Below, piece by piece: positions 1 to 54,091 of a stretch of 54,091 bases of DNA (positions are counted from its first letter, which is position 1; every line of letters begins with the position of its first letter). The notes under the pieces were generated by a model that was given only the letters and a program-made list of their open reading frames with translations, searched no databases and was not told the DNA's origin. Made by a program: the position numbers and the translations under genes. The stretch comes from an uncultured Erysipelotrichaceae bacterium (lineage in GTDB: Bacteria > Bacillota_I > Bacilli_A > RF39 > UBA660): positions 1-54,091 of the forward strand of contig CAOJNP010000006.1 of assembly GCA_948439995.1 (NCBI GenBank). Direction: 5' to 3'.

Positions 1-85
1 TATTAATCACACTTTTTATATATTTAGATACCAGTTCTTTGAAATTAGGAGAATCATTTTTAAAAGTTTCAGTTATATTAAACAT
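1..85 (-). CDS. Partial CDS, N-terminus of unknown protein
   Basis: An open frame starts with ATG at 85-83 and runs off the left edge of the window, so only about 28 residues are visible (MFNITETFKNDSPNF then a helix-like stretch ending KYIKSVI). A GAGGTGA-type ribosome binding site lies just upstream (about 88-95), which supports a real start. It lies downstream of the HTH gene on the same strand. No family can be recognised from so short a piece. Confidence 0.45.
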   Translation of the reverse strand, partial: MFNITETFKNDSPNFKELVSKYIKSVIN

Positions 86-145
86 AAGTCACCTCATTTA
101 AATTTATGACTTGTTTAAACATATTATTTATTCAATCCTCCTTTA

Positions 146-661
146 TTACGTGAAATTTTTTAATAAATCTTCTAATTCTCTTACTTCTTCATCTGTCATT
201 TTTTCTGATTCAATTTTTACTCCATGCCAATATTCATTACCTTCATCATCAACTGAATAAATATCTTTTAATATATCTTTTTTATTATTTTTATATTTAT
301 TATAATGGTTAAAATCATTTTGAATACTAGCATTAGCATTTTCTTGAATACTTGTTATTCTTTTCTTTAATACCTCAGATAATTTAATTATTCTCTTTGA
401 ATTGTTTTTTTCACTATTATTGATTTCTATATCAATATAGTTATATTTTGATAAACTACTTATACTCTTTGATATTGTAGGCTTAGTACAATCAAATTTA
501 TCCATAAAATATCTATTAGTAGGCCAACAATATCCATTTTTCTTACATAGTGACACTATTTCAATTAATAACACTCTTTCTAAAAATGTTAATCTATTAT
601 CTCCTAATACTGCTTCTGGTATTACTAAACTTATAAAAGGTTCTATTTCTTTTTTCATCAT
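146..661 (-). CDS. Helix-turn-helix (HTH_36-like) protein, plasmid/ICE replication type
   Basis: A 171-residue protein. Residues about 20-85 look like a winged helix-turn-helix of the HTH_36 type: a conserved LTFLERVLLIEI helix, then CWPTNRYFMDKF and TKPTISKSISSL as the recognition region. Such domains are typical of plasmid and integrative-element replication initiators or accessory proteins. The C-terminal half (about 95-171) is lysine/asparagine rich and ends in an acidic helix with no recognised fold. Two ATGs occur in tandem at the start; the second (658) is better spaced from GGAAAG. A short open frame with a far stronger ribosome binding site overlaps the start, so translation may be coupled. 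The exact role is not known. Confidence 0.6.
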   Translation of the reverse strand: MMKKEIEPFISLVIPEAVLGDNRLTFLERVLLIEIVSLCKKNGYCWPTNRYFMDKFDCTKPTISKSISSLSKYNYIDIEINNSEKNNSKRIIKLSEVLKKRITSIQENANASIQNDFNHYNKYKNNKKDILKDIYSVDDEGNEYWHGVKIESEKMTDEEVRELEDLLKNFT

Positions 662-698
662 CTTTCCAATATAAGATTATCAAATTTAGTAGTTCCAT
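597..698 (-). CDS. Possible 33-codon overlapping small ORF with strong SD
   Basis: ATG at 698-696 follows a near-perfect Shine-Dalgarno (GGAAGGAGG) at good spacing. It encodes 33 residues beginning MELLNLIILYWKDDEK and ends with TAA at 599-597, about 60 bases inside the HTH gene and in another frame. The HTH gene itself has only a weak site. This could be a leader peptide giving translational coupling, or the true start followed by a frameshift. No homologous family is recognised. Confidence 0.35.
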   Translation of the reverse strand: MELLNLIILYWKDDEKRNRTFYKFSNTRSSIRR

Positions 699-741
699 TA
701 TATCCTCCTTCCTTTACCAGTATTTTTAGGAACACATAAAA

Positions 742-811
742 AGAACTGGACATTTATCCACAATGAAAACAGGGAATACTGTTTTCATTTGAATAATATG
801 TACTCAGTTCT
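742..811. repeat. Nested inverted repeats with an exact DnaA box
   Basis: Outer arms AGAACTG (742-748) and CAGTTCT (805-811) enclose a perfect 10-bp stem (763-772 with 779-788, loop 773-778). An exact DnaA box TTATCCACA lies at 754-762, between the outer arm and the inner hairpin. The segment sits in the 266-base gap between the HTH gene and the restriction-methylation gene. It may be an origin or control region of the integrated element, or simply a terminator-like structure. The rest of the gap (812-927) shows nothing I can name. Confidence 0.45.
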
Positions 812-927
812 CTAAATTTTTATTTAAAGACTACAATTTGTGCATCAGCACTATGTTTATATATGTATTAATAACTACCTTCCCTAGTAGCTATTATAAG
901 TATAGCATGACAATCAAATAAATGCTA

Positions 928-3900
928 CTATCTAAATAAAAATTTCTCTAAATAATTGTCATTGGATAACATTAAACTATGTAGTTCATTTTGATTTTTG
1001 TTTATTTCTTTTTCTAATTTTTCGATTTTTGATACCACCATCCTTTGTTCTTCAATAGATGGTAAAGGAATTTTAATATTCTTTATAGTATCAATTGCTA
1101 ATTCAATTTGACCACTTTGTCCGGTTGCCATTTGTTCAATTGTCTTAAATCCAATATGTACAAGTGCATATAATGCAAATTTTGGTAAAAGTTTATTTTG
1201 ATTTAATCTTACAATTGTAATGTGGCTATCAACAACATAATTACCTTCTAAATTAAATAAAGTTACTCGACCAGCAGTTCCGACTCCAGTTGAATTTATT
1301 AATAAATCGCCTTTAACCAAATTTCTTTCATCAGAAACAAAATTATTACTAACATAATACTTGTTAAAAAAATCAAATGTTTCGTACCCTCTAGCCTGAC
1401 CTGATTTAATAATTTGAATATCTGATTCTCCATATTTTGCTGATTTGCCTCTTTTAATTAAAATTGAATAATCACCTATTTTTTGCATAATATTTTCATT
1501 AAAATAATGATCAATTATATTATCTGTTTGTAATTCAAGCTCCTTATTTCTTTGTAATAATAAATTACAACTATGCTTATTTTTTTCTATTTCTTTTACA
1601 ATACTTTCTTGTATTTCAATTGGAGGCAAAAGAACATCAATATTATTAATTTCATTTGATAAATTATTAATGTTAGCACCTGTACAATAATTGCTAACCA
1701 ATGATTGTACTTTTTTAGAAGATAAAAATAAATATAAATATTTCATATTAATTAATTCAGTTTTACTTCTTAATATACACATAAATCCACCGGCGTAATA
1801 ATTCAAATTGTCTTCAATAAAAGCACATTTACCAACATGTCTTTTACTGCCGCTTGAAAAACACATAAATATGTCACCCTTTTGTAATTTTTTTGTATTT
1901 TCTAATTTTAAATTCTCATCTAGGTATATTTTTTTTGTAATATTTAAATTACAATCCAAGGTCACGTTATCAGCAGTCAAAATAATATTATTAGTATTTA
2001 TAAATGTCTGTTGTTCTTTATTATAATTAACTCCTTTGATCAAATTAACTAATTCTCCCAATTTTTTTATAGGAAAATTATTATTTAAATTTAGATTAAG
2101 TTTTCCTTTTTTATTTAGATTAAGTTTTTTATCAAACTTACTAGTACCATAATCAATTAAATCACTTAAAAATTTATATTGTACATTTTTTTCAAGAGAA
2201 TCATCTATGTTTAATTTATTATCATTAAAAATGTTATATATATATGTATTTGCTTTCGTAGTATCTAGTTGATCATTTTCATTATATAATTTAGTCCCCG
2301 TAGAAAGCCATTTCAGTCCTTCGTGACCTCTACGTTCACTAAATTCATAACCCAAGAAAATTTTTTCTTCTTGTTTCTTTCCGGTCTTTATAATTACAGA
2401 CTCTTGTTGACATGTTAATATAAAATATAAGATTTTTTCTTTTTCTAGTTGCTTAACATTGCTTAAATTTCCACCGAATTCATTGTTATAATCATTATAT
2501 AATTCATGTTCAATCACTTCGCCGTTAATTAATTTAAGATAATCTTTAAAAGATAAATTATCATAAACATTCATTACATATTTAGAAAAAGCATTTTCTA
2601 TTCCTAAAACAGTAACATCTAAATTATCATCAAAGAATTTGTTGACCGCTCTTTCTATTTCTTTAAAATCATTGTCAGGTCTACGTTCTAAAAATAGAAT
2701 TATAGTATTTGTTCCTGTTTTCATGAAAGTACCTGAGCCAAGTTCCACTATAGATTTTACTTTAAAATACTTAAAAATTATTTCTCTGGCTTTTGAATGA
2801 ATACCACTATTTGTTAAAATAGAAATAGGTAAAATTACACCTGCTTTACCACCAACTCTAAGTAATTGTTTCATTCTTTCAACAAATAAACACTCGATTT
2901 CAGAACTATTATCAGTTAAATTATCATATAATTCAAAAGTTTCTTTACCATTCTTTAAAGTTGATTTAAATGCCTCTACACTATATGGTGGATTGGAAAT
3001 CAATATATCAAATTGTCCGTTGTTTTTTTTGTCAAAAGTTTGTGTCTCTTTCAATTTTCCAATATATTCATTTGATTTCTTAAAATTATCTAAACCATTA
3101 GCCCATATAATATTTGCTTCACCATCACCATTAAAAAATGCGGACACTTTAGCAGTTTTTACCAATCTATCATCTAAGTCGATTCCATAAACATAATCTT
3201 TGGCCCAAATAAATTTTTCACTTTCTATCCATGTACGTATTTTATTTTTTATTGTTGGAGTAGCAAAAGAAATATCTAAATTATCGACAATTTTATCAAT
3301 TTCTTCTTTAGTTAATGACATTCCAAATTCTTCTAATATATTTTGGACCTGTTCCATATATTCTGTTAAAAAATGTCCACTTCCCGCAGCATAATCAATT
3401 ACAACAGGTAAAATTTCACCCTCATTATTTTTGATTTTTTCAATAATCATTTCTTTTATTGGCAAAGAACTAATAATGAACCTAGTTATAGGTACAGGTG
3501 TAAAATATTGTCCTGCCTCTTGTTTCATTGATGTATTTAATAACAATTCAAAAAAATCACCTAAAAACTGATGTTTTTGTCTATATCTAAATTTATAACT
3601 CTGTAACAACAGAACAATTTCTTTTACAATTTTTGCATTAGCTTTAAATGATTTTTCATCTAAAACTTCTTTAAATGCAAAATTAGGACTTTTCTTAAGT
3701 CTTGTATCAATAAACATATCTTTTATTGTTTGTTTAAAACTTTCATTTGCATCAATTGACTGTAAAGCATTATTTATCTCGGTTTCAGAATAATCAGTTA
3801 CATTAATATTTAAGAATCTCCACATTCCTTTTTTGTATAAATCATTCAATCTCATTTGTAATGATTCATCTGTATCATCATCTAACCATTGAAAATGTAA

Positions 3901-4722
3901 TTCTTCTGTGTCATTTCTATCTTCATCAATAATTTTGCATACAAACAAATTAAGTAATTTATTAAATGCATTTGGCTTATCAGAAACAACATTGTGACGC
4001 AATATTTCCATAATTTGATTAAATATTTTTCCACTATCTTCTTCTTTTAAATCATCTAGCATTTCATAAGTTAATGCTTTATGTTTTATATCATAAGGTT
4101 CAGCATGTTTTTCAAATATACCATTGTCTTTAAATGATTTGTTCCAATGTGTATAAATTTCTTTAGAAGTTGATAATGAAATCCACTCATTATCAATAGA
4201 AATAATACTATTTTTATAATCAATTTTTCCGTTTTCTAACACAGATGTATATAAACACAAATATTTTGCATCCCTATCTAAAGCATAATATGTAAATAGT
4301 TGTCCGCCATCTTTATACATTTTATTAATTTCTTTTTTATATTCAATACCCCAAGTTTTGCATTCAATCATTAAATATGCTTTTCTATTTTCATCATAGA
4401 TTAAAATATCTAAATTTCCACTATGTCCATGCCCAGATGGATATATTTTTTCTAATTCTATATTTTGTGGTTTATAACCTTTTTCAAGCAACTTGTTTAC
4501 GCACTCTAAAACAACAAAATTTTCAGGCTTTGCAAAATTACATGTAGTAGTATTTCCAAGTTTAATTTTATTTCCATAATCTATTCTTTTATCATTAAAA
4601 TCCAAAAATATTTCATATAATTCATTACCTATTTTATATTCTTTAAAATAAATATTACTAACTCCATTTTTAGGTAAATAATTCATTGCTTTAATGAGTT
4701 TCTTTATATCATTTTCTAACAT
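928..4722 (-). CDS. Single-chain restriction-methylation-specificity protein (Type IIG-like)
   Basis: A 1264-residue protein with three parts. Residues about 60-180 form a PD-(D/E)xK-type nuclease: D105 in GNLDILIYD and E120-C-K122 in LMIECKTWG. Residues about 390-720 are an N6-adenine methylase of the HsdM type, with AdoMet motif I DYAAGSGHF (near 442) and catalytic NPPY (near 575). Residues about 870-1260 hold two target-recognition half-domains separated by conserved coiled segments (IEIQESIVKEIEKN and IEEQRMVVSKIEKL), as in HsdS. No helicase motor is visible, so this resembles Type IIG enzymes rather than Type I. A good AAGGAGG site precedes ATG 4722, and the small HTH gene ends two bases upstream, so the two are one translational unit. 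Both catalytic sites look intact. The recognition sequence cannot be read from the protein. Confidence 0.88.
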   Translation of the reverse strand: MLENDIKKLIKAMNYLPKNGVSNIYFKEYKIGNELYEIFLDFNDKRIDYGNKIKLGNTTTCNFAKPENFVVLECVNKLLEKGYKPQNIELEKIYPSGHGHSGNLDILIYDENRKAYLMIECKTWGIEYKKEINKMYKDGGQLFTYYALDRDAKYLCLYTSVLENGKIDYKNSIISIDNEWISLSTSKEIYTHWNKSFKDNGIFEKHAEPYDIKHKALTYEMLDDLKEEDSGKIFNQIMEILRHNVVSDKPNAFNKLLNLFVCKIIDEDRNDTEELHFQWLDDDTDESLQMRLNDLYKKGMWRFLNINVTDYSETEINNALQSIDANESFKQTIKDMFIDTRLKKSPNFAFKEVLDEKSFKANAKIVKEIVLLLQSYKFRYRQKHQFLGDFFELLLNTSMKQEAGQYFTPVPITRFIISSLPIKEMIIEKIKNNEGEILPVVIDYAAGSGHFLTEYMEQVQNILEEFGMSLTKEEIDKIVDNLDISFATPTIKNKIRTWIESEKFIWAKDYVYGIDLDDRLVKTAKVSAFFNGDGEANIIWANGLDNFKKSNEYIGKLKETQTFDKKNNGQFDILISNPPYSVEAFKSTLKNGKETFELYDNLTDNSSEIECLFVERMKQLLRVGGKAGVILPISILTNSGIHSKAREIIFKYFKVKSIVELGSGTFMKTGTNTIILFLERRPDNDFKEIERAVNKFFDDNLDVTVLGIENAFSKYVMNVYDNLSFKDYLKLINGEVIEHELYNDYNNEFGGNLSNVKQLEKEKILYFILTCQQESVIIKTGKKQEEKIFLGYEFSERRGHEGLKWLSTGTKLYNENDQLDTTKANTYIYNIFNDNKLNIDDSLEKNVQYKFLSDLIDYGTSKFDKKLNLNKKGKLNLNLNNNFPIKKLGELVNLIKGVNYNKEQQTFINTNNIILTADNVTLDCNLNITKKIYLDENLKLENTKKLQKGDIFMCFSSGSKRHVGKCAFIEDNLNYYAGGFMCILRSKTELINMKYLYLFLSSKKVQSLVSNYCTGANINNLSNEINNIDVLLPPIEIQESIVKEIEKNKHSCNLLLQRNKELELQTDNIIDHYFNENIMQKIGDYSILIKRGKSAKYGESDIQIIKSGQARGYETFDFFNKYYVSNNFVSDERNLVKGDLLINSTGVGTAGRVTLFNLEGNYVVDSHITIVRLNQNKLLPKFALYALVHIGFKTIEQMATGQSGQIELAIDTIKNIKIPLPSIEEQRMVVSKIEKLEKEINKNQNELHSLMLSNDNYLEKFLFR

Positions 4723-4724
4723 AA

Positions 4725-4910
4725 CTAAGCCTCCTTCTTATAATTCGTATAAGATTCAAGATATTTATTAATCTCTTTCTCTAGAATTCTCCATGAACAT
4801 CCAACTTTAGAGGCTTTTAACTTTTTATCATGTATCAATCTTATTACTGTTCTATCACTTACTTTTAAATGTTTTGCAACTTGTTTAACCGTATATACAT
4901 TGTTTTGCAT
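4725..4910 (-). CDS. Small excisionase/MerR-type HTH DNA-binding protein
   Basis: A protein of about 61 residues made almost entirely of one excisionase-family helix-turn-helix: YTVKQVAKHLKVSDRTVIRLI, then a beta-wing ending in WRILEKEINKYL. ATG 4910 is chosen because AAGAGGTG lies just upstream; an in-frame ATG at 4931 lacks such a site. The stop is two bases before the restriction-methylation gene, so the genes are co-translated. By position it may be a controller protein that times restriction expression. An excisionase role is less likely because no integrase is visible. Confidence 0.7.
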   Translation of the reverse strand: MQNNVYTVKQVAKHLKVSDRTVIRLIHDKKLKASKVGCSWRILEKEINKYLESYTNYKKEA

Positions 4911-4950
4911 ATCACTACACCTCTTATACAAACTATTATGTCTTATTATA

Positions 4951-4979
4951 AATATATATTATTTCTTTCATAATCTCAA
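4951..4979 (-). promoter_or_regulatory. Sigma-A-type promoter of the HTH/restriction operon
   Basis: Reading the minus strand, TTGAGA (4979-4974), a 17-base spacer and TATATT (4956-4951) lie about 40 bases upstream of the small HTH gene. Assigned by motif and spacing only. Confidence 0.45.
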
Positions 4980-5004
4980 GACAATTAATGAAAATTACGA
5001 CATT

Positions 5005-5847
5005 TTAGGACAACTCAGACACATAATAATTAACAACAAATGTACCTTTTACTTTTAAATTATTATTTTTACCTAATAACAAATTCTCATAAAACTTAAT
5101 TAAATAACTATTATCCTCTTTTATATTTAATTTATCATTACTATAGTTGCTTCTAACTAACACATTTCTAAAATATTTTGAATCGTCTTTAAATAAAGAA
5201 TAATTAATATTATAACCTAATTCCTTTAAATACTTAATCATAAATATTGCTGTTGTACGAGTATTACCTTCCATAAAAGGATGTACTTGCCAAACACAAG
5301 AAGTAAAATTAGATATACTTATTATTTTATCTGATGCATTTAATTTACTATAATCTTCTTGTCTTTCATTTGAAAAATCATAAATAAGATAATCTTTAAT
5401 TCTACTATAGTCACAATATACTACTGTATCACCATTCAATATTTCTTCATCTTTTGAAATATTAACTTCTCTAAATTTACCAGCAAACTTATAAACATCT
5501 TTAAATAAAGCATAGTGAATATATTTATAAAAATCTATCGTTAAATAGGACATATTATTTTGTAAGATTTGCATAATTCTTAATGATACGAAATCACATT
5601 CATGCTCATCTCTATTATAGCTATCATTTAGATCATCATAATATTTCTTTAGTTTATTTTCTAATTCATCAAGTGATATTTCATTTTTAATATTTAATTT
5701 TACTAAATCTTTCATATATTTAGAAGGTGTTAAATTATCAACTTGTTGTAAGCCAATTGCCATTTCCCATTTTGATTCTAAATCAGATTTATCATTTCTT
5801 ATTTCTATATATTCGTTAACTTCAGAATCCAAATATTGCTCATTCAT
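5005..5847 (-). CDS. Fic/DOC family protein with fused VbhA-like N-terminal domain
   Basis: Fic proteins transfer AMP or related groups from nucleotides to target proteins. The catalytic motif HPFMEGNTRT is intact (about residue 185 from this start), including the His, the acidic/Gly-Asn loop and the Arg. The N-terminal 60 residues resemble the VbhA antitoxin fold (WEMAIGLQQV, then LTPSKYMKDL and NEISLDELENKLKKYY). The usual inhibitory S/TxxxEG helix appears as LQQVDN, with Asp in place of Glu. Start 5847 is chosen because GAAGGTGA precedes it; an in-frame ATG at 5907 has no ribosome binding site. It lies downstream of AbiEi/AbiEii with no clear promoter, so it is probably co-transcribed. It could be a self-inhibited toxin or a defence effector. 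Confidence 0.85.
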   Translation of the reverse strand: MNEQYLDSEVNEYIEIRNDKSDLESKWEMAIGLQQVDNLTPSKYMKDLVKLNIKNEISLDELENKLKKYYDDLNDSYNRDEHECDFVSLRIMQILQNNMSYLTIDFYKYIHYALFKDVYKFAGKFREVNISKDEEILNGDTVVYCDYSRIKDYLIYDFSNERQEDYSKLNASDKIISISNFTSCVWQVHPFMEGNTRTTAIFMIKYLKELGYNINYSLFKDDSKYFRNVLVRSNYSNDKLNIKEDNSYLIKFYENLLLGKNNNLKVKGTFVVNYYVSELS

Positions 5848-5929
5848 TACTTCACCTTCTTTACTTAGCAAGTATTGAAAAGTTCCTCCCACAAGCACTT
5901 TTCGCATATTATGGGAATACTCCCAATCC

Positions 5930-6781
5930 CTATACTGTTACTAATTCTAAATTTAATTCTTTTATAAAATCGTTTAGTAAAATCATTATTTGATCTGCTT
6001 CTATATTTTTTGCATAACTATTCTTTTTGGAATAAGATTTCCAGTTTGTTTTTATTCTATCACTATCAATGATTGATTTAATAATTTTACTATAATCATT
6101 TAAGTATTCAAAGGATTCTCTTTTAGTAAAAGTATTATCAATTGCGTCTTTTAATATATTTATATCAATTTCATTTCTTAGCTTTGTTAAAAAGAAATAT
6201 ATATCATAATAATCTTTCATTCTACTATTATATTTACCACGTCTTAAAACAGTTTCTATTTTTTCAGCTAGTATAGTTTCAATATTATAACTATTAATTA
6301 AAATACTTTTATCTTCAAATAATAAAGGATATTTGAACTTCAATTCTTTTGGTGTTACTTTATCACCAGTTGATATATCAATTTCTAAATTCACTTTAGT
6401 ACTATTTACTCTACCAGTAATATGGTATTTATTTCCACCATATTCATCTTCTTCTCTTATATCAGAAATACTTACAATATCAAATTTAACTCCATCATTT
6501 AAATTAATAGATAGTATCTTATTTAAAACACTTGCCATTTTATCTTTTGAAATATCTATACCAGTAATTGTAGTATCCATATCTTTTGTTGTCCTGTTTT
6601 CTACACCGAACATTGCGGCAAGTAATAATCCACCTTTTAAAATAAAGTTATCTTGATATTCTGAAACAGATATTCTTTCTAATATTCTTTCAAACATAAA
6701 TCTTTGTAATGATTCATAGTAATTTAAATTATACTTTTCTTCAAGCTCTTTAGCTTTTAATTTAATCTTTTCTTCTACCAT
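5930..6781 (-). CDS. abiEii: AbiEii nucleotidyltransferase toxin (Type IV toxin-antitoxin)
   Basis: A 283-residue protein of the AbiEii/AbiGii family, nucleotidyltransferases related to DNA polymerase beta. The family core is visible: KGGLLLAAMFGV, then TTKDMDTTITG carrying the metal-binding acidic residues (about 50-75), and LAEKIETVLRRG followed by MKDYYDIYFFL (about 170-195). In known systems this protein modifies tRNA or related targets and blocks growth on phage infection. The start has GGAGGT upstream and overlaps the AbiEi stop by 7 bases, the usual coupled arrangement. Length and motifs are normal. Confidence 0.93.
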   Translation of the reverse strand: MVEEKIKLKAKELEEKYNLNYYESLQRFMFERILERISVSEYQDNFILKGGLLLAAMFGVENRTTKDMDTTITGIDISKDKMASVLNKILSINLNDGVKFDIVSISDIREEDEYGGNKYHITGRVNSTKVNLEIDISTGDKVTPKELKFKYPLLFEDKSILINSYNIETILAEKIETVLRRGKYNSRMKDYYDIYFFLTKLRNEIDINILKDAIDNTFTKRESFEYLNDYSKIIKSIIDSDRIKTNWKSYSKKNSYAKNIEADQIMILLNDFIKELNLELVTV

Positions 6782-7362
6782 TTCATCATTACCTCCACAA
6801 TTGTATTAACCTTGTCATAAATATTAAAGATCTTCGCATATTCTAATAATTTATCAACATCTTTATCTTTACTATGAAAATAATAATCTAAAACTCTATT
6901 TTGAAGTTCTAAATCAAATTCTCCTTCAGTTCTTAACATGTCACAAATACATCTCTCAGCATTATATATTTTTACTGGATTCCCACTTGGGCTTAGGGTT
7001 TCAATTATTCCAATATCATAAAACTTCTCTGAAACTCTATGAATATTATAATTTCCTCTCACTTTTTTATCTCTAGGTACAGTTATATCTATTTGCACTG
7101 GAGTTCTATTTGTTAAGTTAAGAATATGTAGTGCAGTATTATAAGAAAATATTGCTAATGGATATTTTTTTTGTAAAATAAAATATTCATCTTTTAATAT
7201 CTTATTATCCATATATAAACCATAACTTACTCTTTCAATTAATCCGTCATCTAAAAATTTTTGAATTAAAGGTTTACTCATACCCAATGTTAAAAATTCT
7301 GCAGTAGTAATATATCCATGATTACTATTTAGAAATTCAATTACTTTTTCTTTATTACTCAT
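6775..7362 (-). CDS. abiEi: AbiEi family antitoxin (Type IV toxin-antitoxin)
   Basis: A 195-residue protein. The N-terminal winged helix (residues about 5-60: GYITTAEFLTLGMSKPLIQKF and RVSYGLYM) binds DNA. The C-terminal antitoxin domain contains the characteristic ITVPRDKKVRGNYNIHRV and YNAERCICDMLR segments. In the studied family it represses its own operon and counters AbiEii. It is the first gene of the abiEi-abiEii-fic unit and has a good promoter upstream. The ribosome binding site is weak. Confidence 0.93.
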   Translation of the reverse strand: MSNKEKVIEFLNSNHGYITTAEFLTLGMSKPLIQKFLDDGLIERVSYGLYMDNKILKDEYFILQKKYPLAIFSYNTALHILNLTNRTPVQIDITVPRDKKVRGNYNIHRVSEKFYDIGIIETLSPSGNPVKIYNAERCICDMLRTEGEFDLELQNRVLDYYFHSKDKDVDKLLEYAKIFNIYDKVNTIVEVMMKW

Positions 7363-7390
7363 ATTTTAACCACTTTACTCTCGTACCTAC

Positions 7391-7419
7391 ATTATAGTAT
7401 TTTGTGGAACAAAAGTAAA
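7391..7419 (-). promoter_or_regulatory. Sigma-A promoter of abiEi operon
   Basis: On the minus strand, TTTACT (7419-7414), a 17-base spacer and a perfect TATAAT (7396-7391), 29 bases before the abiEi ATG. Further upstream (7440-7530) are GGGAATTTTCCC and a GAAAAC...GTTTTC repeat that could be operators; their role is unknown. Confidence 0.65.
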
Positions 7420-7588
7420 TAATTATAGATTAATTTGTTAAAAATATATTTTCTAAAGGGTTTGGGAATTTTCCCACAATAGAAAACTTGGCGGGAGTAG
7501 GTTTTCAGTGCTGGCTAGGACAATACTTTTAATATTTATTAAATACTAAGAAAATTGAAACTTCATTTTTAAAAATAAATTTAATAAA

Positions 7589-7624
7589 AAACTCTACTTA
7601 ACTACCTAAAATTAAATAGAGTTT
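7589..7624 (-). terminator. Rho-independent terminator
   Basis: AAACTCTA (minus strand, 7624-7617) pairs with TAGAGTTT (7596-7589), the stem extends with TTAA/TTAA, and a T-run follows. It lies just past the stop of the 7634-8308 gene. Confidence 0.7.
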
Positions 7625-7633
7625 AATAAATTT

Positions 7634-8308
7634 TTAACAATATGAATCAATTATTTCATTTAGCTTTTTATATGCTTTTGTATAATCTTCATCAGTTGTT
7701 GGATTACCATCAGGTATCGCTTCAAATCTATATGCGTAAGTCAATTTTCCATCATATATGTCATATAAATCATTATAAATAAAATTACTTAAATCAGTAT
7801 AAATTTGTATTTTTCCAATAATAGGATATTCTTTTTTTAAAGACAACATCACCTTATCATGCTCTTTTTCTGCTACTTCCCATAATTTTTCTTCTCTTAA
7901 CGAAGGTTCAAGTTTTTCAAAATCAAACCATAAATCATTAAAACCATTTGTTTTGTAGAAATATTCTAAAAATTCTATTATTGATTCATATACTCTTTTT
8001 ATCGACATCAATTCAACATCTGATAGTTTTTTCATTTTTGTATCTCCACCCTTCTTACACAATAGTACATCCTTTTCATACCCAAAATAATTTGCAATAT
8101 CCTTAATAAGATCTAATCCATTAGGACTATAAGTTTTATAACGCCAACTATGAACTGCATCTTTCGATACATTAATAGCATTTGCTAACTGTTCTTCCAT
8201 ATCTTTAATCATCAATCTATCCCTATTACATTTTCTATTAAACATATCATTAAAAATATCATGATCAAAAAAGTAAAAAGAATCTTTGTATTTATAAGGT
8301 TTATTCAT
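7634..8308 (-). CDS. Unknown protein with N-terminal HTH-like domain
   Basis: About 224 residues. I do not recognise the family. The N-terminal 85 residues look like a helix-turn-helix of the XRE/Cro type: MEEQLANAINVSKDAVHSWRYKTYSPNGLDLIKDIANYFG, split here around the recognition helix (VSKDAVHSWR). The remaining 130 residues are helical, rich in aromatic and acidic residues, with no known motif. ATG 8308 is chosen because AAAGGAGG ends 5 bases upstream; a longer in-frame ATG at 8323 would itself contain that site. A monocistronic unit: a terminator lies behind and one for the previous gene in front. It may be a regulator of the defence island. Confidence 0.6.
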   Translation of the reverse strand: MNKPYKYKDSFYFFDHDIFNDMFNRKCNRDRLMIKDMEEQLANAINVSKDAVHSWRYKTYSPNGLDLIKDIANYFGYEKDVLLCKKGGDTKMKKLSDVELMSIKRVYESIIEFLEYFYKTNGFNDLWFDFEKLEPSLREEKLWEVAEKEHDKVMLSLKKEYPIIGKIQIYTDLSNFIYNDLYDIYDGKLTYAYRFEAIPDGNPTTDEDYTKAYKKLNEIIDSYC

Positions 8309-8347
8309 AAATCCTCCTTTCATGCTACCATGATAAAATAAATTATT

Positions 8348-8376
8348 AAAAAAATAAAGTTTGACTAAATCAAACT
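8348..8376 (-). terminator. Rho-independent terminator after truncated amidase
   Basis: AGTTTGA (minus strand 8376-8370), loop TTTAG, TCAAACT (8364-8358), then TTATTTTTTT. Confidence 0.8.
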
Positions 8377-8385
8377 CTATAGGCT

Positions 8386-8700
8386 TTAATTGTTATACTT
8401 AATATTTGTTACACTTTGACCATCGCCACCACCTGCATTTATATGATTCGATAATACAATAACATCATTACCTTTTCCATAAAAACTTTGAGCTCTTCCC
8501 GGTCTTACATCAGGACCTAAAGTTTCATCAGAAGTTCGGGTCATTGAATTTTCTATTCCTAAGTCATTTAAACGTTTCTCTATATATTTACTTATTTTTA
8601 AGGTTAAGTCTTTTTCTATAATACCATTTGCACTTGTTCCAGGATCATTCCCACCATGCCCAGCATCAATTACAACTTTTTTTGTAGCTCTTTCATCCAT
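8386..8700 (-). pseudogene. Truncated N-acetylmuramoyl-L-alanine amidase (Amidase_3)
   Basis: About 104 residues matching only the first half of a zinc amidase that cleaves the peptide from peptidoglycan. VVIDAGHGGNDPGT with the first zinc His, EKDLTLKISKYI with the Glu ligand, and SNHINAGGGDG with the second zinc His are present. The sequence then ends after a short tail, so the C-terminal part with the catalytic Glu is missing (compare the complete amidase at 14516-15175). The stop is followed at once by a good terminator, so the gene end may be a deletion join. ATG 8700 is preceded by AGAGGTG. It sits at the border between the foreign island and the chromosomal block. Confidence 0.7.
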
Positions 8701-8756
8701 GTTTTTCACCTCTAGTATAAAGTATGAAAAAACAAAAAATGAGTGAAAATTACCTA

Positions 8757-9815
8757 TTAAATTCCTTTCAGAATAATTTTAAATAATGTTACAATTTTTT
8801 TTCTTGTTTCACTTTCAATATTAGAAATTTCCTTTACCAAAGAAATAGCCTGATTTATTTTAGGTATTTTTATTTGTGATGTATCTGTGATTCCTAATTT
8901 AGCAAAAATATCAAAAATAATTTCTATCATTTTATTACGTTCCTCTTCTTTTAAAGAAGAAATAAATTCCACATTTGATTTTTCTAAGCTTTTACTTCTT
9001 GCTGTTAAATTACTAGCAATAAATATTACTCCAAACAATTCCCATGTAAAAGGGTCATGTTGCCATAAACCTACTGTATTACTTTTTACTACTTGATAAT
9101 TTTTTGAATGCATGAGTAACATTCCAATTGTTGAATCATTTGGGACAAACATTTTTAATTTTGTCTCCATTCTTCGAAATGAAACTGAATTATATTGTTT
9201 TCCACGAAATCCTGGACCATCAAAATTATAAACATGTTTTATCTTCATTCGAATTCTTGTACTTGCTAACATAGAAGCTGTCATAGCAAGATTTCCGCCT
9301 TTGGAATGGCCACCCACTATAACAGTATTATCAAAAATTCCAATGGTATCATTCAAATATTGAATTGCAAATTTCTGAGCAGGGACTGGAAAAATACTTG
9401 TAAGTAAAAAATCCTCTTTCCATCCAATGATTGAAGTATCTGTTCCTTCAAAGGCCACATAAACCATTCCATGAAATCGTAATGTAAAAGCACAAAATTG
9501 CTTTTCTTCATCTACAGTTTTAGTATAAAAATACATTTTAATATTCGCATAACGTTTGGCTTCTTTTAAAGAATCGATTAATTCAAAAACTTCATGAATA
9601 AATTTTGGCGATTTCTTTTTCTCAAAATTATACTTTTTTAAAAATAAGCGCATAGCATCTGAAAACAAAATATATTTTCCTTTCTCAGAAGGAATAACAT
9701 GTTCAAAATCAGCGTAGACAATTTGAGCAAAAATTAAACTATCAATATCATTAAATGGAATATCTTGAAAAGATAAATTTTTATAATATTTAACATAATC
9801 TTTTACAGTCGCCAT
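8757..9815 (-). CDS. Mbeg1-like (DUF2974) alpha/beta hydrolase
   Basis: A 352-residue protein of the DUF2974 group, lipase-like alpha/beta hydrolases of unknown substrate. The nucleophile elbow is GGHSKGGNLA (about 167-176), preceded by VYVAFEGTDTSIIGWKEDF, the oxyanion region of lipase class 3 relatives, and followed by VYNFDGPGF with the conserved Asp. No signal peptide is visible, so it is probably cytosolic. Length is normal. The gene stands between the truncated amidase and rel, 58 bases from the latter's end, and could be read from the rel promoter. Confidence 0.82.
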   Translation of the reverse strand: MATVKDYVKYYKNLSFQDIPFNDIDSLIFAQIVYADFEHVIPSEKGKYILFSDAMRLFLKKYNFEKKKSPKFIHEVFELIDSLKEAKRYANIKMYFYTKTVDEEKQFCAFTLRFHGMVYVAFEGTDTSIIGWKEDFLLTSIFPVPAQKFAIQYLNDTIGIFDNTVIVGGHSKGGNLAMTASMLASTRIRMKIKHVYNFDGPGFRGKQYNSVSFRRMETKLKMFVPNDSTIGMLLMHSKNYQVVKSNTVGLWQHDPFTWELFGVIFIASNLTARSKSLEKSNVEFISSLKEEERNKMIEIIFDIFAKLGITDTSQIKIPKINQAISLVKEISNIESETRKKIVTLFKIILKGI

Positions 9816-9873
9816 AATATCACATCCTAATATATTTTATCACAAGAGAAAAAAAAGAACATTATTTCTAATA

Positions 9874-11334
9874 CTATTCTTCTTCTTTTTCTTTTTTCTT
9901 AAAAAATTCACTGATTTTTCTCTTTGCTAAATTAGTTCGGCACATTCCAATATATTCTTCTTTTGGACCTTCAATTGATTCATTTGTTATAATTTTTACA
10001 ATATCATTATTTTTTAATTTTCGATCAAAGCTAGCTACAGAAGCATTGACAATAGCCATTTCCATTTTATTTCCAATATCACTATGAATTTTATAAGCAA
10101 AATCAATTGGAGTACTACCACTTGGAAGCTCCAGTACCTCACCCATAGGAGTATAAACATAAATCATATTTGTAAAAATATCATTTTTAGCTTCTTCCAT
10201 AAATTCTTTTGTAGAATTTGCATGAGTATTTGCTTCCACTAATGCTTTAAAAAACTGGAATTTATTATGAAGTTCTTCATTCATAACAACATTTGGAGAA
10301 TCCCAATAATATGGCAATCCTAATTCTGAGATTTCATTCATTTCTTCGGTACGAATTTGAAACTGAATTAATTTTCCATTTTCACCAAAAACAGACGTAT
10401 GAATACTACGATACATAGTTGTTTTAGGCTTTGCAATCAAATCTTTAAGCAATTGATTAAAAGGGGGATATAAGCTATGAATTAAACCTAAAACTTGATA
10501 ACAAATAGGAATTTCTTTTACAATAATTTGAATGGCCCACAAATCATGAATTTCAGATATTTTTAATCCTTCACATGATTTTTTATAAACTCCATAAATA
10601 TTTTTTGTTCGATAAGTAATACGAAAATCAATATGATTTTGTTCTAACAATTGCGTTACCGATTGAACTATTTTAATAACTTCTTCTCTTGTTTCTTCAA
10701 TATATTCTTCTAAATCATGTTTTGTTAATGAATATTTTTCCAAATCAATATATCGAAAACACAAATCTTCTAATTCATTTTTAAATCGATAACTTCCTAA
10801 ATAATAGGCAATTGGTACGTAAAAATCCATGGTTTCTTGAGCAATCGCTTTTTGACGATCTTCTGTTTTATACTCAAGCGTTCTCATATTATGAAGACGA
10901 TCTGCTAATTTAATTAAAATAATTCGAATGTCTTCTGACATTCCATTTAAAATTTTACCTTGATTTTCTATAGATCCTTCTTCACGAGAAGAAAAAACTA
11001 CACCTTTAATTTTTGTAACCCCTTCCACCAACATAGCTACTTCTTCTCCGAAATTAGATACAATATCATCTTTAGTACATTCTGTATCTTCCAAAGTATC
11101 ATGTAATAATGCAGCAGAAATAGTATTCATATCTGCACGTGCAAAATTAGTTAAAATATATGCTACTGATAAAGGATGTACGATATAAGGTTCTCCACTT
11201 TTCCGTTTCTGATTTTGATGCAAAATACTTGCAAATTGATAAGCTTTACGAACAAATTCTAAATCAGACAGATTATTATGGTATAAACGAATAGAAGATA
11301 ATAAATCATCTATCGTAATCGTACTTAGGGTCAT
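9874..11334 (-). CDS. rel: Short Rel/SpoT (p)ppGpp protein, synthetase site probably dead
   Basis: Rel proteins make and break the alarmone (p)ppGpp. The 486 residues contain the HD hydrolase (about 25-155), the synthetase-type domain (about 235-345) and a TGS domain (about 388-450). The usual C-terminal helical, zinc-finger and ACT domains (about 250 residues) are absent. All hydrolase residues are present: H53, H78-D79, E82-D83, D145, N149. In the synthetase fold the motif EVQIRT reads QFQIRT (Q324 in place of the catalytic Glu) and AIR reads AIQ (Q269); D264 and Y308 remain. I infer a (p)ppGpp hydrolase with little or no synthesis. The start has GAGGTGA upstream. Confidence 0.9.
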   Translation of the reverse strand: MTLSTITIDDLLSSIRLYHNNLSDLEFVRKAYQFASILHQNQKRKSGEPYIVHPLSVAYILTNFARADMNTISAALLHDTLEDTECTKDDIVSNFGEEVAMLVEGVTKIKGVVFSSREEGSIENQGKILNGMSEDIRIILIKLADRLHNMRTLEYKTEDRQKAIAQETMDFYVPIAYYLGSYRFKNELEDLCFRYIDLEKYSLTKHDLEEYIEETREEVIKIVQSVTQLLEQNHIDFRITYRTKNIYGVYKKSCEGLKISEIHDLWAIQIIVKEIPICYQVLGLIHSLYPPFNQLLKDLIAKPKTTMYRSIHTSVFGENGKLIQFQIRTEEMNEISELGLPYYWDSPNVVMNEELHNKFQFFKALVEANTHANSTKEFMEEAKNDIFTNMIYVYTPMGEVLELPSGSTPIDFAYKIHSDIGNKMEMAIVNASVASFDRKLKNNDIVKIITNESIEGPKEEYIGMCRTNLAKRKISEFFKKKEKEEE

Positions 11335-11362
11335 AAACTCACCTCATTTGTTATTTTAAATG

Positions 11363-11391
11363 AACATAACAAACGGATTAATTTTTGTCAA
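11363..11391 (-). promoter_or_regulatory. Sigma-A promoter of rel
   Basis: Minus strand TTGACA (11391-11386), 17-base spacer, TATGTT (11368-11363); the ribosome binding site GAGGTGA and ATG 11334 follow. The -35 abuts the T-run of the htrA terminator. Confidence 0.7.
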
Positions 11392-11392
11392 C

Positions 11393-11417
11393 AAAAAAAA
11401 CCAATCAAAATGATTAG
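11393..11417 (-). terminator. Terminator of htrA
   Basis: CTAATCA / TTT / TGATTGG stem on the minus strand (11417-11401) followed by eight Ts. The stem overlaps the htrA stop codon. Confidence 0.8.
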
Positions 11418-12517
11418 TCTTTACTAGCAATACTTAATTTAATTGAAACTTCCTTTTCTTCTCCATCTCGATAAATTGTTACTCCTATTTCATCTCCAAT
11501 ACTATGTTGATACAATAAATATCTTAAATGAGCTAATGTTGGAATTTCCTCTGAATCCATTTTTATAATGATGTCTCCTGCCTCAATTCCCGCTTGCGCA
11601 GCAGGACTACCTTCTTCCACTTTAGAAATATATACACCTTGATTAATAGGAAGTGAATTTAATTTTGGATACAGTGCATATTGAGCATCACTTAAATTAG
11701 CCATAGAAACTCCTAAATAAGGACGTTCAATTTTTTCTCCTTTAACAATTTTATGAGCATATTCCATTGCTGTTTCAATTGGAATTGCAAAACCCATACC
11801 TTCTACTCCAGAATTTACTAATTTTAATGACGTAATACCAATTACTTCTCCATTTCCATTAGATAAAGGACCTCCACTATTACCAGAATTAATAGCAGCA
11901 TCTGTTTGTAAAACACTCATAACCCAATCTGTAGTTTTAGAATTTGACAACGAAACACTTACCAATCGATTCTTTCCTGAAACAATTCCTCTTGTTACAG
12001 TTCCAGAATAAGTAGAAGCATCCAATGGTGCTCCAACAGCAAACACAGTATCTCCCACACGAATATCTTCACTACTTCCAATACTTGCAACTTTCACAGA
12101 ATCCGTTGTAGAAATGCGTAAAATTGCAATATCAGCATATTTATCACTTCCAACAATTTCTACTTTTTCGGAATGTCCATCTGTAAATTGGGCATATACA
12201 TCATCACCACTTTCAATTACATGATGATTAGTTAAAATATGTGCTTTATCTCCATCTGTCTCATAAACAAAACCAGTTCCTGTAGAATACAATTCTTTAT
12301 TTTTATATGTTTTTACTACCACAACTGCATCATATATTTTATCGACAGCTTCTGCAATTCCAGTATCATTTATATTAACATTTTTGGTTTCTACCGTCTC
12401 AGTAATAACTTTTTGAAAAGTATCTGGAGAAAAATACATCCATCCAAAAAATAATCCTACTCCAAAAAGCGCTGAAATCATACACATTCCAATATTTTTC
12501 CAAGTTTCATTTTTCAT
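11414..12517 (-). CDS. htrA: HtrA/DegP-like membrane serine protease with PDZ domain
   Basis: A 367-residue S1C protease for quality control of exported proteins. Residues about 8-28 form one membrane anchor, placing the protease outside the cell. The trypsin-like domain carries the triad H99 (TNHHVIE), D129 (ADIAIL) and S214 (GNSGGP). A PDZ domain occupies about 268-360 (GVYISKVEEGSPAAQAGIEAGD, split at the Gly loop). Length and motifs are normal for YyxA/YkdA relatives. The gene starts one base after the stop of the Abi_2 gene, and no promoter is visible between them, so the two are probably co-expressed from the promoter near 13470. Confidence 0.95.
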   Translation of the reverse strand: MKNETWKNIGMCMISALFGVGLFFGWMYFSPDTFQKVITETVETKNVNINDTGIAEAVDKIYDAVVVVKTYKNKELYSTGTGFVYETDGDKAHILTNHHVIESGDDVYAQFTDGHSEKVEIVGSDKYADIAILRISTTDSVKVASIGSSEDIRVGDTVFAVGAPLDASTYSGTVTRGIVSGKNRLVSVSLSNSKTTDWVMSVLQTDAAINSGNSGGPLSNGNGEVIGITSLKLVNSGVEGMGFAIPIETAMEYAHKIVKGEKIERPYLGVSMANLSDAQYALYPKLNSLPINQGVYISKVEEGSPAAQAGIEAGDIIIKMDSEEIPTLAHLRYLLYQHSIGDEIGVTIYRDGEEKEVSIKLSIASKD

Positions 12518-12518
12518 T

Positions 12519-13445
12519 TTAAAACCTCACAATCTCTTTATAATTCATTGGAAATCCCATATAATCTAATACTTTTTCAATTGTTATAGATTTTAATTTA
12601 CTTGATAATAAATTAATTTCATAATCTAAATTTTCCATCAAAAGATAAAAATCATCAGATCGTAACAATTTTTTTAAAATAATAACCAAAGCATATAAAT
12701 CATCTTTTCCATAAATATATTCACCATCCGTTTTAGGTATTTCTAATCTACTATGGTAAATTGTATCCGGAATTGGTCTTTGCGCTTTATGATCATATAA
12801 TAAATCCTCATGAGCACATAAATTTCGATAATTCGCTAGTATTGGTAACCAAATCAATAAATCTTCAGATTTTACATGAAAAAACTCTGCAATACTTTTT
12901 TGATCTTCTAATTTTAATATGGAATATAATTCCCCAATAATACCAAAAGATAAAATTTTTACCACTATCCATAACGGAATATAACCATATTTTTCAATAT
13001 AATGTTGCGTTGCTTGATGAGAGCTTCCATTTACCCTAATTTGACGATTTAATTTTTTTAATAAATCATTTACTTGTTTTTTCCGATTTGCATCTCGAAC
13101 AAAATTTTTCGGATTTAAGTATTGTTCTTCTTTAATACCATAATGCATGGATACTTCATATGCTAAAATACTTTTAATATTATTTTCAATAATTAATAAA
13201 TTCTTAAAAATAATGTTTCGAATATGACGATCAAAGTAAAAAACAGAATAAAGTTCATTAAAAGTGGTACCCTTAATAAAGATACGATTTGTATTATTTT
13301 CTAAAAATAAGTGTCGATATCCACTTAAGAAAAAATAATTTTCACGTAACAATATTTCTTTAGCATAATCTTCATCTGGAATAATGAGACCTTTACTTTG
13401 TAATATTTTAATCTGCTCATCTAAGGTTTTAAATATTTTCTCCAT
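12519..13445 (-). CDS. Abi_2 (AbiD/AbiF-like) HEPN protein
   Basis: A 308-residue member of the Abi_2 family, related to lactococcal AbiD/AbiF abortive-infection proteins. Family landmarks: the N-terminal DEQIKILQSKGL, ENYFFLSGYRHLF (about 35-47) and FYFDRHIRNII (about 69-79). Near the C-terminus NYRNLCAHED contains a complete HEPN RNase motif RxxxxH (R207, H212). By family knowledge it may cut RNA on phage attack; Abi_2 relatives have also been found as CRISPR effector ancestors. It is first in an operon with htrA, with an extended -10 promoter upstream and a GGGGTGA ribosome binding site. Confidence 0.88.
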   Translation of the reverse strand: MEKIFKTLDEQIKILQSKGLIIPDEDYAKEILLRENYFFLSGYRHLFLENNTNRIFIKGTTFNELYSVFYFDRHIRNIIFKNLLIIENNIKSILAYEVSMHYGIKEEQYLNPKNFVRDANRKKQVNDLLKKLNRQIRVNGSSHQATQHYIEKYGYIPLWIVVKILSFGIIGELYSILKLEDQKSIAEFFHVKSEDLLIWLPILANYRNLCAHEDLLYDHKAQRPIPDTIYHSRLEIPKTDGEYIYGKDDLYALVIILKKLLRSDDFYLLMENLDYEINLLSSKLKSITIEKVLDYMGFPMNYKEIVRF

Positions 13446-13468
13446 ACTGTCACCCCATATGATACAAA

Positions 13469-13474
13469 ATTATA
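13469..13474 (-). promoter_or_regulatory. Extended -10 promoter of abi_2-htrA
   Basis: Minus strand TGATATAAT (TGn plus perfect TATAAT at 13474-13469) 24 bases before the Abi_2 ATG. No good -35 is seen, which fits an extended -10 promoter. Confidence 0.6.
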
Positions 13475-13517
13475 TCACAAAGCTCATTATCATTCTATAT
13501 TTTTTCAGTGAATCTTA

Positions 13518-13526
13518 TGTTATAAT
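13518..13526 (+). promoter_or_regulatory. Extended -10 promoter of the phospholipase-like gene
   Basis: TGTTATAAT (TGn plus TATAAT at 13521-13526), 23 bases before the ATG at 13549; divergent from the abi_2 promoter. The -35 is poor. Confidence 0.6.
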
Positions 13527-13548
13527 TTTGTGAAAGGTTGGTGAAAAA

Positions 13549-14550
13549 ATGCCATCGATTGTAACTCATTATTTATTTTCAGAAGAAGTAAAAAATTCTT
13601 TGCCCAATAATATTCAACAAAAATTAACTCATTCAAACAATCTTTATCATATTTTTGCTCAAAGCTTTGACAATCTTTTTTATTATAATTTGTTGAATTT
13701 AAAAAGTGGCAAAAAAATTAGAAATTTTGGAAATACAGCTCAAAGAGAAAAAATAAATGAATATTTTAAAAATATAATTTTGTCTTTAAAAGAATTAAAA
13801 ATGGAACAAAATCAAGATGCTTTAGCTTATTTATATGGTTCTTTAACGCATTATGTATTAGACAGTATATGCCATCCTTTTATCATTTATCAAGCTGGAT
13901 GGATAGATAATGAAAACCCAAATTACGAATATCGAGGAAATCATGAAAAGATAGAAGTTTCAATTGATGCAATTTACTGGCAAGAAAAGAATAATAGACC
14001 ACTATATAAAGAAAGTTTAACTAATTTACTACTTCCAAATATAAATTTTTCAAAAGATTTAATGAACCTAATAGGTTTAACGTATAACAAAACTTTTCAA
14101 ATGGAAAACATGGGAAAGATTTATGAAACTTGTGTGAAACAAGGAAATATGATAATAAAATTTTTTGTGACAGATCATTTTGGTATCAAAAAAATATTAT
14201 ATAAAATATTTGATGCGATATTTCAAAAAAATTTTTTAAAATATCAATATCTAAGCTTTTATCAAAAAAAGAAACAAGAAGAATATTTAAATCGAAATCA
14301 TGACGAATGGTGTAATCCTGTCAATAATAAATTAAGAAGCATCGAATCTTTTGATGATTTATATCAAAAAGCTTTAAAAGAATGCTTAAATTTATTTTAT
14401 TTAACTGATCAAGTTTTGCAAAACAAACTGGATTTAGATACATATCTTCAATTCTTAGGTGATAAGTCTTATACAACAGGATTAGATTGGAAAGAACCAT
14501 CCAAAATGCGATTTTTTAAAAAGAATAGTCACGGATCGCCTCAGCAATAA
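13549..14550 (+). CDS. Zinc-dependent phospholipase C family protein
   Basis: A 333-residue protein of the Zn-dependent phospholipase C (PF00882-like) group. N-terminal MPSIVTHYLFSEEV supplies the first His, and AYLYGSLTHYVLDSICHPFI (about 97-116) is the diagnostic His-rich helix. RGNHEKIEVSIDAIYW follows with another His and acidic residues. No signal peptide is visible, unlike secreted toxins, and cytosolic relatives of unknown substrate are common in Bacillota. It is the only intact gene between the left edge and oriC on the plus strand, so it opposes replication. Its last 35 bases overlap the converging amidase gene. Confidence 0.8.
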   Translation: MPSIVTHYLFSEEVKNSLPNNIQQKLTHSNNLYHIFAQSFDNLFYYNLLNLKSGKKIRNFGNTAQREKINEYFKNIILSLKELKMEQNQDALAYLYGSLTHYVLDSICHPFIIYQAGWIDNENPNYEYRGNHEKIEVSIDAIYWQEKNNRPLYKESLTNLLLPNINFSKDLMNLIGLTYNKTFQMENMGKIYETCVKQGNMIIKFFVTDHFGIKKILYKIFDAIFQKNFLKYQYLSFYQKKKQEEYLNRNHDEWCNPVNNKLRSIESFDDLYQKALKECLNLFYLTDQVLQNKLDLDTYLQFLGDKSYTTGLDWKEPSKMRFFKKNSHGSPQQ

Positions 14551-15175
14551 AAGAAGCGATTTTTTTTTGATAACTTTCTGTAATCAAGAGTTTTTTCTCT
14601 TGATAATTCGATAAAAAACCACATTCAATTAATACACCATTTACATTTAATTTAGAATACATATAAGTTGAAGCAGGTATTTTTTTAATTTCCCTTGTTC
14701 CATTTAATTTTTGATTTAAATAATCTTGAATATGATTTGCCAATTTTTTACTATTTTCACTTTTTCGATTATAAAATATTTGAGGGCCATAATATTTTTT
14801 ATCATTTAAAACATTCAAATGTATCGATAAATATAAATCTGCCTTACTTTCATTAATCTTTTTAATTCGATGATCAAAATCACTTTTTTTTCGATAACTT
14901 ACATTTGGTGCACCAAGATCATAATCTCCATCTCTTGTCATATAAACAACTGCTCCATACTTTGTTAATTCCTCTTTTAAAAATTGAGATATATTTAAAT
15001 TAATATTTTTTTCTAAAATATCACCTACAACGCTTCCCGGATCCACTCCACCATGACCAGGATCTAGAAAAATAACTTTCCCACTTAAAGGCTGATTTGC
15101 AGATACGGTTGGAAATGTTAAAAGAATCGCAAAACAAAAAAAGAGAAAACAAGTTACAATATCATATTTTTTCAT
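14516..15175 (-). CDS. cwlD: N-acetylmuramoyl-L-alanine amidase, CwlD-like
   Basis: A 219-residue Amidase_3. Residues about 6-26 are a signal/anchor. Zinc ligands are the His in FLDPGHGGVDPG, the Glu in DILEKNINLNIS and the His in LYLSIHLNV; the catalytic Glu is in VLIECGFLSN. In spore formers CwlD removes peptides from muramic acid so that cortex muramic lactam can form, and the size and single domain fit it. Its N-terminus lacks a clear Shine-Dalgarno site. A sigma-E-like promoter may lie immediately upstream. A truncated relative lies at 8386-8700. A housekeeping autolysin is the alternative. Confidence 0.85.
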   Translation of the reverse strand: MKKYDIVTCFLFFCFAILLTFPTVSANQPLSGKVIFLDPGHGGVDPGSVVGDILEKNINLNISQFLKEELTKYGAVVYMTRDGDYDLGAPNVSYRKKSDFDHRIKKINESKADLYLSIHLNVLNDKKYYGPQIFYNRKSENSKKLANHIQDYLNQKLNGTREIKKIPASTYMYSKLNVNGVLIECGFLSNYQEKKLLITESYQKKIASFIAEAIRDYSF

Positions 15176-15181
15176 AATTAA

Positions 15182-15209
15182 TAATTATGTCAAAATAAGA
15201 AAAATATGA
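15182..15209 (-). promoter_or_regulatory. Possible sigma-E-like promoter of cwlD
   Basis: Minus strand TCATATT (15209-15203), 13-base spacer, CATAATTA (15189-15182). It resembles sigma-E sites but the spacer is one base short and it lies so close to the ATG that the mRNA would be nearly leaderless. The remaining gap up to 15454 is AT-rich and I see nothing else in it. Confidence 0.25.
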
Positions 15210-15454
15210 AACAAGTTTCTCTTTTTTCAATTGAAATTTTTAATTCTTATATAAAACTCTAAAATTTATCGTAATATCCAAAACTTTAAATAAAAAATAC
15301 CATTATAATACTTAATAATTTTATACTTCCATAATTTCTTTCTTTAAAATAGATATTTAAAAAATAACTCTTTAATAATCTAAATATATGTAATCCTTTA
15401 TTGTAATATTTATAATCTATTTTATAAAATCATAGAAATTTAGAATAAAAATGT

Positions 15455-15967
15455 TTAATAATTGGGATTTTTTATCCGATAAAATATTTCATTGTCACGA
15501 ATATCATCCGATTTATTTGTATTAGAAATTAAAAATACTTCAATATCTTTCTTATAAGACTCCATAACATCTAATTTTTTTATTTTTTTTAAGTTTTCTT
15601 CATTATCATTTATCATAAATACTTTTGGTCCATTCTTTGTCATTAAAAAATATACAATTTTTTTTAAAAAATAAGATTCTAAATCACATATTATATATTG
15701 TGGATTTTCTTCTAATCCTTTTACAACATCTAATATTCTTTTTCGATACACAATCGGAAAATTTTTTAATAAAAATTTTTCCGTAAAATCTTTCACTTGA
15801 CCAATATAATAATATCCATTTTCTTCTTCACTTTTAAGACCAATAGAAAAAAGAACTTCATCATCTTGTAAAAAACTTTTTAAAATTTTAATATCTTCTT
15901 CAGAATAAATTGGTAAAATAAAATTTTTACTGGGAATTTCAAAAAATAAAGTTTTACGAAATTTCAT
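15455..15967 (-). CDS. Hypothetical protein, 170 residues
   Basis: I do not recognise this family. The protein is soluble, has no signal peptide or membrane segment, is rich in Lys, Ile and Phe, and contains mixed alpha/beta stretches (YYYIGQVKDF, PKVFMINDNE, DIEVFLISNT). A GGTGAGGAT ribosome binding site lies just before ATG 15967. It stands alone between cwlD and the ABC-F pseudogene; codon use looks like the neighbours, so it is likely a real gene. Confidence 0.55.
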   Translation of the reverse strand: MKFRKTLFFEIPSKNFILPIYSEEDIKILKSFLQDDEVLFSIGLKSEEENGYYYIGQVKDFTEKFLLKNFPIVYRKRILDVVKGLEENPQYIICDLESYFLKKIVYFLMTKNGPKVFMINDNEENLKKIKKLDVMESYKKDIEVFLISNTNKSDDIRDNEIFYRIKNPNY

Positions 15968-16022
15968 ATCCTCACCTATTTAAATGGTAACACAATTCTA
16001 AATATTACGAAAGAATAAAAAA

Positions 16023-17522
16023 TTATTTTTCTTTTGAAAAGCCATTTTCATTCAAAATATAAACTTCATCCATTACTTCTTCAATGTATTTTCGATCATG
16101 TGATACACTAATAATCGTCCCTCCAAATTCTCTTAATACTTTTCTTATTACTGGATTTGTTAATGGACTAACATTTCTTGTGGGTTCATCTAAAATTAAG
16201 ACATTACAATGATCTAAAACTAATTTGATTAAAATTAACTTTGCTTTTGTTCCATTACTTAAATCTTCTATTTTTCCAGCAACTTCATTTTTAGTAAAAT
16301 TCATATTTGCTGAATACTTTCGTGCTAATGTTGTATCTTCTTTTTGTTTGGAAGTAATAAAATCCAAAGTAGTTTCAAAACTTCCTAAAATTTCATCATA
16401 AAATTATGGCATATAACCAACAACGATATCTTTTCTATTTTTTAATTTTTCATAAATATATTTCAATAACGTTGTTTTTCCTATTCCGTTTTTACCAATA
16501 ATACATAAATGCGTACTTCCTGTAATATTCAATTTAATATCTTTTGATAAAATTTTATTATCTATTTTTAAAATAGGTATATCTAAATTAATTATAATTT
16601 TATTACTTGGAATGGTTACTTTTTCAAATTGAAAAAAAATACTTTCCTCAACTTCTGGGATTTGAGTTAATTCCCAATCATTTAATTTTTTTTCTTGCGA
16701 TTTTAACGAATGCATTTTCTTTTTTAATACTTTAGCTCCATGAGGATCTTTTCTAGATATAGTATTTTGTTGATATTCCACCGTTTGCAAAATTCGATTT
16801 AACTTTTCTTCTTGTTTCGTATATTTTCTTTGTTCCAATTTTGCTTCTTTAAATTGTTTTATGATAGCATTCATCCTTGTATTAATATAAGTGTCATAAT
16901 CAATTTTTAAAATAGTATGTCTACACTCAGTCTTTTTTTTAATTTGTTCTAAATGAAGTATCATATTAGCAGTTTTTGATAATAATGTTTCATCATGAGA
17001 TACATATACAATTGGCTTATTGGTTTTTAAAAAAAATTCTTCTAACCATTCTAATGTTTCGATATCTAAATCATTCGTAGGTTCATCTAAAAATAAAATA
17101 TCATAATCATTTAATAATAGTTTTAATATACCAATTTTAACTTTTTCTCCTCCAGATAAAATATTCATGTTTTGATTTAAAATCACATCTTCTAATTGAA
17201 ATAATTCAAGAAAATGATACAAAGAACGAATTTTATTATAATATTCCTCTTGATTTAAAAACAAATAATCAAATACAGTTTCGTGTAATTGCTCTTTACT
17301 GAATGATTGACCTAAATAACCGATTGTATTTCCTTTTAATTGTATTGACCCTGTTATTTTCGAATAATCGCAAAATCCCAGCAAAGACTTTAATAAAGTT
17401 GATTTTCCGTTTCCTTCTTCTCCAATAATAGCCAATTTATCGCCTTAATTTAAAGTAAAAGATAAAGAGCGAACAAAATATTTTGTAGATATCATAATAT
17501 CTACATTTTTTACTTCAAACAT
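16023..17522 (-). pseudogene. ABC-F ribosome-protection-type gene with two nonsense codons
   Basis: One continuous 500-codon frame from ATG 17522 encodes a two-cassette ABC-F protein without membrane domains, the type that frees ribosomes from antibiotics. Cassette 1 has GEEGNGKSTLLK, LSGGEKVKIG and LFLDEPTNDLD; a charged linker follows; cassette 2 has GKNGIGKTTLLK, LSNGTKAK and LILDEPTRNVSP. TAA codons interrupt it at 17447-17445 (residue 26, where Lys is expected before GDKLAIIG) and at about 16407-16405 (after VGYMP, where Gln is expected). No frameshift is present, so the damage is two point changes. The second signature has Asn for Gly. The gene keeps GGAGG at its start and an attenuator leader. 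Partial products could be made from internal TTG codons. Confidence 0.88.
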
Positions 17523-17523
17523 A

Positions 17524-17562
17524 TTATGCCTCCTTAATTTGGCATAAATAAAGTTTTATGCC
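17524..17562 (-). promoter_or_regulatory. Translational attenuator: competing hairpins before the ABC-F gene
   Basis: Three complementary segments lie in order on the minus strand: GGCATAAA (17562-17555), TTTATGCC (17548-17541) and GGCATAA (17530-17524). The middle one can pair with the first, leaving the Shine-Dalgarno GGAGG (17533-17529) free, or with the third, which masks GGAGG and the spacer before ATG 17522. A 7-codon leader ORF ends just before the first segment. This is the layout of antibiotic-inducible attenuators such as that of ermC. The switch is inferred from sequence pairing. Confidence 0.7.
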
Positions 17563-17586
17563 TTACTTCTTTTTAAAATAAATCAT
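17563..17586 (-). CDS. Leader peptide MIYFKKK of ABC-F attenuator
   Basis: ATG 17586-17584 encodes MIYFKKK and stops with TAA at 17565-17563. AGAAGGTGA lies at good spacing upstream, as strong as for real genes here. Its stop is adjacent to the first hairpin arm, so a stalled ribosome would cover that arm and change the pairing downstream. Leader peptides of this size precede many inducible macrolide, lincosamide and pleuromutilin resistance genes. Confidence 0.6.
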   Translation of the reverse strand: MIYFKKK

Positions 17587-17629
17587 TTTATCACCTTCTA
17601 TTTTTATGAAATTTATTAAACAAATTAAA

Positions 17630-17667
17630 TTGAAAAAAAGAAAAGCCCATAAACATAAGTTTATGGG
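17630..17667 (-). terminator. Terminator of rplM-rpsI operon
   Basis: CCCATAAAC (17667-17659), loop TTAT, GTTTATGGG (17654-17646), then CTTTTCTTTTTTTC on the minus strand. Confidence 0.88.
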
Positions 17668-17683
17668 TTTATAAATAGTAATT

Positions 17684-18100
17684 CTATCGTTTACTAAATT
17701 GTGGTGCTCTACGTGCTTTTTTAAGACCATATTTTTTACGTTCTTTCACACGTGGATCTCTTGTAATCATACCATTTGCTTTTAATACTTTACGATAAGA
17801 GTCATCTCTAGATTGATCAGTATTTGCATCAAAATTCATCAATGCTCTAGCAATTCCTAAACGGATTGCACCAGTTTGTCCAGAAAATCCTCCACCTTTT
17901 ACAGTAACATTAATATCAAAACGATTTTCATTATTAGTTAAAACCAAAGGTTGTTTTAAATCCATTACTAATGTTTGATATGGCATATATTCATTAACAT
18001 CTACACCATTAACTGTAATATTTCCAGTTCCGCTTGTTAAAATTACTTGTGCACTAGATCTTTTTCTACGACCAGTAGCACTCCAACTTTGTTTTGCCAT
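17684..18100 (-). CDS. rpsI: 30S ribosomal protein S9
   Basis: A 138-residue S9, a small-subunit head protein whose C-terminal tail reaches the P-site tRNA. The family signature GGGFSGQTGAIRLGIARAL is at about 69-87 and the tail ends KKARRAPQFSKR with the terminal SKR. The first ten residues (MAKQSWSATG) are a short extension seen in some Bacilli before GRRKRSSAQV. It starts 10 bases after rplM in the same operon and is followed by a strong terminator. Confidence 0.99.
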   Translation of the reverse strand: MAKQSWSATGRRKRSSAQVILTSGTGNITVNGVDVNEYMPYQTLVMDLKQPLVLTNNENRFDINVTVKGGGFSGQTGAIRLGIARALMNFDANTDQSRDDSYRKVLKANGMITRDPRVKERKKYGLKKARRAPQFSKR

Positions 18101-18110
18101 GCATATCCTC

Positions 18111-18542
18111 CTAATCTATTTTAAGCTCTACAGGTTGTTGAGCTGCATGTTTATGATCGCTTCCACGATAAACAAACAATTTTTTTCCCATAGCTCTTCC
18201 AAGTCTATTATGAGGAAGCATTCCCTTAATAGCTCTTTCCATCATTTCTTCTGGATATTCTTGAATCATAGTTTTTGCATTTCTCTCACGTAGTCCTCCT
18301 GGATAACCACTGTGATTATAATACATCTTGTCATTTAATTTATTTCCAGTTAAAATTGCTTTTTCTGCATTGATTACAATAACATAATCTCCACAATCTA
18401 CATAAGGTGTAAAAGTTGGCTTATGTTTTCCTCTTAAAATTGAGGCAACTTTTGTAGCAATACGACCTACTGGAAGTCCAGTCGCATCTACAATAAACCA
18501 AGCACGTTCAATATTTTCTTTCTTTTGTAAAAATGTACTCAT
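18111..18542 (-). CDS. rplM: 50S ribosomal protein L13
   Basis: A 143-residue L13, an early assembly protein of the large subunit. Clear landmarks: [43 protein letters not shown] and [18 protein letters not shown]. It is first in the rplM-rpsI operon behind its own promoter and a leader hairpin that probably binds L13 for feedback control. The start ATG 18542 has AAAGGAAA upstream. Confidence 0.99.
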
Positions 18543-18566
18543 ATATATTTCCTTTCACTGTTTTTT

Positions 18567-18595
18567 CTATCTAAACTTTCCCAAGGTTAAGATAG
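18567..18595 (-). promoter_or_regulatory. Probable L13 leader hairpin
   Basis: In the rplM 5' leader, CTATCT (18595-18590) pairs with AGATAG (18572-18567), with an inner CTT-GGGA-AAG helix. Position, size and context match the L13 leader known from Bacillota, where the ribosomal protein represses its own operon. I could not run a covariance model. Confidence 0.6.
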
Positions 18596-18622
18596 TAGAA
18601 CAAATAAAATGTACCGATTAAA

Positions 18623-18651
18623 ATTATATGCAATAGAAGTCAAAAAGTCAA
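18623..18651 (-). promoter_or_regulatory. Sigma-A promoter of rplM-rpsI
   Basis: Minus strand TTGACT (18651-18646), 17-base spacer, TATAAT (18628-18623). One of the best promoters in the window; it sits in the truA-rplM gap. Confidence 0.8.
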
Positions 18652-18683
18652 ACAAAATAACCAAATTTATAAGAATTTTATAC

Positions 18684-19418
18684 TTATTCTTCTAATTCAT
18701 ATTCAATTTCATCTAAATAAAGTCCATTTGCAGGAGCAGTACGTAATTGATAAACATAATTCTCATCTTCTAACATTTTTTTAATAAGGTCTAAATTACA
18801 TCGATTTTCACCATAATCTATTATGGCTCCCACCAAGTTTCGAACCATGTACCGATAAAAACTTTTTCCTTCAAAAATAATTTGAATAATATCTTGATTT
18901 TGTTTTATTTCAATGTTCGAAATAATGGCATTATAATGATCTCTTTTTCCTGATACAAAATTATGAAAGTTATAACCACCTACAAATAAATTTGCACATT
19001 GTTTCCATTTTTCTAAATTAACTTTTTGATGATATTGTAAATAATAATTTTCTTTGAAAGGACTAAATTCACCAGTCCAAATTTGATAAACATATCTTTT
19101 TTTTATTACAGAAAAGCGTGCATGAAAGTCATCTTTTACTTTTTTGATTAAAATAATATGAATAAAAGGATGTACCATATTATTTAAAGCATATAATAAA
19201 TTTTCTTCTGGAATTTCATTGAATAATTCAAAATGAACATATTGACCTCTTGCATGAACTCCCCGATCTGTTCTACCAGCCCCTTTAATCACAACAGGAT
19301 TTTGATCTAAAGTAGTTAAAGCTTCTTCTAACTTTTTTTGAATCGTTTCTTCTTTTTTTAATCTTTGAAATCCATAAAATTTACTACCATCATAAGCAAT
19401 TTTAATCAAATATTTCAT
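18684..19418 (-). CDS. truA: tRNA pseudouridine(38-40) synthase TruA
   Basis: A 244-residue synthase that converts U38-40 of the tRNA anticodon arm to pseudouridine. The catalytic Asp is in KGAGRTDRGVHARGQ (about 46-60). YDGSKFYGFQR begins the protein, HARFSVIKKRYVYQI and YRYMVRNLVGAII are further family blocks. Length is normal. The start overlaps the stop of the preceding decayed ABC-like gene by 4 bases, keeping the standard ecfA-ecfA-(ecfT)-truA-rplM-rpsI order of Bacillota. Confidence 0.97.
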   Translation of the reverse strand: MKYLIKIAYDGSKFYGFQRLKKEETIQKKLEEALTTLDQNPVVIKGAGRTDRGVHARGQYVHFELFNEIPEENLLYALNNMVHPFIHIILIKKVKDDFHARFSVIKKRYVYQIWTGEFSPFKENYYLQYHQKVNLEKWKQCANLFVGGYNFHNFVSGKRDHYNAIISNIEIKQNQDIIQIIFEGKSFYRYMVRNLVGAIIDYGENRCNLDLIKKMLEDENYVYQLRTAPANGLYLDEIEYELEE

Positions 19419-20071
19419 AACTTATCTCCTGAATTAACACTTCGATAGATTGCCTTTAAAACCTCTTTCGTTTCAATATATGGTTCTAATTTAATATGAT
19501 TTTGATTTAATTTTTTAATAAAAGCAATAATAGGTGGCATTTCTAAATATTGATATATTTCTTCTTGATAAAAGTCATCCAATAAAACATAATCATTTTC
19601 ACGAAATAATATAAATTTTGAGACCATTCCAAAAAGAAAAGTAATATCATTTGTAAAACAAAGAATGCATTTTCCATACTTTGTTAATTTTAAAAATAAT
19701 TTCTGATAATAACTGCGATCTTTTCCATAAAAACCCAATTCAAAATTTTGAAATAAAATCGTTTCAGAACGATTTAAAAGCGCTTCCACAAATTGTAAGC
19801 GTTTATATTCTGTTCTTGATAAAGAAATCCCACTTTTTTCTAATACATTAGGATCTAACAAGACCATTTTACAAGCATCTTGGAATTTAGATTCTGAAAA
19901 ATCAAAAATCGTTTCTTGAAAATAATCTCGCACTTTTTTTTCATATTTCTTTCTATTATCTAACACATAAGATATTTTTTGATTATTGATTAACTTTTCA
20001 AAAGAACCACTAAAATTAAGAAAGGAAATGATTTTTCCTTGTTTTATAAAATCTTTTAATTTGATTTCCAT
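19415..20071 (-). CDS. Decayed EcfA-like ABC protein (no ATPase motifs)
   Basis: A 218-residue protein that I read as a remnant of an ECF-transporter ATPase. The order of parts follows EcfA but each motif is altered: the Walker A position reads NFSGSFEKL, the signature position reads LSRTEYKRLQF instead of LSGGQ, and the Walker B position reads TILFQNFELGF without Asp-Glu. The H-loop position is CFTNDITFLF. The EcfA-like C-terminal tail EMPPIIAFIKKL and KEVLKAIYRSV is kept. The frame is intact and the gene overlaps both neighbours (16 bases upstream, 4 bases with truA), so it is still translated. It may be a structural partner of the upstream protein or may be dying. Assignment rests on synteny and weak alignment. 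Confidence 0.65.
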   Translation of the reverse strand: MEIKLKDFIKQGKIISFLNFSGSFEKLINNQKISYVLDNRKKYEKKVRDYFQETIFDFSESKFQDACKMVLLDPNVLEKSGISLSRTEYKRLQFVEALLNRSETILFQNFELGFYGKDRSYYQKLFLKLTKYGKCILCFTNDITFLFGMVSKFILFRENDYVLLDDFYQEEIYQYLEMPPIIAFIKKLNQNHIKLEPYIETKEVLKAIYRSVNSGDKL

Positions 20072-20784
20072 AATTGCTCAATCAACTCCTGTTCATTTAA
20101 AAAAATATCATTAATCATTTCATAACTTTTTAATTGTAAAGATAAATCAATTATAAAAGGTAAAGAAAAACCTAATTTATGCATGATTTTTTCTTGTTTT
20201 AAAACATTTACAGTTTTGCCTTCCATCAAAATACCATTTTTGCCCATAACAATACAATACGGAAAAAGAAGTGTATCTTCAATATTACTTGTCACATAAA
20301 ATAATGTAATATGAAATGCTTGTAATAAAGTTAACAATTCTACTTTTTCTTGTGTTTTAAAACTTTGTAATATATCGTCTACGAAGAAAAAAGTTGGAAA
20401 TTGTAACACTTTTACAAGAATAGAAACTTTCAATTTAAATTTTAAATTTAATTCTGAATAAGAATAATTTAAATGGGTTAATTTTAAATATTCAAAAATC
20501 AATTGTTGATGCTCAGAAGTTAATTCTTGAAAATGAATTAATTCATCAATTGTTCCTACTAAATCTAAAATTTGAAATAAAAACTGACATGGATTTCTTT
20601 TTATTATTAAACCAGAATAAATTACTTCATCAGCAATAGCTTTTAATAAAAGTGTTTTACCAATATTCGTTTGACCAATTAAACAAACATTCTTTTTATG
20701 TTCTAAAACATAAGAAAAATGATCAAAAATAATTTGATTGTCAGTAGAAATTCCTACTTCTTTCATTTGTAGTTTTTTTTTCAT
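20056..20784 (-). CDS. Degenerate EcfA-like ABC ATPase
   Basis: A 242-residue ABC-type protein in the place of ecfA1. Walker A is nearly normal (GQTNIGKTLLLKA, about 37-49). The signature is lost (YSELNLKFKLKVSILVKVL instead of LSGGQ), Walker B reads FFFVDDIL with Asp where Glu acts as the catalytic base, and the H-loop reads FYVTSNIED without His. The tail LGFSLPFIIDLSLQL is typical of EcfA. It may still bind ATP but probably does not hydrolyse it. It overlaps the next decayed ABC gene by 16 bases. No ecfT is present in the window. ECF transporters import vitamins, so loss would point to another supply route. Confidence 0.7.
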   Translation of the reverse strand: MKKKLQMKEVGISTDNQIIFDHFSYVLEHKKNVCLIGQTNIGKTLLLKAIADEVIYSGLIIKRNPCQFLFQILDLVGTIDELIHFQELTSEHQQLIFEYLKLTHLNYSYSELNLKFKLKVSILVKVLQFPTFFFVDDILQSFKTQEKVELLTLLQAFHITLFYVTSNIEDTLLFPYCIVMGKNGILMEGKTVNVLKQEKIMHKLGFSLPFIIDLSLQLKSYEMINDIFLNEQELIEQLWKSN

Positions 20785-20844
20785 AAAATCACTTCAAAAT
20801 CTATTCTAATAGAAATCAAAAAAAAAAGGAAGATTTTTTTCTTT

Positions 20845-21153
20845 TTAATTCGTGTTATTCGGTATCTTTATAATAATTTCATTTGGTAAAGAATACATAT
20901 ATTTTTCTCTTGCATATCTTGCTACATAATCTGAATCATGTAATTTTACTACTTCAGAATTCAAAGACTCCCAATCAGAGAGCAAATCATCATATTTATT
21001 ATTCAAAGTAAATAATTGTCGCTTATTTTCTACTATTTGCACCCAATCCTGAAATATAGTACCTACAAAAAAACTAATAACAAGTACTAAAACTCCAGTT
21101 AGAGCAAAAAGACGTCGCTTTGCTTTGGTTTTTGTAGACACCCTTCTTTTCAT
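20845..21153 (-). CDS. divIC: DivIC/FtsB-like septum formation initiator
   Basis: A 102-residue bitopic membrane protein. Basic N-terminus (KRRVSTKTKAKRR), one membrane span (about 17-35), then a coiled coil outside the cell (about 38-75) and the conserved end YVARYAREKYMYSLPNEIII. DivIC works with FtsL and DivIB in the divisome. It follows yabP-yabQ as in Bacillus (yabP-yabQ-divIC), 32 bases after yabQ. Confidence 0.9.
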   Translation of the reverse strand: MKRRVSTKTKAKRRLFALTGVLVLVISFFVGTIFQDWVQIVENKRQLFTLNNKYDDLLSDWESLNSEVVKLHDSDYVARYAREKYMYSLPNEIIIKIPNNTN

Positions 21154-21185
21154 TCTATATCACCTTAATATTTTAACAAATTATA

Positions 21186-21500
21186 TCATTTGTGAAATAG
21201 CTTTTCAATGAAAGGACAAAACTTTACATTCTTTTTGACATAGCGAAAAAGAAATTTTTCAACAATATATCCTATCAAAGTAACGATTAAAAAATAAATA
21301 TGTACAACTCCATAATTAATATAATATAAAATTAAAATATAAAACAAAGATGCATCTAAAATAAATAAAAAAGTAATGATATACCGCATTATACTTTTTA
21401 AAGAATAAACCATTTTATAATGATAACGACTTAAAAAGGAAAATAAAATACCATATAAAAAAGAAATAAAAAATGATAATAATTGAATTTGATTTTCCAT
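21186..21500 (-). CDS. yabQ: Spore cortex biosynthesis protein YabQ
   Basis: A 104-residue membrane protein with about three or four hydrophobic segments. The N-terminal LLSFFISFLYGILFSFLSRY matches the YabQ family, which is needed for cortex formation in the mother cell. It is shorter than the Bacillus protein at its C-terminus. Its start overlaps the yabP stop by one base, so the pair is translationally coupled. Confidence 0.85.
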   Translation of the reverse strand: MENQIQLLSFFISFLYGILFSFLSRYHYKMVYSLKSIMRYIITFLFILDASLFYILILYYINYGVVHIYFLIVTLIGYIVEKFLFRYVKKNVKFCPFIEKLFHK

Positions 21501-21790
21501 TATTTAAATAATTTTGTAAAGATAGATTCTTCTTTCATCTTTTCTTTATTCTCTAAATAATTAAAACTATTTATTTTTCCTTTTATCCTTACATTACCAT
21601 CATGAGTATCCAAGCGAAGAATTTCCAATCCTTCTCCTTTTAATAATAAAACTCCCATGGTTGTTTCTAATAAAAATTCTTCATGATCAAAACTACTAAT
21701 TTTTTTTACACCTGTTAAATATATCTGACGGCGATCCATTATTTTTACTTCATGATTACTTGTTACAATTTCTTCTATATTTTTTTCCAT
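21500..21790 (-). CDS. yabP: Sporulation protein YabP
   Basis: A 96-residue YabP family protein. Family blocks are NHEVKIMDRRQIYLTGVKKI, ISSFDHEEFLLETTMGVL and LLKGEGLEILRLD followed by VRIKGKINSFNY. YabP is made in the mother cell under sigma-E and is needed for spore cortex. AGGAGG lies upstream of ATG 21790 and a sigma-E-like promoter precedes it. It shares an operon with yabQ and divIC. Confidence 0.93.
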   Translation of the reverse strand: MEKNIEEIVTSNHEVKIMDRRQIYLTGVKKISSFDHEEFLLETTMGVLLLKGEGLEILRLDTHDGNVRIKGKINSFNYLENKEKMKEESIFTKLFK

Positions 21791-21811
21791 CTTGATTTTT
21801 CCTCCTAAAAA

Positions 21812-21840
21812 AAAATATGAAAGAAATATAAAAAATATGA
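21812..21840 (-). promoter_or_regulatory. Sigma-E-like promoter of yabP-yabQ
   Basis: Minus strand TCATATT (21840-21834), 14-base spacer, CATATTTT (21819-21812). It fits the sigma-E pattern in -35, spacing and CATA core, and yabP is sigma-E-controlled in Bacillus. The very AT-rich context makes chance matches possible. Confidence 0.4.
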
Positions 21841-21867
21841 AAAAAAGAGTTCCATTTAGAAACTCTT
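21839..21867 (-). terminator. Terminator of spoVG
   Basis: AAGAGTTTC (21867-21859), loop TAAAT, GGAACTCTT (21853-21845), then a T-run on the minus strand; the stem touches the spoVG stop codon. Confidence 0.85.
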
Positions 21868-22132
21868 ATTCAGCGTCATCGCTTTTATTGTATTCTTCGA
21901 AAATAGCTTCTTCGAACATTTTACGTACATCAGGATTGATTGGATGAGCAATATCTCTATAATCACCAGTAGCAGTCTTTCTGCTAGGCATTGCAATAAA
22001 TAATCCATTATCTCCTTCTATGATACGAATATCATGAATTGCAAAACTATCATCAATTAAAACAGATGCAATTCCTTTCATTCTTGAGCCTTCTTTTTCA
22101 ATTTTACGAACGCTAACTGATGTAATCTTCAT
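21866..22132 (-). CDS. spoVG: SpoVG regulator
   Basis: An 88-residue SpoVG, a small conserved RNA/DNA-binding regulator of septation and sporulation. MKITSVSVRKIEKEGSRMKG begins it, followed by ASVLIDDSFAIHDIRII, GLFIAMPSRKT and DIAHPINPDVRKMFEEAI. The start is ATG 22132, after GAAGGAGTG; a longer in-frame form (to 22201) would run through the promoter and is rejected. A single-gene unit between its own promoter and terminator. Confidence 0.98.
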   Translation of the reverse strand: MKITSVSVRKIEKEGSRMKGIASVLIDDSFAIHDIRIIEGDNGLFIAMPSRKTATGDYRDIAHPINPDVRKMFEEAIFEEYNKSDDAE

Positions 22133-22172
22133 TGTTACACTCCTTCTAAAGTTTCTTATTAAACTTAATATT

Positions 22173-22201
22173 ATCATATAGCAGAACACATTTGAAATCA
22201 A
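22173..22201 (-). promoter_or_regulatory. Sigma-A promoter of spoVG
   Basis: Minus strand TTGATT (22201-22196), 17-base spacer, TATGAT (22178-22173), 40 bases before the SpoVG ATG. Confidence 0.55.
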
Positions 22202-22208
22202 TACATTT

Positions 22209-22421
22209 TTACAAGTATTTTACGACTACTTCACCAGTTATCACATCAGCATAATTAAAACTTTTTTCGATATCATTTACCAATACCGTAAAAATATATG
22301 GATACATTTTTGATAACGTACCAATAAAATATTCGGTTTTATTTCGTAAACCATAAACCGATACTTCTACTTTTTCATCTAAATGATGACTCATTTTCTC
22401 TTTTACAATTTCAATATTCAA
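22209..22421 (-). CDS. veg: Veg protein
   Basis: A 70-residue Veg family protein, a small conserved protein linked to biofilm control in Bacillus. The pattern MSHHLDEKVEVSVYGLRNKT, FIGTLSKMYPYIFTV and KSFNYADVITGEVVVKYL matches Veg in length and spacing. TTG 22421 is chosen because GAGGGGA lies 8 bases upstream; an in-frame ATG at 22454 would overlap yabG by 20 bases and has no ribosome binding site. The yabG-veg order is as in Bacillus. Confidence 0.85.
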   Translation of the reverse strand: MNIEIVKEKMSHHLDEKVEVSVYGLRNKTEYFIGTLSKMYPYIFTVLVNDIEKSFNYADVITGEVVVKYL

Positions 22422-22434
22422 AAAGAATCCCCTC

Positions 22435-23214
22435 TCATCTTGGATATCCAACATACATAAGACCGTTACACATTAAACCACCCATACCATCTTTTCCATA
22501 CTTTGTTTTATCCAATAATTCGACTAAATCAATTTGCTTATTTCGTTCACTAGTAGCAACAGTAGTAGCAATAATAGCAGGATCTAAAGCGTGGATATTT
22601 ACACGTTTAGGACTAGAAGCAAAATTTGCTCCTGCTTTAATTAATTCTTCATAATTACTTTGACAAGCCCCAGCAATAATAACTAATTTTTCATGACTTT
22701 TTTCAAATTTTCGAGCTTCTTGAACTGCTTTTACAAAATTTTTAGTATTTTTGTAATTTCTTAAATCATGAATATTTCCCTTTTTTTTATAATAAGCATC
22801 GTGACCAGTAATAATAACAACATCTGGTTGGTATTCTAAAAGTAACATATGAATTTTAGATGGAATATCACTTTCACTTATTTTTTTACCAACAGCAAAC
22901 ACTTTATTGGTTTTATAATATTTTAAACATCGTTCTAAATATTCACTATCCCCATCAATATGTAATATTTTTCCAGGCAAATAAAAATAATCACTACGCA
23001 TTAAATTTTCTTCTTCTAATTTTGTTTCCGTAGTGATTTCTTCTAAATTATCGTTTATCTCTGTTAATACTAAATCATCAATATTACTATCTGCATATAA
23101 TCTGACATCAACACCTTTTAAATAGCACATATTTCCTTTTATATTAATCACTTTAAAAATGGTATCATTTTGATAACTATTTCGGGTAACAAAGTCTCCC
23201 TTTTTAATATCCAT
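22435..23214 (-). CDS. yabG: Sporulation-specific protease YabG
   Basis: A 259-residue YabG family peptidase, which processes spore coat proteins. Landmarks: DFVTRNSYQNDTIFKV at the start, LPGKILHIDGDSEYLERCLKYY (split) near 110, VVIITGHDAYYKKKG near 155, then SPKRVNIHALDPAI and GMGGLMCNGLMYVGYPR at the end. Slightly shorter than the Bacillus protein but complete. GGTGAT precedes ATG 23214. Veg follows in the same direction. Confidence 0.95.
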   Translation of the reverse strand: MDIKKGDFVTRNSYQNDTIFKVINIKGNMCYLKGVDVRLYADSNIDDLVLTEINDNLEEITTETKLEEENLMRSDYFYLPGKILHIDGDSEYLERCLKYYKTNKVFAVGKKISESDIPSKIHMLLLEYQPDVVIITGHDAYYKKKGNIHDLRNYKNTKNFVKAVQEARKFEKSHEKLVIIAGACQSNYEELIKAGANFASSPKRVNIHALDPAIIATTVATSERNKQIDLVELLDKTKYGKDGMGGLMCNGLMYVGYPR

Positions 23215-23227
23215 AGTATCACCAATA

Positions 23228-23236
23228 TATTATATG
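23228..23236 (-). promoter_or_regulatory. Possible sigma-K-type -10 of yabG
   Basis: Minus strand CATATAATA fits the sigma-K -10 pattern CATAnnnTA, 14 bases before the yabG ATG, and yabG is sigma-K-dependent in Bacillus. The -35 AC is not clear. Confidence 0.3.
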
Positions 23237-23299
23237 AAAAATGCCTAAAAATGATTACGAGAAAAAGGTTTTATACTATAATTCAATCAATTTGTAAAT

Positions 23300-24067
23300 T
23301 TATTTATGAAGAGCAAGAAAAATTTCTTTCAATATATTTTCTGAAATTTCCTCTGCTCTTACAGATTCATTAAAATCATATTTTTTTATAATTGGTAAAA
23401 TAAAATTCCAATCATATTCTTTTAAATTATTTTTTAATGTCTTTCGCTTTTTTGAAAAACATTTTTTCAAAAAAGAAAGATATTCTTTAGACATAAAACT
23501 TTCTTGATCTTTTTTCATAAAGCAAACAACAGCACTATCCACATTTGGAGCTGGAGAAAATGCATTTCTTGGAACATCAAACAGTAATTCAACTTGAAAA
23601 TAACAATTTAATAATACAGTAAAAAATCCATAATTTTTCGAATTAGGTTTTGCACTAAATCGATGTGCAACTTCTTTTTGTACTAATAAAACTATTTTAT
23701 TAAAAGAAAGTTGAGATGAAATCAAATGTTCAATAATTGGCGTGGTAATATAATAAGGGATATTTGCTATTACATATAAATTTTGATAAGTTATTTTATT
23801 AATATCTTCTTTTATGTTTCGTTTTAAAAAATCATCAAAAATAATATTCTTTTCGTATTTTTTTAAAATTGGTTTCATTCTTTCATCAATTTCATAAGCT
23901 AGAAAAAAACAATTTTTTTGAACCAAATATTTCGTTAAAGCACCTTTGCCAGGTCCAATTTCTATAATTAAATCTTGATCTGTCACATTTACTGTGTTTG
24001 CTATTTTTTGAAGAATTATTTCATCTGTTAAAAAATTTTGTCCTAAACTTTTTTTTGCCTGAATCAT
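23300..24067 (-). CDS. ksgA: 16S rRNA dimethyladenosine transferase KsgA/RsmA
   Basis: A 255-residue methyltransferase that dimethylates two adenines near the 3' end of 16S rRNA. KKSLGQNFL starts it, the AdoMet site is LIIEIGPGKGALTKYL, the catalytic motif is IANIPYYITTPI, and NAFSPAPNVDSAVV is the family C-terminal block. ATG 24067 follows GGTGATA; four more codons upstream are in frame but start with TTG inside that site. The tatD-(3D protein)-ksgA-yabG order follows Bacillus. Confidence 0.98.
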   Translation of the reverse strand: MIQAKKSLGQNFLTDEIILQKIANTVNVTDQDLIIEIGPGKGALTKYLVQKNCFFLAYEIDERMKPILKKYEKNIIFDDFLKRNIKEDINKITYQNLYVIANIPYYITTPIIEHLISSQLSFNKIVLLVQKEVAHRFSAKPNSKNYGFFTVLLNCYFQVELLFDVPRNAFSPAPNVDSAVVCFMKKDQESFMSKEYLSFLKKCFSKKRKTLKNNLKEYDWNFILPIIKKYDFNESVRAEEISENILKEIFLALHK

Positions 24068-24104
24068 TTTTATCACCAACTATATTCAAAATATCAAATC
24101 CATC

Positions 24105-24140
24105 ATAAAAAGACAAGATTAGGAATCCCAACCTTGTCTT
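24105..24140 (-). terminator. Terminator of 3D-domain gene
   Basis: AAGACAAG (24140-24133) pairs with CTTGTCTT (24117-24110), followed by TTTA on the minus strand; the stem includes the end of the reading frame. Confidence 0.75.
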
Positions 24141-24664
24141 AAAACATCATAAGTTATAGTCCTTCTACCAACATATTTTCTAGCATATTCATTCGTTTTC
24201 GTTAACAAATCTAAATTATTTCCTCTTACTCCACGATCTAATACAATTGCTATAATCGGTTCTTCTGAAATAGTATTTAAATCAAATCTTACAATGGATC
24301 CACACGGTAAATTTTTACTAGATGCAACGATATTAACTGTTCCATAAGTTGGATCAAAATAAGTATCTGTACCATCTTTCACATCATAATCTGGCTTACA
24401 AGAAAGACTCCCACCACAAGTAGGACAATTTACATAATATCCTGTTAAATAACCAGTTAAACTATCTTTTGTTGTAAAAATATCAGTACGAATATCTTCC
24501 GTTAACTTTAAAGCCATAGTTGATAAATCAATTGTTTGATTTGTTGCTTTATTAATAAATAAAGTTTCAACATGACTAACGCTTGATTCAGCTATTAATA
24601 ATACAAAAATAATGATACAAGCTCGAATTATTTTGGATATTTTCCATTTTTGAAATATCTCCAA
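24119..24664 (-). CDS. Exported 3D-domain protein (YabE/RpfB-like)
   Basis: About 181 residues. A basic start is followed by one membrane segment (about 13-30), so it is anchored or secreted. The C-terminal half is a 3D domain related to lytic transglycosylase barrels: LTGYLTGYYVNCPTCGG, DPTYGTVNIVASSKNLPCGS, then IAIVLDRGVRGNNLDLLT with the conserved Asp residues. Four Cys residues (two CxxC-like pairs around 90-100) may form disulphides. It fills the place of yabE between tatD and ksgA but lacks the G5/DUF348 repeats. TTG 24664 is chosen because GAGGTGAG lies just upstream; a GTG at 24673 falls inside that site. Confidence 0.85.
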   Translation of the reverse strand: MEIFQKWKISKIIRACIIIFVLLIAESSVSHVETLFINKATNQTIDLSTMALKLTEDIRTDIFTTKDSLTGYLTGYYVNCPTCGGSLSCKPDYDVKDGTDTYFDPTYGTVNIVASSKNLPCGSIVRFDLNTISEEPIIAIVLDRGVRGNNLDLLTKTNEYARKYVGRRTITYDVLRQGWDS

Positions 24665-24701
24665 AAAACTCACCTCAAATCATGAATTCATCGTAACATA
24701 G

Positions 24702-25457
24702 TTAATTTAGTTTGTCAAAAATAGAAACGATATTTTCATTGGTAACTTTTTCTACTTGATTGAATGAAACTTTTAACTCTTTGGATATAAAATCAGCAAT
24801 ATTTTTTATATATTTTGGCTCATTTTGTGTTCCACGGTAAGGATGAGGAGTTAAATAAGGGCTATCTGTTTCTAATAAAATAGATGAAAAAACGAAAGGT
24901 AATATTTCTTTTAATTTACTATTTTTAAAAGTTATTACTCCATTAATACCTAATTTATAACCCATTTTGATGTAAATTTTAGCGGTTTCTAAACTTCCAG
25001 TAAAAGAATGAATCACTCCTTTTACAGAATATTTTTTTAAAGTTTCAATTGTATCTTCTGTCGCTTCTCTAGAATGTATTATTACAGGTAATTGAAATTC
25101 TTCAGCTATTTTTAATTGTTTTTCAAATAATAATTTTTGTTTTTCCTTCTTTTCTTTTGAATAATAATAATCTAAACCAATTTCCCCAATTCCTAATATT
25201 TTTGGATGATTTAATTTATTTTTTAAAAATTCAATATCAGATTCTTGATAATTGTCAACTTCTTCGGGATGAATTCCAATTACTCCATATACAAAAGAAT
25301 ATTTTTCTATTAAGGAAAGAACTTCCATATTACTTTTATGATCACATCCACTTACTATGAAATAAGTAACTCCATTTTCTTTTGCCTGATTTAGTATTTC
25401 TTCTATTTGTTCATAATAATCAGAAAATAAATGACAATGAGTATCCCACAAATTCAT
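24702..25457 (-). CDS. tatD: TatD family metal-dependent DNase
   Basis: A 251-residue TIM-barrel hydrolase. Metal ligands: WDTHCHLF (HxH), GEIGLDYYY (Glu), VIIHSREA and GVIHSFTG (His), LLETDSPYL (Asp). TatD has 3'-5' exonuclease activity and may act in DNA repair. Its ATG overlaps the metG stop by one base, giving tight coupling, as in the metS-tatD order of Bacillus. Confidence 0.96.
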   Translation of the reverse strand: MNLWDTHCHLFSDYYEQIEEILNQAKENGVTYFIVSGCDHKSNMEVLSLIEKYSFVYGVIGIHPEEVDNYQESDIEFLKNKLNHPKILGIGEIGLDYYYSKEKKEKQKLLFEKQLKIAEEFQLPVIIHSREATEDTIETLKKYSVKGVIHSFTGSLETAKIYIKMGYKLGINGVITFKNSKLKEILPFVFSSILLETDSPYLTPHPYRGTQNEPKYIKNIADFISKELKVSFNQVEKVTNENIVSIFDKLN

Positions 25458-26977
25458 TATTTTTCCACCTTAATTCTTAGAAAAATTGGGGTGGGATCAA
25501 AAACATGATATTTTAAACTTTCTTGAAATTCAAAATGTTCATCCAATTGATTTAATTGTTTTTGAATTTCTTTTCCAGTATCTGGTAAAAAAGGAGTTAA
25601 AAAGATTGCCGAAATTCGAATGGACTCCAATAAATGATACAATACTGTTTCTAAACGATTCTTATTTTGATCATCTTTTGCTAAAACCCATGGCATTGTT
25701 TCATCAATATATTTATTACTACGACGAAGTAGCTCAAAAATTTCATCCAAAGCTTTTCCAATTTCCAATTCATCCATTCGTTTAGTAACTTTTGTTTTTA
25801 AATCATTAATTAATTTTATAAAATCAAAATCGATTGGGTCTGTTTCTTTTTTATTTTCAATATGACCATCAAAATATTTTTTAGCCATTGCAATAGTACG
25901 ATTTACTAAATTTCCTAAAACATTAGCTAAGTCAGAATTAATTCGATCAATAATTAATTCATTAGTAATATTTCCATCGTGACCATAAGGAATTTCATGT
26001 AAAACATAATAACGAATTGCATCTACTCCAAATTGTTTTACTAAATCATCTGCATATAGTACATTTCCTTTACTTTTACTCATTTTATCTTCATTCATTA
26101 AAAGCCAAGGATGAGCAAATATTTTTTTTGGCAGAGGTAAATCCAATGCCATTAAGAAAATAGGCCAATAAATCATATGAAAACGAATAATATCTTTCCC
26201 AATGACATGCAAATCCGCTGGCCAATATTTCTGAAATTCTTCTTTCGTAGAATCTACATCATATCCTATGTTAGTAATATAATTAGTAAGAGCATCTAAC
26301 CAAACATAAACAACATGTTTTGGATCGGAAGGAACTTTAATCCCCCAATCAAAAGAAGTTCTAGAAACACATAAATCCAATAAACCTGGCTTAATAAAGT
26401 TATTCATAATTTCATTTTTTCGAGATTCTGGTTCAATAAATTCAGGATGTGATTCAATATAATCTTCTAATCTCTTTTGATATTTTGACATTTTGAAGAA
26501 ATAAGATTCTTCACTTTTTTTAACAACTTCTCTACCACAATCCGGACATTTTCCATCAACTAATTGACTCTCTGTAAAAAAAGACTCACAAGGAATACAA
26601 TATAAACCTTCATATTTACCTAAATAAATATCTCCTTGATTTAATAATTTTTCAAAAATATTTCCAACTACTTTTTCATGAATTGGATCTGTTGTTCTAA
26701 CAAACCGATCATATGAAGTATTCATAATATCCCATATATCCTTTATTTCCTGGGAAATATTATCACAATATTCCTGACATGTTACACCTTGTTCTTTGGC
26801 TTTGATTGCAATTTTTTCACCATGTTCATCTGTACCTGTTTGAAAATAAACATCATAACCTAATAAACGTTTAAATCTTGCGATCGAATCTGCTAATACA
26901 ATTTCATATGTATTTCCAATATGAGGTTTCGCAGATGTATAAGCTATAGCAGTAAATATACTAAATTTTTCTTTCAT
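25457..26977 (-). CDS. metG: Methionyl-tRNA synthetase
   Basis: A 506-residue class I synthetase that charges tRNA-Met. AYTSAKPHIGNTYE contains the HIGN motif, CIPCESFF with CPDCG is the zinc knuckle (about 126-148), and DKMSKSKGN (about 292-300) is the KMSKS loop. The C-terminal dimerisation domain present in the Bacillus enzyme is absent, so this is the short form. A Met T-box leader lies upstream and controls the gene by tRNA charging. A near-perfect Noc-binding palindrome lies within the coding sequence (26745-26758). Confidence 0.98.
   Translation of the reverse strand: MKEKFSIFTAIAYTSAKPHIGNTYEIVLADSIARFKRLLGYDVYFQTGTDEHGEKIAIKAKEQGVTCQEYCDNISQEIKDIWDIMNTSYDRFVRTTDPIHEKVVGNIFEKLLNQGDIYLGKYEGLYCIPCESFFTESQLVDGKCPDCGREVVKKSEESYFFKMSKYQKRLEDYIESHPEFIEPESRKNEIMNNFIKPGLLDLCVSRTSFDWGIKVPSDPKHVVYVWLDALTNYITNIGYDVDSTKEEFQKYWPADLHVIGKDIIRFHMIYWPIFLMALDLPLPKKIFAHPWLLMNEDKMSKSKGNVLYADDLVKQFGVDAIRYYVLHEIPYGHDGNITNELIIDRINSDLANVLGNLVNRTIAMAKKYFDGHIENKKETDPIDFDFIKLINDLKTKVTKRMDELEIGKALDEIFELLRRSNKYIDETMPWVLAKDDQNKNRLETVLYHLLESIRISAIFLTPFLPDTGKEIQKQLNQLDEHFEFQESLKYHVFDPTPIFLRIKVEK
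26745..26758. promoter_or_regulatory. Near-match Noc-binding site in metG
   Basis: ATTTCCTGGGAAAT differs by one base from the Bacillus Noc-binding consensus ATTTCCCGGGAAAT. See also 31975-31988. Confidence 0.45.
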
Positions 26978-26989
26978 AATTACCTCTTT

Positions 26990-27199
26990 CTAAAAATAAA
27001 AAAGTCACGAACTAAAGGACGAGCAAACCCCGTGGTACCACCTTTATTCATGACTTTCATGCACTTTCTTTCGTAACGTGAATCATCCGTTTTAGCTCCA
27101 GAATCATTTTCAATATTTCTTTTTATCTATTCTCACCAAACATAGATTCTCTCAAAAAAAGAAAATATCTCTCTTTCCTTCATTACTAAATTTATGAAA
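26990..27199 (-). promoter_or_regulatory. T-box leader of metG
   Basis: The minus strand carries the T-box core AAAGGTGGTACCACGGG (about 27046-27030) and, just after it, CCTTTAGTTCGTGACT (27018-27003), which pairs with AGTCATGAATAAAGG (27055-27041) to form a terminator ending in a T-run. Upstream lies a stem I-like region with an apical ATCTAT/ATAGAT helix and a GGTGAGA loop. An ATG at 27107-27105 is a plausible Met specifier. Uncharged tRNA-Met would stabilise the antiterminator. Confidence 0.92.
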
Positions 27200-27229
27200 A
27201 TTCTATCACGTTCATTCAAGAAATGTCAA
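27200..27229 (-). promoter_or_regulatory. Promoter of metG T-box leader
   Basis: Minus strand TTGACA (27229-27224), 18-base spacer ending in TGA, TAGAAT (27205-27200). The -35 lies inside the last codons of spoVT. Confidence 0.65.
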
Positions 27230-27743
27230 TTTTATTTGCAATCATTAATGCTACAAATTTAGCAAATTGTTTTTCTTCTTTAGAAAAAGAATGGTCTTTC
27301 ATTAAAATAATTAAACCCAAACAATCTATCGATGATATAATTGGTTGAATATAAAAATAGCCTTCTATTTCATAGTCTTTTAATTCTAATTTTTCATAAG
27401 AATTTGATTCATAATTTTCTCTATTTTGTATATACATTAACATTTTAGAATTTAAACTTACATTCTTTAAATCAAATTGTATATTATCTGAAAAAGAAAC
27501 TACTTTGTCACGATCTGTAATAATTAATGCATAATCCATTATTGTTGGAATAATTTCACATAATTTATTTGAAAAATCTTGATATTCTAACATTCGAGAA
27601 TATTTTTTTAATATGATTTGATCATCTTCTGTAAAAATTTCTAAATTTTCTCCATCACGAATTCCTAAATGTCTTCTTATTTCTTTTGGAATCACTATTC
27701 TTCCTAATTCATCAATTCTTCGAATTACTCCTGTTGACTTCAA
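27216..27743 (-). CDS. spoVT: Stage V sporulation regulator SpoVT
   Basis: A 175-residue regulator: an AbrB-type swapped-hairpin DNA-binding domain (MKSTGVIRRIDELGRIVIPK, then EIRRHLGIRDGENLEIF) and a C-terminal GAF-like domain (about 55-175). SpoVT tunes late forespore gene expression. The start is TTG 27743 behind GGAGTG. It follows mfd as in Bacillus. Its 3' end contains the -35 of the metG T-box promoter. Confidence 0.97.
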   Translation of the reverse strand: MKSTGVIRRIDELGRIVIPKEIRRHLGIRDGENLEIFTEDDQIILKKYSRMLEYQDFSNKLCEIIPTIMDYALIITDRDKVVSFSDNIQFDLKNVSLNSKMLMYIQNRENYESNSYEKLELKDYEIEGYFYIQPIISSIDCLGLIILMKDHSFSKEEKQFAKFVALMIANKIDIS

Positions 27744-27812
27744 AATCGTTCACTCCATTCTAACTATAGTGTTGGAATAAACCTATTATTTTATACAAAA
27801 AATTATTTAAAT

Positions 27813-30800
27813 TTAGGAAATACTATTCGAAATTTTATCAAATAATGGAACTACATAATATACAAAATGTTTTTCCAATCCATTTAAATATAAGGAAATC
27901 TGAATTTTCTTATTTTCATACTTTAATCTAAATTTTGGATTAATATTATAAGCTTCTAAAAATAATTTATCGCCTTTCATATTAGAACTAATCTCTTCTG
28001 GTAATTCAATAATAATTTCACGTTCTGTTTGCTTTACTTTCGTAATTTTTAGCTTTCTTGCAATTTTTTCAAACCATTCTTCATACATATAGATTTCTAA
28101 AGACTCAAAAATAGTCCCAAAACGATCTTCTAATTCTTCTTTTAATTGTAATAACGTTTCATAACTATCTATAGTATTGATCTTTTGATGTAATTCTATT
28201 TTTAATTCTTCATCACTAACATATTCATCTTTAATATGGGTTTCTACATTAATGAGCGATTTGTTTTCTTCTTCTTCTGGTTCTACTATTTCTCCTCGTA
28301 AGCGTTTCATTTCTTCCTCAACCATTTTCATATATAAAGATATCCCGACAGTATCTACAAAACCAGCTTGTTCACTACCAAGTAAATCACCTGCTCCACG
28401 AATGGATAAATCACGCATAGCAATTCGATATCCACTTCCTAATTCCGTAAATTCTTTAATGGCTTGTAATCTTTTAACAGCTATATCATTTAATACATGA
28501 TTAGATCGATACATTAAATAAGCATAAGCAATTCGATTACTTCTGCCTACACGTCCTCTTAATTGATATAATTGGCTTAAACCAAAATGATCCGCATCAT
28601 AAATAATAAGAGTATTTGCATTTTGAATATCAATTCCTGTTTCAATAATTGTTGTACAAAGTAAAATATCATATTCATGATGAATAAAAGAATTCATTAT
28701 ATTTTCTAAATCTGTTTTTGACATTTGTCCATGAGCAAAAGTGATTCTAGCTTCTGGTACAAGTTGTTTTAATTCATTCATTTTTTTCTCTATAGTAGCA
28801 ATCTGATTATATAATATAAAAATTTGACCATTTCTAGAAAGTTCTTTATAAATTGCATCCTTGATTAAAAAAGGATTTTCTTCAATCACATAAGTTTGTA
28901 CTGGATAACGATTAACTGGAGCTGTATCAATAATTGATAAATCACGTAATCCACTCAAAGCCATTTTTAAAGTTCTTGGAATGGGAGTTGCAGAAAGTGT
29001 TAAAACATTAACATCATTTTTAAATTTTTTTATTTTTTCTTTATGAGTAACACCAAAACGTTGTTCTTCATCAACTATTAGTAAGCCAAGTTTTTGAAAT
29101 GTTACGTCATCACTAAGTAATCGATGAGTGCCAAATACCATATCAATTTTTCCTGTTTTTAAACCTTCAATAATCCGCTTAGTATCCTTATGACTTGTGA
29201 AGCGATTTAATAAAGCAATTTCTATAGGATAATCCGCAAAACGAATCATTGCAGATTCATACTGTTGTTTACTTAATATTGTAGTAGGACATAAATAAAA
29301 TACTTGTTTATTATTTAAAATCGTTTTAAAAATAGCACGAAATGCAACTTCTGTTTTACCAAATCCCACATCTCCACATAATAATCGATCCATTGGAACC
29401 GAACTTTTTAAATCGCGATTAATATCTTGAATTGCTCTTAACTGATCTTTTGTTGGCTCATATGGAAATAAGGAAGAAAAAACTTCTTCTTCAACATAAT
29501 CTTGATATGCTATTCCTTTAATACTACTTCGTTTTGCATACAGATTAATTAATTCCTCAGATATATCATGAATTCTCTTTTGAATTGCTCTTTTTTTATT
29601 TACCCAAGAAGTCGAATTTAATTTATTTATTTGTGGCTTCATACCATCTTTATCTGAATACTTATAGATCGTTGAAATTTTTTCTACTGGAATATAAATT
29701 TTGTCATTACCAGCATAATTAATTTGTATATAATCCTTTTTTAATCCTTGTTGAACTAAAGTTACAACTCCATAATAAATTCCAATACCATGTGCTCGAT
29801 GAACTACATAATCTCCAGATTTCAAAGAATCTAAAACATTCACTTTTCTACCAATACGATAATTATTTTTATAGTGAATTGTTTGATCTTGAATTTTTTC
29901 AATATCATATTCTGAAATGACAACATAGTTCTGAAACAGAAAACCATGATTGATTTTCTGTTTTAAAATGGTAATAAAATTTTTATCGATTTTGGATTTA
30001 TCATATTGAATAGGAAAATCATGAAACAATTCTTTTACTTGTTTAATTTGATTTTCTTTTGATAAGCAAAATACTATTTTTTTAGATAAATGATAATTTT
30101 CTTCTATAAAATTAAATAATTTTTGAAAGTCTCCCTGAAAATTATTAATTTCTTTAGAATCATATTGATAAACACTTGCTTTTTTAATAAATTGATCAAA
30201 AGTATTTAAATACAAATGATAAGACACACAAATATCTTCAAAAGAATACATATATTGTTTTTCTTTTTCATTTTTTGATATCTTATATTCAAAAATATCT
30301 TCTTCTAATTTTTGGTAGCTGGTTTTAATTTGATGGAAATCTTTATAAATTACAATTGGTTCTTCCATATAATCATATAAAGAACTAGTACTAGAAGTTT
30401 CAATTTCTTGATATGGATGAATTTCTACTTGATCTACATTCTCTAAAGACAATTGTGAAGATTCATCAAATTGACGAATTGATTCAATTTCATCTCCAAA
30501 TAATTCAATTCGAAATGGTTTTTCTTCATAAACAGGAAAGACATCTATAACAAAACCTCGTACTGCAAATTCTCCTGTAGAAGTTACCAAAGTTTCTTTT
30601 TTATACCCATACTGTACTAATTGTTCTTGAAAAGAATTTCGATCTAAATGTAAATTTTTCTGTAAAGATATTGTGAATAAATTTTGTTGATTAACATCTG
30701 GTAAAAAACGTAAAAATCCTGTTAAATTAGTAATGACAATAAAATGCCCTTCCTTGATTTTTTCTAATGTTTCTAGACGCTTCATTTTTAATTCAGGAGA

Positions 30801-31031
30801 AATTGCCACAGCAACAGATGATAAAAAATCGTCCATTGGAAACAGTAAAACTTGTTCAGTATAAGTTTGTAAAGAATTGTATATTTGATTTGCTTCATAT
30901 AAAGTACTTGTTAATACTAAAACATTTTTTTGAAAATGTTGAAATGTTTGCAATATGTAAAAAATGTTTAACTCATTTGTTAAACCTTGTATAATACTAC
31001 CATTTTCAAAATGAAAATAAGTTGTTTCCAT
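27813..31031 (-). CDS. mfd: Transcription-repair coupling factor Mfd
   Basis: A 1072-residue translocase that removes stalled RNA polymerase and recruits UvrA. The N-terminal UvrB-like part (about 1-300) is followed by the polymerase-interacting domain (LKSGDYVVHRAHGIGIYYG, about 390-408). The motor has Walker A GDVGFGKTEVAFRA, Walker B LLIVDEEQRFGV, the ATPIPRT motif and QLRGRVGRS. A C-terminal TRCF domain ends the protein. Slightly shorter than the Bacillus protein. It starts 11 bases after pth. Confidence 0.98.
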   Translation of the reverse strand: METTYFHFENGSIIQGLTNELNIFYILQTFQHFQKNVLVLTSTLYEANQIYNSLQTYTEQVLLFPMDDFLSSVAVAISPELKMKRLETLEKIKEGHFIVITNLTGFLRFLPDVNQQNLFTISLQKNLHLDRNSFQEQLVQYGYKKETLVTSTGEFAVRGFVIDVFPVYEEKPFRIELFGDEIESIRQFDESSQLSLENVDQVEIHPYQEIETSSTSSLYDYMEEPIVIYKDFHQIKTSYQKLEEDIFEYKISKNEKEKQYMYSFEDICVSYHLYLNTFDQFIKKASVYQYDSKEINNFQGDFQKLFNFIEENYHLSKKIVFCLSKENQIKQVKELFHDFPIQYDKSKIDKNFITILKQKINHGFLFQNYVVISEYDIEKIQDQTIHYKNNYRIGRKVNVLDSLKSGDYVVHRAHGIGIYYGVVTLVQQGLKKDYIQINYAGNDKIYIPVEKISTIYKYSDKDGMKPQINKLNSTSWVNKKRAIQKRIHDISEELINLYAKRSSIKGIAYQDYVEEEVFSSLFPYEPTKDQLRAIQDINRDLKSSVPMDRLLCGDVGFGKTEVAFRAIFKTILNNKQVFYLCPTTILSKQQYESAMIRFADYPIEIALLNRFTSHKDTKRIIEGLKTGKIDMVFGTHRLLSDDVTFQKLGLLIVDEEQRFGVTHKEKIKKFKNDVNVLTLSATPIPRTLKMALSGLRDLSIIDTAPVNRYPVQTYVIEENPFLIKDAIYKELSRNGQIFILYNQIATIEKKMNELKQLVPEARITFAHGQMSKTDLENIMNSFIHHEYDILLCTTIIETGIDIQNANTLIIYDADHFGLSQLYQLRGRVGRSNRIAYAYLMYRSNHVLNDIAVKRLQAIKEFTELGSGYRIAMRDLSIRGAGDLLGSEQAGFVDTVGISLYMKMVEEEMKRLRGEIVEPEEEENKSLINVETHIKDEYVSDEELKIELHQKINTIDSYETLLQLKEELEDRFGTIFESLEIYMYEEWFEKIARKLKITKVKQTEREIIIELPEEISSNMKGDKLFLEAYNINPKFRLKYENKKIQISLYLNGLEKHFVYYVVPLFDKISNSIS

Positions 31032-31042
31032 AATACGCTCCT

Positions 31043-31588
31043 TTAGTTAAATTTACACATCGTTTTATCTACTCCATCTTGAATAAATGATTTAATAATA
31101 TCGTGATAAGTTTGATATTGTTTTTTTATGATTTCCATTTCATGTTTTGAAAATTTACCTAATACATAATCAATTGTATCATCACACTTAGCCGATGCAA
31201 TACCAATTTTTAATCTACAGAAATTATTATTTCCCAAAGAAGAAATAATTGATTTAATTCCATTATGTCCTCCAGAAGAACTATTTTTCTTAATACGATG
31301 TGTTTGAAAAGGTAAATCTAAATCATCTTGAATGATTAAAATATCTTCCATTCTAATATGATAAAAATCTACTGCTTTTCTCACAGAATTTCCAGAAAGA
31401 TTCATGTAAGTACTTGGCTTTAAAAAAAGAACTTTCTCATTATTTATTGTTTTAATTTGATAAAATCCATCAAATTTATTCTTCCATAAATTATTATTGA
31501 TATACTCATCTAAAATCATAAATCCAATATTATGTCTCGTATTTTCATATTCTTTTCCAGGATTACCCAGACCTACAATAAGTTTCAT
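31043..31588 (-). CDS. pth: Peptidyl-tRNA hydrolase
   Basis: A 181-residue hydrolase that frees peptides from tRNA. Family blocks: GLGNPGKEYENTRHNIGFM with catalytic His20, LKPSTYMNLSG, IIQDDLDLPF with the catalytic Asp, and SSGGHNGIKSI. Normal length. The start overlaps the trmN6 stop by 4 bases and mfd follows, as in Bacillus. Confidence 0.98.
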   Translation of the reverse strand: MKLIVGLGNPGKEYENTRHNIGFMILDEYINNNLWKNKFDGFYQIKTINNEKVLFLKPSTYMNLSGNSVRKAVDFYHIRMEDILIIQDDLDLPFQTHRIKKNSSSGGHNGIKSIISSLGNNNFCRLKIGIASAKCDDTIDYVLGKFSKHEMEIIKKQYQTYHDIIKSFIQDGVDKTMCKFN

Positions 31589-32304
31589 TTTATTCCTCCC
31601 TCAAAGAGTTTTTGATATGTTGTTAATTCATCTAAAAAAATTGGTTGATGAATTTTCATACCTATATTACCTCGTTTTATTGCACGAAACAATATTAAAA
31701 AAGAGGATTCTTTTCTTTTTGGATAAACCAAATAAAGATCCTTTACTCGCAACTTATATTTTTCCATTAATACTAAAATTTCTTGTAAGCGCTCAGAAAT
31801 ATGTACCAAATAAAAATTTCCCTTATCTTTTAAAAAATGAGACGCAATAGAAATGATTTCTTCTAAGTTAATTTCAACTTCATGTCTAGCTATTTGCTTG
31901 ATTTTTTCTTGATTCAAAAAAGCTTTGTGATGAAAAGGAAAATAAGGTGGATTGCAGGTAATTATATCAAAATTATTTCCCGGGAAATATGTGGATAAGT
32001 TTTTTATATTATCATGAATAATTTGAATCTGATTTTCTAAATGATTATAATGAACCGAATCTTGTGCTAGCTGATAAATTTCATTTTGTAATTCAATTCC
32101 AACTATAGGAATAGATAATTTTGTTGTTAAAATAATAGGAATAATTGCGTTACCAGTACATAAATCTAAAATTGTTTTATCCTTTTTATGAAATTTTACA
32201 CATTCTGCTAAAAGTATGGAATCTAAAGAAAATTTAAAACCTTCTTCATATTGATAAATTTTTAAATTGGGATAATCATATACATCATTAAGTATTTTTT
32301 TCAT
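31585..32304 (-). CDS. trmN6: tRNA1(Val) adenine-N6 methyltransferase family (YabB/TrmN6)
   Basis: A 239-residue AdoMet-dependent methyltransferase. EEGFKFSLDSILLAEC starts the fold, TILDLCTGNAIIPI is motif I and DIITCNPPYFPF is the catalytic NPPY. Relatives methylate A37 of tRNA-Val. It overlaps ricT by 17 bases upstream and pth by 4 downstream. An exact Noc-binding palindrome and an exact DnaA box lie side by side in its coding sequence. Confidence 0.93.
   Translation of the reverse strand: MKKILNDVYDYPNLKIYQYEEGFKFSLDSILLAECVKFHKKDKTILDLCTGNAIIPIILTTKLSIPIVGIELQNEIYQLAQDSVHYNHLENQIQIIHDNIKNLSTYFPGNNFDIITCNPPYFPFHHKAFLNQEKIKQIARHEVEINLEEIISIASHFLKDKGNFYLVHISERLQEILVLMEKYKLRVKDLYLVYPKRKESSFLILFRAIKRGNIGMKIHQPIFLDELTTYQKLFEGGIK
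31975..31988. promoter_or_regulatory. Exact Noc-binding site (NBS) with adjacent DnaA box
   Basis: ATTTCCCGGGAAAT is identical to the Bacillus Noc-binding consensus and is a perfect palindrome (16 bp including flanking T/A). An exact DnaA box TGTGGATAA follows at 31990-31998. CCCGGG is very rare in a sequence this AT-rich, which argues against chance. A Noc-like ParB is encoded at 52769-53998. Confidence 0.7.
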
Positions 32305-33076
32305 CTAAATAAAATTCCTTATATTCATTATTTATAAAAACTTTATATTTTCGATTTAATATATCAATACTAGTAACTACTCCTTCTCCTAATGGTGTAT
32401 TCATTTTTTGTCCTAGATTAGGCATTCCAATCTGACATTTTTGATATTCCTCATCTTCATATGCTAAACAACACAATAATCTTCCACAACATCCATTAAT
32501 CTTAGAAGGATTTAAAGCTAAATTTTGATTTTTAGCCATATTCATACTAACAGACTCTAAATGATTTAAAAAACTAGAACAACATAATTCACGACCACAT
32601 GGACCAATTCCACCAATTTGTTCGGCTTTATCACGTGCACCTACTTGTCTTAATTCAATTCTAGTACGATAAATACCAGCTAATTTTTTTGCAAGTTCAC
32701 GGAAATCTACTCGTTCATCAGCATAAAAGTTTAAAAGCAATTGTTGCCGATCAAAAGTAAATTCAGAATCGATAAAATTCATCTTTAAATTTAATTCATT
32801 TGCTAATTTTTTTGCATTTTTTAAAGCAGAATTACTATCTTTTAAATTTATTAAATATTGTTCATAATCTTTTTTTGTACTAATTCTTATAATATTTTTA
32901 ATATTTTCTTTAAAAGATTTAATATGTGTTTCATCTACACGATTTACTACTTTTCCAAACTGTAAGCCTTTTTCCGTTTCCACAATAACTGTTACATTCA
33001 TAGGAATTTTTAAATCATGTCCATTAAAATAATAAACTTTTCCTTTATCGCGAAAAGTAACTCCATAAATATTCAT
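32288..33076 (-). CDS. ricT: RicT/YaaT (PSP1 domain) regulatory protein
   Basis: A 262-residue PSP1 protein. The Cys cluster is intact: GPCGRELCCSSFL and NGCCGRLLCCLAYEDEEY, the ligands of the iron-sulphur clusters in the Ric complex. RicT with RicA and RicF adjusts RNase Y processing and, in Bacillus, helps sporulation and competence. It lies two bases after holB and overlaps trmN6, the usual holB-yaaT-yabB order. Confidence 0.97.
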   Translation of the reverse strand: MNIYGVTFRDKGKVYYFNGHDLKIPMNVTVIVETEKGLQFGKVVNRVDETHIKSFKENIKNIIRISTKKDYEQYLINLKDSNSALKNAKKLANELNLKMNFIDSEFTFDRQQLLLNFYADERVDFRELAKKLAGIYRTRIELRQVGARDKAEQIGGIGPCGRELCCSSFLNHLESVSMNMAKNQNLALNPSKINGCCGRLLCCLAYEDEEYQKCQIGMPNLGQKMNTPLGEGVVTSIDILNRKYKVFINNEYKEFYLDEKNT

Positions 33077-33078
33077 TT

Positions 33079-33915
33079 TTACGACCTCGTTTCTAATACA
33101 AATCGATCTAATAAAAGATTAATATTAACATTATAGCTTAATTCTTCTTCCAATTGTCTTACAAAATTCATTTGTTTCACAAAATAATTAGATGTATTTT
33201 TTAAAATGAATTTTAGTATATCATACTTTTCTGAAAAAATATTTTGATTTAAAGAAATCAGATATAAATCGTGATAAATATTAAAAACAGCTTGAAATAA
33301 AAGTTGATATTGTTCTTTTTTAAAATCATAATCATGAAAAAACTCACGATTGATTGATACAGATAATTCTTTGTTTTCATGAATATGTTTTAAGTATTGC
33401 AATGCTATTAATTCCATATTAATATCTTTTGTAATATCCTCATAAAATGCTGAAATAATCTGACATCTACTTTTTATAGTATCAATCATATTTTCTTTAT
33501 TATTAGTAATAAAAAAGCCTAAAATACCATCTTCTGGCTCTTCTAAAAATTTTAATATAGCATTTGCGGATGAAGAATTAAATTTTTCTGAATTTAGTAC
33601 AATATATATATTGTACTTTGAAAAAATTGGCATTGTACTAAATTTCTGTTTTAATCCTAATATTTGCTCCTTTTTAATGTTTTGACCTTCTAATCGAATC
33701 ATGTCAAAAGACGGTAATTGTTCTGTATCAATTAAATGACATAAATTGCAATCAGTACAATTTTCTTGATATTTCTTTTCACAGATAATTTCCTTTATAA
33801 TTTTTTTTAAATCTTTTAGACATTTATCTTGATCATTTGTTTCAATCAAAAAAGCATGAGAAAGACGATTCTCATGATAATTTTGAAGAATTTGCTTGAA
33901 ATGATTATAAACCAT
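33079..33915 (-). CDS. holB: DNA polymerase III delta-prime subunit
   Basis: A 278-residue clamp-loader subunit. It has the zinc module (CTDCNLCHLI with an upstream Cys, about 53-65) and the SSANAILKFLEEP motif (about 113-125), followed by an arginine finger region IKSRCQII. Walker A is degenerate, as is normal for delta-prime. It works with DnaX and HolA to load the DnaN clamp. It follows bofA and precedes ricT. Confidence 0.95.
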   Translation of the reverse strand: MVYNHFKQILQNYHENRLSHAFLIETNDQDKCLKDLKKIIKEIICEKKYQENCTDCNLCHLIDTEQLPSFDMIRLEGQNIKKEQILGLKQKFSTMPIFSKYNIYIVLNSEKFNSSSANAILKFLEEPEDGILGFFITNNKENMIDTIKSRCQIISAFYEDITKDINMELIALQYLKHIHENKELSVSINREFFHDYDFKKEQYQLLFQAVFNIYHDLYLISLNQNIFSEKYDILKFILKNTSNYFVKQMNFVRQLEEELSYNVNINLLLDRFVLETRS

Positions 33916-33932
33916 ATTACCACCTAATATAA

Positions 33933-34118
33933 TTATACTAAGAAATACATTATAATTAAAGACAATAATCCTGGTAATCCTAAAATCGATACAATTCCAA
34001 CAGTAACAAGGTTAATTGGGACAAAAATATTAATGGATGATACTAATAAATTAAAACCGTATAAAATAACGAATGCTACTACTACTTTTTTTAAAACATT
34101 TACTATTTTTTTTATCAT
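33933..34118 (-). CDS. bofA: BofA-like pro-sigma-K processing inhibitor
   Basis: A 61-residue membrane protein with two hydrophobic segments, ending in INLVTVGIVSILGLPGLLSL, the BofA family signature. In Bacillus BofA holds the SpoIVFB protease inactive until the engulfment checkpoint. ATG 34118 follows GAGGGA; a TTG five codons upstream is inside that site. The recR-bofA order is as in Bacillus. Confidence 0.87.
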   Translation of the reverse strand: MIKKIVNVLKKVVVAFVILYGFNLLVSSINIFVPINLVTVGIVSILGLPGLLSLIIMYFLV

Positions 34119-34159
34119 AAAATAATCCCTCAATCCATTTTATGATAACTACAAAAAAT

Positions 34160-34765
34160 TTATTCAGAGATCTGTCGTCTATCACTTAAAGCTTTATCTA
34201 AAGTAATCGTATCAATATAATCAATTTCGGCTCCCATTGGAAGACCATAAGAAAGTCTTGATATTAGAACATTTTTTCCTTCAAATATTTTTTTGATATA
34301 CAATGTTGTAGTTTCTCCTTCTATAGAAGATTTTAAAGCCAAAATAATTTCTGGATTTTCTAATTTTTCAATTCTTTTGACTAAACTATTTAGATTAATA
34401 TCATCAGCACCAATATTATCTATTGGAGAAATTAAACCATTTAAAACATGATAAACTCCATTAAAATTACCTACTTTTTCAAAAGAAAAAACACTTTTAT
34501 AATCTTCAATTACACATATTATATTTTGGTTACGATCACTTGATGAACATATGGAACAAATTTCATCTTCCGTTATATGACCACATATTCCACAAGTATG
34601 TAAGTTTTGTTTTGCAAGTTTAATGTCTTCAGAAAAATGAACAATTTCTTCTTCTCTTATATCTAAGGTAGCCAAAGCTAATCGTTCAGCGCTTTTTTCT
34701 CCAATTCCTGGTAATTTTTTATAAAATTCAATTATTTTTTCTAACTTTTCTGGATAAATTTTCAT
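34160..34765 (-). CDS. recR: Recombination protein RecR
   Basis: A 201-residue RecR, a ring protein that helps RecF and RecO load RecA. A helix-hairpin-helix (KLPGIGEKSAERLA), a four-Cys zinc finger (CGICGHITEDEICSIC) and a Toprim domain (ICVIEDYKSVFSFEK, then SSIEGETTTLYI) are present. Its ATG overlaps the ybaB stop by one base. Confidence 0.98.
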   Translation of the reverse strand: MKIYPEKLEKIIEFYKKLPGIGEKSAERLALATLDIREEEIVHFSEDIKLAKQNLHTCGICGHITEDEICSICSSSDRNQNIICVIEDYKSVFSFEKVGNFNGVYHVLNGLISPIDNIGADDINLNSLVKRIEKLENPEIILALKSSIEGETTTLYIKKIFEGKNVLISRLSYGLPMGAEIDYIDTITLDKALSDRRQISE

Positions 34766-35064
34766 TACATTAAACCATCAAGCATTCCAGCATAAGATCC
34801 CATTTTTTCTTGAAATGCAAAGTCTATTTTTGACATGACATCTTTAATTGCTAGATGAATCATATCTTCTAACATTTCATGATCATCTTCTAAAATTGGT
34901 TCTTTATGTAAAATTTTAATTGAAATCAATTCTTTTTTTCCATTAAACGAAACTTCTACCCAATCTGATTTTCCTGTAAAAATTTCAGAATTTAGTTCTT
35001 CCTTCTTTTTTTGTAAATCTTTTTGCATTTTCTGTGCTTGTGCCATAATACTTTGCATATTCAT
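34765..35064 (-). CDS. ybaB: YbaB/EbfC nucleoid-associated protein
   Basis: A 99-residue DNA-binding protein. MNMQSIMAQAQKMQKDLQKK starts it, VEVSFNGKKELISIKI is the beta sheet, and the end LDGLM is typical. It sits between dnaX and recR as in most bacteria and is coupled to recR by a one-base overlap. Confidence 0.96.
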   Translation of the reverse strand: MNMQSIMAQAQKMQKDLQKKKEELNSEIFTGKSDWVEVSFNGKKELISIKILHKEPILEDDHEMLEDMIHLAIKDVMSKIDFAFQEKMGSYAGMLDGLM

Positions 35065-35079
35065 ATTATTTCCTTCTTT

Positions 35080-36714
35080 CTAAATTATTTCTATTTTATC
35101 ATGATCAAAGACTTCTTGTGCAATTTTCTCTGAATCAGAAATATCTTCTTCTACTTTATCTAATAAAATAGGAACTTCCTCTATTAATTCATATTTTTTT
35201 CCTTGCTTTATATTATCAATATAATTTTGTTTTTCTTGTACCCATTGTTCAGTAGTTAAAGCAATAAAACTTAATTCTTGATCAAAAAATTCGCATAAAT
35301 AATCAGTAATTTCATTAATTTGGCGATTCATTAATAAAACTGTACTTTCTAAAGAATTTACAATAATCACGTTAGTAGAAGATGCTGCAACTATTTCAGA
35401 ATCAATTAATAAGTTCAATATTTCATCTGGAATGGGAGATGTGGATAAGTCATTCCACATAATTTTTAATTCTTGTAATAACTCTTTTTTTGCACCAACA
35501 AAACAATTATTAACACGAATTTCTTTTAATTTTTTTAAAGATTCCGAAAAATTCGTTAATTCTAATTGTTCAGAAGATTCTTTTGGTTCCTTTAAATCTT
35601 CCACTTTATTGTTTTTTTGCTTGATTTCATTTTCTACGATTGTAATATCATTATCTTCTTCTTTTTGTGTTTGTAAATAATTACTTTGTTCTTTCTTTAC
35701 ATAATTTAAACATATTAATTCAATTAAAATATATGGATTTAAATTGATATTAGTACGATTTAAGCAATCATTTAATTCAAAAATTAAACTTTTAGCTTGT
35801 TCATAACTAAGTTTTCCAGAAATTATATTTGTTTTTATATTTATTGCATAATTCATAATCTCCTGAATTAATTTTTTAATAAAAATTTTATAATCCGTTG
35901 AACTATTTATTAATTTTTCAAATTGTTTGATTAATTCAGCAATATTATTTTCTAAAATGCTATTAAAAATATTTTTTATAAAAACAGTAGAAATAGAACC
36001 ATAATTAGATAATATATTTTCAAGAGTAATTTTTTTTGAAACAGAAGATAATTGATCTAATAAACTGAGAGCGTCTCGCATTCCGCCTTCTGAAATATAG
36101 GCTAATTCTAAAGATGCTTCCTCTGTAATTTCAATTTGTTCTTTGTTACATACATAATTAATTTGTTTTTGCAATTCATCAATTGAAAACTTTTTAAAAT
36201 CAAATCTTTGGCAACGAGATAAAATAGTAATTGGAACACTTTCTATATTTGTTGTTGCCATAATAAATACTACATGTGATGGGGGTTCTTCTAATGTCAA
36301 TAATAAAGCATTAAATGCACTTGTAGTCATCATATGTACTTCATCTATAATATAAATTTTATATTTACTATTTGTTGGAGCTATTTTTATATTGTTGATA
36401 AGTTCTCTTATTTCATCCACTCCATTATTAGAAGCAGCATCTATTTCAATAATATCTGAACTTGTAGCAAAATTTAAACAAGAATTACATTTTCCACAAG
36501 ATTCTCCATCAATTGGATGTTCACAATTAATTGTTTTTGCAAAAATTTTTGCTGTACTTGTTTTTCCAGTCCCTCTAGGTCCTGTAAAAATATAAGCATG
36601 TGATATTTTTTGTTGTTTTATTGCGTTTTGAAGCATATTTTTTGTATATTCTTGACCTACAATAGATTGAAAACTATCGGGCCTATATTTTCGATAAAAG
36701 ACCTTATAATTCAT
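35080..36714 (-). CDS. dnaX: DNA polymerase III gamma/tau subunit
   Basis: A 544-residue clamp-loader ATPase. FYRKYRPDSFQSIVGQEY starts it, Walker A is FTGPRGTGKTSTA, the zinc module is CEHPIDGESCGKCNSC, and Walker B is IIDEVHMM with ILSRCQRFDF as the sensor/Arg-finger region. The C-terminal tau part (about 370-544) is acidic. ATG 36714 follows GGTGAT. ybaB and recR follow. An exact DnaA box lies in the gene at 35440-35448. Confidence 0.98.
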   Translation of the reverse strand: MNYKVFYRKYRPDSFQSIVGQEYTKNMLQNAIKQQKISHAYIFTGPRGTGKTSTAKIFAKTINCEHPIDGESCGKCNSCLNFATSSDIIEIDAASNNGVDEIRELINNIKIAPTNSKYKIYIIDEVHMMTTSAFNALLLTLEEPPSHVVFIMATTNIESVPITILSRCQRFDFKKFSIDELQKQINYVCNKEQIEITEEASLELAYISEGGMRDALSLLDQLSSVSKKITLENILSNYGSISTVFIKNIFNSILENNIAELIKQFEKLINSSTDYKIFIKKLIQEIMNYAINIKTNIISGKLSYEQAKSLIFELNDCLNRTNINLNPYILIELICLNYVKKEQSNYLQTQKEEDNDITIVENEIKQKNNKVEDLKEPKESSEQLELTNFSESLKKLKEIRVNNCFVGAKKELLQELKIMWNDLSTSPIPDEILNLLIDSEIVAASSTNVIIVNSLESTVLLMNRQINEITDYLCEFFDQELSFIALTTEQWVQEKQNYIDNIKQGKKYELIEEVPILLDKVEEDISDSEKIAQEVFDHDKIEII

Positions 36715-36755
36715 TAAAATCACCAAATTTATTATATCATATTACAGTTTCTTTT

Positions 36756-37172
36756 CTATCTTTTACATTTAAAAAATGCAGATAAAATCAATTTATATTC
36801 GTCTTCCAATTCTTTTTTTAAAATTGGTTGATAAGTAGTTTTATTATATTCTTTTTTATAATCTAATTTATCACATAAATAATTTACTTGTTTGATTCTA
36901 GATTGATTTATAATATTTTCACACATAGAACATGGTTTTAATGTAACATATAAAATGCAATCATTTAAATTCCACCTTTTTAATTTTTTGGATGCTTTTT
37001 TAATAGCTAAAACTTCGGCATGTGCCATTATGTCTTTTCTTTTTTCTCTTAAATTATAAGCTTTAGATATAATTTGATTATTTTTTATTATCAGTGCTCC
37101 AATTGGAACCTCATTCTTTTTAGCTGCTTTTTTTGCTAATTTTATACATTTTTCAATATATTTATTATCCAT
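36756..37172 (-). CDS. tadA: tRNA-specific adenosine deaminase TadA
   Basis: A 138-residue zinc deaminase that makes inosine at the wobble base of tRNA-Arg. Catalytic HAE is in IMAHAEVLAI and the Cys ligands are in TLKPCSMCENII. The C-terminus is shorter than usual. It lies between the SRP RNA and dnaX. An exact parS site lies 22 bases upstream of its start. Confidence 0.95.
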   Translation of the reverse strand: MDNKYIEKCIKLAKKAAKKNEVPIGALIIKNNQIISKAYNLREKRKDIMAHAEVLAIKKASKKLKRWNLNDCILYVTLKPCSMCENIINQSRIKQVNYLCDKLDYKKEYNKTTYQPILKKELEDEYKLILSAFFKCKR

Positions 37173-37193
37173 AAAAACACCTCTATATTAAAA

Positions 37194-37209
37194 TGTTCCA
37201 CGTGAAACA
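37194..37209. promoter_or_regulatory. parS site 1
   Basis: TGTTCCACGTGAAACA is identical to the best Bacillus parS site, where ParB/Spo0J loads to partition the origin. It lies between tadA and the SRP RNA gene, 9 kb from oriC. Confidence 0.93.
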
Positions 37210-37225
37210 TATTATAAATAAAAAA

Positions 37226-37300
37226 ATGTGCACACAAACAGAGATTATATTGGCTGCTATCTTCCGATCCTGACCATTTTATAATATATTTGTTGCACAA
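37226..37300 (-). ncRNA. ffs: Small bacterial SRP RNA (4.5S type)
   Basis: The minus strand contains the SRP tetraloop domain GGTCAGGATCGGAAGATAG followed by CAGCC, which binds Ffh. The ends pair (GTGCAACAAA with TTTGTGTGCAC) and a T-run follows. It is a short form of about 75 bases without the Alu domain. The place between gyrA and tadA/dnaX fits Bacillus scr. Two C-to-A/T-type differences from the usual loop flanks (AGGATCGG for AGGTCCGG) are seen. Confidence 0.9.
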
Positions 37301-37304
37301 ACTT

Positions 37305-37333
37305 ATTTTATCAAAAATTTCATTGTTAAGCAA
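37305..37333 (-). promoter_or_regulatory. Promoter of SRP RNA
   Basis: Minus strand TTGCTT (37333-37328), 17-base spacer ending in TGA, TAAAAT (37310-37305), about 7 bases before the RNA's 5' end. Confidence 0.65.
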
Positions 37334-37370
37334 TATCCCATAAAAATACTTCAGCATTTTAATAATTTAT

Positions 37371-37406
37371 ATAAAAAATAGAATGTTTCACGTGAAACAT
37401 TCTATT
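37371..37406 (-). terminator. gyrA terminator containing parS site 2
   Basis: A perfect 30-bp palindrome (37377-37406) overlaps the gyrA stop codon and is followed on the minus strand by a T-run, so it forms a terminator. Its centre (37384-37399) is TGTTTCACGTGAAACA, an exact parS variant. The same bases can thus serve as parS in DNA and as a terminator stem in RNA. Confidence 0.85.
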
Positions 37407-39849
37407 CTTCTTCATTCATTTCAGAATCTTCTATGCTATCCTCATGGTTTACTAAACTAATCGTTGAAACAGTTTGTTCATTTTTTAAATTAATTAATCG
37501 AATTCCTTGAGTTACTCTTCCTAAAGTCGAAATTTGAACTAATGGCATTCGAATTAACATTCCAGTATCAGTTATCACTATAACATCCTGATTTTCTGAA
37601 ACTACTTTAAATGCAGCTATATTTCCATTTTTTTCAGTTACATTCAGTGCTTTTACACCTTTACTTCCACGTTTTGTAGCTCTATATTCACAAACATTTG
37701 TCTGTTTTCCATATCCTTTTTTTGTTACTATTAAAATTTTATCATTTTCTGTAGCAATTTCAGCTCCAACACACACTGCATTATCTAAATTAATTCCTCT
37801 TACACCAGTTGCTGTTCTACCCATGACCCTTAATTCGGATTCATCAAATTTTACCATTCTTCCTGAACTTGATCCTAGTAAAATTAAATCGTTTCCTGTA
37901 GTCTTTTTTACAGCGATTAATTCATCATTATCTTTTAAATTAATACATATCTTTCCAGATGTACGAATACTATCGAAATCTTTAATATTTGTTTTTTTCA
38001 CTATACCCATTTTAGTTACAAATAAGAAATGTTGATAACTTTCATCGTTTCCTACATTGATTACACTATTAATCATTTCATCTTTTTCAATTTGTAAAAG
38101 ATTAATAATTGGTAAACCTTTTGATTGACGACTATATTCTGGAATTTCATATCCTTTTAATCGATAAACTTTTCCTTTATTAGTAAAGAATAAAACATAA
38201 TCATGTGTGGATAAGTTAATTAAATGTTCAACAAAATCTTCTTCATTTGTTCCCATTCCTTTTACTCCTACTCCACCACGATTTTGAGATTTAAATGTAT
38301 CTACTGTTGTTCTTTTAATATACCCTTTATTAGTAAGAGCTATCATAATATCTTCTTCTGGTATTAATGATTCATCTTCAATGAATTCTATGGCTGTCAT
38401 ATCAATATCAGTTCTTCTTTCATTAGCATATTTATTTTTAATTTCTAATAATTCTTCTCGAATAATTGCTAATACTTTTTTTTCACTTGCTAAAATTGAT
38501 CGTAATTCTTCTATTAATTTTAATAATTCTATTAATTCATTTTCAATTTTTTCACGTTCTAATCCCGTCAAGCGACGTAATTTCATTTCCAAAATTGCAT
38601 TTGCTTGAATTTCATCTAATCCAAATTTCTGCATTAATTGTTCTCTTGCTACGACATCTGTTTGTGATTCACGAATTGTTTTAATTACTTCATCTAAATG
38701 ATCTAAAGCAATTTTTAAACCTTCTAAAATATGAACACGTTCTTCGGCTTTACCTAATTCATATTTCGTACGACGAATTATAATTTCTTTTTGATAATTA
38801 ATATATTTTGCAATAATATCCTTTAAAGGTAATACTTTTGGGGTTTGTTCATCTAACATTAAAAAATTAATACCAAAAGTAGTTTGCAATTGAGTATGTT
38901 TATAAAGATTATTTAAAACAACATTTGCATTGGCATCTCTTTTTAAATAAATTACAACTCTTACTGGATTTTCTAAGTTTGATTCCTCATGTAAATCACT
39001 GATTCCATCAATAATTTTATCTCGAACCAATTCTCCTATACGTTTTTGAAAATCTGCCTTATTTACTTGATAAGGAAGTTCAGTAACAATGATACGAGAT
39101 TTTCCATTATTTTCATCGATTTCTACTTTACCACGTATAGTAATCGAACCACGTCCGGTTTCATAAGCTTTTTTTATCCCACTATTCCCCAATATCGTAG
39201 CTCCAGTTGGAAAATCTGGACCTTTAATATATTGCATAAGTCCCACTGTATCAATTTCATGATTATCAATATATGCTACACATCCATCAATCACTTCTCC
39301 TAAGTTATGTGGAGGAATATTCGTAGCCATACCAACAGCAATTCCCATTGTTCCATTTACTAAAATATTTGGAAATCTACTTGGTAAAATCTTAGGTTCT
39401 TTCTCAGTTTCATCAAAATTAGGTTCAAAATCCACTGTATTTTTATTAATATCCCGAACCATTTCCAAAGATAATTTTGATAAACGAGCTTCAGTATAAC
39501 GCATTGCAGCTGCTCCATCGCCATCCATATTACCAAAATTTCCATGGCCATCAACTAACATATGACGAAAACTAAACGGTTGTGCCATACGCACCATTGC
39601 ATCATAAATCGAAGAATCTCCATGAGGATGGTATTTTCCCATAACATCTCCAACGATTCTTGCACTTTTTCGATGAGGTTTATCAGGTGTATATCCAGAT
39701 TCATACATAGAATACATAATTCTTCTATGAACAGGTTTTAAGCCATCTCTTAAATCTGGTAATGCTCGAGATATAATTACGCTCATTGCGTATTCCATAA
39801 AAGAATCTTGAACTTCATTTACTATATTATTTTCTACAATTCTATCCAT
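37402..39849 (-). CDS. gyrA: DNA gyrase subunit A
   Basis: An 815-residue gyrase A, which cuts and rejoins DNA to add negative supercoils. The catalytic Tyr is in [13 protein letters not shown] (about 120), the quinolone-resistance region is [20 protein letters not shown], and the GyrA box is [10 protein letters not shown] (about 534), which marks gyrase rather than ParC. Six C-terminal blades follow (about 500-800) with an acidic tail. It starts 17 bases after gyrB. An exact DnaA box lies at 38206-38214. Confidence 0.99.
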
Positions 39850-39866
39850 AATTTACCTTTAACCTC

Positions 39867-41786
39867 CTAAATATCTAAATTTTTAACAAATGTTGCATTT
39901 TCTTCAATATAAGATTTTCTAGGAAGAACATCATCTCCCATTAAATCAGTAAATACTTGATCTGCTGCCATTGCATCATTAACTGTAATTCTTTTTAATA
40001 CACGATTTTCAATATGCATTGTAGTTTCTCTTAAATCGATCGCATCCATTTCTCCCAAACCCTTAAAACGATTTACAATTGGTTTTGCGTTTGGAGGTAA
40101 AGTTGCTCGATATTCTGCTAATTCTTCATCTGTTTGTACATATTTAATGTTTTTACCATAAACAACTTTATATAAAGGTGGTTGTGCTGCATAAACATAT
40201 CCTCCTTCAACAATCGGTCTAAAAAAACGATAAAATAATGTTAAAAGAAGAATTCTAATATGACTTCCATCCACATCAGCATCGGTCATGATAATGATTT
40301 TATGATAACGAAGTTTTTCAATATCAAATTCATCTCCAATACCAGTACCAAAAGCCGTAATAATTGTTCGAATTTCCTCATTTCCTAAAGCTTTATCCAA
40401 TCTTGCCTTCTCCACATTTAAAATTTTTCCACGAAGTGGCAAAATAGCTTGTGTTTTTGGCATTCTGGCATCTTTCGCAGAACCTCCTGCACTATCTCCT
40501 TCGACAATAAAAATCTCTGATATAGAAGCATCTTTACTGGTACAATCAGATAATTTTCCAATTGTATTAAAAGTATCTAAAGGAGTTTTACGTCTTGTAA
40601 GTTCTCGTGCTTTTTTTGCAGCTATACGTGCTCTTGCCGCTATACTAGCTTTTTCAATAATAATTTTTGCTTCTTCTGGATTTTCCATCAAAAAACGTTC
40701 AAAACCATTACTAAAAACATCATCTGCTATCTTTTTTACTTCTGCACTACCAAGTTTTCCCTTCGTTTGTCCTTCGAATTGAGGATCTGGATGTTTACAA
40801 CTAACAATCATTGTTAAACCTTCTCGAACATCATCACCAGATAAATTTTCATCGTTTTCTTTTATTATTTTCGCATTTCTCGCATAATTATTGATAATTC
40901 TAGTTAATGATCTTTTTACACCATCTTCATGGGTTCCACCATCACCTGTATTAATATTATTAACAAAAGAATAAATAGAAGAATTATAAGAATCATTATA
41001 TTGAAGAGCTACTTCAATAATAATATCATTTTCTTTTCCTTCCACATATACAATATCATTATGAATTGGAGTTTTATTTTTATTTAACATTTGAACATAT
41101 TCAATAATTCCTCCATTATAAAGAAAATTTACACTTTTATTTTCTTCTCTTTCATCAATCAAACGAATTTGTAACCCTTTATTTAAAAAAGCGATTTGTT
41201 GTAAACGATTTGCTAAAGTATTAAAATTAAAAATAGTAGTTTCTTGAAAAATAGTTGCATCTGGTTTAAATGTAACTGTTGTACCTGTCCGTTCCTCCGC
41301 ACATTTATCCACTATTTTTAATGGTTCTACTGGAGTACCTCCATTTTCAAAACGTTGATAATGAACTTCTCCCTCACGATAAACTCTTACCTCAAGCCAA
41401 TCAGATAACGCATTTACAACACTCGCTCCAACTCCGTGAAGTCCTCCACTTACTTTGTATCCTCCACCACCAAATTTTCCTCCTGCATGAAGAACTGTAA
41501 AAATAGTTTCTACTGTGGATAACCCGGTTTTAGAATTAATACCAGTTGGCATTCCTCGTCCATCATCTTTTACAGTAATTGTATTTCCTTTTCCAATAAT
41601 GACTTCAATATCGTCACAATATCCAGCTAATGCTTCATCCACAGCATTATCAACAATTTCCCATACTAAATGATGAAGTCCAACTTCACTAGTTGTACCA
41701 ATATACATTCCTGGACGTTTTCTAACTGCTTCTAATCCTTCTAATACTTGAATATCATTATCATTGTAATGTTGTTTTTCTGTCAT
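39867..41786 (-). CDS. gyrB: DNA gyrase subunit B
   Basis: A 639-residue gyrase ATPase. The GHKL ATP site has [20 protein letters not shown] and [14 protein letters not shown]; the Toprim domain has [14 protein letters not shown] and [10 protein letters not shown]. It lies one base after recF and is followed by gyrA. Length is normal. An exact DnaA box lies at 41514-41522. Confidence 0.99.
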
Positions 41787-41787
41787 T

Positions 41788-42876
41788 TTAACCCTCCATT
41801 ATTTTTCCATTATCTATTAAATAATGAGAATAATCATCTTCTTGAAATCTTTTAAAATGTTCTAGATTCGTTGTTGTAATAAAAACTTGAATTTCTGATG
41901 AAATAAAATTTAAAATATTATCAATTTTTTGATTGTCTAATTCACTAAATAAATCATCTAATATTAATATTGGATAATATCCTTTTTTCTTTTTAAATAA
42001 TTCCATTTCGGCAAATTTCATTGCTATAATAGCATTTTTTTGCTGACCTTCGGAACCATAATCTCTCAAATCATACTCATCTAATAAAAAAGTAAAATCA
42101 TCGGTATGAATTCCAAAATTTGTTTTACCAAAACTCAAATCTTTTTTGAAAGCTTTTTGATACATTTTCATAATATCTTGCTTTTTTAAATCTTGATAAT
42201 CTGAAACATATTGAATGATTAAATTACCAATCCCTGTAATATTTTGATAAATATTAGTTAAATATTGATTAATTAACTCTACAAATTTTTTTCGTTCTTC
42301 ATAAATTTTAATTCCATAATCAATTAATTTTTCTGTCAAAATATTTAAATAATCAAGACTTTGATTTCCATTTATTAATAATTGTTTTAAATATGCATTT
42401 CTTTGTTTTAGCAATTGATTATAAGAATTTAAATCTTTTAAATACGATAAACTTAATTGTGAAATATCAATATTTAAATTTTTTCTTCGGATAGATGGTG
42501 TATCTTTTATAATTTTTAAATCATTTGGATGAAATAAAATAATATTAATTTTTGATACATAATCGCTTAATTTCAATACTTTATTATTATTAATTTTAAC
42601 TTTTTTACCTTCTTTACTTAAAATCATTTTATAATTTGTATCATAGCGATTGGATATTAATCCCTCTACTTTTGCAATGCTGGCATTTTTATGAATCAAA
42701 GTTCGATCATTTACTAGTCGAAAACTTCTTGTAAGACCTAAAACATAAATTGATTCGATTAAGTTCGTTTTTCCCATTCCATTATTTCCATAAATAATAT
42801 TCATTTTGGGATGAAAATTTAATTCTAACTTCTCATAATTTCTAAAATTTAGCAATTTTAAATACTTAATCCACAT
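41788..42876 (-). CDS. recF: DNA replication and repair protein RecF
   Basis: A 362-residue SMC-like ATPase that recognises gapped DNA for RecA loading. Walker [13 protein letters not shown] (about 30-41), signature [13 protein letters not shown] (about 270-282) and Walker [12 protein letters not shown]. It leads the recF-gyrB-gyrA group and has its own promoter with a leader hairpin. The small S4-domain gene yaaA that usually sits upstream is missing; a ComK-like gene occupies the place. Confidence 0.97.
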
Positions 42877-42909
42877 AATAATGCCTCTTTTTAAGCTGTA
42901 TACAAAAAT

Positions 42910-42948
42910 AATAGGTATTTATGTACCTCTATACCTATTACGATTATA
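42910..42948 (-). promoter_or_regulatory. recF promoter and leader hairpin
   Basis: An extended -10 TGATATAAT (TATAAT at 42948-42943) is followed by a 9-bp hairpin AATAGGTAT (42939-42931) with ATACCTATT (42918-42910) and then ATTTTTG. The hairpin lies between promoter and gene, so it could be an attenuator of recF-gyrB-gyrA or a partial terminator of comK. Confidence 0.5.
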
Positions 42949-42971
42949 TCATAAAAATAAGTGATTTAAAA

Positions 42972-43421
42972 CTAATTTTTATCATTTTTTCGAGATCTTA
43001 AAACAGATTCCAAACGAGTTGCTCGAAGAACTTGATTATCTAAAATTCCATATGAAATATCAAGAACAACACTACTCCCATTTTTAAATTCAACCAGTAA
43101 TTTATCTTCAACTCGATAATACCTATTAATTTTTTGAAGAGATATCCAGGAACAATCTTCTTTTCTTGGAGAAAGTGTTGGAAAAAAAATAATATCTTTA
43201 CTTTCTTCTACTATAACTGGAGCTTTATAAGAAACACCGATTAAATGCTCTGTACCCTTCTGTCTTCCAGATAAAGAACTACCAAAATAAGAACAACTAT
43301 TTTCCATAATTTGATTGGCAGTTTTATTCACATAAAAATGATCATTTTCTTCAAAAATTTCGGTTTTATTTTTTAATGCAATTAAAGCAAGAGTATTGGA
43401 ATTAATTTCATATTCTTCCAT
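42972..43421 (-). CDS. comK: ComK-family competence transcription factor
   Basis: A 149-residue ComK family protein. The diagnostic blocks are in order: YEINSNTLALI, SCSYFGSSLSGRQKGTEHLI, SYKAPVIVEES, IIFFPTLSPRKEDCSWISL, LVEFKNGSSVVLDISYG and NQVLRATRLESVL. ComK binds paired AT boxes and turns on DNA-uptake genes. GGGGGTGA precedes ATG 43421. The place between dnaN and recF is unusual for comK. It could be a ComK-like regulator with another role. Confidence 0.88.
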   Translation of the reverse strand: MEEYEINSNTLALIALKNKTEIFEENDHFYVNKTANQIMENSCSYFGSSLSGRQKGTEHLIGVSYKAPVIVEESKDIIFFPTLSPRKEDCSWISLQKINRYYRVEDKLLVEFKNGSSVVLDISYGILDNQVLRATRLESVLRSRKNDKN

Positions 43422-43495
43422 CTTTTCACCCCCTAACCATTAAAAATTGTTCTCTATCATAAATCATAGATAAGACTTTTTTTGTCGAATTATAG

Positions 43496-43525
43496 TCAAA
43501 AAAAAACATATTTTTTTAATATGTT
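43496..43525 (-). terminator. Terminator of dnaN
   Basis: AACATATT (43525-43518), loop of five, AATATGTT (43512-43505), then a run of Ts on the minus strand; the stem overlaps the dnaN stop. Confidence 0.7.
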
Positions 43526-44634
43526 TTAATTGGTAAAATAAGTTGAATTAAAGATTCATCGGTAAGGGATTTCATAACGATTGGTTTTACATCATTATTT
43601 AATAAAATTAATATATCATCTTCCTTTAATGTTCTTAATGCTTCTAACATATATTTTGCACTAAAAGAGATATCTATATTAGAATTTTCACTTGTATCAA
43701 CTTGTAAACATTCCTCAGTTTTTCCAATTTCTGAAGCAAAAGAATTAATAACCATTTCTTTCTTTTCTATTTTCATTTTGATTATATTTTTATCTTTTCC
43801 CTGAGTTAATAAAGCTGCACGATCTACAGCGGAAGCAAAAGATTCTTTCGAAGTTTTGACAATAATGTCAAATTCAGTTGGAATCAAATTAGATGTATTA
43901 GGATAAGTACCAGATAACAAATTCGTTTGAAATATAATATTTTTATACTTAAATAAAACCTTATTATTAAATATATGCATTTCTAATTCTTCATCATCTG
44001 TAATAATCTTTTCTAATTCAATAATATTTTTTCCTGGAATAACTATATTTACATCATTTATTATAGGAGTGGATAACTTAATATTTTTCTTTGCTAAACG
44101 ATAGGAATCTGTTGCAAGACATTCTAAAATATCTCCATTAATTTTAATATTTACTCCAGTTAAAAGAGGTCTTAATTCTTGAGTTGAAATTGCAAAACTT
44201 GTTTGATTAATAATAGATTTAAATAATTCTCCTTTTAAAATAATAGGATCTTTATGTTCCTCCAAACGAAGATTTGGATAATCATTTGGATCCATGCAAT
44301 TTAAATTATATTGATTCGATTCTGAATAAATTTTAATTTTTAAACTATCAATCACTTCAAAATGGATTACATCACTTGGCATTTTTCTGATAATTTCTAA
44401 AATAAATTTACTACCAATAATAATAATGCCTTCCATTTCAATATTTTTAATTAGTTTACTTTCAATAAAAGCCTGAATAGCTAATTCTGAATCACTTGCT
44501 GTTAAATAAAGTCCTTCTTTTTTTAATACAAATTTAATTCCATTTAAAACAGGAATTACATTTTTCGTAGATACCCCTTTTATTACATAGCTTAAGTTTT
44601 CTAATATAATCGATTTATCAATTGAAAATTTCAT
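43516..44634 (-). CDS. dnaN: DNA polymerase III beta clamp
   Basis: A 372-residue sliding clamp with three similar domains. MKFSIDKSIILENLSYVIKG starts it; LLTGVNIKI and SYRLAKKNIKL are central landmarks, and it ends QLILPIKTY. It tethers polymerase to DNA. GAAGGAAA lies upstream. It follows dnaA after 139 bases that contain two DnaA-box-like sites. Confidence 0.99.
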   Translation of the reverse strand: MKFSIDKSIILENLSYVIKGVSTKNVIPVLNGIKFVLKKEGLYLTASDSELAIQAFIESKLIKNIEMEGIIIIGSKFILEIIRKMPSDVIHFEVIDSLKIKIYSESNQYNLNCMDPNDYPNLRLEEHKDPIILKGELFKSIINQTSFAISTQELRPLLTGVNIKINGDILECLATDSYRLAKKNIKLSTPIINDVNIVIPGKNIIELEKIITDDEELEMHIFNNKVLFKYKNIIFQTNLLSGTYPNTSNLIPTEFDIIVKTSKESFASAVDRAALLTQGKDKNIIKMKIEKKEMVINSFASEIGKTEECLQVDTSENSNIDISFSAKYMLEALRTLKEDDILILLNNDVKPIVMKSLTDESLIQLILPIKTY

Positions 44635-44736
44635 TTTCTTTCCTTCTTTCTTTTTATATTAATTATAATAATACGGTTTATAATGTGCATAACTTAAAAT
44701 TTCCTGATATTTACTAAACAGATTTTGAAAAAAAGT

Positions 44737-44773
44737 TGTGAATAAAAATTCAGAATTTAAAAATTTGTCCACA
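44737..44773. promoter_or_regulatory. DnaA-box-like sites in dnaA-dnaN gap
   Basis: TGTGAATAA (44737-44745) and TTGTCCACA (44765-44773) each differ by one base from the DnaA box, and the segment toward dnaN is nearly pure A/T. In Bacillus the unwinding element lies in this gap. I could not identify a convincing DnaA-trio. Confidence 0.45.
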
Positions 44774-46138
44774 TTATACTTTATTTTTGATTTCTTTCAA
44801 TATATTTTCAAGAGCCGGATTAGTTTTTAAATCCCGTTCTATTTTGTCACAAGCGTGAATGACTGTAGAATGATCTCTACCACCAAATTCTAATCCAATT
44901 CTAGGAAAAGTTTCCTCTGTTAACATTCGACATAAATACATACCTACTTGTCTTGGATAAGCAATATTAGCGCTTTTCTTTTTTCCTTTTAAATCTGCAA
45001 CCGTAATTTTATAATAATTGGCAACTGCTTGTTGAATACCTTCAATACTATTTTCTGAATAAATATTTTTATTAATAAAATCTTTTAAAGCTTCATTAGC
45101 AAATTCTAAATCAATATGATTGGGAACTATCATTGCTGTATAAGCCATAAGTCTATTAATAGCTCCTTCTAAAAAACGAATATCGTTTTGACAACTATTT
45201 GCAATAAATTCAATGACTGTCTCATCCACTTTATTTGCTATACTTGTATTTTTAATTTTTTGTTTAATAATTTTACATCGTAGTTCAAAATCTGGAGGAT
45301 AAATATCGACTGGTAATCCCCACATAAATCTACTTCGAAGTCTTTCTTCTAATATTTTTAAATCATCTGGCGATCGATCAGAACTAATAATGATTTGTTT
45401 ATTGGCTTGATGAAGTGCATTAAAAGTATGAAAAAATTCTTGCTGTGTCTTTTCTGCCCCTACTAAATATTGAATATCATCAATAATTAATACATCAACA
45501 TTTCGATATTTGTTTTTAAATTGATTTGCATACTCAAACGTATTATTTTCCACATTGGCAATTCCTGTATAATCATTCATAAACATATCACTTGTTGTAT
45601 ACAAAACTTTTTTTTTGGAATGTTCTACAATATAATTTCCAATAGCATGCATCAAATGAGTTTTACCCAAACCACTTTTTCCATATATAAATAATGGATT
45701 ATGAATTTTCCCAGGACTTTCTGCTACGGCCATTCCAGCCACCTTGGCGAGTCGATTAGAATCTCCTACTACATAATTATCAAAATTTAGTTCTGGAATT
45801 AAATTTGTTTTCCAAGGTTCTTCTAAAATTTCAATATCATCTTGTAATATTTCTTTTTGTAAAACTTCTACTACACTTGTTTCTTCTTCTAAAAGAAATT
45901 CGATTTCATAATTAATTCCTGTTAATTTAAAAAATGTATCTTCAATTAAATTATAATAGTTATCTCCAAGAACTTTCTTCTGAATTTCCATTTGTACTTG
46001 GATTCTCATTTTATGTTGATAATCATCAATGCTAAGTAATAAGAGATCTTTAAACCAAACGTGAAAAGATTGAGGATGAATTTCTTTATAAATTGCATCC
46101 AAAAAATTCTGCCAAAGAGTAGCTGTTTCTGTCTTCAA
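44774..46138 (-). CDS. dnaA: Chromosomal replication initiator DnaA
   Basis: A 454-residue initiator. Domain I covers about 1-80, a short linker follows, and the AAA+ domain has Walker A FIYGKSGLGKTHLMHAIG, Walker B VLIIDDIQYL and sensor ERLRSRFMWGL. Domain IV ends with FGGRDHSTVIHACDKIE, the DnaA-box-binding signature. The start is TTG 46138 behind GGGGTGA; rare starts are common for dnaA. A promoter and the DnaA-box cluster lie immediately upstream, which suits autoregulation. Confidence 0.99.
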   Translation of the reverse strand: MKTETATLWQNFLDAIYKEIHPQSFHVWFKDLLLLSIDDYQHKMRIQVQMEIQKKVLGDNYYNLIEDTFFKLTGINYEIEFLLEEETSVVEVLQKEILQDDIEILEEPWKTNLIPELNFDNYVVGDSNRLAKVAGMAVAESPGKIHNPLFIYGKSGLGKTHLMHAIGNYIVEHSKKKVLYTTSDMFMNDYTGIANVENNTFEYANQFKNKYRNVDVLIIDDIQYLVGAEKTQQEFFHTFNALHQANKQIIISSDRSPDDLKILEERLRSRFMWGLPVDIYPPDFELRCKIIKQKIKNTSIANKVDETVIEFIANSCQNDIRFLEGAINRLMAYTAMIVPNHIDLEFANEALKDFINKNIYSENSIEGIQQAVANYYKITVADLKGKKKSANIAYPRQVGMYLCRMLTEETFPRIGLEFGGRDHSTVIHACDKIERDLKTNPALENILKEIKNKV

Positions 46139-46165
46139 CCTTTTTCACCCCACGATCTCACATAT

Positions 46166-46387
46166 TTATCCACTTCATTGTAACGCATGTAGTGAATTAA
46201 AAACAAGAGAATTTTCAAATTCACACGAAATGCACAATTTATCCACAAAGATAATCAGTTATTCTAACAGAGAAAAAGAAAGTTATCAACAAAATCCACA
46301 AATTTTTAAATTTAGATTATGCACATAAAAAGTTATCAACGTGAATAATGTGATAAGTTATCAACAAAGATGTGAATTTGTGGATAA
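46166..46387. other. oriC: DnaA-box cluster
   Basis: The 324-base gap between dnaA and rpmH holds DnaA boxes: TTATCCACT (46166), exact TTATCCACA (46239), TTATCAACA (46283 and 46358), TTATCAACG (46333) and exact TGTGGATAA (46379, opposite strand). All genes diverge from here along the leading strands. This marks the chromosomal origin, with the dnaA and rpmH promoters inside the same region. Confidence 0.93.
46177..46206 (-). promoter_or_regulatory. Promoter of dnaA
   Basis: Minus strand TTGTTT (46206-46201), 18-base spacer, TACAAT (46182-46177). A DnaA box (46166-46174) lies just downstream of the -10, so DnaA could repress it. Confidence 0.6.
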
Positions 46388-46398
46388 ATTAATAAATC

Positions 46399-46428
46399 TT
46401 GACTTTTCTTTTCAGGTAATATTATAAT
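46399..46428 (+). promoter_or_regulatory. Promoter of rpmH-rnpA-yidC-jag
   Basis: TTGACT (46399-46404), 18-base spacer, perfect TATAAT (46423-46428), followed by the GGAGGT site of rpmH. The last exact DnaA box ends 12 bases upstream. Confidence 0.75.
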
Positions 46429-46462
46429 AAGGGAGCTTTTATAGAAAAAAGGAGGTAAATTT

Positions 46463-46585
46463 ATGAAAAGAACCTTTCAACCAAACAATCGCAAAAAAGC
46501 GAAAAAACATGGCTTCTTCGCTAGAAAAGAAACAAATATATTAAAAAGAAGAAGAAAAAAAGGACGCAAGCAATTATGCAAATAA
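46463..46585 (+). CDS. rpmH: 50S ribosomal protein L34
   Basis: A 40-residue basic protein: [19 protein letters not shown], then a shortened central loop, [10 protein letters not shown] and a short tail. L34 is a late large-subunit protein. It is about four residues shorter than most L34 proteins, mainly in the ATKNGR loop region. AAAGGAGGT is at ideal spacing. It leads the conserved rpmH-rnpA-yidC-jag operon. Confidence 0.97.
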
Positions 46586-46622
46586 ACCACGATAAGTGGC
46601 TTTTTTTATAATAGGTGAAAAT

Positions 46623-46961
46623 ATGAAAAAATATGAAATAGTGAAAACGCACCAAGATTTTAATGAAATTATTCAAAATGGAAAAGTGTTTCGTTCTCCT
46701 TTTTTTAATATTTATCAAAAAAAGAATGGATCCAATTCGAATCATTTTGGAATAGCTGTTGGTAAAAAATTAGGAAATGCAGTATTTCGAAATTATCACA
46801 AAAGAAAAATTCGAATGATTTTGACGAATCATAAAAAAGAGTTTTCAAAAGGACATGATTATATTATAATAATGAAAGAGAAAAGCAAAACAATAACTTA
46901 TCAAGAATTTGAAAAACAGTTACTTGAGCTTTTGTTAAAAGGAGAAACCAATGAAAAATAA
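46623..46961 (+). CDS. rnpA: Ribonuclease P protein component
   Basis: A 112-residue protein subunit of RNase P, which trims tRNA 5' ends. FGIAVGKKLGNAVFRNYHKRKIR holds the family's RNR-type signature (here FRNYHKRKIR) that binds the RNA. ATG 46623 follows AGGTGA; a longer in-frame start at 46596 has no ribosome binding site. The end overlaps yidC by 11 bases. Confidence 0.96.
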   Translation: MKKYEIVKTHQDFNEIIQNGKVFRSPFFNIYQKKNGSNSNHFGIAVGKKLGNAVFRNYHKRKIRMILTNHKKEFSKGHDYIIIMKEKSKTITYQEFEKQLLELLLKGETNEK

Positions 46962-47982
46962 ACCAAAAATTTTAAGTTGTATATTACTTATTATAATTTT
47001 ATCCACAAGTGGTTGTGGAAGTAGTAATTATATAAAGTCTGCAGATAATAAAGTAGTAATGAATGAAGAAACAGGCCAAAATCTACAAAAAGATATTTTA
47101 TGTAAACCTGCGGAAGAAAATTTATATAAAACCTATGAACAATATAATGATCAATTAAATATTAAATTAGAAGATTTACCTACATGTCATGAATTTCATT
47201 TAAATTCTGTACCATATCATAGTTTATGGGAATCCATTTTTGTGAAACCACTCGCATGGATCATTTTACAAGTGGGATATTTTTTAAAAAATTTTGGATT
47301 AGCAGTTATGATCGTAGGATTATTAATTCGTTTTATACTATTTCCATTATCCATTAAAACAATGCGTCAAACTGAAAATATGAAAAAAGCAAATCCAGAA
47401 ATTCAAAAATTAGAAAAAAAATATGCAAATCGAACGGATAATGAAAGTTTAATGGCGAAAAGTCAAGAAACGATGATGATTTATCAAAAATATAAAATTA
47501 ATCCAGTAAGTGGTTGTTTATTATCCTTTTTACAAGTTCCACTATTCTTTGCTTTTTTACAAGCTATTAATCGAGTACCAGCCATTTTTGAAGGAGAATT
47601 GTTTGGAATGAATCTTGGAATGACACCTTGGAAAGGAATAAGTAGTGGTCAATATTTATATATTTTATTAATTTTACTTATCATTGCAACAACTTATTTT
47701 TCCTTTAAAAATTCTATGAATCAAAATAGCAATATGGGAAATAACGATGTGATGAAACAAATGGATTTTATGTTTAAATTTATGATAATTATGATATCTG
47801 TAGCATCGTTTAGTCTACCAACTGCTTTGGCGTTTTATTGGATTGCGACCAATGGATTTATTGTTTTACAAAATTACTTAATCAAAAAAGTACTAGCAAA
47901 AGAACCAGAAGAAAAGGAACCAAAAAAAGAAAAAGTAAAAAATGCGAAAATAATAAAAGAAACAAAGAAAGCAGGGAAGTAA
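46951..47982 (+). CDS. yidC: YidC/SpoIIIJ membrane protein insertase
   Basis: A 343-residue insertase. The N-terminus is a lipoprotein signal ending in STSGC (Cys22), followed by an external region to about 85. Five membrane segments follow (about 88-112, 117-137, 188-205, 228-248, 275-310) and a Lys-rich tail that binds ribosomes. KTMRQTENMKKANPEIQKLEKK is the coiled loop that carries the substrate groove (split here for length). AAGGAG lies inside rnpA. In spore formers SpoIIIJ serves the feeding-tube complex. Confidence 0.97.
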   Translation: MKNKPKILSCILLIIILSTSGCGSSNYIKSADNKVVMNEETGQNLQKDILCKPAEENLYKTYEQYNDQLNIKLEDLPTCHEFHLNSVPYHSLWESIFVKPLAWIILQVGYFLKNFGLAVMIVGLLIRFILFPLSIKTMRQTENMKKANPEIQKLEKKYANRTDNESLMAKSQETMMIYQKYKINPVSGCLLSFLQVPLFFAFLQAINRVPAIFEGELFGMNLGMTPWKGISSGQYLYILLILLIIATTYFSFKNSMNQNSNMGNNDVMKQMDFMFKFMIIMISVASFSLPTALAFYWIATNGFIVLQNYLIKKVLAKEPEEKEPKKEKVKNAKIIKETKKAGK

Positions 47983-47983
47983 T

Positions 47984-48592
47984 ATGAATATTGCAGTAAA
48001 AGAAGGTAAAATGCTAGAAGAGGCTTTAAATAAAGCCTTAATAGAATTAAATGCCAATCAAAGTGAAGTAATTTATAATAAGGAAGAAATTGCAGGAAAA
48101 TTATTTAAATCTTCTACAGTAAAAGTAACAGTTATAACGAAAAGAGATTTATTAAATGATATTAAAGCTTTTTTAAAACAAGTAGTAGAAGGACTTGGAA
48201 TAAAAGTAGAAATTGAAAGTAATATTCGAGAAGATGTTTATAATTTAAAAATGTATTCTGATAATAATCCAATTTTAATTGGAAAAAATGGTCAAACATT
48301 AAAAGCCATGGAAACTATAATCAAACAAAAATATTTAAAAGATTGGAATATATTTCTTAAAATTAACTTAGATGTAGAAGACTATAAAGCAAAAAGAATT
48401 GCTTACTTAGAAAAATTAGCTATCAAAACTGCAAAAGAAGTAAAAGAAACAAAATTTGATGTAACATTAGAAAATATGAATTCTTATGAAAGAAGAATTA
48501 TTCATAATAAACTAACTGACTTTAAAGGTATTAAAACGATAAGTGAAGGAGAAGAACCTAACCGTCATATCGTTATCAAAGCAGAAAAATAA
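47984..48592 (+). CDS. jag: Jag/KhpB RNA-binding protein
   Basis: A 202-residue protein with a Jag-N domain (1-50: VKEGKMLEEALNKALIEL), a KH domain (about 75-145, GKNGQTLKAMETIIKQKY) and an R3H domain (about 150-202, NSYERRIIHNKLTDF). KhpB binds RNA with KhpA. It starts one base after yidC and ends in its own terminator. Confidence 0.97.
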   Translation: MNIAVKEGKMLEEALNKALIELNANQSEVIYNKEEIAGKLFKSSTVKVTVITKRDLLNDIKAFLKQVVEGLGIKVEIESNIREDVYNLKMYSDNNPILIGKNGQTLKAMETIIKQKYLKDWNIFLKINLDVEDYKAKRIAYLEKLAIKTAKEVKETKFDVTLENMNSYERRIIHNKLTDFKGIKTISEGEEPNRHIVIKAEK

Positions 48593-48606
48593 ATTTCTGT
48601 TTTTCT
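48582..48606 (+). terminator. Terminator of rpmH-jag operon
   Basis: CAGAAA (48582-48587), loop AATAAA that includes the jag stop codon, TTTCTG (48594-48599), then TTTTTC. Confidence 0.65.
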
Positions 48607-48623
48607 TATGGAATCATTTGAGC

Positions 48624-48629
48624 TATAAT
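48624..48629 (+). promoter_or_regulatory. Probable -10 of mnmE promoter
   Basis: TATAAT 37 bases before the mnmE ATG; the -35 at 17 bases (TTTTCT) is poor. Confidence 0.4.
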
Positions 48630-48665
48630 AAATGAAAAAATATAAAAAAAAGAAGGAATTATTTT

Positions 48666-50024
48666 ATGGAAGATACAATTTGTGCGATTTCAACAAATCC
48701 AGGAAATAATGGAGCTATTTCAATCATTCGATTAAGTGGACCTGATGCTATTTTAATTACAAGTAAAATATTTTCAAATCCAAAATTTTTAAAAGCAGAA
48801 AGTCATACTATCCACTATGGCTATATAAAAGATAATATGAAAAAAGTTGATGAAGTTTTAGTTATGAAAATGCTTGCACCAAAAACTTATACAACTGAAG
48901 ACGTAGTAGAAATTAACTGTCATGGTGGGTATTTTACTACACAAAAAATATTAGAACTTTTGTTATTAAATGGAGCTCGATTAGCAGAACCTGGAGAATT
49001 TACGAAAAGAGCTTTATTAAACGGAAGAATCAATTTAATTGAAGCTGAATCAGTCAGTGATATGATTTCAGCAAAAAGTGAAAATGCAAGAGATCTAGCA
49101 ATGAATGGAATATCTGGAAGACTTACTAAATTAATTCAAAACTTAAGAGAAGAAATGGTTTCTATTTTAGCAAATATTGAAGTAAATATTGATTATCCAG
49201 AATACGAAGATGAAGAAATTGTAACTCATGAAACAATATTACCAAAAGTAAAGCGTATTGAAAAAGAATTGGAAGAAATCGTAACAGAAAGTAAAAATAG
49301 TAAAATGATAAAAGAAGGAATATATATTTCATTGATTGGAAGACCCAATGTAGGAAAAAGTAGTGTATTAAATCATTTATTGGAAGAAGACAAAGCAATT
49401 GTAACAGATATTTCGGGAACGACACGAGATTTAATAGAAGGAACATTTGTTTTAAATGGTATTCTTTTTCATTTAATTGATACAGCAGGGATTCGTGAAA
49501 CAAATGATGTAGTGGAAAAAATAGGGGTAGAAAAAAGTAAAAAAACAATAGAAGAAGCAGATGCAGTTATTTTAGTATTAAATTATAATGAAGAGCTTAC
49601 AAAAGAAGATCAAGAATTACTAACTAAAATTTCTTCTAAAAAAAATATCATATTAGTCAATAAAAATGACTTAAAACAGAAAATAGATCCATCTATTTAT
49701 AAAAGAAAAAATGTAATAGAAGGAAATACCTTAGAATCAGAAGGTCTTGATCAATTAAAAGAAAAATTAATTGAAATGTTTCATCTAGCAGAACTACAAC
49801 AGAAAGATATCAATTATTTATCAAATGCTAGACAAATTAGCTTAGCAAAAAAAGCACTAGAAAATATAAAAAACGTTCAAAATCAAATTATGGAAAATGT
49901 TCCAATTGATGTTTTAGAAATGGAAATAAAGGAAGCATGGAATCATTTAGGATTAATAATTGGTGAAACGTATGAAGAAGAATTGATTGATAAATTATTT
50001 GAAAAATTTTGTTTAGGAAAGTGA
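48666..50024 (+). CDS. mnmE: tRNA modification GTPase MnmE
   Basis: A 452-residue GTPase which with MnmG places the cmnm5 group on wobble uridine of several tRNAs. The N-terminal folate-binding domain (about 1-118), helical domain, G domain with G1 GRPNVGKSS, G3 DTAG and G4 NKND, and the C-terminal FCLGK with the conserved Cys are all present. AGAAGGAA precedes the ATG. Confidence 0.98.
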   Translation: MEDTICAISTNPGNNGAISIIRLSGPDAILITSKIFSNPKFLKAESHTIHYGYIKDNMKKVDEVLVMKMLAPKTYTTEDVVEINCHGGYFTTQKILELLLLNGARLAEPGEFTKRALLNGRINLIEAESVSDMISAKSENARDLAMNGISGRLTKLIQNLREEMVSILANIEVNIDYPEYEDEEIVTHETILPKVKRIEKELEEIVTESKNSKMIKEGIYISLIGRPNVGKSSVLNHLLEEDKAIVTDISGTTRDLIEGTFVLNGILFHLIDTAGIRETNDVVEKIGVEKSKKTIEEADAVILVLNYNEELTKEDQELLTKISSKKNIILVNKNDLKQKIDPSIYKRKNVIEGNTLESEGLDQLKEKLIEMFHLAELQQKDINYLSNARQISLAKKALENIKNVQNQIMENVPIDVLEMEIKEAWNHLGLIIGETYEEELIDKLFEKFCLGK

Positions 50025-50160
50025 TTATTTTGTAAAACAAATAAAAGATATATGAAAATGATAAAAATTAGCAAAAAAAGGTTCATGAAGAAAATTATTC
50101 ATGGCAAAATAAATATCCTTCAGAAGAATTATTTTGAAGAAGAAATAGGTTGTGATTATT

Positions 50161-52020
50161 ATGAAGTATGATGTAATTGTAGTAGGTGGAGGACATGCAG
50201 GCTGTGAAGCAGCACATATAGCTGCTTTTATGGGTCAAAAGACATTACTAATTACAATGAATAAAAAAAATATTGCCGATATGCCATGTAATCCTTCCAT
50301 AGGGGGTACTGCAAAAGGAATCATTGTAAGAGAAATTGATGCACTAGGTGGATTAATGGGTAAAATTGCAGATCAATCCCATTTTCAAATTAAAATGTTA
50401 AATAGTGCAAAAGGTCCAGCTGTTAGATCATTAAGAGCTCAAGCAGATAAAGTTACTTATCCACAAAATATGTTAAAAGCATTAAATAAAACAGAAAATT
50501 TAGAAATTTTAGAAGGCATAGTAGAAGATATTAAAGTAAAAGACAATAAAATTGCTTCTGTCATACTATCAAATGGAGCAGAAATTCAAACAAAAACCTT
50601 AATTTTAACTACTGGAACCTATTTAAAAGCCAATATTTTAATTGGAAGTGAAAATACAGAAGGTGGTCCTCATGGTGAAAAAAGAAGCAATCATTTAAGT
50701 GACAATTTAAAAAAATTAGGATTTCACATTCAAAGACTAAAAACAGGAACTCCTCAAAGAATTCAAAAAAATTCTATTGATTTTACAAAAATGAAGGAAG
50801 AACATGGAGATCAAGAATACTATACTTTTAGCTTTGATGAAAAGCCGTGTTATCAAATCAATGAACAACAAAAATGTTATTTATTATATACAAATGAAAA
50901 AACACATAAAATCATATTAGATAATTTAGATAAATCGGCTATGTATGGAGGATATGTAACAGGAATTGGTCCAAGATATTGTCCTTCTATCGAAGATAAA
51001 CTAGTTCGATTTCAAGAAAAAGAGCGTCATCAATTATTCTTAGAACCGGAAAGTTTATACTATGATGAATGGTATTTACAAGGATTTTCTACTAGTATGC
51101 CAAGAGATATTCAAGAAAAAATGGTTCATAGTTTAAATGGGTTAGAAAATGCGATCATAACAAAATATGCTTATGCAATTGAATATGATGCGATTGATCC
51201 TTTGCAAATGAAACCTTCCTTAGAATCGAAAGTAGTGGAAGGAATTTTTACAGCAGGACAAATAAATGGAACAAGTGGTTATGAAGAAGCAGCAGGTCAA
51301 GGACTAGTTGCAGGGATCAACGCAAGTTTAAAATTACAAAAAAAAGAACCATTTATTTTAAAAAGAAATGAATCCTACATTGGAGTATTAATTGATGATT
51401 TAGTAACAAAAGGGACAAAAGAACCTTATCGAATGTTAACATCACGAGCTGAATATCGTCTTTTATTAAGACATGATAATGCAGATATTAGATTACGAAA
51501 ATTAGCATGGAATATAGGATGTATAAGTGAAAAACAATACCAAAATACTAAAAATAAAATTGAAAAAATAGAAGAATTAACCAATTTATTAAAAACAAAA
51601 AAATTAAAAAAAACAGAAGAAAACTGTAAAATTTTAAAAGATCAAAATATTGATTTACCATATGGATTCACTTTTTATGAATTATTAAAAAGACCAGATG
51701 TTAATTTAAAACTAATTGAAAAATTAATCGATTTATCCTATGAATCTTTAATAAAAGAACAGGTAGAAATTTCAATTAAATATGAAGGATATATTAATAA
51801 AACAAATCGTGATATTGAAAAAATGTTAAAAATAGAAGAAAAAAAGATACCAGAAGATATTGATTATAATAAAATAAAAAATCTTGCTTCCGAAGCAAGG
51901 CAAAAATTAATACAGGTGAGGCCAGAATCTATTGGCCAAGCAGCAAGAATAAGTGGAGTAAATCCCGCAGATCTTTCAATATTAGCGATTTATTTAAGAA
52001 AAGAGTATGGAAAAGAATGA
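50161..52020 (+). CDS. mnmG: tRNA modification FAD enzyme MnmG
   Basis: A 619-residue flavoenzyme partner of MnmE. FAD site: VIVVGGGHAGCEAAHIAA at the start; MPCNPSIGGTAKGIIVREIDALGG contains a catalytic Cys (given here in part), and GTSGYEEAAGQGLVAG is the second FAD block. ATG 50161 is the first Met of the FAD motif; a GTG at 50152 is in frame but part of the weak ribosome binding site. The 136-base gap after mnmE has no clear element except a weak unsupported 39-codon frame. rsmG overlaps by 4 bases. Confidence 0.98.
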   Translation: MKYDVIVVGGGHAGCEAAHIAAFMGQKTLLITMNKKNIADMPCNPSIGGTAKGIIVREIDALGGLMGKIADQSHFQIKMLNSAKGPAVRSLRAQADKVTYPQNMLKALNKTENLEILEGIVEDIKVKDNKIASVILSNGAEIQTKTLILTTGTYLKANILIGSENTEGGPHGEKRSNHLSDNLKKLGFHIQRLKTGTPQRIQKNSIDFTKMKEEHGDQEYYTFSFDEKPCYQINEQQKCYLLYTNEKTHKIILDNLDKSAMYGGYVTGIGPRYCPSIEDKLVRFQEKERHQLFLEPESLYYDEWYLQGFSTSMPRDIQEKMVHSLNGLENAIITKYAYAIEYDAIDPLQMKPSLESKVVEGIFTAGQINGTSGYEEAAGQGLVAGINASLKLQKKEPFILKRNESYIGVLIDDLVTKGTKEPYRMLTSRAEYRLLLRHDNADIRLRKLAWNIGCISEKQYQNTKNKIEKIEELTNLLKTKKLKKTEENCKILKDQNIDLPYGFTFYELLKRPDVNLKLIEKLIDLSYESLIKEQVEISIKYEGYINKTNRDIEKMLKIEEKKIPEDIDYNKIKNLASEARQKLIQVRPESIGQAARISGVNPADLSILAIYLRKEYGKE

Positions 52021-52733
52021 CAGAACAAGAATTGATAGAACAATTAAATATCTTAGGAATTAATGTTACCTTAGAACAAAAAAATAAATTAAAAGATTAT
52101 GCATCTTTTTTATTAGAATACAATCAACATACTAATTTAACAGCAATTCGTACGATTGAAGAAGTATATTTAAAACATTTTTATGATTCTTTAACATTAG
52201 TAAAAATGCATCATTTTCAAAATGAAAAAATACTCGATATTGGTACAGGAGCAGGTTTTCCTGGAATGATTTTAGCAATTATTTTTCCAACTACTAATGT
52301 GTTTTTATTAGATTCCAACCATAAAAAAATAGATTTTTTAAATGAATTAATCAAGAAATTATCTTTGAATAATGTAACAACAATTTATGATCGAGCAGAA
52401 AATTATGTAAAAAACAATCGAGAAATATTTGATATTGTAACTACAAGAGCTGTTTCTGAATTAAGAATATTATTAGAATTATCGATTCCTGCTTTAAAAG
52501 TAGGTGGATATTTTCTAGGAATGAAAGCAAAATTAGAAGAAGAATTAGAAGTAGCAAAAGATACAATCCTCATTTTAAACAGTAAAATTATTAACAAAAT
52601 CGAATTTGATCTTCCAAAGGAAAAAGGAAAAAGAACAATTTTAAAAATTAGGAAAGAAAAGCAAACAAAAGAAGAGTATCCAAGAGAATATCGTGTGATT
52701 TTAAAAAAAACATTGAAAAATAAAAATATCTAA
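52017..52733 (+). CDS. rsmG: 16S rRNA m7G527 methyltransferase RsmG
   Basis: A 238-residue methyltransferase. LDIGTGAGFPGMILAI is the AdoMet motif, NLTAIRTIEEVYLKHFYDSL the N-terminal block, and TTRAVSELRILLEL the C-terminal block. Loss gives low-level streptomycin resistance in other species. It is translationally coupled to mnmG by ATGA. Confidence 0.98.
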   Translation: MTEQELIEQLNILGINVTLEQKNKLKDYASFLLEYNQHTNLTAIRTIEEVYLKHFYDSLTLVKMHHFQNEKILDIGTGAGFPGMILAIIFPTTNVFLLDSNHKKIDFLNELIKKLSLNNVTTIYDRAENYVKNNREIFDIVTTRAVSELRILLELSIPALKVGGYFLGMKAKLEEELEVAKDTILILNSKIINKIEFDLPKEKGKRTILKIRKEKQTKEEYPREYRVILKKTLKNKNI

Positions 52734-52768
52734 TGTAAAATGATAATAGCATAAGGGGCTGATAAATT

Positions 52769-53998
52769 GTGAATATGGAACAGAGTGTTCAACTGATTCC
52801 AATCGATGATATTATTCCAAACCGATTTCAACCAAGATTAGCATTTGATGAAACTGGTTTACAGGAATTATCCGATTCGATCAAGCAACACGGAATAATT
52901 CAACCATTGGTATTAAGACGCCTAGGAGATAAATATGAAATCATTGCTGGAGAAAGAAGATATAAAGCTGCAACCATAGCTGGTTTAAATCAAGTCCCTG
53001 CAATTATATCGAATATTGATGATAATCAAAGTGCTGAAGTTGCACTTGTAGAAAACATTCAAAGAAGAAATTTAACTGCGATTGAAGAGGCAAAATCTTA
53101 TAAAAGCTTATTAGATAGAGGATATTTAACACAAGAACAATTAGCAGAAAAAATGGGAGTATCGCAATCTTCCATAGCAAATAAATTAAGATTATTAAAT
53201 TTGGACGACGAAGTTCAAAATGCTTTATTAAATGAAAGGATTTCAGAACGTCATGCACGTGCTTTATTAGTCTTACCAAAAGAAGAACAAAAAAAATGGC
53301 TAAAAAAGATCATCGATAAAAGAATGACTGTTCGACAACTCGATATGGAATTAAAGAAATTAAAAGGAGAGTCGCAAGAGGAAGTAACAATTCCGCTTGT
53401 GAATTTAACTCCAAATTTAGAATCAATAGTAAATAATGCAGCAGATATTAATCCGATAAGGGAATTACATGATGTGGAAAGTATGCTAAAACCATCTGAA
53501 GAAGAACAAAAACCAATTGAAGTGGAAGAAGAAAAAATAGAAAATATAACACCAAATAAATTTTTTAATTTCTTGGAAGATGAAGCTGCCAATATGAATA
53601 TGACATCAGATTTATTATCTAATTCAAATGCTATAAGCCCATTAAATAATGATATTGAAGTTTTAGATGATGGATTAACTGAGGTCAAAGAAGAATCAAA
53701 TGAAGAATTACCTTTCTTTTTTGCACCAAAAACCGCGAATGTTGCTGTAGAAAATACAATTGAAGAAATAAAAGAGCCATTAAAACAAGATCTAGTCGTA
53801 GATCCAGTAGCTTCAATAGTAAAATTAGATCCTAATTATGAACAGAAAATAGAAGAAGAAAAAGGAATCGATTTAAAAACAGCGATCAATGAAGTAAGAA
53901 ATTTAAATGAGGCATTAAATATAAAAGGATTTCAAATTGAATTAGAAGAATTAGATTTATCCGATACCTATCAAATAACTTTTAAAATAAAAAAATAA
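52769..53998 (+). CDS. noc: Noc-like ParB-family protein with long acidic insert
   Basis: A 409-residue ParB-family CTP-dependent clamp. The N-domain has PNRFQPR, GIIQPLVLR and the CTP motif IIAGERRYKA; the HTH region EKMGVSQSSIANKLRLL and ISERHARALLVL is closer to Noc than to Spo0J. The last 45 residues (AINEVRNLNEALNIKGF to YQITFKIKK) match the Noc C-terminus. Residues about 200-345 are an acidic, low-complexity insert not found in Bacillus Noc, which is about 283 residues. The N-terminal amphipathic membrane helix of Noc is missing. It lies right after rsmG, the noc position. GTG 52769 follows AAGGGG. An exact Noc-binding site is present at 31975. A plain ParB is the alternative. Confidence 0.85.
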   Translation: MNMEQSVQLIPIDDIIPNRFQPRLAFDETGLQELSDSIKQHGIIQPLVLRRLGDKYEIIAGERRYKAATIAGLNQVPAIISNIDDNQSAEVALVENIQRRNLTAIEEAKSYKSLLDRGYLTQEQLAEKMGVSQSSIANKLRLLNLDDEVQNALLNERISERHARALLVLPKEEQKKWLKKIIDKRMTVRQLDMELKKLKGESQEEVTIPLVNLTPNLESIVNNAADINPIRELHDVESMLKPSEEEQKPIEVEEEKIENITPNKFFNFLEDEAANMNMTSDLLSNSNAISPLNNDIEVLDDGLTEVKEESNEELPFFFAPKTANVAVENTIEEIKEPLKQDLVVDPVASIVKLDPNYEQKIEEEKGIDLKTAINEVRNLNEALNIKGFQIELEELDLSDTYQITFKIKK

Positions 53999-54008
53999 TA
54001 TAAAAAAG

Positions 54009-54040
54009 AAAAAGGGATTAAAATAATCCCTTTTTCTTTT
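54009..54040 (+). terminator. Terminator after the Noc-like gene
   Basis: AAAAAGGGATTA (54009-54020), loop AAA, TAATCCCTTTTT (54024-54035), then CTTTT. It could act on both strands. Confidence 0.88.
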
Positions 54041-54057
54041 TCCTAAATTGAAAAGTG

Positions 54058-54086
54058 AACCGCACCACCAAGGGTGTGGTTTTTTG
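54058..54086 (+). terminator. Second terminator-like hairpin at right edge
   Basis: AACCGCACC (54058-54066) pairs with GGTGTGGTT (54073-54081) through one G-T pair, followed by TTTT. Only 17 bases lie between it and the previous terminator and no gene is visible between them. It may be the end of a small RNA or a tandem terminator. Confidence 0.5.
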
Positions 54087-54091
54087 ATATA

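Follow-up and report, generated by a model that had tools for sequence, protein, structure and literature searches.

An ABC-F gene on the minus strand of the window (the whole stretch of 54,091 nucleotides analyzed here, from an uncultured Erysipelotrichaceae bacterium) is preceded by a seven-codon reading frame, MIYFKKK, which raises the question of how so short a leader could govern the gene behind it. A first-pass annotation had answered with a translational attenuator of the erm pattern, in which a ribosome stalled on MIYFKKK would free the ABC-F start. The parts that it had listed, the reading frame with a ribosome binding site and three pairing segments, were present (Table 1); arm2 fell opposite arm3 in 36 of 20,000 dinucleotide shuffles, and both arms arose in none of the 20,000 (SD end held fixed). 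The middle segment paired with either neighbor as annotated, with longer transcripts folding into the 1:2 hairpin and removal of arm1 giving the 2:3 hairpin, and the segment said to hide the ABC-F Shine-Dalgarno (SD) sequence did overlap AAGGAGG. Fold z-scores of the single window sequence were modest (-1.6 to -2.3), and in the window copy 1:2 was stronger than 2:3, opposite to most relatives. The scan of the window's minus strand found no intrinsic terminator at the element, and an Rfam search of the window gave no family at the gathering score for the element, returning only a T-box leader and a small SRP RNA.

Table 1. Positions of the leader, pairing arms and ABC-F gene, and of other RNA features in the window.
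Feature	Position in window	Strand	Remarks
rpsI intrinsic terminator	17646-17667	-	Upstream; lies between the ribosomal protein operon and the element, separating them
Leader Shine-Dalgarno, AAGGTGA	17591-17597	-	From sequence; GAGGTGA-type SD in nearly all relatives
Leader ORF, MIYFKKK and stop, 7 codons	17563-17586	-	ATG 17586-17584; TAA 17565-17563
Arm1, GGCATAAA	17555-17562	-	Pairs with arm2 (open state); predicted to lie under a ribosome that has reached the leader stop
Arm1-arm2 loop, ACTTTA	between 17562-17555 and 17548-17541	-	
Arm2, TTTATGCC	17541-17548	-	Partner is arm1 or arm3
ABC-F Shine-Dalgarno, AAGGAGG	17529-17535	-	Overlaps arm3 in part
Arm3, GGCATAAT	17523-17530	-	With arm2 hides SD and start (closed state); compensatory changes
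ABC-F gene, ribosome-protection type	16023-17522	-	Start ATG 17522-17520; in-frame TAA at codon 26 (17447-17445) and codon 373 (16406-16404); intact in relatives
T-box leader (Rfam)	27012-27192	-	
Bacterial small SRP RNA (Rfam)	37213-37308	-	

Relatives were gathered from the same family, from GTDB genomes, and by covariance model. The leader, which the annotation had proposed to search for ahead of homologues in related genomes, was found together with all three arms in 73 distinct relatives, and one outcome that it had named as fatal, homologues in which leader and arms are unconserved, did not occur. A 74th sequence, the clostridial L090, had the hairpin and lacked a proper arm3. Among 385 genomes of the order, all 50 covariance-model matches with E<1e-4 lay directly before an ABC-F gene of the same clade, whole or remnant; of five weaker matches (E up to 0.01), three preceded the clade and two were false, one being G058:C26 and the other falling where an ftsW-like gene starts in G216. 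The class-wide search added one genome of another family (G658, copy L197), again with the element before this ABC-F. Its element and ABC-F gene were almost as in L032, and the copy appears to be either a recent transfer or a mis-binned contig. No match to the arm1-loop-arm2 pattern was found in viral contigs.

In the protein tree, a single clade with support 98 comprised 77 rows, of which 70 were three-arm rows (70 of 70 in the tree) and seven had no arms, one of these (L038) only because its contig ends there; the history of the element reads as one gain and a few losses. The persistence of an MR leader without arms in G180/L071 and in genus g48 showed that leader and arms can part. Armless MR-type leaders before the same ABC-F included MRILLSKK, MRISVWSKQ, MRILSSIK and MRIMKQEKL (L191, L195 and L196 of g48; also L071/L156). 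The L196 leader has codons, CTTCTAT, that are complementary to ATAGAAG at the ABC-F SD, a pairing that would make a different switch. A 46%-identical ABC-F (L007, G038) had another leader region, with a possible uORF MNITY and a T-rich stretch ca. 150-230 nt before the start, and this region is perhaps a transcription attenuator.

Sequence changes among the relatives indicated that pairings 1:2 and 2:3 are both real, as a three-way compensatory change was accompanied by other paired changes. In L151 and L155, arm1 read GGGTATAAA, arm2 TTTATACCC and arm3 GGTATA, so that a change from C:G:C to U:A:U kept both helices; the two are sister genomes in the protein tree, and the change therefore counts as one evolutionary event. 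Both sides of 1:2 were altered from G-C to A-U in L147 (GACATAA/TTATGTC), where 2:3 was kept through G-U, and wobbles kept the pairs in L035, L055, L057, L074 and L148. The closing helix of L006, L078 and L160 had shifted onto the start codon, with arm2 and the loop pairing as AACAUUU:AAAUGUU. The start region paired with its own arm2 at -10.6 kcal/mol in L006 and -11.0 kcal/mol in L078, against -6.4 and -3.8 kcal/mol, respectively, with the typical arm2 of others. Averaged over all sequences, the swap between arm2 and start region gave no signal (own -9.5, swapped -9.3), the comparison being informative only in these divergent two. RNAalifold alone, with a covariation term of -0.02, added little, since the arm sequences hardly vary; it was the covariance-model matches that supplied the telling variants. 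The 2:3 closing helix was the stronger helix in 57 of 73 sequences.

The leader peptide, which the first-pass annotation did not recognize, proved to be an outlier within a conserved MR-x-[LIV]-x-K family. A leader ORF of three to nine codons stood at the same place in 73/73 relatives with arms, most often with six codons (49 of 74 leaders) and with the consensus M-R-[ITN]-[LIV]-x-K. Arg2 occurred in 56 of 74 leaders, and its encoding by four different codons (AGA, CGA, CGT or CGC) suggests that the residue itself is under selection. Other outliers were MIKLEKK (L148), MKKYKMK (L139) and MINLIK (L127), and the shortest leader was MRI in L160 (G191), where the spacing between arm2 and arm3 was longer. 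Residues at the leader end were loose, and frames shifted between lineages; the leader stop nevertheless lay -7 to +6 nt from arm1 in every leader, including those of 19 lineages with a shifted or altered leader length.

The ABC-F gene that had been annotated behind the leader was present, broken by its two in-frame TAA codons. As the frames of relatives are open and neighboring frames stop at TAA, the window copy is probably a pseudogene, and the element in the window, heading a broken gene, probably a relic; alternatively, the TAA codons may reflect an assembly error in a MAG. Reassignment of TAA to Gln was disfavored. Gln would fit both codons (codon 373 was Gln in 4/4 intact relatives compared, and codon 26 was variable), but the neighboring frames and the stop-free relatives made gene decay likelier. 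More decayed copies were found in L039 and L126 (frameshifts) and in L159 (internal deletion).

An AlphaFold model of an intact relative (mean pLDDT 88.5) had the two ABC domains and long helical linker (helices 209-254 and 260-281) characteristic of antibiotic-resistance (ARE) ABC-F proteins, and its nearest solved folds in the PDB included the ribosome-protecting PoxtA, VmlR2, Sal(B), VgaL and VgaA-LC. The best profile was NF000355, "ribosomal protection-like ABC-F", at 288-304 bits, under its cut-off of 380. No curated ARE subfamily cut-off was reached, the scores for the Vga, CplR, Msr and Sal models all being far below theirs. We place the protein among the ARE-like ABC-Fs, apart from the named subfamilies, as a candidate resistance factor. 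Plasmid relatives were Vga proteins only about 30% identical, and defense-system models, which were set aside, matched only as generic ATPases.

Ribosome footprints were taken from B. subtilis and E. coli, with the edge of a start-codon ribosome at +16 (PMC9226507) or +16 to +18 (PMC12121999). Arm1 began at +18 to +35 from the leader A, past the +16 edge in 73/73, and with the start codon in the P site it was left free in 73/73 at an edge of +16 and in 72/73 at an edge of +18. When the leader stop occupied the A site, the ribosome covered four to six of the six arm1 core nucleotides in all 73, and the last harmless P-site codon was codon 3 or 4 in 68 of them. Stalling on MIYFKKK would thus free the ABC-F start, as had been claimed, only at the start or first few codons, and not later. 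The modelled cost of opening the ABC-F start was higher with a ribosome at the leader stop than at the leader start in 72 of 73 sequences, by a mean of +4.5 kcal/mol, against -0.9 kcal/mol in a control with the leader-to-SD stretch shuffled. Free RNA in the model was close to the induced state (4.9 vs 4.1 kcal/mol), and repression would therefore depend on frequent translation of the leader. Comparison across the relatives settled the conserved leader, both pairings, this geometry and the link to the ABC-F clade.

In the trp attenuator, the off helix forms once a ribosome has completed the leader and sits on the first arm, and the on helix results from an early stall. Geometry and the energy model placed the element in the same logic, as a ribosome at the leader stop would cover the first arm and favor the off helix; trp regions 2, 3 and 4 would correspond to arms 1, 2 and 3. 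The trp operon differs in that it controls transcription and senses tRNA-Trp, whereas here the translation of an ABC-F gene would be controlled. We consider it reasonably probable that the element is a purely translational three-arm attenuator of an ARE-type ABC-F gene with trp logic, responding to drugs that arrest ribosomes close to start codons. The strong leader SD would load ribosomes, which would translate five to seven codons. In the off state, a ribosome at the leader stop would cover arm1, leaving arm2 to pair with arm3 and hide the ABC-F SD and start. A retapamulin-, lincomycin- or tetracycline-like drug, by halting ribosomes on the start codon or the first ones after it, would leave arm1 bare and block the following ribosomes, so that arm1 would take arm2 first and the ABC-F start would remain open. 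Pairing 1:2 could form before 2:3 during transcription, though 2:3 is mostly stronger. Against this reading stand the nearness of free RNA to the induced state in the model, the stronger 1:2 of the window copy, the single event behind the three-way change, the MR leaders that persist where the arms are missing, and the use of footprints from B. subtilis and E. coli. The leader would signal the failure of ribosomes to pass the start; we infer the ribosome states, the drug class and the direction of the response.

ABC-F genes are commonly under uORFs that sense early-stalling drugs, including vmlR (MIN), cplR (MR[I/M]), vmlR2 (MK[L/Q]) and lsaA (MAGN); two of these, vmlR and cplR, have been dissected, and both have the uORF within the first hairpin and make use of a terminator (PMC9226507, PMC10201436). 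A short leader before a PLSA-type ABC-F, an SD-hiding hairpin and a presumed response to initiation-stalling drugs are shared with vmlR of B. subtilis. However, the uORF of vmlR lies inside SL-1, which is broken by the stalled ribosome, and control is mainly by a terminator (PMC9226507), whereas the leader here lies outside all arms and a terminator was not seen. With cplR of C. difficile, the element shares the MR start (exactly MRI in L160), a main-gene SD hidden when off, and a translational layer that suffices in cplR (PMC10201436). The cplR uORF lies within the 5' hairpin and its off hairpin doubles as a terminator (PMC10201436), whereas the element differs in sequence and arms and its protein scored far under the CplR cut-off. 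A short uORF before an ABC-F gene whose SD is hidden when off was thus found here as well, but with the leader outside the first hairpin in all 73 relatives and with no intrinsic terminator in the leader in the window scan or the relatives. In E. coli toiL-topAI, start-codon stalling by tetracycline or retapamulin frees a hidden SD, as proposed here, but toiL codons themselves pair with the SD (PMC12121999), whereas separate arms lie downstream of the leader here.

The element belongs beside the vmlR/cplR kind and not the erm type, and because none of its arms contains the leader and a terminator was not seen, it would be a new form of uORF-controlled ABC-F. We lean, by a narrower measure of confidence, toward an RNA family not described so far, in which three arms and no terminator make up a translational switch that responds to ribosome passage past the first leader codons. 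A completed leader would mean off, the inverse of erm, vmlR and cplR masking, and the switch would serve one ABC-F clade in many genera of uncultured gut Bacilli.

In ermC and ermB, which work by four-arm masking and late arrest, the SD in arm4 is released when a stalled ribosome sits on arm1. Translational control, a leader peptide and alternative pairing are common to these genes and the element, which also has a leader ORF with its own SD upstream of the gene; the element has three arms, however, and its arrest would be early. Of the annotated erm-like attenuator, the attenuator before the ABC-F gene was upheld and the erm logic was not, because with three arms and no fourth, covering arm1 would close the gene, and in the model masking raises the opening cost. 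It is therefore unlikely that a drug-stalled ribosome late in the leader or at its end, as with ErmCL or MsrDL, rearranges the arms and frees the ABC-F start. A leader with alternative pairings does stand ahead of a resistance-type gene, and MsrDL (MYLIFM) is equally short and stalls at its own stop codon (PMC10314930), but in the model an end-of-leader ribosome favors the hiding helix, and the loose, frame-shifting leader end also speaks against such a stall. Just as doubtful is a sensor of amino acids or general translation stress, in which slow decoding of Arg2 or any early slowdown would act and drugs would be one trigger. The conservation of Arg2 fits it, and under trp logic any early pause would trip the switch; the target, however, is an ABC-F ribosome factor and not an amino-acid pathway, and other drug-inducible ABC-F genes also have MR or MK leaders (PMC10201436; possibly the MKIL of vga(A)).

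Translational coupling, with ribosomes terminating at the leader and restarting at the ABC-F gene ca. 40 nt on and the 1:2 hairpin merely bringing the sites nearer, is less probable again. The short, fixed distances and the leaders without arms in g48 lineages agree with it, but it does not predict the conservation of arm3, or the SD-hiding helix with its compensatory changes. Least probable is an attenuator acting on transcription, like those of vmlR, vga(A) and msrD. This is the commonest mode in ABC-F genes (PMC9226507, PMC10314930), and a terminator follows the possible leader of vga(A) in L200, but the window's minus strand had none at the element, and the relatives had no U tract after arm2 and only AUGUU after arm3. 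The vga(A) copy, on S. aureus plasmid pUR2355 (L200 343-357, 403-435), has a possible MKIL leader and then GCCTCC..GGGAGGC-TTTT.

If the trp-like translational switch is correct, resistance-type ABC-F genes could be induced by a minimal device without a terminator, and drug-responsive genes of uncultured gut bacteria could be searched for by means of this conserved marker. The switch predicts that start-codon-stopping drugs induce and that late-arrest macrolides do not. The natural leader variants (MR-x-[LIV]-x-K) could be used to ask why Arg or Lys recurs at position 2 of ABC-F leaders. Elsewhere in the window, a 308-aa ORF (12519-13445, minus strand) presumably resembles Abi_2-type abortive-infection proteins.
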